From NCBI GenBank assembly GCA_900074885.1, contig FJUW01000059.1:1-64000 (forward strand): a stretch of 64,000 bases of DNA. The letters run 5' to 3'. The stretch comes from Rhynchosporium graminicola (taxonomy: Eukaryota; Ascomycota; Leotiomycetes; Helotiales; Ploettnerulaceae). The notes under the pieces were generated by a model. It was not told the DNA's origin. It made no database searches and saw only the letters and a program-made list of their open reading frames with translations. This document shows positions 1-64,000 of this stretch, piece by piece. The first letter of the stretch is position 1. Every line of letters starts with the position of its first letter. A program made the position numbers and the translations under genes.

Positions 1-2323
1 AGGGTTAGTTACTTATAGAATACTCTCTAAGGAAGAGTTTTAGATATTTTTATAGCTATAAGTCTCCCTAGAAATACGCTTCCGAGCTAGTAATAGTCGT
101 TTAATAATAGAGATAAAGTTAATAACAGCTCGAATATTAATAAGAGAGTTAGCTACGCTTTACTATTCCTCGTACGCTTCCCAGAATTAATTAAAGCGTT
201 CGTTTCATTTGTTAGCGTCGTATTAGTAGCGCTAGTAAGTATAGTATTTACGTAAGTCCTTGATCTCGATCGGAGAGCTATAAATGTTACTAGGAGGAGT
301 ATATAGTAGCTAAATAATCTATCGTTTAGAAGAATCTAAGAGTACTTGATATTCCGAAAGCTAGGTCCTTCCGAGTATAATACTATAGTTTCTGAGAGTA
401 GTAATAAGAAAGGGAGTAAATACCTAAACGCGACGATCTACTATTAAATTAAGTATTATATAGTAACTAATAGTACTACTATTAACGCTATTAAAGCCTT
501 TAATAAGAATTGCGTTTAGTAGAGGGTAAATTAAAGGTTTTAAGAAGAAGGAAAGGGATTTAAGAAAAGAATAATTAATAAAATAGTATCTATTAGCTTC
601 AGAATCGAGAGGTGCGAGTAGCTTATACGAGAGTCTATTTTTAGTAAGAGTAGTACGTATAGTAAACGATTAACTACTAAGAAGCTTCGTAAGGTCAAGA
701 TATCGCATATCTTATATATTACTTAGGAAGGAGTCTTTCCTTAGGTATAGTCTTTTGCTAGCGGTTTGATATACTCCTAGGCGTCGTCGTACGTTTCTTC
801 GTCGTTATTATCTTCTAGCTCGCTATTAATATTATTATTAGCGTTAATTACGTTAATTCGATGCGGAGTATTAGGTCGAGCTAACGACGAGCGTAAGTAT
901 AAGGTAAGCGTAAAGTAACGAGGAGCATTCGCCGGCGATTATACATAAGGCGTATCGTTTCGTGCAGAGTATAGTACTTATTTACTAGTCGCACTAGTGT
1001 TCTCGGGCGTAGGAAGACTAATTTACAGATAAGAAGAGGAGTTAGTACTATAGCGCTAGGAGGAGGTATTTATAAGGCGTTCCCGAGTCGCGCTAGCTTT
1101 AGCCGAAGACTCGGAATAGTAAGTCTTTTCAATAAATTAACCTTAGTCTTCAGCTTATATAGCCTTAACGTATTCTTCTAGTGTCTTTAACGTTTAGTAC
1201 TATTAGAAGAGCTATTTCTGTAGCTATATAGGTAGCTTCTCCTATAAGTCTATTTTCAGAGTTAATTAATTATTTACTCTAGCTTTATAAGCTAGCGTAC
1301 GAAACTCGTAATAGAACGTCTAGAAAGTCTACTTATAATCTATCTTTAGCGCGGAGTAGCTAGCTCTTGCAGTTTATTAGTCGTATAGATTAGATAAGAA
1401 GAAGACGAGTTAAGTAATTATATCGAGTGAATCGATTATACTGCTTTCTTCGTTATATTCTAGTTCTAAGAACGAGAGTTCTAGGTAAGTTCTAGCTATT
1501 CTTTCTATTTAGTTAAGTAACTAATCTTTATAGTGATCTTCGTCGATAAAGTAGCTAGAGTAGCGCAGGAGGGCGTTACGTATCTAAACTTCCTAGAGTT
1601 TTAGAGAGTAGTCGATTCTATTAGAGAGCTTATTTAGAAGGTTCGGTATCTTCTCTATACGCGTAGCGTATAATATTAACGATATTCCTCTAGTAGATTA
1701 TTCTCGATGATAATTATTAAGCGTAAGAGTAGCGTTATCTTCTTTAATTAATAGTAGTAGTATTATACGCGATTAAAAGTTATAAAAAAATATAGACTTA
1801 GTAGAGCGCTAAGAAGTAAACTAGCGTAATTCTAGGAACTCGTCCTATAACTAGCGTAGTTCTGTAGATAAGTTAGCGTTTAATTATCTCTCCTCCGCGA
1901 GCTTCTTTTCTGCCTCTTATAGCTAGTAAGCGCGGTCTTCCTATAAGTTACTTATAGTTACTATTAGTATAAGGGTATTATCGGGGAGGTTTAGCGACTT
2001 AGTAAGTTCGTTAATTATAGTAGGAGTTAGGGAGCTTAACTCGGACGAGGCGTTATCGCGAGTACTCTCTACTATAGAGAGAGGTAAGTTATAGCGAGTA
2101 TTACGAGTCGCTGAAGAATAGGAGGTAGAGGGAGTCAGAGAACCGGTAGTCGATTTATCGGACTTAGGTTACTTCGGTTTAGGTGCTATTCTTCAAGTTT
2201 ATACTTAGTATAAGCCTTCTCTATATAGCGTAGTCTCCTGCGTTTAGTAGCTCTAGGTATAGAGGTATAATATAAGTAGATATTTACTATTTTCTTAGAC
2301 GTAAGTAAAAGAGTTATAGATAA
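1..2323 (-). mobile_element. LTR retrotransposon family D, copy D1, internal region (RIP-degraded, left end outside window)
   Basis: Very AT-rich sequence dense in TA and stop codons, ending at a 235-bp LTR on its right. Read on the minus strand from that LTR leftwards, a long gag-like frame can still be followed with scattered stops (Ser/Thr/Leu-rich, then a charged coiled-coil-like stretch). I therefore place the element in minus orientation. About 1.2 kb (roughly 1080-2323) matches 4800-6031, a second copy of the same family, with mostly C/T and G/A differences as RIP would leave. No intact ORF survives. I could not identify pol within the window, so whether D is gypsy or copia is undecided. 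Confidence 0.7.
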
Positions 2324-2558
2324 TATAACGCTTACTCTAGAAAGGTCTTAAAACTACCTAAGTAATAAGACCTTATATTACTATGAATATGAAGTAGTAA
2401 GAATCACTTAAGAATCTATAACTAAGGAGTGAAGAAGTAGAGAGAGAATAGAAGTATATAAATGAAAAGGGGCCACTAAACTCTACTCGTATAATCTCGC
2501 TTAGTAGTAAGTGTTTCCACCAATAGGGAGAGACCTCCAAACCTGACTAGTCGTCACA
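2324..2558 (-). repeat. LTR of element D1 (235 bp)
   Basis: Starts TATAACGC (mutated TGTGACGC) and ends TCGTCACA. It matches the solo LTR at 24277-24511 along its full length with the same 235-bp size, and a more diverged copy at 6032-6268. The base after it belongs to the internal region of element A, so D1 appears to have inserted into that A copy. Confidence 0.85.
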
Positions 2559-4736
2559 CAATTAATAAATAGATAACTATTCGCTCCGGTATCGATTAAG
2601 CTATTTATAGAGACTCCTAGCTTATTTATACTAACTATAGTCGGGTATATAAATTACTTACCTTCTATTAAGAAGTTAAGGTTAAGATTAGAGAGATTAT
2701 ACTTATATAGACCTAAGAAGGAGTTTTTACTTAAGCTTTATTATTTCCCTTTAGTATTAGTTCAGATTCGGAGGGTATATTCTCTACTACTTCCTCGGTT
2801 ACTCTCTCCTCTTCCGGAAATTCGTTAATTAATTAAATCTTAGGCGGGTTAAGGTAGTCTAGCTTAATATAACCGAGCTATCTATAGTTATAATACCTAA
2901 GGGGTTCCGCGGTCGAGGTAGCAGGGCGTTTTAGCGCGGAGGGAGTACTAGCTTATACTAGGGTAGAGGTACGTATATATAGTGCGGGAGTAGTTTATCG
3001 AGGGGCTAAGCTTAGGGACTAGTAAGAAGTAGAACTAGTAGAGGTCGTAGTAGTAATAGTTAGCTTATAATACTATACTTAAATAGTAGCTTTCTTAGGA
3101 TAAGTATATTCTGAGTTATAGTAATACTTAGTATTAAAAGAAAGTAAGGACCTAACTATAGAAGCGTAGTCCTTATTTCATATTAGTTTAATAATAAGAG
3201 TTAAAGCGCATAAGGACTATATAATCTTATCTTATATATAAAAGAACTACTTCTTCTTTTTAACTTTACCTTAGATAGTAGCGCTTTGAAATCGACTACG
3301 AAACTCGGCGAAAGTCTCGCGAGTATAGTTAAGTTATTATATTTCTAAGTAGTAGAAAGCGTTATAATAGTTATCTTCCTCTAAATTAGTAAGGAAGTTC
3401 TCCTCTAATAAGGAGATTATTTTATCGCTAGTCTTAAACTCGTTAGTAAGATACTAAAGCGTAAGATACTCCTTAGCTAATCTAGTAACTAGTCTCTATA
3501 CGAGAACGCGCTAGGAGAAGTCCGTAGAGTAGTAATCGGCGTTTATAGCTAGCCGGTCTCGTATCGATACTCTCTATTAGAGGAAAGTAAGATCTAATCT
3601 ATTATCTAGGGGCAGGATCTTCTTAGTAAGATAAGACTTCTTAAGGTATAACTCTACTGATTCGGCGCTGAGAGAGAGAGATAGTTTATTAGGAATAGTA
3701 TCCTCTCTCTTAGTACTACGTATCGGAATAGAGTTTATTAGCTTATTAAACTCTAGAATATACGGAGATTATAGTATTAATTCTAATAAGAGAGTCGAGG
3801 ACAGGCGAGAGACTCCTAAAAGGAACTTATCTTATATAGCGATTAGTCTATCTATAGTATCTTCTAGAGAGTTATTCTTTTCCTCTTAGTCCGCTAATTA
3901 TTATAAGAGAGAATAGATCAGGTTCGAGTCACCTATAGTAATAAGAGTACTTAGCGATTATACTCCTAGGGAATTTCGCTTTTATTTTCCTTTCTCTCTT
4001 AGTTAGTACTTCCTTAATAAGGTATTAATATTCTCTAGTGTAAGAGACGTTTAAAGTAAAGAAAGGTATAATAGATTAGGTTCAGAGGTAGAGCAAGAGG
4101 AGTCGCGTCAGGTCCCCCTAGAACCGGAAGAGTCTCTAGTTTATTAGTTAGAAGCTATTATAATAGCTTAAAAAAGAGTATATTAGAGCTATTTCAGTAG
4201 CGATATATAGAAATTAAAGTTCTAGGGTATTTATTATATCTTCTATAAAGTCTATTTATAATTCCTTTATACTAAGAGGGTTATTAAAGGAGCGTTAGTA
4301 AAGACCTCCTCTATTATACTATTTACGATAAGCTGAATTAAACCCTGATTTATAGCTATCCGAGAGATCTCTAGTATCTCGGCTATATACGAGTAGTTAT
4401 CGAATAACTAACTTAGTAATAAGATATTATAATAAGCTATCTCTAGCTATCTTAATCTTTTTATTTAATATAACGATATAAGACTTAAGGCGGTATATAA
4501 GTAAGGATAAATAAGTAGGGAGGCTAAGAGCGATCTTATATAGTTTATTACGAAGGAAATAAAAAGATAAGGAAGGAAAAAGAAGAGAGATAGAGTATAA
4601 GGTACCTTATATATATATACTAGTACTAGTCTAATACTATACCGAGTCGGATACTAGTTCTGCCGGGATACCTGTGAACTTGGGCCCTGGTATCTATCCT
4701 TCTTCTCATATGATATTCAGGTGAGCTATCGTCATA
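2559..4736 (-). mobile_element. Ty3/gypsy element A, partial copy A0 (gag side plus 5' LTR)
   Basis: Corresponds to the right-hand 2.2 kb of the full-length copies A1 (about 20900-23074) and A2 (about 51075-53251), including a 268-bp LTR at 4469-4736. The element reads on the minus strand, so this is its 5' LTR and gag part. A zinc-knuckle-like Cys/His region lies near 2850-2900 in reverse complement. Its left part is cut off where D1 abuts. There are many RIP-type stops and no functional ORF. Confidence 0.8.
4469..4736 (-). repeat. LTR of element A0 (268 bp)
   Basis: Same 268-bp length as the four LTRs of A1 and A2. It begins TATAACGATA and ends TCGTCATA (mutated TGTGACGA...TCGTCACA). In reverse complement it contains a TATATATATATAAGG promoter-like stretch, as expected for an LTR promoter read on the minus strand. 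Confidence 0.85.
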
Positions 4737-6268
4737 ATAAGTCTTTAGAGAGTTAGAAGAAGAGGAGCTTTCGTTACGTCGTTAAGAGGAGGTAGTAATA
4801 GGGCGTTCCCGAGTCGCGCTAGCCTTAGCTAAAGACTCGGAATAATAAGTCTTTTCGATAAATTAACTTTAATCTTCAGCTTATATAGCTTTAACGTATT
4901 CTTCTAGTGTTCTTAACGTTCTATACTATTAGAAGAGCTATTTCCGAAGCTATAAAAGTAGCTTCTCCTATAAGTCTATTTTTAGAGTCGATTAATTATT
5001 CATACTAGCTTTGCGAGCTAGCGTATAGAATTCCTAGTAGAATATCTAAAAGGTCTATTTATACTCTATCCTTAGCGCTAAAAAGCTAGCTCTTATAGTT
5101 TACTAATCGTATAGGTTTAATAAGAAGGAAACAAGTTAAGTAATTATATTAAGTGAATCGATTATATTACTTTCCTTGTTATATTCTAGTTCTAGGAACG
5201 AGAGTTCTAGGTAAGTTCTAGCTATTCCTTCCGTTTAATTAAGTAACTAATCTTTATAGTAATCTTTATTAAGGAAGTAGCTAGAGTAGCGCCGGGGAGT
5301 ATTACGTATCTATACTTCCTAGAGTTTTAGAGAGTAATCGATTCTATCAGAGAGTCTATTTAGAAGGTTCGGAATCTTCTTAATACGAGTTACGTAAGAT
5401 ATAGAAGAAATTCCACTCGTAGAGCGTTCTCTACGAAAGTTTTCTTTAATTAATAGTAGAGGAGGAGTTAGCGAATAAGGATCGTCGAAAGATACAGATT
5501 TAGTAGTACGAGTAGCTATCGTTTAGCGTACCTTACGTAGTTCAATCTATAATTATCGTAATTAATCTATCATATCCTTCTTTAATTATATTTCCTCTGC
5601 GAGCCTTCTTTCTACCTCCTGTAGCTAATAAGCACGATCTTCCCATGAGTTACTTATAGTTACTATTACTATAGGGGTATTATCGGGGAGGTTTAGTAAC
5701 TTAGTAAGTTCGTTAATTATAATAGGAGTTAGAGAACTCAACTCGGATAAGGCGTTATCGCGAGCACTTTCTACTATAGAGAGAAGTAGATTATAGCGAG
5801 TATTACGAGTCGCCGAAGAATAGGAAGTAGAAGTAAAGGGAGTTAGAGAACTAGTCGTCGATTTATCAGACTTAAGTTACTTCTATTTAAGTACTATTCT
5901 TTAAGTTTATACTTAATATAAGCCTTCTCTATATAGCGTAGTCTCCTACGTTTAGTAGCTCTAGGTATAGAGGTATAATATAAGTAGATATTTACTATCT
6001 TCCTAGACGTAAGTAAAAGAGTTATAGATAATATAACGCTTACTCTAGAAAGGTCTCACGTATTACCTAATAAGTAAGACCTCATATTATATAGAACATG
6101 AAGTAGTAAGAATCAACTTAGAATCTATCACTAAAGAGCTAAGAAGTAGAAGAGAGGAGAGAAGGTATATACAAAAAGGGCTCTGCGGAGCTCTCGGTAA
6201 TCTCGCTTAGCATACCCGATTAGGAGTACTTGCTGGTCCTACTAAGTCCATACTAGTTATATGCCACA
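4737..6268 (-). mobile_element. LTR retrotransposon family D, partial copy D2 with LTR 6032-6268
   Basis: From about 4800 to 6031 it parallels 1080-2323 of D1. It ends in a diverged D-type LTR of about 237 bp (6032-6268) whose terminal bases are CCACA. It is heavily RIP-mutated and has no ORF. Because it abuts the end of the A0 LTR, the simplest reading is that A0 inserted into D2. Confidence 0.7.
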
Positions 6269-6284
6269 ACCGTCATAGGAACCT

Positions 6285-7588
6285 TATATTATTCTTTAAT
6301 ATATACTTCTACTAAGCTTAGCAGAAGCTAAATTTTCCTATTAACTCGTATAATACTATTTTTAATTATATTTCTTATAATAAGTTTCTTAGTTATATCT
6401 AGAAATAGTCTATCTTTCTTCTGGGCTTCCTTTAAGGTATTATACTAAGGTCTCTTAATTCCTTACTTAATTATAATAATATCTTAGATATTAGTAACTA
6501 TATTATTATTATTTAGCTATTAGAGAAAAGTAGTCTAATTATAGATCTTATTATCCTTATAATCTAGTAATCTACTTAGAGTATCTACTCTAGTATTATC
6601 TTTTCCTTATATATACTTATTAATTAGATTAAAAGAGGCGAGTTTCTTAGACTATTAGACTAATCGATAATTATTTAAGACCTTAGTAGTTATAAAAGTT
6701 AAGAGATTTATATAATTAAGATAAATAATAATAAAGAACTTAGCTCCTTACAATTATATTTTCTAGTATTTAAGTACTTTAAAAATCGCTATAAGTTCTT
6801 TCTTATAGATATTATAGTTCTATTTAGCTAGAGATATTTTCTTTAAGAAATAAGTAATTAAGTAAAATCGCTTTTTATTATCTTACTATAAGTATATTAT
6901 ATTAAAATAAGTATTAGAAGTATTTATTTCTATTATACTTTCTTTCTCTTTATTAAAACTATATAAGATTAGTTCCTTTATAAATTCCTTCTTAATTCGC
7001 TAGAAAGCCTCCTTATATTAATTAGATTATATAAAAGGAACGCCTTTCTTAATTGAGTTTATAAGTAATTTAGTAATCTTAAAATAATCTCTAATAAACT
7101 ATTAATAAAAGTTAGCGAAATCTAATAGTAATTATATATTCTTAATATTCTTTAGAGATTCTTATTTCTTTATAATTTTAATTTTTTCTAGATTAATACT
7201 TATTTCTTCTAAGTAAATAATATATCTTAGGAAAGTAACTTATTTAACTAAGAATTTATATTTCGATATCTTTAGTTTAAAATCTATTTTATATAAAGCT
7301 TCTATAACTTAAATAATATAACTTTAGTATACTTCGATGGTTTCTGAGTATTCTAAAATATTATCTAAGTAATATATAGCGAACTTCCTAATAAAATCTT
7401 TAAGAATATTAATATTCTATCTCTAATATATAACTAAAGTATTAGTTAAACTAAATAATATTATTATATATTCTTATAGCCTTAAGAGTAATACGAAAGT
7501 AGTCTTCTATTTATATCCCTTCTTAATCCGAATTAATTTAAACACGTTTTATTAATCTAACTTAATATATGTCTTTACTTTAGTTAAC
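6285..7588 (-). pseudogene. Ty3/gypsy pol relic (reverse transcriptase to RNase H), minus strand
   Basis: The reverse complement, read through RIP stops, shows the order of gypsy pol. A KLD...N.IRIK..YKWKT block (RT N-terminal part) lies at about 7510-7570. A YLDN (from YLDD) catalytic box followed by ILEYSETIE is near 7330-7380. The FYxxFIRDY connection motif and KEAF.RIKKEF lie near 7000-7110, and the RNase H start (ETNxS-like) is near 6930. Extreme AT content and frequent TAA/TAG codons show RIP. No LTRs could be tied to it; it is truncated on the right near 7588 where normal base composition resumes. Confidence 0.75.
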
Positions 7589-8283
7589 TGATCTGTATAC
7601 TCTCCATTACATCTGCGAGGACCCTCTCTTCATACACCTACGTCACATCTTGGTTTTGAGCCTTCTAAAGACAACTTAACTATACTTGACTTCAGTATAG
7701 TTCACACAAAATCAAACTGGATTTACATCCTTTTGCAAGATTTTTTGTTCATCTATATCAACTTACATCAACTGAGACTGTTGCAGCTTTCAAATCTTGG
7801 TGGTATAGTATGGCGGCAAGCAAGCCATTAGTAAGCTGTTAGATGTTGCAATGTACGCTTTCGTACCTATTACAAGTTGATCAGTGGCACCGCAAAGGTG
7901 TGATACGTGATTCAACTCAAGCGTTCCATGATGTTGGGAGTTGCCTCAGGGCGCGACTACTTTATGCGATCTTTATTTACACTTTATCACGTCGCTATCG
8001 TATAAACACGAAAAGAAATCGAGAGAGCGCATCAAAACAGTATGAGCTTAGAAGCCCAAGTGTGCATTTGAGCTTTCCTGAAACTTAAGAGATGAGCCTT
8101 TGAGCGTGAAGTCGCTGACTTCGCTATCCGCTACTCGCATTTTCTGAACGACCGAAAGCTTACTTCGGACTACGTGCAGGGATTAATAACAAACCTTTTT
8201 ATCTGTACCAAAGTACCTGTAATTTACTTACTCGACACGAGAAAGAACAAACCGGGTTAGTTGAATAGTAAATGCCTCATGCA
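7589..8283. other. Intergenic, base composition back to normal; no gene recognised
   Basis: The change from RIP composition to ordinary sequence occurs around 7570-7600. An 81-codon open frame at 7843-8088 exists, but its composition (mixed Arg/Ser, no recognisable motif) gives no support for a gene. Confidence 0.5.
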
Positions 8284-8310
8284 TGTAAGAAGTGCTTCGT
8301 ACTTCTTACA
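8284..8310. repeat. Perfect inverted repeat, 10-bp arms, 7-nt loop
   Basis: TGTAAGAAGT at 8284-8293 and ACTTCTTACA at 8301-8310 are exact reverse complements. It lies 12 bp upstream of the MITE and could be an unrelated hairpin or the footprint of another small element. Confidence 0.6.
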
Positions 8311-8322
8311 AGGCACAGAGAT

Positions 8323-8517
8323 TAGGCTGCGGCATTGGGCACCATGGGTGGTAAGCCTAGAATAAAACCCACAAATTCGCCCCATGGGTTTTATAGAAAT
8401 TTTTCCACCTTACCCATCGGTACCCTACCCATGGGTCATGGGGGTGGCAAAACCCCATGGGCACCCATGAAATATCCATAGGTTCTCCTCTCGAGTACAA
8501 ACCCCTGCCGCAGCCTA
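8323..8517. mobile_element. hAT-like MITE, 195 bp, 12-bp perfect terminal inverted repeats
   Basis: The ends are TAGGCTGCGGCA and TGCCGCAGCCTA, perfect inverses. The flanking octamers ACAGAGAT (8315-8322) and AAAAAGAT (8518-8525) agree at 6 of 8 positions, fitting a decayed 8-bp hAT target duplication. The interior holds several copies of the palindromic word ACCCATGGGT or CCATGGG in both orientations, probably subterminal transposase-binding repeats. It has no coding capacity, so it is non-autonomous. The superfamily call rests on the TAGG-type ends and 8-bp TSD and is inference. Confidence 0.7.
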
Positions 8518-9731
8518 AAAAAGATCGAATTTTGGATATCTTTGCATACTGGATGCTTGGTAATGCTGCTTTATTGCTCTACCCTAGTACTTTGTATAGC
8601 CTCCATCTTCCGTAAATCACTGTCTCACATCTCTCTAGCGTCTCCGAAGAATCTCCTTTATTCTTGCTATCCTGACGCTTCCTACGCTTCGAGTAGAGCC
8701 TCTCGGAGCTTCTTCTACGAGCTGTTTACCTCAGGGTATTTGCCATGATACAGTCTTTCCAAATCAAGCTTATAACCTGTTCCTGACTTTAGGGTTTCGG
8801 TAGAAAAAAGACCTCATACTACTTGAAGATTTATAATATATCCCTACAAGGCTCACATGACCTACAGAGCGCCGATCTCTCGGCTTGTCTAGAGTCTATT
8901 GTTGTCGGTCATTATCAATTCGGAGTCTACTTATTGTAAGTCCTATAATCGTGCCGGCTACCGTATCCACTCTTCACAGCCGTACTCTTTCTAAGCATAT
9001 TTGGGTTTAATTAGTCACTTCTGGTTCAAAACTTGCATGTGCATCACCGGAGACTAAGACTTATTATCCGCTGCGCTACCATCAGGCCTGGGAAGTATAA
9101 AGTCGCGCTCCAGTCCGTAGATCTCTTCGGTTGAATAGAAAGCTGCGCCTACCTCGCCTGAAAGCTTATAAGTGGTAAGGTTTAAGCTGACTACAGGTGC
9201 ACGAGCAGTGAAGCGACTTTGGTAAGTGGTACGGTTCAGGCATGGAGCGTCCGGTGCTCCGGGCGCGCTGATCAGAGCTCCGGAACGCTCGGCTACAGGG
9301 TATACACCCTGTAATCGCCGACGGTACAGGGCCTCATGGACCCTGAGCTATGCTCGTTTCCCTCGCAGGATTGAGTCTGACAGCTGACAGAGCTTACATC
9401 AAGGGTCAATTCTGACTAACAACTCCTTTTAAATCTCCTTTGAACAAACCCCCTGTAAACCTACAACATTCGTGCCGTTGGCAACACCATTATATTTCGT
9501 GGGTGCTCTTCAGACACTCGCGAATTCAGCGGTGGTCCAAGTTGACCAGTGGTGAAGGAAGAGAGTACATTCTTCCGTTGAATAGTACCGCCCACCAGAT
9601 TTGTCTGACTCGAGGGCAACAAATGAAGGTGCTCGGTGAAAATATAAAGTCTTGCAACTGGTCCTCCCAAACACTCCCAGACAACACTGCCTTACCTCAA
9701 GACCGGTTTCAATACTACTTCCAGTATAGCC
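8518..9731. other. Upstream region of the NRPS-like gene; no separate gene recognised
   Basis: Ordinary composition. Short frames at 8542-8748 and 9440-9784 have no recognisable content; the latter overlaps the true start of the NRPS-like gene in another frame. The promoter of that gene must lie here. Confidence 0.5.
9644..9649 (+). promoter_or_regulatory. Possible TATA box of the NRPS-like gene
   Basis: TATAAA within AATATAAAG, 83 bp upstream of the chosen ATG at 9732. Position and sequence fit a core promoter, but no other support is available. Confidence 0.35.
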
Positions 9732-12700
9732 ATGTCGTTTCACATATTAGACCTCTTGGAGGATGCTGCCTCGAGAGGTCCTGAAAGGGGTTTATACTTC
9801 TATAAAGCTGGATCCGTATCACCACCATCATTCCTGTCTTACCAAGGGCTATTGGCAAAAGCAAAGGTTCTTTTGCCGTCTAATCTGCTCCTATTACACG
9901 GCTCTTAGAAAACCCACATTCTGTTATTCAACGCAGTCCAATGCCGCGATTTTAAGAAGAGAGAACATTGCTCACAATGGCTCGATCGTCCTGCTCCACC
10001 TGGATTCCCAACTCGAATATGTTGAGTGGTTCTGGTCGATCGTCGCCGCGGGCGCAATTCCAGCAGTGTCTACACCTCTAGCATCAGATCTAGCTGCTCG
10101 AGAACGTCATCTTCTTCACTTGGAAAAGATTCTAGACAGCCCAAATGTCCTTACGGCTGCGAGGATTCGTGGAGAGCTCAGCACTGTTCCTACGCTCAAT
10201 GTGACATTGATTGACGCGCTTGCACTGGCCGACCCAGTGGAAATCAGTGAAAGTGCAGAAACGAATGGCTACCATGGGCATCCAGATGCGCCGGCAGTCT
10301 TGATGTTGACATCGGGCAGCACGGGAAATGCTAAAGCTGTAGAGCTTGGGCATGAACAAATTCTGGCTTCCGTGAAGGGCAAGTCAGCTGCATTGGGTAC
10401 CGCAAGCCAAGATGTCTTTCTGAACTGGATAGGTAACCATACCCTTGAGAAAATCAATCTTTTGTCTCGTACTAACCGACCTTCAGGGTTCGATCACGTT
10501 GCATGCGTGACGGAAATTCACTTGCACGCTTTACTGTGCGGCGCTGATCAGATACACGTCCCTGCCGTTGAGTTCTTGCGTGCGCCTTCGATGTTCTTCG
10601 AAGTCATAGGGAAACACGCTGTGTCTCGCACATTCTCACCTAACTTCTTCATTGCCGCCGTCAACAAGGCTATCAAGAGCCAGGAGCCGCCCAAGCGATA
10701 CAACCTATCGTCTCTTCTTACCGTCGTGAGCGGCGGTGAGGCCAATGTCGTCTCCACCGGCTTGGAGTTCACTAAGATAATTGCGTCCATGGGCGCATCG
10801 CCTCAATCGCTGCAGACCGCATTCGGTATGACAGAGACCAGTGCCGCCAGTCACTATCATCAGGTCTATCCCGTACTGGAACAACATAAGCACTTGGAGT
10901 TCTTTCCCGTTGGCCATACGACCAATGCAATTCTCCAGCGGATCACTGACGACGAAGGCAACGTTTTGCCTGCTGGGCAAAGTGGTAACCTAGAGCTCTC
11001 GGGTCCCGCGGTCTTCAAGATTTATCGCAAAAACCCCGAAGCCACAGCTGAATCGTTTTCCTCTGATGGTTGGTTTAAAACTGGCGATAAAGGCTATACT
11101 GATGAATCTGGAAGTCTAATCCTGAATGGTCGAGCGAAGGACTCAATCATCATCAACGGTGTGAAATACTTCTCACACGAACTTGAATCAGCACTGGAGG
11201 CAGCCAAAATCCCAGGCGTGACTCCGTCTTACACGGCCGCTTTCTCTACCTGGCCAAAGGGCGCCGATAGTGAGGAGGTCGTGATCATATTCCTCCTCGA
11301 ATCAAGGGTTGGAGATGACGATGCGGCTTTGACTGCCACTATTGATGGGATTAGCAAGCTAGCAACCCTCTACTGCTCCAAGACTCCTGTCGACATTATC
11401 CCACTACCTTTGGAGCTCCTTCCTAAATCCGCTCTGGGCAAGTTATCCCGACCCAAATCCAAGATCGCATACGAAGCTGGAAAGTATGACGAGTACCGTT
11501 TCGCCGCCAGGGGACGAGTCTCCGCATATAAAAAGAGCACTCGGATCCCACCAACGACAGATATAGAGAAAGCGCTCGTCGAAGTATTCGCAGCGGAGTT
11601 TGGATTGGATAAAGATGAAGTTGGTGTCGAGGATAGCTTGACGAACATGGGTGTGGACAGTATCCAGTTGATACGGTTCAAGGCTCTTGTGCAGAATCAT
11701 CTAAAGCTCGAGAAGGAAATTCCCATGATTTCTCTACTGCAAAATCCAAGCATCAAGGGTTTAGCGAACGTTCTAATAGACATGGAGAAGGGGCTCAAAC
11801 CATACGACCCTCTTGTACAGCTTCAAGACGGCCCATCAAGCTCACCTCCGATCTTCTTCTTCCACCCTGGCTTGGGGGAGATCTTGGTGTTCTTGAACTT
11901 GAGCAAGTTCTTCTATGATCGTCAGGTATATGCCGTCAGAGCACCAGGATTCAACCCTGGTGAGGAGATGCACAAGTCAATTGATGACATGACCACGTAA
12001 GCTATTGATCCTCATCTCTCCGTTTTATATGGCCATGCTAACCGCAATCACCCACAGTACCTACCTCACGGCTATCCGTAAGAAGCAGCAAAAGGGCCCC
12101 TATATACTCATAGGATATTCGTTCGGCGCCATGATTGCATTCGAGATTGCCAAGAAGATCGAGGCCAGCGGCGACACTGTCGGCTTCATTGGAACGCTGA
12201 ATCTCCCACCACATATCAAATTCCGCATGATCGAGCTTGATTGGACTGAGCTGTTGCTCAACCTGGTTTACCTCCTCGGATTCATCACTGAAGACGAAGC
12301 TCACGCCATGTCTCCAGCCATGCATGAACTGCCGCAGGAAGAGGTGTTATCGAGAATCATGAAAGTAGCGCCCAAAGACCGGTTAGCTGAACTCGACCTG
12401 AACGCCGCCAAACTTCAGCACTGGGCAGCACTCTCGTCCAAACTCCAGGGCTTGGCTCACGATTACGATCCATCTGGAAGGGTCCAGCGTATGGACGTCT
12501 TCTACGCCGTTCCTTTGATTGCCGTGGGCCGCGATAAAGGCAAGTGGCTCGAGGACCATCTCCTTGCATGGAACGATTTCGTTGCCGATGTGGAGTTTCA
12601 TGACGTTCCAGTATCTCACTACACCATGATGAACACGGAAAATGTCTTTGAGCTACAGAAATCGCTTAAAGCCGCCATGACGAAGCGAGGTGTACTGTGA
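9732..12700 (+). CDS. NRPS-like A-T-TE enzyme (aryl-pyruvate dimerising type), 4 exons, 927 aa
   Basis: Exons 9732-9866, 9937-10432, 10487-11996, 12058-12700 (2,784 nt). The introns are 70, 54 and 61 nt; the last two have GTAA donors and CTAAC branch sites, while the first has a weaker GTTCTT donor. The 54-nt intron is in frame and hides inside an open frame. The ATG at 9732 opens MSFHILDLLEDAA, the usual family start. Adenylation domain: TSGSTG at residues 170-175, FGMTET from 323, GDKGYTDE from 410, catalytic Lys about 529 in ALGKLSR. Thiolation domain: GVDSI with pantetheine Ser about 602. Thioesterase: GYSFG 733-737 (Ser735), His about 901. There is no condensation domain. Known relatives (TdiA, AtrA, MicA types) activate aryl pyruvates and dimerise them to quinones or furanones; the product here cannot be deduced. 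No stop or frameshift is seen. It lies alone between transposon blocks, its stop only 147 bp from transposon B1. Confidence 0.9.
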
Positions 12701-12847
12701 AATGGTTCTATCGGCTTCAAAAGATGAAGGTAATAGGAGTTGAAAGTGCGACAGGAGTTATTTTGTTCATGATAGGTTAGAGCTAGGCTTGGGCACTTTT
12801 GAAATATATCTTTTCAATACTTGTCACGTGTTTATGTCCGCACAATA
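12701..12847. other. 3' flank of the NRPS-like gene up to the TA target site of B1
   Basis: Normal-composition sequence probably including the 3' UTR. It ends in TA (12846-12847), the target dinucleotide of transposon B1. Confidence 0.6.
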
Positions 12848-13044
12848 CAGTGATTCTTCGGTTTAGCGTGATTCTTCAGTAAATAACGCCGGTACACCGC
12901 CTTTTAGTATGAACCCCACCAAATATTAATGTACTATAATTATTAGAACTAGAAACTACTGAAGCTCTATAAATACTATACCGATTTGCCTCTAAACTAC
13001 TTCTTTTTGAAGCTCTTGATCTATAGAGTATATATTAAGTCTGC
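12848..13044. repeat. Left terminal inverted repeat of B1 (about 197 bp)
   Basis: Starts CAGTGATTCTTCGGTTTAGC. It pairs with 25298-25489 with only scattered transition differences, and is nearly identical to 43672-43868 of B2. Confidence 0.9.
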
Positions 13045-13873
13045 TATAACGTTAATATTATAGCTCCTAATTTGCTAGCATAGAAAATATACTAAATCGA
13101 TTAAGTATTACGTTCAGGAGAGAATCTTGACCTGCGCGCCTTAGTAAGAGAGTATAGAATAATATATAAGACAATTTGCTAGCGTAATCGTCGAATCTAA
13201 TAAGATAAGGCTCTAAATCGACGCCGGAGAGGTCCTTAGCTAGTAATAACTAATAATATAGAGCTATATATTATAGCTCTATTAGAGAGAGATCCAGATC
13301 TATACTTAGATAAGATTGCTACTTACCTTTACGAAGCTTACGATATCGATATATCGATTAATTAAGTCTCTAAAGCTCTCAAACGAATCAAATATACTAA
13401 GAAGGTACTCTTAGTATCTATAGCCTAACGAAATAACGAATTAATCGCTACTTAGAGGCGTAAGATAGTATTCTGGAATTCTTACTACTTTTACTTTATC
13501 GATAAATCTGCTTATAACGAACGTATAGCAGAAAGAAAGAGAGGTTAGGCTCTAAGAGGAGCTTTAGCAGAAGTATCGAGGGTTCTAAAAAGGTCGATAA
13601 AGTAGTTAATATTACCGGCATACTCTATAAGGGGGTATTATTAGCCTTTAATCTTCTAAGGCTCTATTACTATAGAGATCTTTACTAAATAGCTTAAAAA
13701 GAGTATCTTACCGGAGTATATTAAGCTTAGAATCAGAGTTATTATTATAGATAACGCCTCTATCTATAGAGCTCCTAAAGTCGCTATCTTATGCGCTACC
13801 TTTAGTCTTTAGCTTGAATATCTCCTACTATATTACCTTTTTTTCAACCTAATTAAAGAGAGTTTCGTAGATC

Positions 13874-14141
13874 TGTAACGATACAAGACTCAAGGCGGTA
13901 TATAAGCAAGAATAAACAAGTAGGGAGGCTAAGAGCGATCTTATATAGTCTACTACAAAGGAAACAAAAAGATAAGAAAGGAAGAAGAAGAGAGATAGAG
14001 TGCAAAGTACCTTATATATATATACCGGTACTAGTCCGATACTATACTAGGTCGGATACTAGTTCTACCGGGATACCTATGAACTTAGGCCCTATTATCT
14101 ATCCTTCTTCTTATATGATATTCAAGTGAACTATTATTATA
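13874..14141 (-). repeat. Left LTR of A1 (3' LTR in element orientation)
   Basis: 268 bp, starts TGTAACGATA and ends ATTATTATA (mutated TCGTCACA). It is directly followed by the polypurine tract complement. Confidence 0.9.
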
Positions 14142-16942
14142 TTACCCCCTCCCTAAGAAGAGCTTAACCCTAAGCTCAGAAAGTTATAGTTTATACTAGA
14201 ATTAATCTTTATTATAACTATTTTCGTTGATATTCGCGTAATAGGCGCTAGCTACTCTTTAGTAGTAGTAAATTCTTTATCAGGTTCTGACTAGTTAAAT
14301 CGCTATAATAGTACTATATTAGTTATAGCTTCTAAATCGGGCGGTAAGTAGTATTTACTTTATCTATTTATAGTAAGAGTCGAGTTTAAGTAGGGCGTAA
14401 GGTATACAAAGGAAGGGCTTTATTAATATTAGAGCCTTTCCTTTTTAACTACAATAACTACTTTAACTTATAAGTTTATTCTCCTTAGACTATAATATAG
14501 CTCCTAGAGTAGGTATTATTACTAATTACTATAGTAGTCTACTATAATCTTATATATCAATCGATCTAATTAACTCTTCTCTTAATATAAGTAAGTTTCC
14601 TATCTTAGTTTTAGGGATAGTCCTTAAGTGTAATATAAGGGTTTCATAGATCTATAATACTAACTCCTATAGTACTTTTACTAGTTCCTGCTAGTACTCT
14701 TTTAGTAGTATATCGTATATATTACTTACGATATATTCGCGCTTTCCTTAAGATAAAGTATAATAATACTCCTATTTTAGAACTCTTATACTAATTTAAT
14801 AAGCTTAACTCTAAGCTTTATAAGTATTATTCAGCGTTAAAGAGTAGTTATAAGTATATAAGTTACTTGAACCTAAACATAGTTATATATACTAACGCGT
14901 TATAATTACTTAACTACGTTAATATAGAGTATATTATTTTATCCGGTTTACTTCTTAGTAGCGAAGCTAAGAATATAGAGCTAAATCGGGGCAGTATCGT
15001 AGCTACCTATAAAGCGATTAATCGGATCTATTATCTTACGAAATCTGCTACTCCTATTACTACGTTAGAGATTACTATTATATAATTAGCGGAAACTTAA
15101 GCTTTAAAGCGTTCTATAGAGAAAGTATTAAAAGAGTTAGAGTTTATTAAAGTAGTAAGTTAAGATCTTAAATCCTTAGATACTAGTATAATACTAACGT
15201 AATATAAGATCTAGATCTTTTAATAGTAGATTTAGTAAAGTTTAGGTTAATAATATAAATAGTATTAAAGTAGACGAAAGAGTTAAATAGTATTATATAG
15301 GAATTTATAAAGAAAGCTATATTTAAAGCTATAATATCTAATACTAAGGGAAAAAGGAATTTACCTTCTAGTTCAGAGATAGTATTAGATCTAGATACTC
15401 CCGGACTTTCTCTAAAGAAGAAACCTCGTAGGATTAGCTATTATACTCGGTTTACTACTAGAGCTATATTAGTAGATTTAGGTAAGGAGTTAGATATAGT
15501 AGTTCTAGTTCTAGATATTCCAGAATTACTAGAAGCTCCGGAGAACTTAGAGGAGAAAGCTAGTAAAATAGAAGTAGTTAAAGAAGTAAAGTTCTAGATA
15601 TAGCGTTATTATAGAGCATAATCGAGGGATTATCCTTAGTAATAAATTCTAATACTAATAATTATAATAGCTTATTATCCTCTAAGTAATTATAATTATT
15701 TATTCTGTTTTCCTAAGCTTTAATCTACTATTCTAGTTTACGTAGAGGTCTAGGTTTACTTAAGTTAATAATATAGAAGTCTCTAAGCTTATATAGAGTA
15801 CTTATTAGGTTAGAAGCGTTATACTAAGTTAAGTCCGGGTCGTAGCTTAGCTAACTAACTTAATACTTCAGATTACCTCTTAGGAGCTATATAGCGAATA
15901 TATCTTATAACTCTTACTCTTCTTAAGTAGTAATAACCTCTAAGGGTAAGTTTTATAACTCCTAGCCTAATAATAAGTCATCCGGGTCTTTAAAGAGCAA
16001 TTCGAGAGCGAATATATTATAAATAGAAGATCTCGGGAGTAAATCTAGCTTATAAGAGTATCTAATCTTAGCTAGGACTTAGTATAGTCCTACCTAGAGA
16101 CTAGATAGCTTCTTACTTAGCTAATAATTCTTAAGGTTCCTTATAAAGAGAAATACCTTATCTCTAACTTCCTAGTTAATACTATGCCGTTTCGGGTTAG
16201 TTATAGCGCTTATCCTATACTAAGTAGCTAGTATATTAGCTTTTATAACCTCGATAGCGGATTTAGTATATTTAGCTAGAGATTTAGTATTAGTATAATT
16301 AAGCTTCTCTTATAGTATCGATCTGGTAAGTTACTTCTAGTCCTAGCTATTCCGTAGTAATATATCGTATTTAAGGGTATATAGCGCTATACTAATAGAG
16401 TCGTAAAGTAAGGTTACTTAAGCGTAGTCTATTATTAGTAGTAGTTCGCCCTAGTTACTCTAGTAGTAATTAATAAAAAGTCTAAAGTATTAATTAATAT
16501 ACTAATTTATAATCTCTGTTTATCTATTAGTTTACTAGTAGAAGAAAGTAAAGAGCTTAACCTTAACTCTAATTATATAGTAAAACTCTTACTAGAAGAA
16601 TAAGACTAACTAAGCGCCTTAGTTAGATATAATTAACTCCGGGGTATATCCGAAACGATATATCTATTAGATAAATAATATCGCTATCCTACGGGTATCG
16701 ATATTATAATAGTATAGTATCGATATAGAGTCTTTCCTTAGGCGGTCGATAAATACTAATATCTTATTAAATCCTTAGTTATTAGGCGGGAAGTCCTTAA
16801 AATCTATAGCTAAGTACTATATAGAGTAGCTAAGTACTAATAATAAGTAGAGGAATCCTTACTATTTCGTCTATTTCAGATAAGAGTACTAGTAAGAGCG
16901 GCAATTATAAGTATACTATTTCATATCTAATACAAGTCCTTT

Positions 16943-18533
16943 CTAGTAGTAATAAGTAGAAATCATTTTAGTAGTCTTACGAGTATTTAGATAAGCGGAG
17001 GAAACTTAATCGTAGACTTCGCTAATTAAATAAGTATATAGCGAGATATAGCGTTATATATATAGATAACTATTATAAAGTAGTAAACTATCGTTAATAG
17101 TATAACTATCTCCTAATATATTCTGTTTATTAGAGAATAATTCTTAATTAAATTAATATAGTTTCTCGATTAAATTAAAGGAGTTATATATAAGTTCTAG
17201 TAGCGTATTAGTCCCTAGCGATATTAGGTATATATAACTAATTTAATCGATATAATACTTAGCTAGTTCCGTATTAATCCTAAGGTCTAAGTAATCTAGA
17301 GGTAATAAAACCCGAGATCTACTATCTTATTTCTATTATTCCTATATCCTTAGATCTTATTCCCTATAGCTAAAGATATTAGCTTTAGTATTATCTTTAC
17401 TAAGCGTATATATAATTTGAAAGTTAAATTCAGAAAGGAATTCTATCTATCTAGCTTACTTACTAGTTAGGACCTTAGTAGTTATAAAGTATTCTAAGGA
17501 TTAATAGTCTATATATACGCTAGTATAGTGTCGTAGAGATATAAGTTCTAGTCTCTATTTCTAGAAAGACTTAATAATAGTATATAATTCCTTATTATAG
17601 ATCTTCTAGTTTAGTTCGTATCTATTAAGAATATAAGAGTAGAATCTAATTAGATACTACTAGTTATTTTTATATAATTAGAAGATAACTCTAGCTATTA
17701 TACTATTAGAAGTATTAGTTTCTAGTTTAATCTATAANCTAGTAGTAATAAGTAGAAATCATTTTAGTAGTCTTACGAGTATTTAGATAAGCGGAGGAAA
17801 CTTAATCGTAGACTTCGCTAATTAAATAAGTATATAGCGAGATATAGCGTTATATATATAGATAACTATTATAAAGTAGTAAACTATCGTTAATAGTATA
17901 ACTATCTCCTAATATATTCTGTTTATTAGAGAATAATTCTTAATTAAATTAATATAGTTTCTCGATTAAATTAAAGGAGTTATATATAAGTTCTAGTAGC
18001 GTATTAGTCCCTAGCGATATTAGGTATATATAACTAATTTAATCGATATAATACTTAGCTAGTTCCGTATTAATCCTAAGGTCTAAGTAATCTAGAGGTA
18101 ATAAAACCCGAGATCTACTATCTTATTTCTATTATTCCTATATCCTTAGATCTTATTCCCTATAGCTAAAGATATTAGCTTTAGTATTATCTTTACTAAG
18201 CGTATATATAATTTGAAAGTTAAATTCAGAAAGGAATTCTATCTATCTAGCTTACTTACTAGTTAGGACCTTAGTAGTTATAAAGTATTCTAAGGATTAA
18301 TAGTCTATATATACGCTAGTATAGTGTCGTAGAGATATAAGTTCTAGTCTCTATTTCTAGAAAGACTTAATAATAGTATATAATTCCTTATTATAGATCT
18401 TCTAGTTTAGTTCGTATCTATTAAGAATATAAGAGTAGAATCTAATTAGATACTACTAGTTATTTTTATATAATTAGAAGATAACTCTAGCTATTATACT
18501 ATTAGAAGTATTAGTTTCTAGTTTAATCTATAA
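16943..18533. repeat. Exact 795-bp direct duplication around a single N inside A1
   Basis: 16943-17737 and 17739-18533 appear identical base for base, separated by the lone N at 17738. The homologous A2 stretch (from about 48543 to 49337) is single-copy. Identical RIP patterns in both halves mean either post-RIP duplication or, more likely, two overlapping contig ends that were joined without merging. Confidence 0.85.
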
Positions 18534-19452
18534 TTTAGGATCGAAATAGTATAGTTTCTGTACCGATAGTAGCTATTAATATAAATCGTCGAAGGACTTC
18601 TTATAATTATTAGTGAAATTCTATAGTACTATAAGCCGAGTAAGTACTAAGAGAGGTTTAGCGATAAGGTCGAAATTCCGAATAAATTAATAGTAGAACT
18701 TATAGAATCTTAAGAAGGATTTTATAGCTATTACCGTTTCGGGGTACTTCTAGTCTACTAATAGTACTACTTTCTCAGGATCTGGCTTAATTCTGTTAGT
18801 AGTAATAATATATCTAAGGTATTTAGTCCGAGTAATATAGAATTCGCTTTTCTTAATATCTACTTAAAGTCCGGTATCTATTAAGTATTATAGTATTAAT
18901 TTAATATATTCCTTATATTCCTAAAGCGTTTCTGAGTATATGAGGATATTATCTAAGTAAGCTATATAGAAATTATCTAAGTAATCTAATAGTATATTAT
19001 TTATATATCGCTAGTATATACTAGGTCTATTATAGAGCTTAAAAGATAATACTTTATATTTATAGGATCTGAAATAAGTTCAGAAAGTAGTATACTCCTC
19101 GAATTCGGGATCTATATAGATACGATTAAATATTACTCGGATATCTAGTTTAATAAAGATTACTACTTTAGATATATAAGTTAAGAGCTTATTAATCCTA
19201 AGTATTAAGTAGGAATCCTTTCGAGTAATCGTATTAAGCTTATAATAATTAATATAGAAATATAATCCTCTATTAGCTTTCTTAATAAATAGTATAAGTA
19301 ATATAAAGGGACTTTAACTAGATTCGATAAATCCTTTATCTAAGTTCTCTATAAGGTACTCCTTAGTTACTTATAGTTCATCTATAGATTACTAATATAA
19401 GAGCGAATATACGTTAGGTAATAGTTCTTTTAGAATAATTTTATAATTATAT

Positions 19453-20708
19453 AAGCGATATAGCAGAAGAATATTAGAATCCCGCTTAGAAAAAGTTTCC
19501 TTAAGAGTATAGTATTATTCTAGTAGCTTTTTAGCTATAAGTTGTTCGGTATTAGAGTCTTTAGGAGAGTCGCTATTTAGATATTCTTATAAGAGGTAGT
19601 CTATCTTATAGATACTAGTAAAGAATAATTCAGAACTTTTATATTTTATATTAAAGTAAAAAGCTATAGTACTAATTTAGTAAATTAGAATTAGTTTCTA
19701 GATCCTTAGAAGTTAAGAGGAACACTTATAATAAAGTTTCGGTATAAGTACTTTTCTCGATAAAGTTAGAGCGGAAAAGGGTTCGGATTCCTTAGCGATA
19801 AGCGGAAATAAATTAAAAGGTAAGAATAATATGTTAATATACTATATCGCTACTATTTAGTATAATTAGTATTAGTCTAGCTAGTTTATAACTAAGTCCC
19901 GCGCGTTAGTATCGATTTAGTAAGATCGATTAATACTAGGTTTATAAGGTAATAAAGTTATAATTATCTCCTTATCGTATCAGAAGGTAGCTAGATAGTA
20001 TTCCGACTATAGTAGCTTATAATAGAGCGTATCTAGCTTAACCTGAAATCGTTATATCTATTTAATACTAATAATTATATAAGCGATATAGCAGAAGAAT
20101 ATTAGAATCCCGCTTAGAAAAAGTTTCCTTAAGAGTATAGTATTATTCTAGTAGCTTTTTAGCTATAAGTTGTTCGGTATTAGAGTCTTTAGGAGAGTCG
20201 CTATTTAGATATTCTTATAAGAGGTAGTCTATCTTATAGATACTAGTAAAGAATAATTCAGAACTTTTATATTTTATATTAAAGTAAAAAGCTATAGTAC
20301 TAATTTAGTAAATTAGAATTAGTTTCTAGATCCTTAGAAGTTAAGAGGAACACTTATAATAAAGTTTCGGTATAAGTACTTTTCTCGATAAAGTTAGAGC
20401 GGAAAAGGGTTCGGATTCCTTAGCGATAAGCGGAAATAAATTAAAAGGTAAGAATAATATGTTAATATACTATATCGCTACTATTTAGTATAATTAGTAT
20501 TAGTCTAGCTAGTTTATAACTAAGTCCCGCGCGTTAGTATCGATTTAGTAAGATCGATTAATACTAGGTTTATAAGGTAATAAAGTTATAATTATCTCCT
20601 TATCGTATCAGAAGGTAGCTAGATAGTATTCCGACTATAGTAGCTTATAATAGAGCGTATCTAGCTTAACCTGAAATCGTTATATCTATTTAATACTAAT
20701 AATTATAT
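19453..20708. repeat. Exact 628-bp tandem duplication inside A1
   Basis: Units 19453-20080 and 20081-20708 are identical as far as I can read, with ATAATTATAT at each junction. A2 carries a single unit (from about 50258). As with the other duplication, the RIP mutations are shared, so it arose after RIP or in assembly. Confidence 0.8.
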
Positions 20709-22806
20709 CTTATTATCCTAAATCGAGGAGAATAAAAAGATAGTTATAAATACGCTTATTATTAATAGAAAAGTATAAATATATAAAATAAGTAATATAA
20801 GTTCTAATAGACTATTAGAAACTACGTATTAGAATAGAATAAGGCAGTAGCTCGATTTTGATACTAAGGGCCCCTGATAGTCGTCTGGTAAGAGTACGAT
20901 TAATAAATAGATAACCGTTCGCTCCGGTATCGATTAAGCTATTTATAGAAACTCCTAGCTTATTTATACTAACTATAGTTAGGTATATAAATTACTTACC
21001 TCTTATTAAGAAGTTAAAGTCCAGATTAGAGAGATTATACTTACGTAAACCTAAGAAGGAGTTTTTACTTAAGTCTTATTGTTTCCCTCTAGTATTAGTC
21101 TAGATTTAAAGGGTACGTCTTCTATTACTTCTTTAGCTACTCTCTCCTCTTCCGGGAATTTATCGATTAATTAAACTTTAAGCGGGTTAAGGTAGTCTAG
21201 CTTAATATAACTAAGCTATTTATAACTATAATACCTAAGGGGTTCTCTAGTCGAGGTAGTAAGGCGTTTTAGCGCAGAGAGAGTACTAGCCTATACTAAG
21301 GTAGAAGTACGTATATATAGTACAGGAGTAGTTTATCGAAGAGCTAAGCTTAAGGACTAGTAAGAAGTAGAACTAGTAGTAATCGTAGTAGTAATAATAA
21401 GCTTATAATACTATACTTAAGTAGTAGCTTTCTCGGGATAAGTATATTCTGAGTTATAATAATACTTAGTATTAAAAGAAAGTAAAGATCTAACTATAGA
21501 AGTATAGTTCTTATTCTACGTTAGTTTAATAATAAGAGTTAAAGCGCGTAAGAATAATATAATCTTATCTTATATATAGAAGAACTACTCTTTCTTTTCA
21601 ACTTTACCTTAGATAATAGCGCTTTAAAATTAATTACGAAACTCAGCGAAAGTCTCGCGTATATAGCTAAGTTATTATATTTCTAAGTAGTAGAAAGCGT
21701 TATAATAGTTATCTTCCTCTAAACTAGTAAGAAAGTTCTCCTCTAATAAGGAGATTATTTTATCGCTAGTTTTAAACTTATTAGTAAGATACTAAAGCGT
21801 AAGATACTCCTTAGCTAATCTAGTAACTAGCCCCTATATAAGAACGCGCCGGGAGAAGTCCGTAGGGTAGTAATTAGCGTTTATAGCTAGCTGGTCTCGT
21901 ATCGATACTCTCTATTAGAAGAAAGTAAGGTCCGATCTATTATCTAAGGGCAGGATCTTCTTAGTAAGATAAGACTTCCTAGGGTATAACTCTACTGATT
22001 TAGCGCTAAGAGAAAGAGATAGTTTATTAGGAATAGTATCCTCTCTCTTAGTACTATATATTAGAATAGAGTTTATTAAGTTATTAAACTCCGCTATACG
22101 CGGAAATTATAGTATTAGTTCTAGTAGAAGAGTCGAAGATAAGCGAGGGACCCCTATAAGGAACTTATCTTATACGGAGATTAGTCTATCTATAATATCT
22201 TCTAGAGAGTTATTCTTTTCCTCTTAGTCTGCTAATTATTATAAAAGGGAATAGATCAAGTTCGAGTTACCTATAGTAATAAGAGTACTTAGCGATTATA
22301 CTTCTAGTGAATTTCACTTTTATTTTCCTTTCCCTCTTAGTTAGTACTTCCTTAATAAAGTATTAATATTCTCTAAGGTAAGAGATATTTAGAGTAAGGA
22401 AAGGTATAATAAGTTAAGTTCGGAGGTAGAGCGGGGAGGATCGCGTTAGGTTCCTCTAGAACTAGAGAGGTCTTTAGTTTATTAGTTAAGAGCTATAATA
22501 ATAGCTTAAAAAGGGGTATATTAGGGCTATTTTAGTAGCGATACGTAGAGGTTAAAGTTCCGGGGTATTTATTATACTTTCTTTAAAATCTATCTATAAT
22601 TCCTTTATATTAAGGGAATTATTAAAAGAGCGTTAGCGAAAACCTCCTCTATTATACTATTTACGATAAGCTAAATTAAACTCTAATTTATAGTTATCCG
22701 AGAGATCTCTAGTATCTTAGCTATATACGAGTAGTTATCGAATAACTAACTTAGTAATAAGATATTATAGTAAGCTATCTCCGGCTATCTTAATCTTTTT
22801 ATTTAA

Positions 22807-23074
22807 TATAACGATATAAGACTTAAGGTAGTATATAAGTAAGAATAAATAAGTAGAGAGGCTAAGAGCGATCTTATATAGTCTACTATAAAGGAAATAA
22901 AAAGATAAGAAAGGAAGAAGAAGAGAGATAGAGTATAAAGTACCTTATATATATATACTAGTACTAGTCCGATACTATACCGGGTCGGATACTAGTTCTG
23001 CCGGGATACCTATGAACTTGGGCCCTGTTATCTATCCTTCTTCTCATATGATATTCAGGTGAACTGTCGTTATA
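22807..23074 (-). repeat. Right LTR of A1 (5' LTR in element orientation)
   Basis: 268 bp, starts TATAACGATA and ends TCGTTATA, followed by TSD AGATC. On the minus strand it contains a TATA-rich promoter-like segment. Confidence 0.9.
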
Positions 23075-23292
23075 AGATCTAAAGGCGTAGATTAGAAGAA
23101 ATTAGAAGTAGAAATAGTATACTTAGGAGGAGTTTAAAAGCTTCTTAATACTAGCTATACGTATAGTTGGAATTAGAGCTAAAGCTCAACGTAGAGCAAG
23201 GGCATATTTTCGCTATTATAAGTACTAAGGTCTTGAAGAAGAAGAAGAAGAAGAAGGCATATAAATAGCTATAATTACTAGAAATTTACTCT

Positions 23293-25297
23293 CTACTCCT
23301 CCTCCTCCTCCTCCTCCTCCTCCTCCTCCTCTTCTATAGTTTATTATACTTCTTACTGATTATACTACTTCTTAAATGCCTTTAAATTCATCTTTATAAC
23401 CTTTAAGACTCTAGCTTTTATTCTAAGCTCTATTCCCTCTCTAATCATCGTCTCTAATATTATAGCTATATTATACTCTTACTCTATAAATATCTTAATA
23501 GCGAAGTCGAATTACGAAGCTATAGAAGCTTTAGGGGGTAGTAAGAGCTTATGAAGAAACGTTTTCAGCGTAAATAATACCTCCTTAGAATTACTATTAC
23601 TACATAGTAGGCTCGACTCTCGTAGATCTGCTATCGATAGAAACTCACTCCTAGCTCTCTTCTATAGTCGATTTAGAAGTAATTAAGGTTCAGGTAGTTA
23701 ATATTCATAGTCTAGAGGAAGTATATTAAGTTAAGAGTATATCGGAGGTTGAAAATAGCCCTATAGGCTAGGAGTATAAGGAGACTATACCGGAGGAGGT
23801 TAAGGAGGTTATATTATAGGGTACTAATATAGGAAGCTATTTAGAGGCTAATAAGGCGTCTGCAGAGGGTATTAGGCTCCTATTCGAAATTCAGATAATA
23901 AAGATAAATAATAGTAAGACTCTCTCTTCTTCTGCTTCCTCCCTCTTCTCTCCTTTACTTCTTCTGCCTCTTAACGCCTAGTAAGCTCTCTTAATAAGTC
24001 TCCTCTATGAAGTATAGAAAGCTTATTAATTATAGTAACTCTTTCTTTAATATTATAGCCCTAGCGAGTTAAATCAGCTCTTGAGAAGTAATAGTACTTA
24101 TTATTATTTACTTAGTAAAAGCGAGTAGTTAAACTATAAGAGCTAACTTTATAAGCCTATAGTACTTGAATTAAGGTTAAGAGCTCCTTAAAGGTTCCTT
24201 TTTCGGCTTAATAGCTTAGTTTCTCCTCCTCTATTAACTATACTATCGCTATACGAGGTTTCTTAGGCTTTAGTACTGTGACGCTTGCTCTAGAAAGGTC
24301 TCAAAACTACCTGAATAATAAGACCTCACATTGCCATGAATATGAAGTAGTAAGAATCACTTGAGAATCTACAACTAAGGAGTGAAGAAGTAGAGAGAGA
24401 ATGGAAGTATATACATGAAAAGGGGCCCCCAAACTCTACTCGTGTAATCTCGCTTAGCAGTAAGTGTTTCTACCAATAGGGAGAGACCTCCAAACCTGAC
24501 CAGTCGTCACAAGTACCTCTTTTCTCTCTTCTCTTAGATCTCTATATATACGCTTTAGAATAGTAATAATTAGAGGCTTTACTAGTACTAGATCTTTCTA
24601 TAGAGGTCGAACTATACTCTGAGGAGTTAAGACGATACTAAAGTAAATCTAGAGTCTGAGTATCTTCTCCTTGCCTTTAGCTCCCTAGTTTGAAACTCGT
24701 TTAATAATATAGTCGAAATCAGCTGAATTACTGATATCTACCTTAGTCGGATTGCTATTAGCTCTATACGTAGCGTACTAGTAAGTATGATCTCTTCTTA
24801 GGCTAGAAATACCCCTTGAATTAATAGTATTATCTGCTATCTCTCTAGTAGTCTCCTTAATCGATTAGTAGGTATATCCCTCCTCTCCTAGCTTATTTAA
24901 AATACTACTAATTATACTGCTAATACGCTCGCTATCTAGGTAGTATCGAATTTCCAACTCTATAACTTATATAATAATCTGCGGAAGCGAAGAAGAGAGT
25001 ATAATCGATTCAGGTAGAGGTGGAGGCGTCGATTGGCTTGCTATAGCTGGTGCTAGTACTATAGCTAGTACTAGTACTAGTACTAGTACTATAGCTAGTA
25101 CTATAGCTAGTACTATAGCTGCAACTGAGTCTATAATAAGCTCAGTAGACTTAGTTGCAGTACTCTTAGTATTGATTTTCAGGGTTATTTTAGCTAGTTA
25201 TACTAGCGCAGAAGGTAGTCGAGTACGTGGTTTAGTCGATTTACGTCCTTTTAGAGCTTTTATACTAATCTTAGAAGCAGATTTAGGAGGTATAGCC
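23293..25297 (-). pseudogene. Second ORF of transposon B1, minus strand, function unknown
   Basis: Reads convergently to the transposase. Its C-terminus is a run of Glu codons encoded by a (CTC)n microsatellite (23296-23332 on the plus strand) followed at once by a stop at 23293-23295. Upstream frames, with RIP stops, give Ser/Thr/Ile-rich and Lys/Arg/Glu-rich stretches and an N-terminal part with SKISKKALKGRKSTKPRTR-like basic residues; the corresponding B2 stretch is still open for 103 codons. I recognise no domain. The solo LTR at 24277-24511 interrupts it. It may be a cargo or accessory protein of the transposon. Confidence 0.5.
24277..24511. mobile_element. Solo LTR of family D (235 bp), TSD AGTAC
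   Basis: TGTGACGC...GTCGTCACA, flanked by AGTAC at 24272-24276 and 24512-24516. The empty site, one AGTAC, is present in B2 near 55120. It keeps TG...CA ends and more CA/TG dinucleotides than the other D LTRs, so it is the least RIP-mutated copy here. It is the product of LTR-LTR recombination of a D element. Confidence 0.92.
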
Positions 25298-25489
25298 GCA
25301 GACTGAATATATACTCTATAGATTAAGAGCTTCAAAAAGAAGTAGTTTGGAGGCAAATCGGTATAGTATTCATAGAGCTTCAGTAGTTTCTAGTTCTGAT
25401 AATTATAGTATATTAATATTTAGTGGGGTTCATACTAAAAGGCGGTGTACCGGCGTTATTTACTAAAGAATCACGCCAAACCGAAGAAT
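25298..25489. repeat. Right terminal inverted repeat of B1, last 5 bp missing
   Basis: Matches the left TIR but stops at GAAGAAT; the expected CACTG and TA are absent and AGCTTATA follows. Confidence 0.85.
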
Positions 25490-26326
25490 AGCTTATAACT
25501 TCCCTATTGCGATCAGATAGTAAGCTATTGGAACGTCTGCTTCAACCGGTGTCTTGGGCATTAAAAGCCTCTGGAATCATCATATTTACGAACCATTCCC
25601 GATTTTAATCCTTGAACTTCTTCTTACTCTTTAGTGCTGGAAGTGGTAGTACGATTGGATCAGTGCGTGATCTCTTCGTACTCCTAACGAAGTCGTGTAA
25701 TGTAGTAAAGGTATCGCTAGAGAACTAGGAAAGCTTAAGAGTACTACGAATACTGGAGACCTTTATAAGTATCATAAGTCTGAAGTCGAGAAGATTAAAG
25801 TATCAGTAGTGGGATGGTAGATACTTATAATGAGCGGCAGCTAGCTATGATATGGAAACATATGGGTTTCTCGAACCTGTATGTGGAATGATTCTTGGAA
25901 TAATGGTAAGAAAAGAGACTTTCGAGCTCCATACATGGAAGATCTAAAAATTTACTTTATCGGTTACTATTACTGAGCGATTAGGGTCTGATTTGTACTT
26001 GATAGAGGGGTGACAAAGGAACTTTCCTCGCCACTTAGAACATTTTTTGGTACGGAAAATTTACAACTAAAAGTAAGTACATTATATCTGAAACGCTAGA
26101 GCGTCAAATCCGTAATCGCCATTTTCAATCATTGCAGCGTTGAGAGGAAGGTTACGTGGATGAAAGCATTGTTACTGTAACTATTTCTTGGCAACCACGA
26201 GGCCTCGGTGATGGACGCGTTTAAATGTTTACATCCCATCGCAAGCCTAAAATACATCCAACACTCTCACCAACTGACTCAATCTAAGGATTTCGAGCCT
26301 CAAAACAACCGCTTATACGCGCCACT
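25490..26326. other. Intergenic / promoter region of the LRR gene
   Basis: Normal composition; no ORF or RNA gene recognised. Confidence 0.5.
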
Positions 26327-27874
26327 ATGTCAGAAGATCTTCCTCTTCCGCGATTGACCTGGAATCCGAGCACAGAAACATTCTCCAAGGACGCACCCAG
26401 GAAACGTGTGAGGAGCAGCCCGCCCGTGTCTAGTGACCCAATCTTCTCTGGCGACGAAGATCCATCCGCCGACAACTATACGCAGCACGATGTGCGACGG
26501 AAAAGGAAATATCGCGGGCCATGGTATCGTCAGAGACCGGAGCCCGATTCAGAACTGAATGATTCGGATCAATTGCCGCAGAGGAAGAAGAGACCATTTG
26601 AGAGGCAGTTTGATAGTGGGATATTTATGGGCAGTGATGGCACGGATATAGGAGAGGAGATGGAGGATGCGGGTGCTGGAAACGGACCTGCGTTGTCTCT
26701 GAGACTTGAGAGGGATCTTAAGACCGAGGAGAGATTGTCACCGGAGGATATGGCTAGGAAGCAGATTGAGTTGTGTTTGGAAGAGGGGAATGAGATCATT
26801 GATCTATCGTGAGTATGCTACATATATATCGAAGCAAAGGCTAACAGTTCCAGGTCATCATCATTAACAAGCCTCTCCAATGCTACTATACGACCCCTAA
26901 ATGCTTTCACCCGCGTGCCAACTTCCTCCGATGCCTTCTTCCCTCTACAGCCCAAGCTTAAGCTATTCCTCTACTCCAACCGGTTGACCTCGCTTCCAGC
27001 GGAACTCTTCAACCTCGAGCGCCTCACAGTTCTCAGTCTCCGCGACAATGAAATTCATGAACTGCCTCCTAGCATTGGGAAGTTACAACGCCTGCGCGAG
27101 CTCAACCTCTCTCAAAACGGTTTGCGATACCTCCCCTACGAGATCCTCGATCTCCTCACCCAGACAAGCGATCTAAGCAGCCTAATTTTACATCCTAACA
27201 AGTTCCACCAAGCACAAGTCCCAGAAAGTGAAGAGATGGAAGTAGAAGAGCTACAATACAAAATCGGACTCGGCAACAGGACGCCCAAACATCCGTTTAA
27301 GGACGCGGCTATATCGTGTATGCCAAGTCGTGCTGGGCCAGATTGGCATCCTAGATGGAAGGTTGAATTCCAAGCACGTTCTGAGATTAGGTTCTTGGAT
27401 ATTATAGGCAGGCTTGTGAAAGGGCCTGTGTTCAATTTTTCTATTCCAGTGGCGGATTTAGACGATACACCTCACGCACCGACATCCCATAGCGTCGAGA
27501 CCTCACGCTCTCCCTCTCTTTTCGAAGTCGCCCTTACAGCCTGCTCACGCTCACCACAACTCCCTTACCTATCTGACATGCTCGAGAAAGATAGCCCGGA
27601 TTACCTGCACAGGATCTTGACAGATGCTGTAGTGAAACGGGATTCAGGAGGCAGCAAATGTACGATATGTGAGCGGAATTACATATTGCCGCGAACCGAG
27701 TGGATTGAGTGGTGGGAGATTGCTAGGAATTTGCATGAGGCGATCCCGAGTGCTGCGAGTCCGTTGAGGCAGAGGGAAAATGATAGGGATGTTATGGAGA
27801 GTATGATCCCGTTGATTAGGAGAGGGTGCAGTTGGAAGTGTGTGCCAGAGAAGATGATTAAGCTAGATGTATAA
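26327..27874 (+). CDS. Leucine-rich repeat protein, 2 exons, 500 aa
   Basis: Exons 26327-26808 and 26854-27874; the 45-nt intron starts GTGAGT, has CTAAC at 26841 and ends CAG, joining IIDLS to SSSLTSLSN. The N-terminal 160 residues are polar and probably disordered, rich in Arg, Asp and Pro (RKRKYRGPWYRQR). About residues 195-260 hold typical LRRs (LKLFLYSNRLTSLP, LTVLSLRDNEIHELP, LRELNLSQNGLRYLP). The C-terminal part has a CTIC pair and another Cys pair (CSWKC), which could bind metal. The fungal family with short central LRRs has no function I can name. It converges on the phosducin-like gene, with about 500 bp between stops. Confidence 0.88.
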
Positions 27875-28378
27875 GAACTTTCGGGCCTTGATATGAATCC
27901 GGGGTTGCTTGATAGTGCTTATATATAGTGGCAGCATGTGTATTTATGCATGTTGGAGTTTAAATGTGCCGAATTGTTGTTCTATGGAGCTTCCAAGCTG
28001 GCTTGAACCATCTACAACTAACTGTCTTGTCATGCGAGGCTTCAGAGTTCTAAATCACTTTCTTCGAGGGCTTATTCCGTTTTCACATCTCCCACGAGCA
28101 CCTAGAATGGTGTTATGTATTTCCTCCCATGATTCGACTTCGGGGTTCTTAAGCTCTCCTTATCACCAAGACTTGAGGTGCAAATTCATGTTCGGTGCCA
28201 GTCAAATTTCTATTTTATAGAACCTGGCCCGGACACCCTGTATTCCTCATATCCAGACCTACAATCATGGTCTCGAAATTTTAGGCAAGCATGTAATGCT
28301 TCTCTATCAGAAGCTCTCGGCTCTCTCCCAAGCACCGGAACTCCGCTGCAAATGCAAAATAGTATCGTCTTGACATCC

Positions 28379-29275
28379 CTAGTCCCAATCATCATCATCA
28401 CTCTCGATATTCGCCTGCTTCACACCCGACCTGATCCCACCCTTCTCCCTCTTCTCCTCCTCCTCATCCTCCTTCTCCCTCCTCCTTCTCAAAATCCTCA
28501 CATCATTATCCTTTACAGCCCCAATATCAATCAACAACTGGTCAATCTCTTTCATCCCAATCCTCACACCCCCCATGGTCATCAACGTCACTATCTGCTT
28601 CACAATATCTCCCTTATTATAAACCAGAATCGTAGGACAATTCCGATCCGGGTACCCCTCAATCGCCATATCGCCTCTGATCTCACAGAACTTGATCTCA
28701 CCAAACTCTTTCGCAGCTTGTCTCCATAATTCGGTCAGGACTCGCGATTCGACATTCGTTCCGAGGCCGCTGGTGAGGTTGACGAGGACTGGGTTGGAGG
28801 TACTGGCTTCGGTGACTTCGCGCGAATAATCTGGTTTGGAGAGAGGGTAGACGGAGCCGTGAACGGCGGCTTTGGCTATGAATGAAAGCTCTTGCACGCG
28901 CTGTTGGCGGTATTTCTCGAGGAAGCTCTCGTCTTCTAGGTCTTCGAGTTCGTCAAGCTCGTCCAAGTCTTTGCCTTCTAATCTATTCTCGTACGCGAGA
29001 CGACGACCTTCGATGATGGCTTCTTCAATGAATTTTGTAGGAGATGGGGGCCGTTCTGGGATGATTTTGTGTTTACGAAGGATATCATTCCTGGAGTCTT
29101 GTTAGAATTGAGTAAAAGCCGTGAAGAAGTGCTGCCTTGAATATGCACCTCTTCATTTCGTTCTGGACGCAACATAGCGTGGTGTTTCTTTACAAAAACG
29201 TAGAACTTACCATTCTGTATCTGCATTTGGATCATCTATTGGAACGCTGATACGCTCATCTTTTGGTGCTGCCAT
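28379..29275 (-). CDS. plp2: Phosducin-like protein (Plp2 family), 2 exons, 258 aa
   Basis: Exons 29275-29211 and 29090-28379 (minus); the 120-nt intron begins GTAAGT and ends CTCCAG, with a CTAAC branch. The N-terminus MAAPKDERISVPIDDPN and the joined W-NDILRKHKIIPERPP fit the family. The acidic ELDELEDLEDE segment is followed by a thioredoxin-like domain (about residues 100-220) with LTSGLGTNVESRV, EIRGDMAIEGYPDRNCPT and TLMTMGGVRIG. The tail is charged and ends in DDDDWD. Yeast Plp2 is a cytosolic co-chaperone of the CCT chaperonin needed for actin and tubulin folding; the same role is inferred. Length and motif order are normal. Confidence 0.93.
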
Positions 29276-29773
29276 TGCGTCGAGTTGTTGATTCGGGAGT
29301 TACCTAGCAGTCGCATGTTGCTCCATGATGGCGGGGATATTTCTTGCCCCTCCAAGAGCTTTGACCCATGTCCGCCTGCCAAGACAACGTTGTCTGCCCA
29401 AAAATGCTTTGGTTCAAGAACAAACACGGATATCTTATCAGCGAAGAAGGCAAATCATCTCTGCTAATATAATTCAATCAAAGGCTCGTCTTCCAAATAG
29501 CTGAATATCTCAGAGTGTATTATTGGTGCCTGATATAGAAGGCATCATAGCTGGATTGGATTTAGACTCAGGCCGAAACTTCCATTCGCTTATTGTTTTG
29601 GGTGGGCCCGCACATTGAAGTGCAGGAATTTCCCACTTCCATTCGACACTTTCGCTCTCTCCATATCGACATCGACAACGACTGACTTCGCGCTCCGTCC
29701 TTCAAGTAATCAACCTCACGAACGACCCGTCAGTCACTCAAATCAATTCAGATTTCGATCACAAATCGTCAAA
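29276..29773. other. Divergent intergenic region between plp2 and rps27
   Basis: About 500 bp shared promoter. The pyrimidine-rich stretch just upstream of the rps27 ATG is typical of a ribosomal protein 5' UTR. Short frames at 29285-29467 and 29615-29926 have no support. Confidence 0.5.
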
Positions 29774-30298
29774 ATGGTAAGGAATCTTCCTATAGCAGAA
29801 TGGATTACGACATGCGGTGAGGGGCGAATTGGCAATTGGCACACGACCCTGGGTGGCAACTTTGAAATTGAAGGCTTCACGATGGATACGGGTTGGCCCT
29901 CTGCTCGGGATGCTGCAGATGGATGAAATGCGTTTGCAGGATTGAGAATGGTTTCAAAGATGCAAATGCTAATGTGGTGCTGCCTAAATAGGTTCTCGCC
30001 GTTGATCTCCTCAACCCAACCCCAGCCGCTGAGGCTCGCAAGCACAAGCTCAAGGTACGACCATCGAAAGAATTGAGCATAAAGATAGAGCACGAAAGCT
30101 GATGATAACCCGCAGAACCTTGTTCCTGCCCCTAGATCCTTCTTCATGGATGTTAAGTGCCCCGGCTGTTTCACCATCACCACCGTTTTCTCGCACGCAC
30201 AAACCGTCGTCATTTGCGCTGGCTGCTCGACCGTTCTCTGCCAGCCAACAGGAGGAAAGGCACGTCTCACAGAGGGCTGCTCTTTCCGCAGAAAGTAG
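29774..30298 (+). CDS. rps27: 40S ribosomal protein eS27, 3 coding exons, 82 aa
   Basis: Coding exons 29774-29776 (ATG only), 29992-30054 and 30116-30298; introns of 215 nt (GTAAGG...TAG) and 61 nt (GTACGA...CAG). The joined protein starts [20 protein letters not shown] and carries the eS27 zinc finger CPGC-x14-CAGC, ending TEGCSFRRK. Length matches the family. It is a component of the small ribosomal subunit. The start codon is separated from the rest of the protein by intron 1, a common arrangement in ribosomal protein genes. An antisense frame (29743-30270) is a shadow. Confidence 0.96.
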
Positions 30299-31861
30299 AT
30301 CCGTCTTCCTCGATCTATCTTTCCTTTCCGCCTTTCGCCCTCGGTTTCGTTCGGTCAAATGCATTTGTTCATCATGAGAGTTTAGACGGTTGGGAACCTG
30401 GCTTGCTCTCGGCTTCTTATTTGCGCAATACCTATATTTGTGACGGATAGAAGATGGATGTGGGAACCTACAAAAGAATCCTTGAAAGCAATAGCACAAA
30501 ATTAAAGGGCGTTTTAGGGGAACCTTGCCGGATATCTTGCATCAAATTCTTCGTCTTCGACCATCTTGCCAGTTCGTTTTTCCCCCTCGCGTGTACCTTG
30601 AACGTTGGTTGTCTCAATATGCGATTTGAATTGCATGGGAGGGAGCTGAAATGGGCGTTCACTTGAGCTTTCGGAGGAGGTTCACCTGGATAGGTGAACC
30701 TACCTTTGATGCGAGGACGTGGTGCTTATTGAGGATCGCTACATACCCAGTGCAGGGCTTTGTGCATACAGAAATAAGGTTGTTCACGAAGTTCTGATGA
30801 TTGAGACGATGTACGCGATGTGAACTATATGTGATGTGAAACTACTTATTATGTGATATCGCGAAGTATTCCACTTGTCTAGTTTACATCATGATACCCT
30901 GTCTTTCAGCGTAGCAGTCTCGGTTCTGGGAAAGTGTTCAAGTGATACGCTTGGAGATCGGTACCTGGAGGGAGGTATCTGCAACCTCTTTGGCCTACAT
31001 CGATCTAGCACGGTAGTAGCCACATCTCATTCTCGCACGCCATAAAGGTCCAGATATCCTCAATCAGTACTGTAGTGGATAGCCAGAAATTCTAGGTAGA
31101 AATTACCGATGACTCCGTCAAATGCCTAACACCTCCTCGCTGAAAACTGACTTGAACTTAGGAACCGTTAATACTGATGAATGATACACCACATCCCGAC
31201 ATTGCTCTTAACCTTGCTCTGTACATTTTGTACTTTTAAGAGTTCACCCAGATAAGAGTGGAGTATGAGGACTCGGATCGGAATTATGAACAAACCAGTG
31301 CAAACAATATTATCAATATTCATGACACTTAAGTGACTTCGAATTGTACTTTACTTATATTCCTTATATGAAAATGCCTTCAATGGCATCAATATGCTTC
31401 CAGCCAATTATCTCCCTTCTAAAGAAGCCTGACGCGATATCCCCGCGTTCTGTTCCAAAGCCCATTCAGGGGCCACGCGATGTAGCAGCGCCTTTCCAGG
31501 GCTTCCGAGGCCAATCCCAGCAGCTATCGCGACGCCAATCTCCGGTTATCAATTGTGTCTCTCACTTGTATTCCACGAATAATCAATCCGCTCATTAACC
31601 CCTCACTGCTGGGAATTCCTTAATTTAACCATCCATTCATTCCTTCTCTCTTCTTTGGATAGAAAATCCATATTCCGTTCCCCGCCTCGCAAAAAGAAAA
31701 TCAACTCGTACACAGCGCAGCCACCCCCTGATACCTGGAATTTCCTCCAGCAAACCCAAGAACCAAGAAGACAGGTTTCCAGACAGATCTGCCAACTCGT
31801 CAGCCTCAAACACATTAAGTTCCTTTCCCTGTTTCCGGTGGTAGAGAGAAGGAAAGACACA
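30299..31861. other. Intergenic between rps27 and the RNR-inhibitor gene; no gene recognised
   Basis: Contains only short frames without recognisable content. One perfect hairpin lies at 30678-30701. Confidence 0.5.
30678..30701. repeat. Perfect inverted repeat, 10-bp arms, 4-nt loop
   Basis: AGGTTCACCT (30678-30687) and AGGTGAACCT (30692-30701) around GGAT, 380 bp downstream of the rps27 stop. Confidence 0.6.
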
Positions 31862-32740
31862 ATGCCACGCCACCAAGCAAAGCGTCCTTATGCCGGCACA
31901 CGATCCTCATCCCAATCAGCTATAACTTCCTACTTTTCACACGCCTCTCCTTCTCAAGAGACAGATATCAACTCAAAACCAGCAGCGTACTGCCTCTCAT
32001 CACAGCCACACACAAGCTATACGCCTGCCCTTCCGCACTCAATCCAATCCAACCTTCTGAACGTTGGCATGCGAGTAAGGAAATCCGTGCCTGAAGGATA
32101 TAAAACCGGTTCCTATTCCGCCTTCACGCTGTTCGCCGACAACACCGTCCCTTCCGATTCCACATCCTCAATGTCCGCCATGTCATCCTCCCCCTGTCCT
32201 CCAGCTTTGAAAACCCGTCCCCGCTCAGGAGCCAGAGAACTCACGCCCTTCTGTGGTATCTTAACCGTAGGAGGTATGGCCGCGCAACAATGGGGCACTT
32301 ACAACTCTTCAGGGTCGAGTGGAGAAATGGATGAGGATAGTACAGAGGCGGATGATGTACCGTTTCTGAGTAGTCAGGGAAGCACAATTTCGAGCTCGAG
32401 TCTACAGGGAGAGGGGACTTCTGCACCTGGGGGAAATAAACGACGATTCTTCGAGGACGAGGACGAGACTTCCAATTTGTTTTCCAGTTCTAGTACAGGT
32501 TTAAATCCGAATACTTTCATGGACGCCAGCCCGGTGGTGGGAGAGAGAATCTTGGCTGTCCCGAGGCGTAAGAAGTCGGCTGGTGGGAAAGGACCTGGGC
32601 ATATTTCTAGCCAAGTCAGGATTTTTGGACAAGAGAACCTTCAGGGAAGGAGCAATGGGAATGGAAACGGAGATTTTGAGGATGCGGAGTTTTTAGATTA
32701 TGGGCTTGCTGGGGAGATAGAGATGAGTGGGTGTAACTGA
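31862..32740 (+). CDS. Dif1/Spd1-type ribonucleotide reductase inhibitor with PIP box, 292 aa
   Basis: Single exon. The frame is open upstream to 31655, but I prefer the ATG at 31862 because it starts MPRHQAKRPYAG just before the first conserved motif. QSAITSYF (residues 18-25) is a full PIP box (Q-x2-I-x2-Y-F). NVGMRVRKSVPEGYKTG (about 67-83) is the Hug-type motif of the Spd1/Dif1/Hug1 family (RNR_inhib). A further block, ARELTPFCGILTVGGMA, is followed by a Ser-rich, acidic disordered tail. Family members bind or relocalise the small subunit of ribonucleotide reductase; fission yeast Spd1 is destroyed by CRL4-Cdt2 on PCNA. Function here is inferred from motifs only. Confidence 0.8.
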   Translation: MPRHQAKRPYAGTRSSSQSAITSYFSHASPSQETDINSKPAAYCLSSQPHTSYTPALPHSIQSNLLNVGMRVRKSVPEGYKTGSYSAFTLFADNTVPSDSTSSMSAMSSSPCPPALKTRPRSGARELTPFCGILTVGGMAAQQWGTYNSSGSSGEMDEDSTEADDVPFLSSQGSTISSSSLQGEGTSAPGGNKRRFFEDEDETSNLFSSSSTGLNPNTFMDASPVVGERILAVPRRKKSAGGKGPGHISSQVRIFGQENLQGRSNGNGNGDFEDAEFLDYGLAGEIEMSGCN

Positions 32741-33555
32741 GAAATTTGAGTTCGTCTCTCGGTATTTGGAGTGTGATTTGTATATTGGGCTCGGATGGAT
32801 GGATGTTGTGAGCCATCATGATAAGGGCTTGAAGCCATAGGATGCATAGGATTGGAGTTAGGGCTTGATGATTCTGCTTGGACAGGAAGGCGTTTGGTTG
32901 ACCGTTATGATGTATTATGACACCTCTGAACAGTTTGGAAAGGTGGCAAGTGTACAGATTTCACTTTTCAAAGTAAAGTATATGAATGCAGATACCAGAA
33001 GTGCGTACGAACCGCTTGCTTCACGATGGAGAACATCTCTTTGAGCTGAACGTTTATACCTCATCAACATTACTGAATTCCCATGATTGCACCAAATGAA
33101 AGAGCAAGATCTATCTGTCATGTTATCGTCCTACGTCACCTTACTGCCTTCTAGAGCCCCTTCGCTTTTCTCAATTCCCTTCTTATCAAGTCAAAGGCAA
33201 AAGAAATACTTGCTTACTTAATTTTTCTTCCAGCCTGTTCTCTAGTAGATCGATAGACTTTGTAAAGATTTTTTTCTCCTCAATCCGAGCGAATTACTCC
33301 TCATTGTGTGTCACAAGAGACGTTTCCCATATTAGGATACATCGCAGTTGATTAAGCTATGGGTGGGCATGAAACCTTCGGCATCTCGCTAGTGGGGAGG
33401 AGTAAACAAGGAGGACGGGAGGAAGAATTAGGGAGAGGGGAAGGTGTGGTTAAATTAAGCCTCTATCTAGGAGCTCAAAACATATTGGAAATCTATCTCT
33501 TGAGAATGGGGAGACCGCGAGATCAAAAGCCAAGTTTCGAGAATCCCCCCCCCCC

Positions 33556-33598
33556 NNNNNNNNNNNNNNNNNNNNNNNNNNNNNNNNNNNNNNNNNNN
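33556..33598. other. Assembly gap of 43 N between poly-C runs
   Basis: N from 33556 to 33598, preceded by 11 C and followed by 9 C then AAAAAA. A homopolymer or strong-structure sequencing stop is likely. The frame that appears to run through it is not meaningful. Confidence 0.95.
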
Positions 33599-36462
33599 CC
33601 CCCCCCCAAAAAACATAATTAAGCGAGCTCTGCGGACCGTGAGATTTTTGTTTCGGAATCTAGGACTCTAGGAGGGTATTTTCGAAGGACACTGACTTTC
33701 CTGTTTATATAACCACTCATTAATAGACAGCTCTTGGACCCAGTCAAGGATTCTTTTTCCCCTTCTTCTTCTTTCTTTACAGAAGAGGTTGTGCTCTGTG
33801 CGACTGGCTGGTGATATTATGGCCACTTGTCAAAAAGAAAAACTGCTGCTCATTTCCGAGGTATCTCTACAAGACAAGCTAAGCATACTAGGCAGGTGTA
33901 TGGACTTGCATGTTGATATTCTTGTGTTGGTTCTTTTTGCGAAGATAATGGAGATTGTTGTCATTTGTTGATTTACTGCCAAATTGAACCGTTCGCCGTG
34001 AGAATCAATGGCTGGGTGTTTTTACTGATCAGAGAGAAAAAGGGGCGCGAAAATCACATACCTCATAGTGAGAGTAATAGAGAGATCTATTAGTGGAATG
34101 CAAGGAGTAATTTGTGCTTACCCTCGTACTGCTATTTCGCTATTGTTTCGGATGGGACTTGTCAAGATCATGGCAGTACCCAGGTAGCTTATATAGACAA
34201 ACGAGCTTCTGATCCGAACGCCTAATATCATTCTAATGACGAAGAAACAGCCTGTACGTAATGAAATCTAAAGTTAGAGACAAAATTAAACTTGAGGACA
34301 TTTACCATCTGCTCGGGGGGCCATTCTGAGCTTTAAGTTATTGTCTTTCTCGCTTCTTTACTCCACTACGTGTGATTCCTGGATATCTTGCCCGACTAGC
34401 ACCTGTAAGATGCAAATTGCGAAGGTGGATAGGCCTCAAATGCCAATACTACATCTTTCCTTTTACTTAAATACATCAATCTATCCTCTTCCTAGATCTG
34501 GTGTCACAATCGTGGAGGATAGACGAATAGTAATGAACGAGGGAAGTCAGAAATCCTCCATCGGAAAATTCGAACGATGGCTTTCATCTTTTCTTACTCG
34601 TTTTACGTAATTTATAGATATGAAAAGATGAATGAATCCAAACCCAGCTTTCGTCTTTCCTATCCTGCTGTGATGCGTTTCAGGTAAAGTTTCTCTGGTT
34701 CTTACTACTGTCAATTGGAAATTTGCTGTCGATACTGTGCTGAAAGCTTGCTAGGAATAAAATTATCTAGAAATTTCTTGGTGGGAGCGTTGAATCTTAG
34801 AATATTCTGTAGATCGGTCAAAACCTGAGTTCTAGGCTTCTGGGCTCACTTGAAGAGTCGAAGCGTCAAGCTCATGTCATATTGAGCGGTGTCGTTGAGC
34901 TTTGTAAAATAGCTTGAGGTTTCGGAACTTGTTAAAAAGGATCGTATATATAGTCAGAAAGAGCGAAGAGAGTGGGTTATATCGCTAGATTCACGTATCA
35001 CTCCAATTGATGCCCTTCAACATTCGATAGAGTATATATAATGATCTCCAAAACAGTACTTCTTACTTTAGACCTATCACCAGGTCATATGATGCCAGGA
35101 ATAGAGCTGTTCCAGAATCCATGAGCGATAAATCTGCGCAATTTACATGGCAGAGTACGCTACATGGCAGAGTACGCATGCAGAACTTTCTGTCGAGCGC
35201 GGGCTATTCTGTTGGAATTCATGTAATTTAGGCGTAAAGCTATCAGTGTCGTTATTTCGCTATCAATCAACTTCTGATTGTCAGTGGCAAGGATTCAGAT
35301 TGAAAAGTCCACAAGTGCGAGACGCCGAATTGGGGTTTCCGTCTTCGATATGTACCATGTAATTAAGCTTTTCATTGGAAGCGTTATAAATTAGATAACT
35401 ACGATACTGTAGACAGTCATTCCCTTAGGAGATTCATGGACCCAGGAACACAACGTGAGATGGTGGAGATTGCCTGCTCAGGTTCATCGTGACTGAGGTA
35501 TTTACCCTGGGTATCCGAGCTTCTTATACACAGAGAGCAGCAGCAAACCACTACCATTTGTGCCAAATTACCTACTTTGGGTTCCTTCAAAAAAGCCGTA
35601 ATTTATTTACGAAGGTTGTTTGTATATAAACAGACGAAATCGAGGCAGGATCACTGAATAACTATCATCAAAAAGTAAAAAATTATAAACACTGGCGTCG
35701 TAAACGCCATCAGACTGATTTCCCTCCCTATACAAACGATTCCGTTTGTGCTCTACTCTTTTGCGTTCACATAGCTTAAAGTGAAATCCATCCTACCAAC
35801 CTACATATGCAGGCAAGACCATAGTATTAACACAATAGTAGTAGTACATAATAAAACTCCAAGCATATCCTTAGCAAACTTAAGAAACGACTCCGAGCAG
35901 GTGAACGCGAGAACATGGATGTGGAAACAGCTATGATGAAATTCAAACGAACCACCGCAAGCGTAGGGTAATAACGGGTCATTAGCCAGGAGAATTTTCG
36001 CTTTATGCTTCTTAAGAAAAACTAGCAATACTGCTTCCCAGGTTTAAAAACTTGGTGAGGTTCGACACTCAAGAGAATTACTACCGTTGCATCCCTCGCT
36101 GTCGACTCATGATATCTCTCGTGTAATCTTGGCATGGCAATCTCATCTGTCTACCTGTCAATACTGCAAAGACCACAGCCTAAAGAAGAACCCAGTTTTC
36201 ATCTATTCGCAAGACTTCTAAAGAAAAGTCAATATATCGACTCAAACGAGCTTTCGGTGGGTAACAACTAGCACCAAGACATTGCTTGATTTAGTATACA
36301 ATTCTCGTGAGTTTTGAGTCGATTCTGTTCGGAAGATGTTCTTTATAGACTTTTAGAGTCTGCCCAGTTTGGAATTCAGTACCACAAGTATTCCAGGGAA
36401 GTACAGACTCGTTGTTTCCATATATATCCTGGGCAAACTGATTCGAAATGCGATCGCATGAT

Positions 36463-36486
36463 GAAGAAGAAGAAGAAGAAGAAGAA
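36463..36486. repeat. (GAA)8 microsatellite
   Basis: Eight uninterrupted GAA units in intergenic sequence. Confidence 0.9.
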
Positions 36487-38570
36487 ACTCAAAACCTCTA
36501 TTCATAGTAAACATGAACGTAATCCACAGAATCGCGACGCCTTCTTGCTCAGTCCGAGTGTCGCATGTCAAAGTATTTAGACAAACAATAAAAAATTCGA
36601 GAGAGATAGCTTGCTGGTCCAAGCTTGTATGAACGAGTATTCATTCAATGGGCGTTCTAGAGATCTGGTGCTCAATACATAAAGGATATTGAAAATCACT
36701 GTAGATCAAAATCAGTCAACCAAGTCAGAGCCACTTCCAGATGACTTCATTGAGGAAGTATTTGTAGTACGCATAGTCCAGTCATTGACCTAGGCTAATC
36801 CTTCTATTCACTTGTCTTCCTCTCTTACAATTTATGACTTCAAAGCTTCTCATTCCTTTCACGCTTGCACCTATTCAATTCCTGTACCAGGGGAAAGATG
36901 ACTGAAAACACCCATGTTATCGACAAGCTATGCTCTATCGATGACCTGACAACGGCGAAATGGAAGCTTCTTTCCCTTTCGGCAGCGTCAACTTTTAGCG
37001 TTATCTTTGTCCTTTCCTCATCCACGTTCATTAACTGGTATCTATCTTCAAAAATCTTTTCCATGATAGTCTTGACCAGAAACCCGATCAACTATACTAC
37101 TGTTCAACTGTAACGGATGGAGACTTTGGATATGACTTGTCAGGTCGTGAGCTGCTGCAGAGTTATAGTCGCAATAAATGTTTCCCCTTAATAATATCCA
37201 GCCAAGCCCAAGATCCGCGAATATCACGAATATCAATACCGTCATCCAACAGCACCAAAAGCTACCCACGACCGTTCTTTCACACAAAAGAAAACGTCCT
37301 GTTCATCCCTTCAAGCTCAGTCATTCAAACACCTGCCTCTCCCAAAGAACGAAGAAAATAATGCAATTCAAATGCATCCAGAAATCCTAGCACAATGTCG
37401 ATCAAGAGATTCGAAGCTAGGTCATACAGAAGCTGTTGAACCATCTACAGAAAGATTTTTGATTCATCCGCTGGAGGTCGGCGACTTGGTTTCCTGAAAA
37501 AAGATATCGAGGGAAAGCAACGTAGGCAGAGGCACGGACAAGTATATATGCCGGTTCGTTTACCGACATAAAACATCGCTCGATGAGAGGATTTGAGTCG
37601 CAGTGCAGTGTGATGTAGTATCGTGGTTGTAGTGTAGCATTTAGATGTCGGGCCCAGAGGATCCTCATTGATGAGCGTCGGGTATTTTATGCAGGGCTGG
37701 GTATGCGAGAACCTCGCGTGGTTACTCGCGCGCATCGCTTGGCTTCGTATTACTCTGCCTTGCCTGGTGGTACAAAGGGCCAAGTCCAACCATTAGCATA
37801 AGATCAAAGTGACCAGATGGGGACGAGATAATGCGGAAGCAGGTTGGGATAAATGAAGAGAATAAGACCAAAGAGGAAATGGGAAACGAGAAGCTGAGAA
37901 GGTGAGCAATGGGCATTAGCCGTGAATTTTCGAAGACCGAGGATAAGAGAGGGAGCATAGAGCAGGGACAAGGCTCAAAGCACGAAGACGTGGTGCAGTA
38001 ATTCCGGTACGGAGATACGTGGTGTTGAGGTACACGTATACGAAAGCGACCATGTACTGTACAACACACACCTATCCGTGAGACGTATAGGCCAAGCACC
38101 TATACAATCACCAGTACAGGAGTGGCTGCTTGAAACGCAGCCGCCCTCTTAAGACATGGTCTTCCATAGTTGCAAGACCTGACAGAAGAAAGAAGGTAGG
38201 TTTGTTCTCTATAGCTAGCAACTCGCAGCTATAGCCAAGAAGCGGACAGCATGGCAATCTTTTCAATCGCGGGGGAATGCAGGAAGATAGACAGGATAAG
38301 ATAAATCAAGCGATGTTTCTTGAAATCGCCAAGACATGCTCGCAAGCCAGGAGCGGGTTATGAACAGCGTCGTAAACGAGAATTGACATGTCGATGACGG
38401 AAATCTAGCTTGGCTAGAATCGCGGCGGTCGCAAGGCAGCTAAGCGGCGTTCGAATGACCCGGAGCAATCTCCTCGCGCGTCGCTCTCACTTACCACCAT
38501 TTTCAAACCTCTCGATTCCAACTGAGACCTACGAATCATTCCCTTGGGACCCCTAGGGAAACAGCCCCGA

Positions 38571-38608
38571 ATACACACCAAGTTATACACACCAAGTTAT
38601 ACACACCA
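38571..38608. repeat. 14-bp tandem repeat, 2.7 copies
   Basis: Unit ATACACACCAAGTT, repeated at 38571, 38585 and (partial) 38599, without mismatches. Confidence 0.85.
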
Positions 38609-39919
38609 ATTCAAGTCTTCAGTACTTCCCATATCCACTCCGAACCTCAACAGACAGAACTAGTCGAATCGAGCCAATGAACCAAAAGGTGTCGTCACCG
38701 GGAGGAGTAGTTGCCGAACAGAGGAGGTTGCTGAGCAGCGGTGTAGACTATGCGGCAGGCATGGAGATATAAATAAAGGTTCCGGTAGACGCCTCCACCC
38801 GTGCTCAAGCCGTGTGCATGTTGGAATCGCCGAGTACTTCAGTCGTTGCGATAATGGGGTGGTACAGCAACGTCGAGCTCGATGTCGAGGGGCAACGTGG
38901 GCAAGGAGATCCCCCACCAAGCAGTTTGCACAGACTCGCGCATGCACGAGGAAAAGCATAGCATGAGCAGGTGCGAATGTAGGTCGCGTCTGAGAGGTTG
39001 ATAGAAGAGTGCGTCGCCGACCTGAACAGGTGCCCGGCGGACGTTGGGGCGCCGATCCGGTATAGGAGGAAGAGTAGAAGCAGTCAGAGCCGCACGTGAG
39101 AGGTGCGAGGAGATCAAGGATGGACGCGCGCATGCTTGATGTTGGCGGGATGAATATTGATTTGAACTGCAGATATGCACGTAGTTCGCAGCAAGTGTAT
39201 GGCGTATCATTCGGCGGCTCGCAACCCTCCAATTGAATCCAACGTAATACAGCCAGGCATCCCACACCATTGCGACTCAAAGCAGGGGAATCGAGGATCG
39301 TGCCCTGCCTGCAGATTAATTCTCCTAGCTTTCAATGCTACTTCAGCAGAAGCTTGGGTTTCAAATTTCGTAGATTTGGTATCGCTTGTGGTTCGTGACA
39401 TGGCAGGGACATGGGGAGATTTGCTGTAGATGCCCGATTACAGGTGAAATTAGTCGCTCTGGGGCCAGCTGCACCAAGCAAATGCTAACACTTGATTCGT
39501 TCGTGGACATCTTGGAAAATTTGGAGACGAACAAGTCGCTGTGACCTCCTCATGTCATAACAGCTTGTCGCTGCGAGATTCATGTGATTAGAAAATGATA
39601 TTGAAGAAGGGGGCGTTCGATGATCGGAGCATCTCGCAACGTTGTATAGGGGAACGCCCGGTCTTTCGAAGACGGGGATGTATCTGACTAGCTGAAGAGA
39701 GCGATGGACAAGTAAGCCTCTGCACCTAAAGACCACAGATACAGTTGGGAATAATGAATTCTAAAGCACCCAAATTCAAGTAGATAAGAAGATATCATAA
39801 ACAAGACATATGAGTGGCTCAACACCCTCTCATAAACGAACTTCCTACATTTTCCGCACCAGCAAAAGCACCATGGTATACGCCAGTCATGCATCAAATC
39901 ATCCAATCGTAACAATAAA

Positions 39920-40898
39920 TTATAACAACTCATCACTACCACTCGCAACACTATTCTCAATAGCATCAAGAATAGCTCTCTCTTCGAAGACTGGGCCTTG
40001 CCCATCGCACTTGGCAACTTTCTTCAGTTTGTCACTGATATCTCCTATATCAACTAAGCCTCTGATATACAGAGGGTGCTTGATAATGTAATCCCAGGTG
40101 GCCCCAGCAGCAAGGAGCCTTTCCCCGCTATCACTTGTGACAATCCTGTGACTTGGTGTCTTATTGTCGTGCGCATATAGTACTTCGGTGTAGAAATCGG
40201 TAGGGGAGTACTGCATAGGACCAGCGTTTGGTAAAGGTTCAGGGCCCACTCGAGGACGCGAAGAAGTTGCCTTCAGGATCTCATTTTCCGTCGCGGCTTT
40301 CTGTAGCTGGAGCTTCAGCCTTTCATTTTCCTCGACGACATTGGCGGAGTTCTGTTCGAGAGTCGCGAGTTTGGCTTCGAGATCTTTGACATGGCGTTCT
40401 TTGCGTTCTCGGAATGCTCGTTGTCTAGTCGTGGTTAGTACTGGCAAGGATTAAGTTGAGGGACACATACGCTGCTCGATTCTGAGCTTTGCGCCTGGAC
40501 TGGGCGGGAGTCATATTATCATCGTCGTCACTATTGCTTCCTCTTCTATTCGCATCGTCGTTCAAATCCCCTCCAATGATCATATCGTAGTTTGGGTTGA
40601 CGCCATTGCTTATTGAAGGCTTATGTTGGGAAACCGGCGTGGGGGGTTTTATTGGTTGCATGCCATTATCGTAATGCTGGTTGAAGGTATCGAAATTCTG
40701 ATATTCGAAAGCATCCTGCTTCGGTGTCAGGAAGGGCTCCGAGAAGGGTTGGACTTTATGGAATTGGTTCTGGGAACGCACAGGAGGAGAATTGCTGTAA
40801 TGGTCTGAATTAGAGGATCCGGTATGCACGGGGGTTGGAGGTAGGTCCAGATACTGAAATGGCTGAGCAGTAGTAGTTGTGAAGTACGGATAGTCCAT
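39920..40898 (-). CDS. YAP/AP-1-like bZIP transcription factor, 2 exons, 310 aa
   Basis: Exons 40898-40471 and 40424-39920 (minus); the 46-nt intron (GTATGT, TACTAAC branch, CTAG) falls inside the basic region and joins RRKAQNRAA to QRAFRERKERHVKDLE. This Q-R-A-F-R-x-R-K basic region is that of fungal YAP factors. The leucine zipper follows (LEAKLATLEQ...NERLKLQLQ). The N-terminus MDYPYFTTTTAQPFQY and PPTP segments are low-complexity, probably activating. The C-terminal block (SGERLLAAGATWDYI...CDGQGPVFEE) recurs in this subgroup and contains the only Cys. The two Cys-rich domains of Yap1 itself are absent, so it is a Yap3-like or related member rather than the oxidative-stress sensor. It is nuclear by inference; targets are unknown. 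Confidence 0.9.
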
Positions 40899-43669
40899 CG
40901 CTGGATAATATTGCAGTCTGCAAAGAAGTATCGCAGATAGTGTAGGTAGGTAACCAAGGTTGTAAGCAGATATAGCTGTCTTTGAAAGACCTTAGAGTGC
41001 AGATGAGGTGCTTATGAACAAGCTCTGAGTTGCAGAGCGAGCCGGGAATAGATGTGGGATACTGGGTAATTGATTTCCGGACCGAGACGGAAAGAGATGG
41101 CTATCCTGATAATATAATTGCCTTGTCGTGATGCTTGCAAGGAGTAGCATAAGATTGGATGTGGTGAGGTGGTAAGATGTTGTGAGGGGAGCTGAAGAGT
41201 GGAGGACGAGGATCTGAAAAATGGCGCTAGTCCTGTCGATAAGATGATATGTGTCTTGGCATCCAGCCTTATAGTATTGTAGCGCCAGGGACTAGTATTT
41301 CTAGAACTACTGCGTACTGCGTACTGTATATATACCGGTACCGAAAAACTAGGACGAGATAGGAGATACTCCCTCAAGATACCTCGCACTTGCAATTTTC
41401 GCATGAGACTTCTGCCTCAGATCCGGTATTCAGGTGTTCCGCAAGTTTTCTCTGCATCCTCGAACAAGTGTAAATGGTCTATAGTATCGGTTCGGTCAAT
41501 ATTCCGAACTTTGCCATCTCTCGGTCTTTACCTATTAGCCACCACGAAGTACCCGTACAGTATGGAAGAGAAGCTAGCATCCTCCTCTCTTGGCTCACTG
41601 TCATCGCCATTGTCTTGTCCAGCCTCTATTCTCAGCCAAAGCAAGCTGATTTCCATCCACGCAAGCGTTACCTTCATCCTGATACCCTATCTGTGTGCCG
41701 ACCCGCGATCCGCTCTCCCCTGCATGGCATTGATCTACAGTGTGTCGGTCAAGTATTCTGACATCCGACTGATTATGACTACGTACATCTGATGATACGC
41801 GGGTTGACCATCTCAATACCGGTAGGTCACATGTATCGTCCCTCGTACCGCACCTCAACGTCTAGTCAGCAAGGTCTGAGACTTGCCAAGGGAACTAGAT
41901 CGCTCGTCATTGAGCGTTGATAGTGCTGCTTCTCACCTCCTGCATCCACTGCCATATATAAATACATATTCAGGTATAACATATACGATAATAGTTCAAG
42001 GCAAGTAAATACCATCTGTGGTTCGCTGCCTACTTCATCCCATCTCACTCAAATATTGTACTATCCGAGACAGCGGCACGGCCAGCACACCTGCTGCTTT
42101 CCTCTGCCGTCCATCACAACTCCTCGGGCAACATACCGTGCTCTCTCCGTACACTCCTTACCAAGCTCCCACACTACAATACTTATAACTTATTCTGGGG
42201 AATCCCAGCACATGCCACGCTATCCTTCCTTCCAATAAGTACGCACCTTTATTGGATCAGGGAGGGGTAAGAGGGCCGAGCCTCGAACTTCCTGGCCTGT
42301 CTGCGATGCATTTAGCCTGATGTCCCTAGCACACCATTCCGTACCTGTGGAGTACACAATACAAAATCATTGTCTGCAAGACGGGATGGTTCTTTCCAGT
42401 AGACTTTGTTCATGTCTACCTAGAATATACCTACGGCCAATAACACCAGAGCCAAGACCCCCCCGGTTTGACTCTCGATTTCGACTTGATGAAATCGTGC
42501 CATGTTTTTTTGCAATAAGATTGTTGAGGTATATTTGGAAACTACTGAGCTTCACGACCTAGCCGCTGAGGCGTGTAAGCTCTCCCTACTCTCTCATTGT
42601 CGATGATCGTTCGTATATGTATGTACCTATATCAAGAACTAACGTACATATGTTTATACCACGGCAGTCACTCGATACCTACCTTGTTATGGCGTAGATA
42701 TAACACACTGCCTTCATTGGCCTGTTCTACTCTTCTACAATGGCCATTTGATTGTTGTCAGGCAAATTAATCAGGGGCTTGCCCGTCAATTTGGCCTGCA
42801 CAACACTGCAAATATTAGGTGACATTGTGTATTCGGTTGGAGTTCATTGTATTCTACCCTCCCGCGTTCCTGAAACGAAAATATTCACACCGAATAGCTG
42901 AAGCTTTACATGCCCATCTATCCACATCCCGTCTGCAGCGTCCCGTGACATTAAATCCTGACATGAAACAAATCGAGCTGTGCTACATATATGTTTCATG
43001 CTATATAATAACATAATGGCCTACATATTATGATTTATAGCCACGAAGCCTGTCTACGGCTATATGGAAATCAGATACCCAAAAATCTCATCACTCGAAG
43101 GGAGAATAGCCGGTGGGAAAAGAAGAAGTTGGGCTGGGATCTGAAACTTCTGGAAGATCTCGATGTTGTTGTAATGAACTGGGATGTGATGGGAAAGAGC
43201 TTGCTTGGCTTGGGCGTTTGTTTTCATTCCACAGTCTTTGGATGGCGAGATGGGGGAAAGGAGAAAGGGATAAAGAAAGATGGTTGTCGCTCTTGAGGCT
43301 GTTCGTCTCTTTCCTTCTGGCCGCCTGGAAGATCTTCTGTTTGAGACAGAAAGACTTGGCTTGGAGAGTGCATCCTAGGTGATACTTACGTGACCTATAG
43401 CTATATCAGTCCGCACATGTCTACTCAAGAAGGAAGGTAATGGTTTTGAGGTGCGTAGGATCGCGAGATTTGTCCGTTGCTAGATCCGCGGTTCGCCGCA
43501 ACTACAATTATAATAACTAGCCGAGATTGGATGTCATTTTCCTACGTCTATACAAAGTCCTTCACAGAGCTGCGTCTCATACTCTCACATCTAAAACAGA
43601 TGTGTACAAGTTACAGATCCAAATTATCAAATTGGACTTATTAGGCAAGCTGGTCAAGCGAAGCTTGTG
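40899..43669. other. 2.8-kb intergenic region upstream of the bZIP gene
   Basis: Probably contains the bZIP promoter and long 5' UTR (minus strand) and ends at the TA target of transposon B2. Frames such as 41403-41792 and 43030-43296 show no known motif. Confidence 0.45.
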
Positions 43670-43671
43670 TA

Positions 43672-43868
43672 CAGTGATTCTTCGGTTTAGCGTGATTCTT
43701 CAGTAAATAACGCCGGTACACCGCCTTTTAGTATGAACCCTACTAAATATTAATATACTATAATTATCAGAACTAGAAACTACTAAAGCTCTATAAATAC
43801 TATACCGATTTGCCTCTAAACTACTTCTTTTTGAAGCTCTTAATCTATAGAGTATATATTAAGTCTGC
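43672..43868. repeat. Left TIR of B2
   Basis: CAGTGATTCTTCGGTTTAGC start, preceded by TA; near-identical to 12848-13044. Confidence 0.9.
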
Positions 43869-44033
43869 TATAACGTTAATATTATAGCTCCTAATCTGCT
43901 AGCATAGAAAACACACTAAATCGATCAAGTACTACGTTCAGGAGAGAATCTTAACCTGCGCGCCTTAGTAAGAGAGTATAGAATAATATATAAGACAATT
44001 TACTAGCATAATCGTCGAATCTAATAAGATAAG

Positions 44034-44235
44034 TATGACGGCGCATGGTATACGTAGCAGATACGGGCTAGTATCGGTGCCTTAGGCATACCCTCCTTAT
44101 ATATATAGAAGGTGCAGACTCCTTCAGAGCTCTGCATCTTTCTGTCTCCTTCGTACTAGACCATATAAGATCGCTCTTAGCCTCCCTACTTGTTTATTCT
44201 TGCTTATATACCGCCTTAAGTCTTATATCGTTATA
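44034..44235 (+). repeat. Left LTR of C (202 bp)
   Basis: Starts TATGACGGCG, ends TCGTTATA. It contains a TATATATATAGAAGG promoter-like stretch. Confidence 0.88.
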
Positions 44236-45263
44236 TTAAACAGAAAGATCAAGACCGCCGGGGACAGCATTAAATAATATCTTATCTAGAAAACTCGATT
44301 CGCATGTACGACTACTAGGGAGCTCTTCGCTGAGTTATCTCTACTTACCTTAGATTTTCGGAATCATACGGAAACAGTTAGTACTATCAATTACGAATTC
44401 GACAGTTAGGTTTTCAAAAGAGCCGAGATTCCAGAGATCTCTCGGACAGCTAGGAATTTGAACGTAATTCAGCCTCAGAAGCACTAGTATTACTGCGAAG
44501 TCACTCTCGGATACTTCGAAACTCGTTCCTTCGTGCGTACGAAGTAAAACAGCGGACGAATTTTAAGTGGAAACTTCCCTATAGGCCCTAATATTCATTA
44601 TCCCCTCACCCGACTTCAACCTTCCGAAAGCAGCTCTAATAGCGAAAAACCTTACTTTTAGGCTAAGACGAAGTAGCTTATTACCCTAGCGGAAATTGCC
44701 GGAATCCGACTCGTAACCCCCGTACCCCGGTACAATTTATCCCCCTCAGCAGAATCGACCTCCTTCTACCAGAAAAGAACCTTTATCCCCTCACCTGACT
44801 TTAACCTTCCGAAAGTAGCTTATTACCCTAGCGGAAATTATCGGAATTCGACTCGTAATCCCTATACCCCGGTATAATTTATCCCCCTCGGCAGAATCGA
44901 CCTCCCTCTACTAGAACCTTTAATTTAACACTTTCTATATCTACTTAATAAAGATATCTAACTCTCCTTAATCTTTTAGCTTCTTTGGAATTCGATTTAG
45001 ACTTTCGTTTCTTTCGTAACCTTTAAGTGTTTCAATCACTCGCTTAGCCTCGCTTATTCAGCAAAACTCAGCATCATAATTACCGGAGATTACGTTTCCC
45101 TCTACAGAAGAGATAATCTTAGTACTGAATTAGTATCTACAGTTTCGGTTTAATAGAAATTTAGAAAGTTATCTTAATATTTAACTACGTTTTATACTTA
45201 CTTTATTTCCTTTGTTCGATTCTTCAAGGCTCAAGGGCGAGCCTTTATCTTGGAAGGGGGTAA

Positions 45264-45465
45264 TATAACGGCGTATAGTATACGTGGCAGATACGGGCTA
45301 GTATCGGTGCCTTAGGCATACCCTCCTTATATATATAGAAGGTGCAGACTCCTTCAGAGCTCTGCATCTTTCTGTTTCCTTCGTACCAGACTATATAAGA
45401 TCGCTCTTAGCCTCCCTACTTATTTATTCTTACTTATATACCGCCTTGAGTCTTGTGTCGTTATA
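45264..45465 (+). repeat. Right LTR of C (202 bp)
   Basis: Starts TATAACGGCG, ends TCGTTATA; same length and nearly the same sequence as the left LTR. Confidence 0.88.
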
Positions 45466-45474
45466 ATAAGGCTC

Positions 45475-45742
45475 TATAACGATATAAGACTCAAGGCGGT
45501 ATATAAGTAAGAATAAACAAGTAGGGAGGCTAAGAGCGATCTTATATAGTTTATTACAAAGGAAACAAAAAGATAAGGAAGGAAGAAGAAGAGAGATAGA
45601 GTATAAGGCACCTTATATATATATACCGGTACTAGTCCGATACTATACCGGGTCGGATACTAGTTCTGCCGAGATACCTATGAACTTAGGCCCTGTTATC
45701 TATCCTTCTTCTTATATAATATTCAAGTAAGCTATCGTTATA
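45475..45742 (-). repeat. Left LTR of A2 (3' LTR in element orientation)
   Basis: 268 bp, TATAACGATA to TCGTTATA; followed by TTACCCCCC, the complement of the polypurine tract. Confidence 0.9.
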
Positions 45743-48700
45743 TTACCCCCCCCCTAAGAAGAGCTTAACCCTAAGCTCGGAAAGTTATAGTTTATATTAG
45801 AATTAGTCTTTATTATAACTGTTTTTATCGATATTCGCGTAATAGGCGCTAGCTGCTCTTTAGTAGTAGTAAATTCTTTATCAAGTTCTAACTAGTTATA
45901 TCGCTATAATAGTACTATATTAATCGTAGCTTCTAAATCAGGCAGTAAGCAGTATTTACTTTATCTATTTATAATAGGAGTCGAGTTTAAGTAGGGCGTA
46001 GGGTATATAAAGGAAGGGGTTTATTAATATTAGAGCTTTTCCTTTTCAACTGCGATAACTACTTTAACTTATAAGTTTATTCTCCTTAGACTATAATATA
46101 GCTCCTAGAGTAGGTATTATTACTAACTACTATAGTAGTCTGCTATAATCTTATATATTAATCGACCTAATTAACTCTTCTCTTAATATAAGTAAGTTTC
46201 TTATCTTAGTTTTAGAGATAGTCCTTAAGTATAGTATAGGAGTTTCACGGATCTATAATACTAACTTCTATAGTACCTTTACTAGTTCCTGCCGGTGCTC
46301 TTTTAGTAGCGTATCGTATATATTACCTACGGTATATTCGCGCTTTCCTTAAGATAAAGTATAATAATACTCCTATTTTAGAACTCTTATACTTATTTAA
46401 TAAGCTTAACTCTAAGTTTTATAAGTATTATTTAGCGTTAAAGAGTAGTTATAAGCCTATAGGTTACTTAAACCTAAATATAAGTATATATACTAACGTA
46501 TTATAGTTACCTAATTATATTAATACAGAGTATACTATTTTATCCGAGTTACTTCCTAGTAGTAAAGCTAAGGACGCGGAGCTAAATCAGAGCGGTATCG
46601 TAGCTATTTATAAGGCGATTAATCAGATCTATTATCTTGCGAAATCTACTACTCTTACTATTATATTAGAGATTATTACTATATAATTAGCAGAGACTTA
46701 AGCTTTAAGGCGTTCTATAGAGAAAGTATTTAAGGAATTAGAGTTTATTAAGGTAATAAGTTAAGATCTTAAATCCTTAGATATTAGTATAATACTAACG
46801 TAATATAAGATCTAGATCTTTTAATAGTAGATTCAGCGAAGTCTAAGTTAATAATATAAATAGCGTTAAAATAGATAAAAGAGTTAAATAGTATTATATA
46901 GGAATTTATAAAGAAAGCTATATTTAAAGCTACGATATCTAATACTAAGGGAAAGAGGAATTTACCTTCTAGTTTAGAGATAGTATTAGATCTAGATACT
47001 CTTAGACCTTCTCTAAAGAAGAAACCTCGTAGGATTAGCTATTATACTCGATCTACTACTAGAGCTATATTAGTAGATTTAAGTAAAGAGTTAGATATAA
47101 TAGTTCCGGTTCCAGATATTCCAGATTTACTAGAAGCTCTAGAGAACTTAGGAAAGAAAGCTAGTAAACTAGAAGTAGTAAAGGAAGTAGAGTTTTAGAT
47201 ACGGCGTTATTATAGGGCGTAATTAGGGGATTATCCTTAGTAATAAATTTTAATACTAATAACTATAATAGCTTATTATCTTCTAAGTAACTATAGTTAT
47301 CTATCCTGTCTTCTTAAGCCTTAATCTATTAATCTAGTTTATACAGAGGTCTAAGTTTACTTAAGTTAGTAGCGTAGAAGTCTCTAAGCTTATACAGAGT
47401 ACTTATTAGATCGGAAGCGTTATATTAAGTTAAGTCCGGGTTATAGCTTAGCTAACTAACTTAATACTTCAAATTATCTCTTAGGAGCTATATAGCGAGT
47501 ATATCTTATAACTCCTACTCTTCTTAAGTAGTGATAACCTCCGGGGGTAGGTTTAGTAACTCCTAGCTTAGTAATAGGTTATCCGGGTCCTTAAAGAGTA
47601 ATTTAGAGGCGAATATATTATAAATAGAAGATCCCGGGGGTAAATCTAGCTTATAAGAGTATCCGATCTTAGCTAAGACTTAATATAGTCTTACTTAGAG
47701 ACTAGATAGCTTCTTACTTAGCTAGTAATTCTTAAGGTTCCTTATAGAGAGAAATACTTTATCTCTAACTTCCTAGTCGATACTACGCCGTTTCGGGTCA
47801 GTTATAGCGCTTATCTTATACTAAGTAGCTAGTATATTAGCTTTTATAACCTAAATAGCGGATTTAGTAAATTTAGCTAAGGATTTAGTATTAGTATAAT
47901 TAAGCTTCTCTTATAGTATCGATCCGGTGAGTTACTTCTAGTCTTAGCTATTCTGTAGTAATATACTATATTTAAGGGTATATAGCGCTATACTAATAGA
48001 GTTATAAGGTAGTATTACTTAGGCGTAGTTTATTATCGGTAATAGTTCGCCTTAGTTACTCTAATAGTAATTAATAAAGGGTCGAAGGCGTTAGTTAATA
48101 TACTAATTTATAATCTCCGTTTATCTATCGGTTTACTAGTAGAAAGAGGTAGAGAGCTTAACTTTAACTCTAATTATATAGTAAAACTCTTATTAGAAGG
48201 ATAAGACTAGCTAAGCTCCTTAGTCAGATATAATTAACTTAGAGGTATATCTGAAACAATATATCTATTAGATAAATAATATCGCTATCTTATAAGTATC
48301 GATATTATAGTAGTATAGTATTAATACGAAGTCTTTCCTTAAGTAGTTAATAAATACTAATATCTTATTAAATCCTTAGTTATTAGGTAAGAAGTTCTTA
48401 AAATCTATAGCTAAGTATTATATAAGGTAGCTAAGTACTAGTAATAAGTAGAGGAATCCTTACTATTTCGTCTATTTCAGATGAGAGTACTAATAAGAGC
48501 GGCAATTATAAGTATACTATTTTATATCTAATATAAGTCCTTTCTAGTAGTAATAAGTAGAAATTATTTCGGCGGTCTTATAAGTATTTAGATAAGCAGA
48601 GGAAACTTAATTATAGATTTCGCTAATTAAATAAGTATATAGCGGAATATAGCGTTATACGTATAGATAACTATTATAAAGTAGTAAACTATTATTAATA

Positions 48701-51700
48701 GTATAGCTATCTCCTAATATATTCCGTTTATTAAAGAATAATTCTTAGTTAGATTAGTATAGTTTCTCGATTAAATTAAAAGAGTTACGTGCGAGTTCTA
48801 GTAGCGTATTAGTCCTTAGAGATATTAGGTATATATAACTAATTTAATCGATATAATACTTAGCTAGTTCTATATTAATCCTAAGGTCTAAGTAGTCTAG
48901 AGATAATAAAACCTAAGATCTATTATCCTATTTCTATTATTCCAATATCTTTAGATCTTATTCCTTATAGCTAAGGATATTAGCTTTAGCGTTATCTTTA
49001 CTAAATATACATATAATTTAAAAGTTGAATTCGGAAAGGAATTCTATCTATCTAGCTTACTTACTAGTTAGGACCTTAGTAGTTATAAAGTACTCTAAAG
49101 ATCGATAGTCCGTATATATACTAGTATAATATTATAGAGATATAAGTTCTAGTCTCTATTTCCGGAAAGACTTAATAATAGTATATAGCTCCTTATTATA
49201 GATCTCCTAGTTTAGTTTATATTTATTAAGAATATAGAAGTAGAATCTAATTAGATACTACTAGTTATCTTTATATAATTAGGAGATAACTCTAGCTATT
49301 ATACTATCGGAAGTATTAGTTTCTAGTTTAGTTTATAATTTAAAATCGAAATAGTATAGTTTCTATACTAATAGTAGCTATTAATATAAATCGTTAAAGG
49401 ACTTCTTATAATTATTAGTAAAATTCTATAGTACTATAGGCCGAGTAAGCACTAAGAGAGGTTTAGCGATAAGGCCGAAATTCCGAATAAATTAATAGTA
49501 GAACCTATAGAATCCTAGGAAGGATTTCATAGCTATTACTATTTCAGGGTACTTCTAGTTTACTAATAGTACTACTTTCTCAGGATCTAGCTCGATTCTA
49601 TTAGTAATAACGATATATCTGAGGTATTTAGTCCGAGTAATATAGAATTCGCTTTTCTTAATATCTACTTAGAGTCTAGTATCTATTAAGTATTATAGTA
49701 CTAATTTAATATATTCCTCATATTCCTAAAGCGTTTCCGAGTATATAAGAATATTATCTAAGTAAGCTATATAGAAATTATCTAAGTAGTCTAATAGTAT
49801 ATTATTTATATATCGCTAGTATATACTAAGTCTATTATAGAGCTTAAAAGATAGTACTTTATATTTATAAGATCTGAAGTAAGTTTAGAAAATAATATAC
49901 TCCTCGGATTCGGGGTCTATACGAATATAATTAAATATTACTTAGATATCTAATTTAGTAAAGATTATTACTTTAGATATATAAGTTAAGAGCTTATCGA
50001 TTTTAAGTATTAAGTAGGAATCCTTTCGAGTGATCATATTAAGCTTATAATAGTCGATATAGAAGCGTAATCCTCTATCGGCCTTCTTAATAAATAATAT
50101 AAGTAATATAAAGGGACTTTAGCTGGATTCGATAAATCCCTTATTTAGGTTCTCTATAAGGTACTCCTTAGTTACTTATAGTTTATCTATAGATTACTAA
50201 TATAAGAGCGAATATATATTAAGTAATAGTTCTTCTAGAATAATTTTATAATCATATAAGCGATATAGCAGAAGAATATTAGAATCCCGCTTAGAAAAAG
50301 CTTCCTTAAGGATATAATATTATTCCGGTAGCTTTTTAGCTATAAGTCGTTTAGTATTAAGATCCTTAGGAGAATTACTATTTAGATAGTCTTATAAGAG
50401 GTAGTCTATCTTATAGATACTAATAAAGAATAATTCGGAACCTTTATATTTTATATTAAAGTGAAAAGCTATAGTACTAATTTAATAAATCAGAAATAGT
50501 TTCTAGGTCCTCGGAGATTAAGAGGAGTACTTATAGTAGAGTTTCGGCGTAAGTACTTTTCTTAATAAATTCAGAGCGGAAAAGAGTTCTGATTTCTTAG
50601 CGATAAGCGGAAATAAGTTAAAGAGTAGAGATAATACGTTAATATATTATATTACTACTATTTAGTATAATCGGCGTTAGTCTAGCTAGTTTATAGCTAA
50701 GTCCTGCGTATTAGTATTAATTTAGTAAGATTAATTAATACTAAGTTTATAAAGCGATAGAGTTATAATTATCTCCTTATTATATTAGAAGGTAGCTAAA
50801 TAGCGTTCCGACTATAGTAGCTTATAGTAGAGCATATCTAGCTTAACCTGAAATTATTATATCTATTTAATACTAATAATTATATCTTATTATCCCAAAT
50901 CGAGGAGAATAAAATGGTAGTTATAAATACGCTTATTATTAATAGAAAAGTATAAATATATAAAATAAGTAATATAAGTTCTAATAGACTATTAGAACTT
51001 ACGTATTAGAATAGGATAGAGTAGTAGCTCGATTTTAATACCGAGGGCCTCTAATAGTCGTCCGGTAAGAGTATAATTAATAAACAGATAACTATTCGCT
51101 CTAGTATTAATTAAGCTACTTATAGAAACTCCTAGCTTATTTATACTAACTATAGTTAAGTATATGAATTACTTACCTCCTATTAGGGAGTTAAGGTTCA
51201 GATTAGAGAGATTATACTTATATAGACTTAAGAAAGAGTTTTTACCTAAGCTTTATTATTTCCCTCTAGTATTAGTTCAGATTCGAAAGGTATATCTTCT
51301 ACTACTTCCTTAGTTACTTAATCTTCTTCCGGAAATTCGTCGATTAATTAAACCTTAGGCAAGTTAGAGTAGTCTAACTTAATATAACCGAGCTATTTAT
51401 AACTATAATACCTAAGGGGTTCTCCGATCGAGATAGTAAGGCGTTTTAGCGCAGAGGGAGTACTAGATTATACTAGGGTAGAAGTACGTATATATAGTAC
51501 AAGAGTAGTTTATCGAGGGGCTAAGCTTAGGGACTAGTAAGGAGTAGAACTAGTAGAGGTCGTAGTAGTAATAGTAGGCTTATAGTACTATACTAGAGTA
51601 GTAGCTTTCTCGAGATAGGTATATTCTAAGTTATAGTAACGTTTAGTATTAAAAGAAAGTAAGGATCTAACTATAGAAGCGTAGTCCTTATTTTATATTA

Positions 51701-52983
51701 GTTTAATAATAAGAATTAAAGCGCGTAAAGATAATATAATCTTATCTTATATATAGAAGAACTACTTTTTCTTTTTAACTTTACTTTAGATAGTAGCGCT
51801 TTGAAATCGATTACGAAACTCAGCGAAAGTCTTACGTATATAGCTAAGTTATTATATTTCTAAGCGATAGAAAGCGTTATAGTAGTTATCTTCCTCTAAA
51901 CTAGTAAGAAAGTTCTTCTCTAATAAGGAGATTATTTTATCGCTAGTTTTAAACTCGTTAGCGAGATACTAAAGCGTAAGATACTCTTTAGCTAATCTAG
52001 TAACTAGCCCTTATACGAGAACGCGCTAGGAGAAGTCTATAGAGTAATAGTCAGCGTTTATAGCTAGCTAGTCTCGTATCGATACTCTTTATTAGAGGAA
52101 AGTAAGGTCCGATCTATTATCTAGGGGCAGGATCTTCTTAATAAGATAAGACTTCCTAGGGCGTGACTCTACTGATTCAGCGCTAGGAGAGGGAGATAGT
52201 TTATTAGGAATAGTATCCTCTCTCTTAGTACTATATATCGGAATAGAGTTTATTAGCTTATTAAACTCCGCTATACACGGAGATTATAGTATTAGTTCTA
52301 GTAGGAGAGTCGAAGACAAGCGAGAGACTCCTATAAGGAACCTATCTTATATAGAGATTAGTTTATCTATAGTATCTTCTAGAGAGTTATTCTTCTCCTC
52401 TTAGTCTACTAATTATTATAAGAGGGAATAGATTAGGTTCAAGTTACCTATAGTAATAGAAGTACTTAGCGATTATACTCCTAGTGAATTTCACTTTTAT
52501 TTTCCTTTCTCTCTTAATTAGTACTTCTTTAATAAGGTATTAATATTCTCTAAAGTAAGAGACGTTTAGAGTAAGGAAAGGTATAACGGATTACGTTCAG
52601 AAGTAGAATAAGGGGAGTCGCGTTAAGTCCCTCTAGAACTAGAGGAGTCTCTAGTTTATTAGTTAGGAGCTATTCCAGTAGCTTAAAAAGGAGTATATTA
52701 GGACTATTTCGGCAGCGATACGTAGAAGTTAAAGTTCTAAGGTATTTATTATACTTTCTTCAAAATCTATCTATAATTCCTTTATACTAAGGGAGTTATT
52801 AAAGGAGCGTTAGCGAAGACTTTCTCTATTATACTATTTATAATAAGCTAAATTAAACCCTAATTTATAGTTATCCGAGAGATCTTTAGTATCTCGGCTA
52901 TATACGAGTAGTTATCGAATAACTAACTTAGTAGTAAGATATTATAGTAAGCTATCTCCGGCTATCTTAATCTTTTTATTTAA

Positions 52984-53251
52984 TATAATAATATAAGACT
53001 TAAGGCGATATATAAGTAAGAATAAACAAGTAGAGAGGCTAAGAGCGATCTTATATAGTCTATTATAAAGGAAATAAAAAGATAAGGAAGGAAGAAGAAG
53101 AGAGATAGAGTATAAGGTACCTTATATATATATACCGGTACTAGTCCGATACTATACCGAGTCGGATACTAGTTCTGCCGGGATACCTATGAACTTAGGC
53201 CCTATTATCTATCCTTCTTCTCATATGATATTCAGGTGAGCTGTCGTCACA
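52984..53251 (-). repeat. Right LTR of A2 (5' LTR in element orientation)
   Basis: 268 bp, ends TCGTCACA, the least mutated terminus of this family in the window. Confidence 0.9.
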
Positions 53252-54129
53252 GGCTCTAAATCGACGCCAGAGAGGTCCTCAGCTAGTAATAACTAATAAT
53301 ATAGAGCTATATATTATAGCTCTATTAGAGAGAGATCCAGATCTGTACTTAGATAAGATTACTACCTACTTTTACGAAGCTTACGATATCGATATATCGA
53401 TTAATCAAGTCTCTAAAGCTCTTAAACGAATCAAATATACTAAGAAGGTACTCTTAGTATCTGCGGCCTAACGAAACAACGAATTAATTGCTACTTAGAG
53501 GCGTAAGATAATATTCTGGAATTCTTACTACCTTTACTTTATCGATAAATCTGCTTATAACGAACGTATAGTAGAAAGAAGGAGAAGTTAAGCTCTAAGA
53601 GGAGCTCTAGTAGAGGTATCGAGGGTTCTAAAAAGGTCGACAAGGTAGTTAATATTACCGGTATACTCTATAAGGGGGTATTATTAGCCTTTAATCTTCT
53701 AAGGCTCTATTACTATAGAGATCTTCACTAAATAGCTTGAAAAGAGTATCTTACCGGAGTATATTAAGCTTAGAATCAGAGTTATTATTATAAATAACGC
53801 CTCTATCTATAGAGCTCCTAAAGTCGCTATCTTATGCGCTACCTTCGGTCTTCAGCTTGAATATCTCCTACTATATTACCCCTTTTTCAACCTAATTAAA
53901 AAGAGTTTCGCAGATCTAAAGGCGTGGATTAGAAGAAATTAGAGGTGGAAATAGTATACCTAGGAGGAGTTTAAAAGCTTCTTAATACTAGCTATATATA
54001 CAGTTAGAATTAGAGCTAAAGCTCAATATAGAGCAAGGGCACATTTTCGCTATTATAAGTACTAAGGTCTTAAAGAAGAAGAAGAAGAAGAAGGCATATA
54101 AATAGCTATAATTACTAGAAATTTACTCT

Positions 54130-55894
54130 CTACTCCTCCTCCTCCTCCTCCTCCTCCTCCTCCTCCTCCTCCTCCTCCTCTTCTATAGTTTATTATACTT
54201 CTTACTAATTATACTACTTCTTAAATACCTTCAAATTCATCTTTATAACCTTTAAGACTCCAGCTTTAATTCCAAGCTATATTCCCTCTCTAATCGTCGT
54301 CTCTAATATTATAGCTATATTATACTCTTACTCTATAAATATCTTAATAGAAAAGTCGAATTACAAAGCTATAGAAGCTTTAGAGAATAGTAAGAGCTTA
54401 TAAAGAAACGTTTTCAGCGAAAATAAAACCTCCTCAGAATTACTACTACTACGCAGTAGGCTCGACTCTCGTAGATCTACTATCGATAGAAACTCACTCC
54501 TAGCTCTCTTCTATAGTCGATTTAGAGGTAATTAAGGTTCAGGCAGTCGATATTCATAGTCTAGAGGAAGTATATTAAGTTAAGGGTATATCAAAGGTAA
54601 AAAATAGCCCTATAGGCTAGGAGTATAAGAAGACTATACTAGAGGAGGTTAAGGAGGTTATATTATAGGGTACTAATATAGGAAGCTATTTAGAGGCAAA
54701 TAAAGCGTCTAAAAAGGGTATTAAGCTCCTGTTCAACGTTCAGATAATAAAGATAAATCATAGTAAGACTCTCTCTTCTTCTACTTCCTCCCTCTTCTCT
54801 CCTTTACTTCTTCTGCCTCTCGACGCCTAGTAAGCTCTCTTAATAAGTCTCGTCTATAAAGTATAGAAAGCTTATTAATTATAATAACTCCTTCTTCAAT
54901 ATCATAGCCCTAGCGAGTCAAATCAGCTCCTAAAAAGTAATAATACTTATTATCATTTACTTAGTAAAAGCGAGTAGTTAAACTATAAGAGCTAACTTTA
55001 TAAGCCTATAGTACTTAAATTAAGATTAAGAGCTCCTTAAAGGTTCCTTTTTCAGCTTAATAGCTTAGTTTCTCCTCCTCTATTAACTATACTATTACTA
55101 TACGAGGTTTCTTAGGCTTTAGTACCTCCTCTCTCTCCTCTCTCAGATCTCTATATATACGCTTTAGAATAGTAATAATTAGAGGCTTTACTAGTACTAG
55201 ATCTTTCTATAGAGGTCGAACTATACTCTAAGGAGTTAAGACGATACTAAAGTAAATCTAGAGTCTAAGTATCTTCTCCTTACCTTTAGCTCTCTAGTTT
55301 AAAACTCGTTTAATAATATAGTCGAAATCAGCTGAATTACTAATATCTACCTTAGTCGGATTACTATTAGCTCTATACGTAGCGTACTAGTAAGTATGAT
55401 CTCTTCTTAAGCTAGAAATACCCCTTGAATTAATAGTATTATCTGCTACCTCTCTAGTAGTCTCCTTAATCGATTAGTAGGTATATCCCTCCTCTCCTAG
55501 CTTATTTAAAATACTACTAATTATACTACTAATACGCTCGCTGTCTAAGTAGTATCGAATTTCTAACTCTATAACCTATATAATAATCTGCAGAGGCGAA
55601 GAAAAGAGTATAATCGATTCAGGTGGAGGTGGAGGCGTCGATTAGCTTGCTATAGCTAGTGCTAGTACTATAGCTAGTACTAGTACTAGTACTAGTACTA
55701 TAGCTAGTACTGTAGCTGCAACTAAGTCTATAGTAGGCTTAGTAGACTCAGTTGCAGTACTCTTGGTATTAATTTTCAGGGTTATTTTAGCTAGTTGTAC
55801 TAGCACAGAAGGTAGTCGAGTACGTGGTTTAGTCGATTTACGTCCTTTTAGAGCTTTTTTACTAATCTTAGAAGTAGATTTAGGAGGTATAGCC
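54130..55894 (-). pseudogene. Second ORF of transposon B2, minus strand, function unknown
   Basis: Same convergent ORF as in B1 but without the solo LTR. The poly-Glu C-terminus is encoded by a longer (CTC)n run (54133-54181) and stops at 54130-54132. The N-terminal 100 codons (55642-55953) are still open and include SKISKKALKGRKSTKPRTR followed by a VLVLVLVL run encoded by a CTAGTA microsatellite. Later parts carry RIP stops. No domain is recognised. Confidence 0.5.
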
Positions 55895-56091
55895 GCAGAC
55901 TGAATATATACTCTATAGATTAAGAGCTTCAAAAAGAAGTAGTTTAGAGGCAAATCGGTATAGTATTTATAGAGCTTCAGTAGTTTCTAGTTCTGATAAT
56001 TATAGTATATTAATATTTAGTAGGGTTCATACTAAAAGGCGGTGTACCGGCGTTATTTACTAAAGAATCACGCTAAACCGAAGAATCACTG
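55895..56091. repeat. Right TIR of B2, complete
   Basis: Ends GAAGAATCACTG, followed by TA at 56092-56093. Confidence 0.9.
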
Positions 56092-56235
56092 TATAATCTA
56101 CCCCACCAGCCCACCAATTCCACCCCACCTTGAAGGCGCAACTGGTGATTCATCGCTTTTTCTTCACCAGCGCCAAAAGCTTTCCCTTGATATACTCACA
56201 CTATACATTATGGCCCACCAGTAAATGATAGCATG

Positions 56236-56359
56236 TCCGCTATGGTGTAACGGTCAGCATACTGCCTTTTCACGGCGGAGACCGGGGGTAAGAAACACAG
56301 TCTGCTACGAATGTTACGCATTCACTGACATCGAACCAGTTCGATTCCCCGTAGCGGAG
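56236..56359 (+). tRNA. tRNA-Glu(UUC) with a 52-nt intron-like insert in the T-arm
   Basis: Acceptor stem TCCGCTA (56236-56242) pairs perfectly with TAGCGGA (56352-56358). The anticodon arm is CTGCC-TTTTCAC-GGCGG (56262-56278) with anticodon TTC, and there is no insert at 37/38. The T-stem CGGGG (56283-56287) is followed by 52 nt (56288-56339) before the T-loop TTCGATT and CCCCG. The insert starts GTAAGA, has CTGAC at 56325-56329 and ends CAG, the pattern of a fungal spliceosomal intron. Removing it leaves a perfect 72-nt tRNA. The A box (TGGTGTAACGG) is intact; the B box is kept as AGTTCGATTCC, its first base coming from the insert. A T7 run follows. It could also be a pseudogene with a lucky insertion. 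Confidence 0.85.
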
Positions 56360-56367
56360 ACTCATGA

Positions 56368-56374
56368 TTTTTTT
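56368..56374 (+). terminator. RNA polymerase III terminator of the tRNA-Glu gene
   Basis: Seven T residues 9 nt after the tRNA 3' end. Confidence 0.8.
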
Positions 56375-57225
56375 GCATCCGGATTTCATCGAGGTGCCGC
56401 CGTGGCACTACGTCGATAAAAGACGGGAATAAGGAAGAGAATTATCAGAATCATAGAAAGTGCTCTCATAAATCTGTTCTGCTTTATTGCTATTACCATT
56501 ATTTGGGCTTGTTGCGCAAGTGGACCAATTCGTGGCGTTGAATGTTGTCTGATTTTTCCCGCAGCTCTTTGGCCAGACGATAAGAGCATGGGAAGAACTA
56601 TCAATATAAGTAACTCTAGCGCAGAGAACTTCTATTGAGCATTTCAAACTAAGGATCGATTCGAACATTTTGGGAATGAAGGCCATCGGCCCAGACGCTG
56701 TAATTACGATCACAAGCCGAGCCTAGCCAGATTCTCGGCTACGAGCTACGAAACTGTAAACGTTTATGTTACGAACGAATTCTGTTTACAGCATCGTATT
56801 CATTAGTACTGAATGCTGTCAATCGAGTCCATGCCTTGCACTTGTGATCGTGGTTCGAATAAACCGAATACTTGGCTCCGTGATGTTGAGTGTTAAACAT
56901 GGGGCGCAGGCAACTTCTGCTACGAATTTAGTGGATTAGAGACAGTTATCACGCTTGAATGTCTAACTCCACCTGTGATACCTCTTATCAGGTCATTGCT
57001 TTAACATTACAGTGTTTTCATTTCTGGATTTTCCAGGGCATGAGCTTTGATTTCGTTGTATTGCACACAGTTAAAGGATCAAAGTTTCGCCGCTCCGCTG
57101 TCTCGCGCTCGGTTATTCAGTCCCACCTGGGATTTGGCTACGTCGCGACTTCGAGATCTCATCCAGACCGTATATCCACTCCTGTCCCTGTATTTCATGA
57201 AGCTGAGGAGCTACCGTCTCTCACC
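56375..57225. other. Intergenic / promoter of the coatomer gamma gene
   Basis: No gene recognised; minus-strand frames at 56386-56713 show no known content. The word TCTGCTACGAAT occurs both in the tRNA insert (56301-56312) and at 56916-56927. Confidence 0.5.
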
Positions 57226-60165
57226 ATGAGTTACAGCAAGAAAGATGAAGATGGCGATGTTGCCATTATGAAGGTAGACAGAACCTCAGTGTTTCAGGAA
57301 GGTCGGTGAACATTCCCCCTCCATACCGAGCTACCCTAAAACCATACAGCACGATTGTTCAATTCGTCTCCCATTCAGCCTCGCAAATGTCGAGTCCTCC
57401 TCACCAAGATCGCCCTCCTCCTCTATACCGGCGAACGGTTCCCTACCAATGAAGCCACTACCCTCTTCTTCGGAATCTCCAAGTTATTCCAGAACAAAGA
57501 TGCCAGCTTACGGCAGATGGTCCACCTTGTCATCAAGGAATTGGCGAATTCGGCGGAGGATATTATCATGGTTACAAGCACGATCATGAAGGATACAGGT
57601 GGTGGAACAGATGCGATTTACAGACCAAACGCCATTCGGGCGCTCTGCCGGATTATTGATGTGAGTTGAGAAGGACGAGTAGGAGAGCTTGGTTGACATC
57701 GTTAGGCTTCGACTGTACAGAGTATCGAACGGGTTATGAAGACCGCAATCGTCGACAAGAACCCGTCCGTATCATCTGCCGCCCTTATTTCGTCCTACCA
57801 CCTTCTCCCAATTGCTCGCGATGTTGTCCGAAGATGGCAGAGCGAAACACAAGAAGCTGCGTCTTCTACAAAGTCATCCGGTGGATTCTCCTTAGGATTC
57901 TCTACCTCTTCGAATCAAATTCCGGTCAACAACTCTACTATGACACAATATCACGCCATTGGACTCTTGTACCAGATGAGGATGCACGATAGGATGGCGT
58001 TGGTTAAGATGGTTCAGCAATTCGGGACCGCAGGTGCAGTCAAGAGTCCTGCAGCAACCGTTATGCTGGTTCGATTGGCTGCGCAGTTGGCGGAGGAGGA
58101 TCCACAGCTCCGTAAACCCATGATCCAGCTCCTGGACGGCTGGCTGCGACACAAGAGTGAGATGGTCAACTTCGAGGCGGCAAAGGCAATCTGCGATCTG
58201 CGGGATGTGACAGACGCCGAAGTAACCCAGGCAATTCACGTTCTCCAACTTTTCCTTACATCCCCACGAGCCGTCACCAAATTCGCCGCGATCAGGATTC
58301 TCCACAACTTTGCATCTTTCAAGCCTCAAGCGGTCCATGCTTGCAACCCCGACATCGAACTTCTCATTTCCAACACTAATCGTTCCATTGCTACATTCGC
58401 CATCACAACTCTCCTGAAGACTGGAAACGAGGCTAGCGTAGATCGACTGATGAAGCAGATCTCGGGTTTCATGGCTGATATTACGGACGAGTTCAAAATT
58501 ACCATTGTCGAGGCTATCCGGACATTGTGTTTGAAGTTTCCCAGCAAGCAGGCAGGCATGCTTGTTTTCCTGAGTGGTATCCTCCGGGATGAGGGAGGGT
58601 ACGAGTTCAAACGGGCCGTGGTGGAGAGCATGTTCGACTTGATCAAGTTCGTTCCAGATTCAAAGGAGGACGCACTCGCACATCTCTGTGAATTTATTGA
58701 GGACTGTGAGTTCACAAAATTGGCTGTCCGAATCCTACATCTTCTTGGGTTGGAGGGACCCAAAACTTCTCAGCCAACCAAGTATATCCGATACATTTAC
58801 AACCGAGTTGTATTAGAGAATGCAATCGTAAGAGCCGCTGCAGTTACAGCATTGGCAAAGTTCGGAGTCGGGCAACAAGATCCCGAGGTCAAGCGAAGTG
58901 TCACAGTTCTCCTGACGAGATGTCTGGACGATGTCGATGATGAAGTCCGTGATCGAGCTGCTCTAAACTTGCGACTGATGACTGAGCCCGATGAGATGGC
59001 TAATCGTTTCGTCAAAAATGGTAAGGCGATTTTGTGAATCTGATGAAAGCTGCTAACATTTGTAGAAAACACCTTTGCTCTTCCATACTTTGAGCATCAG
59101 CTTGTCATGTATGTAACAGCGGACGACAAGTCAACATTTGAGAATCCTTTCGATGTTGCGGCTATTCCAGTGGTCACGAAAGAGCAAGCAGATGCTGAGG
59201 ACAGGTCGAAGAAGCTCACTACCGCCACCCCAACCATCAAGCCACCAAAGACTGGTCCATCAAAGTCTACGTCTACAAATACAGAAGCAGCAGCCACGGC
59301 TTCTGCAACAGCCCAGAAATACCAGCAAGCACTTCTACAAATTCCAGAAATGAAGTCTTATGGCAGTCTATTGAAGTCGTCACCCGTTGTCGAGTTAACT
59401 GAATCGGAAACAGAATATGTCGTCAGCGTTGTCAAGCACGTTTTCAAAGAACACATTGTACTCCAATACGATGTCAAGAACACACTTCCCGATACAGTGC
59501 TTGAAAATGTATCCATCCTTGCGACACCTTCTGAAGAGGAGGAACTTGAGGAGGATTTCATCATCCAGGCCGCCAAGCTCGTCACAGATGAGCCAGGACC
59601 CATTTATGTTTCATTCAAGAAGGTCGGTGGCGAGGGTGCTTTCTCCGCCAACACCTTTACGAACGTTCTGAAATTCACAACCAAGGAGATTGATCCAACG
59701 ACTGGCGAGCCAGAAGAGAGTGGTTACGATGATGAGTATCAAGTCGAGGATCTCGAGCTCACCGGAAGTGACTATGTTGTCCCAGCATTTGCTGGTAATT
59801 TCAATCACATTTGGGAGCAAGTTGGTGCGGCTGGCGAGGAGGCCAAAGAGACGCTTCAACTCGAGGGTATCAAGAGTATTGCAGGCGAGTAACTCCTATA
59901 AGCATTTTCATTCAACAAGCTAATTATACCAGATGCAACCGAACAACTAGCCACAACCCTTTCGTTGCAACCTCTGGAAGGCACGGACGTACCTATAAAC
60001 ACCACCACCCACACTCTCAAACTCTTCGGCAAAACAGTCACAGGCGGCAGAGTCGTCGCCAATATTCGGATGGCATGCTCTTCCAAATCGGGCGTCACAT
60101 GTCAGATCATCGTCCGCAGTGAAGAAGAAGGCGTGGCGGCCCTTGTCATTGGGTCAGTTGCTTAG
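57226..60165 (+). CDS. sec21: Coatomer subunit gamma (COPI), 5 exons, 917 aa
   Basis: Exons 57226-57301, 57350-57660, 57706-59020, 59066-59884, 59933-60165 (2,754 nt); introns 48, 45, 45 and 48 nt. The start MSYSKKDEDGDVAIMKVDR and the joined FQEARLFNSSPIQPRKC are typical. The first 567 residues or so form the adaptin-like alpha-solenoid (LFFGISKLFQNKD, IDKNPSVSSAAL-like blocks). A linker rich in Thr/Ser/Ala/Pro follows, then the gamma-appendage from about 650 and the C-terminal platform ending RSEEEGVAALVIGSVA. It is part of the COPI coat of Golgi-to-ER vesicles. The last intron best fits a GC-AG pair (GCAG/GCGAGT...CCAG), giving IKSIADATEQL; a weaker GT donor (GTATCA, 16 nt upstream) would delete six residues. 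Confidence 0.95.
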
Positions 60166-61578
60166 GGCGAAGTAAATGAATGGAGTTGATAGAGCTTTCG
60201 GTACATGTTTTTGTGATTGTGTCTAGATAATGGGCTCTTTGAGAGGAAAAGCCAAAAGCGTCGGAATGCTTTGGGTCCTACAGAACGGAGTCTCGATAGG
60301 TTAGAGAATGATATTGCATGACATTCTATTTCTCTCTGTCTTGTCCTTGCGCTGCACTATTCTTGTTTCCATGATCTGTCCACGCAACAGTTGTCTTTTT
60401 TACAGCGAGATTTACAGACGATATTGTGCGCCACGGGCAACCTTCTTCCATAACTGCCCAACTGAGCTGTAGGTTCACTTCCCACTGCTTGTACACAACT
60501 AGCAATCGGCACACGCTCGATCTCTTGCCATCGGCTTGGTTTGAAATTAGATGTTTCTCTCAACTGTGTCAACAAGACAACGTTCTACAAGCATCCATCT
60601 GTGGCGAGGTGCAAGTCGCATCGTTGGGTCGGTAGATGCAGCCCTCTTCTGCCAGGGGAAGCATTTACCCTTCATCATCAAGCATCGAAGGGTTTCGGAT
60701 TGTAGTTCCATGATTTTGCTATGTTTTGTATGGTCTATGTTGCCGCATAAGAAGATTCCACTGTGGGTCTACTGGCCCTTTTTGTAATGAGCATTTTCCG
60801 AAGACCAGGACTTACTAATATCAGCTCGACATCTTATGTATCAGTGCTAGGCCATGGACGTCCCAACCTAGGGAACTCCTGATAAGAATGAAAGCAGTAT
60901 AATGTGTAAGGTGTATAATTTATCTTCTCTGCAGGAAGCGATGGCCAATACTTACTTCCAGGATGACTGAACCCTTTCCATTTCTTTACACTCCAAAAGT
61001 AGAAGCTGTTGTCGGATTCTCCCCACCTCCTGAGAGAGGGATCGAATTCACTTTTGCAATTCATCATGATCGGCTGCGCTAGTGCTAGTTGTTTAAAAGC
61101 ATAATAACGCCTCTCAACGAGGAACATTCTTTACCTTCGACCACAACACCAACACGGCTTTGCCCCTTCCATTCCAACCCATGTTGCGCTGCCCTTGGCA
61201 TACAAGAGAAATTATCCTCCTTCCCATTAGTTTCGGCCGCATTACCAGCTCCAGACCACCCGAGATACCTTCACTTTTGCGTGAGGCTCACCTAAAAGGC
61301 CGGCTGAAACATATGAATTCACGATATGCGCTTGCACTAGCCAAAAGAGAAAGTCATTTCGGCGACGCTTCTCTCGACATAAAACTCACTTCCTACAACG
61401 TCTTTCAATAACAAATTTGCGCAACCGCCACTTCCTCGCTACATCTTCCTAAACTTCATACCACAACAGTGCATATATCCTCTAACGCCAACATCTTTAC
61501 CTCATACCAACATCCTCAACATAATAGACTCATACCAAGCTCACATCACCAACGCGCAATCACGCGCCAAACCTCAAA
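60166..61578. other. Intergenic between sec21 and the 3'-partial gene
   Basis: No gene recognised. Pyrimidine-rich, C/A-rich sequence from about 61390 to 61578 looks like a promoter or 5' UTR of the next gene. Confidence 0.5.
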
Positions 61579-64000
61579 ATGCCTCCACCACTCACCATGG
61601 CTTTAATGCAAAGCCGTCCCCTCCTCAACCCCTCTCCAAAAACCATCGTCGCCGCTCTCCTGATCAGCAATCCAATCTACCACAAATGTCGCATCTCCGA
61701 CTACTTGCACCTCGTCTTCCAATGGGGAATCCACACATCCGTCTACCTCAAAAAAGAAATTTGCAGCTTCGAAAACGTCTACACATCCGCTGCCACCATC
61801 CGCCAACTCCGCAAACACGAAGGCCATCCTGCTCGCGCTCCAGATGGGACGATCATGGAGATAGCAGGGGAAGCGTGTCCAGGCGATAGTGGCGAGTCTG
61901 TTGGGCCGTGGGATTTGGAGAATGTGCATCTTTGTGAGGGGTTCGGTGATTGGAGCGCTGCGCTGTCGAGGACTCTGCAGATGGCTTTCGCGGCAGGGTT
62001 GAATTTTGATATGGTTAACGAGCCGAAGCCAAGTCTGAATGAGTTGGACAAGGCAAATATGGTGGATGCGGAGTGGTTGAATGGGAAACCGCTGCATCCC
62101 ACTACAAAGAAAAACTTGACCTTGCATCGAGATGGAATTCGTGATAAGGTGGATGCTTTTCTGGCCTTTGTGGATATTCAAGTCAAATCCCAAAGTCGGA
62201 AGGAGTTGATTTTCACGACTCTTGGAGATGCGCTTGAGTCTGCACTTGTGGGTAACGCGGTAAGTGAGTTCAATGGAATCTTTGGAGGCATGGTCAACAA
62301 AATTGTTATTCGCACGGAGGACTTCATGAGATATTTGGAAGAAAAGATTGACTCGCAAGAAGCGAGACAGCAGCGCGTCGACGAAGTACGCGAATTTATC
62401 GACACGGCACTAAAGGGCAATGAGAAGCGGAAGCGCGAGGATAGAGAAGAGGAGAATCATCATGAACGCAAGAAGGTGATGACCGAGGATGTCAGAAAAG
62501 CGATTGAGAAACATCTCACTAAAGAGTTGACACTTGGAGCTCAGTTGAGCAAAGATGAGCAAGAAGCGAGGTTGACCCGTGCGCGTAAGCGAGAAGAGAG
62601 AAAACAAAAGGAATGGGAGGCCGAGGCAGAATTCGACACCCATAAAGATCGGAGGAGAGAAAAACGAGAATCTCGAGAAAAGATTTCATCAGAGGCAGCA
62701 CCAGCATTTCAGTCTGGTGTCACACAGAGCAGAGTGGAAGAACTGAAATATGCTGCTCAGACCATCAGAGCCACCGCGAAAGCCAAAGAGATCGAAGCAT
62801 ACGCAGACAAAGGAACGTCTCCCAAATCGCCAGCATACCGACGTCGTCCTAGTCTTCGAAGACCTGCATCTCCGCCTCCGCCATATACCGGGTCTCTCTT
62901 CAGCACACACTCTAATGCAGTATCACCAGCTTTTCTTACACCACAAACAGGCTCAGCATCCTCAACACCGCAGCAAATGCCCAATACGAGTGTTATATCA
63001 CGACTCACGACTCCAGGACCTCCTGAGCAGTTGAAAAAGCAAAAGCCAATGTCATCTGCTCAACGAATAATGGATCAGATCAACAATCCTGGAAAGCGCT
63101 ACAAGGATAGCTCAGTTGGAGGGAACAGTCCTCGAAAGCGGTCAGAGAGTGCAGCACCGTTTATTGTCTCTACGAGACCCCAGAGACAGCCTTTGAGTAG
63201 GCTTCTTTCTACATTCGCAGCATCCCAGACCGACAAAGAAGTTTCCCCAGCTTATGAGGAAGAAGAACCTAGACGAGTACTCTCCAACGAGCTCCCAGAC
63301 GCTGCACCAAAAGCTGCTATGCCGTCGCCATTCTCCCAGTCTCTACCTCAGCCTTCAGTTTCGCTTTCAAATAAAGATCATGATATCATGAATAGCTCCT
63401 CAGCCGTGATGGCAGAACCAGAGGCAAAAAATGAGGCGCCACAAGAAGACGAATCAAGCCTCTTCCTGCCACTCGCGCAGCCTACACTTGCGGCTGCTCA
63501 TTCTCCTCCTCAAGCTGCCTTTTGTGCTACTGCGCTTGCTCCTCCTCTTACTCCTCCTCCTCCTCCTCCTCCTCTTGGTCCCGCTCCTGCTGCTTCTATT
63601 GGTCATGGTCATGGTCCTGGGCCCGCTCTTGCTCGTGCTCGTGCTCCTTCATCTGCACCTCCATCTATCCCAGAACGAAGACCTTTACCTGAGCAAAAAG
63701 CTGGGGCAATACGTAGGCCCAGATCAGAACCTACTTCTCAACCCAGATCCTCAACGCCACAGACCCAGCGAGAACCAACCCCAGACACAGACTCCGACTC
63801 CGACCTCCCGCCACCACCGACAAAATCTCATCCCACTACTCCAAAACCACCAATCTACATTGACCTTTCCGACCCTCTTTCCTACTCCTCTCCCCAACCC
63901 TCTTTCAACGACCCGCTCTCTCCTACAGTCATCAAAACCGAGCCCTCATCATCGAATTGCAACTACGTCATCATCAAAGACGAAAATTCAGACCCAGCTT
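61579..64000 (+). CDS. Large protein of unknown function, 3' end outside window (at least 807 aa)
   Basis: One frame stays open from ATG 61579 to the window end without a stop, through 40 lines of sequence. The N-terminal 230 residues look globular (NPIYHKCRISDYLHLVFQ, GPWDLENVHLCEGFGDWSAA). A strongly charged coiled-coil-like stretch (about 260-380, KRKREDREEEN, TRARKREERKQKEWEAE) follows, then a long Ser/Pro/Ala-rich disordered region with a polyproline run near 63540-63580 and GHGHGPG. The last visible part has IYIDLSD, a SUMO-interacting motif, and the IKTE and IKDE sumoylation consensus sites. I recognise no named family. A GTAAGT at 62261 is not needed as a splice site because the frame is open through it. 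Further exons may lie beyond 64000. Confidence 0.8.
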   Translation, partial: MPPPLTMALMQSRPLLNPSPKTIVAALLISNPIYHKCRISDYLHLVFQWGIHTSVYLKKEICSFENVYTSAATIRQLRKHEGHPARAPDGTIMEIAGEACPGDSGESVGPWDLENVHLCEGFGDWSAALSRTLQMAFAAGLNFDMVNEPKPSLNELDKANMVDAEWLNGKPLHPTTKKNLTLHRDGIRDKVDAFLAFVDIQVKSQSRKELIFTTLGDALESALVGNAVSEFNGIFGGMVNKIVIRTEDFMRYLEEKIDSQEARQQRVDEVREFIDTALKGNEKRKREDREEENHHERKKVMTEDVRKAIEKHLTKELTLGAQLSKDEQEARLTRARKREERKQKEWEAEAEFDTHKDRRREKRESREKISSEAAPAFQSGVTQSRVEELKYAAQTIRATAKAKEIEAYADKGTSPKSPAYRRRPSLRRPASPPPPYTGSLFSTHSNAVSPAFLTPQTGSASSTPQQMPNTSVISRLTTPGPPEQLKKQKPMSSAQRIMDQINNPGKRYKDSSVGGNSPRKRSESAAPFIVSTRPQRQPLSRLLSTFAASQTDKEVSPAYEEEEPRRVLSNELPDAAPKAAMPSPFSQSLPQPSVSLSNKDHDIMNSSSAVMAEPEAKNEAPQEDESSLFLPLAQPTLAAAHSPPQAAFCATALAPPLTPPPPPPPLGPAPAASIGHGHGPGPALARARAPSSAPPSIPERRPLPEQKAGAIRRPRSEPTSQPRSSTPQTQREPTPDTDSDSDLPPPPTKSHPTTPKPPIYIDLSDPLSYSSPQPSFNDPLSPTVIKTEPSSSNCNYVIIKDENSDPA

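Follow-up and report, generated by a model that had tools for sequence, protein, structure and literature searches.

Introns of nuclear tRNA genes are classically described as occupying one position and as being removed by a protein endonuclease, with no role for the spliceosome. U6 snRNA is encoded by a Pol III gene. In fungi, this small-RNA gene can bear mRNA-type introns (surveyed by Canzler et al. 2016, as cited in PMC5832005), and the single U6 match of the present genome reads as having two, the host being U6 and not a tRNA. Similarly, fungal U3 snoRNA genes carry short GT-AG introns with RCTRAY and YAG signals within a structured RNA (PMC5832005). One sentence of a 2017 paper states that, among small structured RNAs, frequent interruption by an intron is known for U3 and U6 only, and this sentence does not name tRNAs (PMC5832005). 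As regards tRNA genes themselves, ectopic introns occupy unusual places in those of two other eukaryotic systems, Cyanidioschyzon merolae (several per gene) and the Guillardia theta nucleomorph; the former introns are ascribed to BHB motifs and the C. merolae endonuclease and many of the latter have no defined BHB motif, whereas the inserts described here carry spliceosomal signals (PMC3978253). Among the papers listed in searches of open-licence literature, no title or abstract opening reported spliceosomal introns in tRNA genes; most subscription journals and all preprints lie outside this literature, and an unseen report is possible.

Using a combination of approaches (tRNA prediction on unspliced and in silico-spliced sequences, paralog comparison, whole-genome searches and shuffled controls), we propose that the GT-AG inserts dividing tRNA genes of this genome (55.3 Mb, 121 contigs) are, as a class, very probably spliceosomal (U2-type) introns of Pol III-transcribed tRNA genes, which the spliceosome would remove.

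A tRNA-Glu(UUC) gene split in its T-arm

The window, that is, the whole stretch of 64,000 nucleotides that was analysed (C85:1-64000), contains on its plus strand a tRNA-Glu(UUC) gene in two parts, both read directly. Exon 1 (56236..56287; tRNA positions 1-53) comprises the acceptor 5' strand, the D-arm, the anticodon arm, the variable loop and the T-stem 5' strand, and is identical (52/52 bases) to an insert-free copy at C35:1151273. Exon 2 (56340..56359; positions 54-73) comprises the T-loop, the T-stem 3' strand, the acceptor 3' strand and the discriminator G, and is also identical to the C35 copy. Between them, a 52-nt GT-AG insert (56288..56339), which direct reading and paralog comparison lead us to interpret as a spliceosomal intron, divides the T-arm between T-stem position 53 and T-loop position 54, as stated in the original prediction.

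The insert begins with the 5' splice site GTAAGA (56288..56293), carries the branch-site motif CTGAC (56325..56329), with the branch A at 56328, at a distance of 11 nt from the end of the insert, and finishes with the 3' splice site CAG (56337..56339), giving the layout GTAAGA...CTGAC-ATCGAACCAG. The CTGAC motif had been correctly noticed, but not its spacing: it was placed 10 nt before the final AG, whereas these 10 nt include the AG, leaving 8 before it. With the final G of the insert, the near-consensus B box AGTTCGATTCC is indeed preserved, as had been pointed out, and the T7 run reported as a terminator, which is Pol III terminator-like, is found at 56368..56374 (plus strand). In addition, a perfect 7-bp inverted repeat, ATCGAAC-CA-GTTCGAT (56330..56345, plus strand), spans the 3' junction, and the corresponding hairpin is present in the predicted fold of the precursor. 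Directly upstream of the gene, positions 55800-56040 of the window are AT-rich and TA-rich, and resemble a RIP-degraded repeat.

The claim that removal of the insert restores a 72-nt tRNA-Glu(UUC) was borne out by two lines of evidence. First, neither ARAGORN nor Rfam (at gathering scores) found a tRNA in the unspliced window, and ARAGORN called tRNA-Glu(ttc) from this gene once the insert had been removed in silico. Second, the spliced tRNA-Glu is identical over 72/72 bases to the insert-free copy C35:1151273-1151344, an unbroken gene that is the one other genomic match to exon 1 in a whole-genome DNA search. The 200-nt flanks of the two copies share identities of 0.64 on the upstream side and 0.61 on the downstream side; shuffling the upstream flank 30 times gave a mean of 0.60 and a maximum of 0.62. 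Hence, inside the gene, the insert is the sole difference between the two copies. This comparison allows two placements of the borders, one base apart, one of which is GT-AG. A genome search retrieved no further copy of the insert among matches at E<=0.001. A strict intron signature has 16 matches on both strands of the window, and only the removal of 56288-56339 yields a tRNA; the 25 candidates in three decoy sequences gave none, the numbers being small on both sides.

GT-AG inserts in nuclear tRNA genes

Other tRNA genes with GT...AG inserts were sought across the genome. Rfam produced 59 tRNA matches (63 of 2047 candidates scored), 14 of them on C1, a 69.6-kb contig that is probably mitochondrial, and 45 elsewhere; B-box-plus-terminator patterns, A-box patterns and DNA queries provided 31 further nuclear tRNA genes. 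The resulting set of 76 nuclear tRNA genes or tRNA-like loci is incomplete, in that Asn, His, Phe, Lys(UUU), Leu(AAG), Val(AAC) and a few other isotypes are not fully covered. Four loci (L053, L117, L118 and L156) are partly tRNA-like, and no single or double GT-AG removal turned them into a tRNA; L053, an Rfam match with no GT-AG insert, is counted in the 76, and the three others are not.

We found 24 GT-AG inserts in 21 of these 76 loci, at about 17 positions from the acceptor stem to the T-arm (the tRNA positions are approximate, being assigned by hand). In the acceptor stem and next to it, they lie at 5/6 in Pro(CGG) C42 and Ile(AAT) C23, at 6/7 in Ile C18 and Ile C29, at 7/8 in Ser C69, which bears a second insert at 28/29, and at 8/9 in Gly(GCC) C69. 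Further on, they occur at 11/12 in Gly(TCC) C57, at 12/13 in Gly(TCC) C119, and in the D-loop of Leu(TAG) C96 and Ala(CGC) C35. The anticodon arm is divided at 27/28 in Tyr C59, at 29/30 in Gly(TCC) C18, at 30/31 in Gly(TCC) C57, at 33/34 in three Ala(AGC) genes and at 42/43 in Ser(GCT) C45. Finally, inserts are found in the variable loop of Gln(CTG) C28 and Pro(CGG) C42, at 53/54 in the Glu(TTC) gene of the window, and at 64/65 in three Asp(GTC) genes. None of the 24 occupies position 37/38, the ordinary SEN site, and most of the insert-bearing genes, with the exception of Glu and Ile, possess an ordinary anticodon-loop intron as well. Both Pro(CGG) C42 and Gly(TCC) C57 combine two GT-AG inserts with one endonuclease-type intron. 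T-runs occur within some tens of bases 3' of most split genes.

A splice-aware scan of the collected loci (635 single removals plus pairs, 13 mitochondrial and two 10-kb loci being left out) gave junction-spanning tRNAs solely at already known tRNA genes, several of which also gave alternatives with a wrong isotype or other borders; it missed the insert of Ile C29, which has TTAAT and was found by eye.

Two isoacceptors appeared only in split form, with the reservation that a divergent insert-free gene could have escaped the searches. A search with the spliced sequence found three Ala(AGC) genes, all split just 5' of the anticodon. Bases 1-32 and 37-72 of the query match each of them at 100%, and the introns share 0.54-0.61 mutual identity, versus 0.49 for shuffles. 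The alanine identity pair, G3:U70, is present. Similarly, three Gly(TCC) genes were found, each with one or two inserts. Since every Ala(AGC) and Gly(TCC) gene found carries inserts, the cell should depend on their removal. The three Gly(TCC) copies (L144, L145 and L146) all have T-T acceptor mismatches at 3-70 and 4-69, which may reflect editing or an unusual tRNA, and they show a compensatory change from G-C to T-A at pair 7-66.

Of the four Asp genes, three are split at one place by differing intron sequences, and the fourth is unbroken. Asp genes at L133, L134 and L136 have long 3' trailers in which stretches resembling one another (TTCATGTCCC or CTTGTCCC) precede the first long T-run. At C78:553845-555057, about 1.2 kb contain a cluster made up of a 5S rRNA gene and of tRNA genes for Trp, Glu(CTC) and Asp, the last of which is split. 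Position 33 of tRNAs is almost universally U, and the serine-type tRNA with two GT-AG introns at L153 (C69:622320-622740, minus strand) has a C there. We also observed a repeated element (L121, L122, L123 and L124) in which a tRNA A-box-like stretch (TAGCGTAGTTGGTRAGAGC) stands beside a palindrome, and which is perhaps a tRNA-derived SINE.

Splice signals, borders and alternative explanations

All 26 inserts (24 in tRNA genes and two in U6), which are 47-63 nt long, start with GTNNG and end with YAG (14 CAG and 12 TAG). The branch motif CTRAY occurs in 25 of them, Ile C29 having TTAAT, and the branch A stands 9-15 nt from the insert end. For comparison, fungal U3 introns have RCTRAY and YAG, and a distance of 6-36 nt from branch to acceptor is quoted for fungal introns (PMC5832005). 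Next to tRNA-Glu, the window contains a coatomer gamma gene. Among the 120 listed of 1786 matches to a fragment of it, identity is 96% with Diplocarpon rosae and 91% with Blumeria hordei, which makes a helotialean or close leotiomycete fungus the probable source. The plus-strand mRNA introns of this gene, with borders placed by eye, serve for comparison: GTAAGG...GCTAAC...TAG (59021..59065, 45 nt) and GTAACT...GCTAAT...CAG (59889..59932, 44 nt, with no G at +5) lie within the protein-aligned part, and a likely third one, GTGAGT...GTTGAC...TAG (57661..57705, 45 nt), precedes the part aligned to the homologous protein.

As the inserts were chosen partly by searching for GT-AG, the 26/26 counts are not blind, and tests against paralogs are less biased. 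Enumerating deletions near 12 junctions, and scoring them against a paralog without that insert, placed GT-AG among the best solutions in 12/12 cases, with one to four tied best placements each and with four of the 12 comparing Gly(TCC) copies that carry other inserts. Exact removal of the inserts gave, for each of the three split Ile(AAT) genes, a sequence matching the insert-free copy at C58 in 74/74 bases, just as spliced Glu matches its own insert-free paralog (72/72). It also raised the number of genes assigned the right isotype by ARAGORN from 2/18 to 17/18 in the set of split genes other than the three Ile genes and U6; the sole miss after splicing is Asp C61, called Phe. Rfam accepts some unspliced split genes, such as Ser C45, Gln C28 and Ala C116, as long-loop tRNAs.

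The U6 gene (L143, C66:344744) reads, by eye, as having one GT-AG intron before CAATTTGAAACG and another after GGATGA. Splicing improves the fit to the Rfam consensus, from 77 identities in 120 columns for the unspliced match to 87 in 113. The unspliced gene aligns end to end to the Rfam model (59.9 bits), poorly at both ends; since the model spans the unspliced gene, the two U6 introns rest on the reading by eye and the comparison of consensus identities. This U6 gene also has an extra base relative to the Rfam consensus, in CTGCACTAAGG. As to 5S rRNA, no insert was found in 32 matches, all of them full-model (47 of 2971 candidates scored), which counts against the proposal, although such a search could miss a split 5S gene.

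The suspicion that the window harbours a spliceosome-matured tRNA is supported by the 21 insert-bearing tRNA genes, the paralog differences, the two isoacceptors for which no insert-free copy was found and the two U6 introns, a genome-wide pattern that makes this interpretation far better founded than the window locus alone did. Three other explanations deserve consideration. The first holds that short inserts killed the tRNA gene of the window, and perhaps other split genes, which are no longer used. Insert-free copies do exist for Glu(UUC), Ile(AAT), Asp, Tyr, Gly(GCC), Pro(CGG) and Ser(GCT), and given the intact Glu(UUC) paralog, loss of function in the window copy alone could be harmless. 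However, the Glu, Ile and Ala exons have stayed identical to those of their paralogs whereas flanks and introns differ, the splice signals are intact in all 26 inserts but for one branch site, and the genes found for Ala(AGC) and Gly(TCC) all bear inserts. Moreover, we did not observe the decayed stems or conserved bases of tRNA pseudogenes in the split genes, the C33 of Ser C69 and the acceptor mismatches of Gly(TCC) being possible exceptions. This explanation is very unlikely in our opinion, and the window Glu copy itself probably yields a tRNA.

According to the second explanation, to which we grant a very small chance, spliceosomal removal of the inserts is confined to read-through transcripts made by Pol II, and the split genes make little tRNA. 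The normal substrates of the spliceosome are indeed Pol II transcripts, and a split A or B box should weaken transcription by Pol III: the insert divides the B box in the window Glu gene, and lies before or inside the A box in other split genes. A shared TATA box, which might let Pol III bypass a split A box, was not consistently found upstream of the split genes, some of which have TATA-like words there. Against read-through stand the T-runs shortly 3' of most split genes, the fact that Ala(AGC) and Gly(TCC) must have some source, and the status of U6 as a known intron host in fungi (PMC5832005).

The third explanation, extremely improbable, regards the inserts as ectopic introns that are substrates of the tRNA endonuclease, comparable to those of a red alga, a nucleomorph and archaea. 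This genome has many ordinary endonuclease-type introns, and there are precedents in the ectopic and multiple tRNA introns of Cyanidioschyzon and in the ectopic ones of Guillardia, many of them without a defined BHB motif (PMC3978253). However, an intron cut by the endonuclease requires neither GT nor a branch site nor YAG, and the BHB-like pairing of the 26 GT-AG inserts (our own simple score, out of 10) averages 3.4, with none reaching 9. This is below both the 395 random sites (mean 4.1; 22 of at least 9) and the 50 ordinary tRNA introns (mean 6.3; 13 of at least 9). Like the inserts, the SEN-removed introns reside in nuclear tRNA genes, including many of the insert-bearing ones; unlike them, they lie in the anticodon loop, measure 9-45 nt in the set compared (longer ones being left out), pair in a more BHB-like manner and in no case of this set show GT...AG (0/50, in uncurated ARAGORN placements of at most 45 nt).

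Other possibilities were rejected. A one-off insertion is ruled out by the pattern shared by 21 tRNA genes. The core of group I and group II ribozymes takes hundreds of nucleotides, far more than the 47-63 nt of the inserts, and the window has no Rfam match of any kind. Finally, an introner or transposon-derived family is excluded, as the 325 pairs of inserts (mean identity 0.57, maximum 0.68) are no more alike than signal-keeping shuffles (mean 0.56, maximum 0.66-0.69); by BLAST, the strongest similarity between two inserts is a 12-nt match (E 0.003) at the branch-site end of Ser C45 and Pro C42.

Proposed maturation path and comparison with known systems

From the borders, splice signals, restored cloverleafs and insert-free paralogs seen in the sequence, we infer transcription, splicing, the use of the spliceosome and the following order of steps. 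Pol III would transcribe the whole split gene, insert included, and the spliceosome would then excise the GT-AG intron or introns in the nucleus. Once these are gone the cloverleaf could fold, and RNase P and RNase Z would trim the tRNA ends. In genes that also have an anticodon-loop intron, its removal by the tRNA endonuclease and ligase would come last. In Ala(AGC), endonuclease cleavage at its normal place would produce an incorrect loop, and the GT-AG insert should therefore go first. The spliceosome is quite probably obligatory for tRNA maturation in this lineage: Ala(AGC) and Gly(TCC), required for decoding their codons, would be encoded solely by intron-bearing genes, and the precursors of Pro(CGG) C42 and Gly(TCC) C57 would need two unrelated splicing machines.

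If the inserts are spliced as we propose, tRNA production is among the tasks of the spliceosome, which can then have Pol III transcripts as regular substrates, and the capacity for translation depends directly on splicing. The natural paralogs with and without an intron provide material for studying intron gain, and the split genes test how Pol III handles divided A and B boxes. As ARAGORN misses or misnames 16 of 18 split genes, the number of tRNA genes may be underestimated in related fungi. It is worth noting that only 50-52 tRNAs were annotated by tRNAscan-SE in each of three mycorrhizal Helotiales (PMC11678538), where split genes might have been missed. Spliceosomal introns are already known in small structured RNAs, namely U6 and U3, and what would be new is their occurrence as a class of tRNA intron, together with tRNAs that need two splicing machines.
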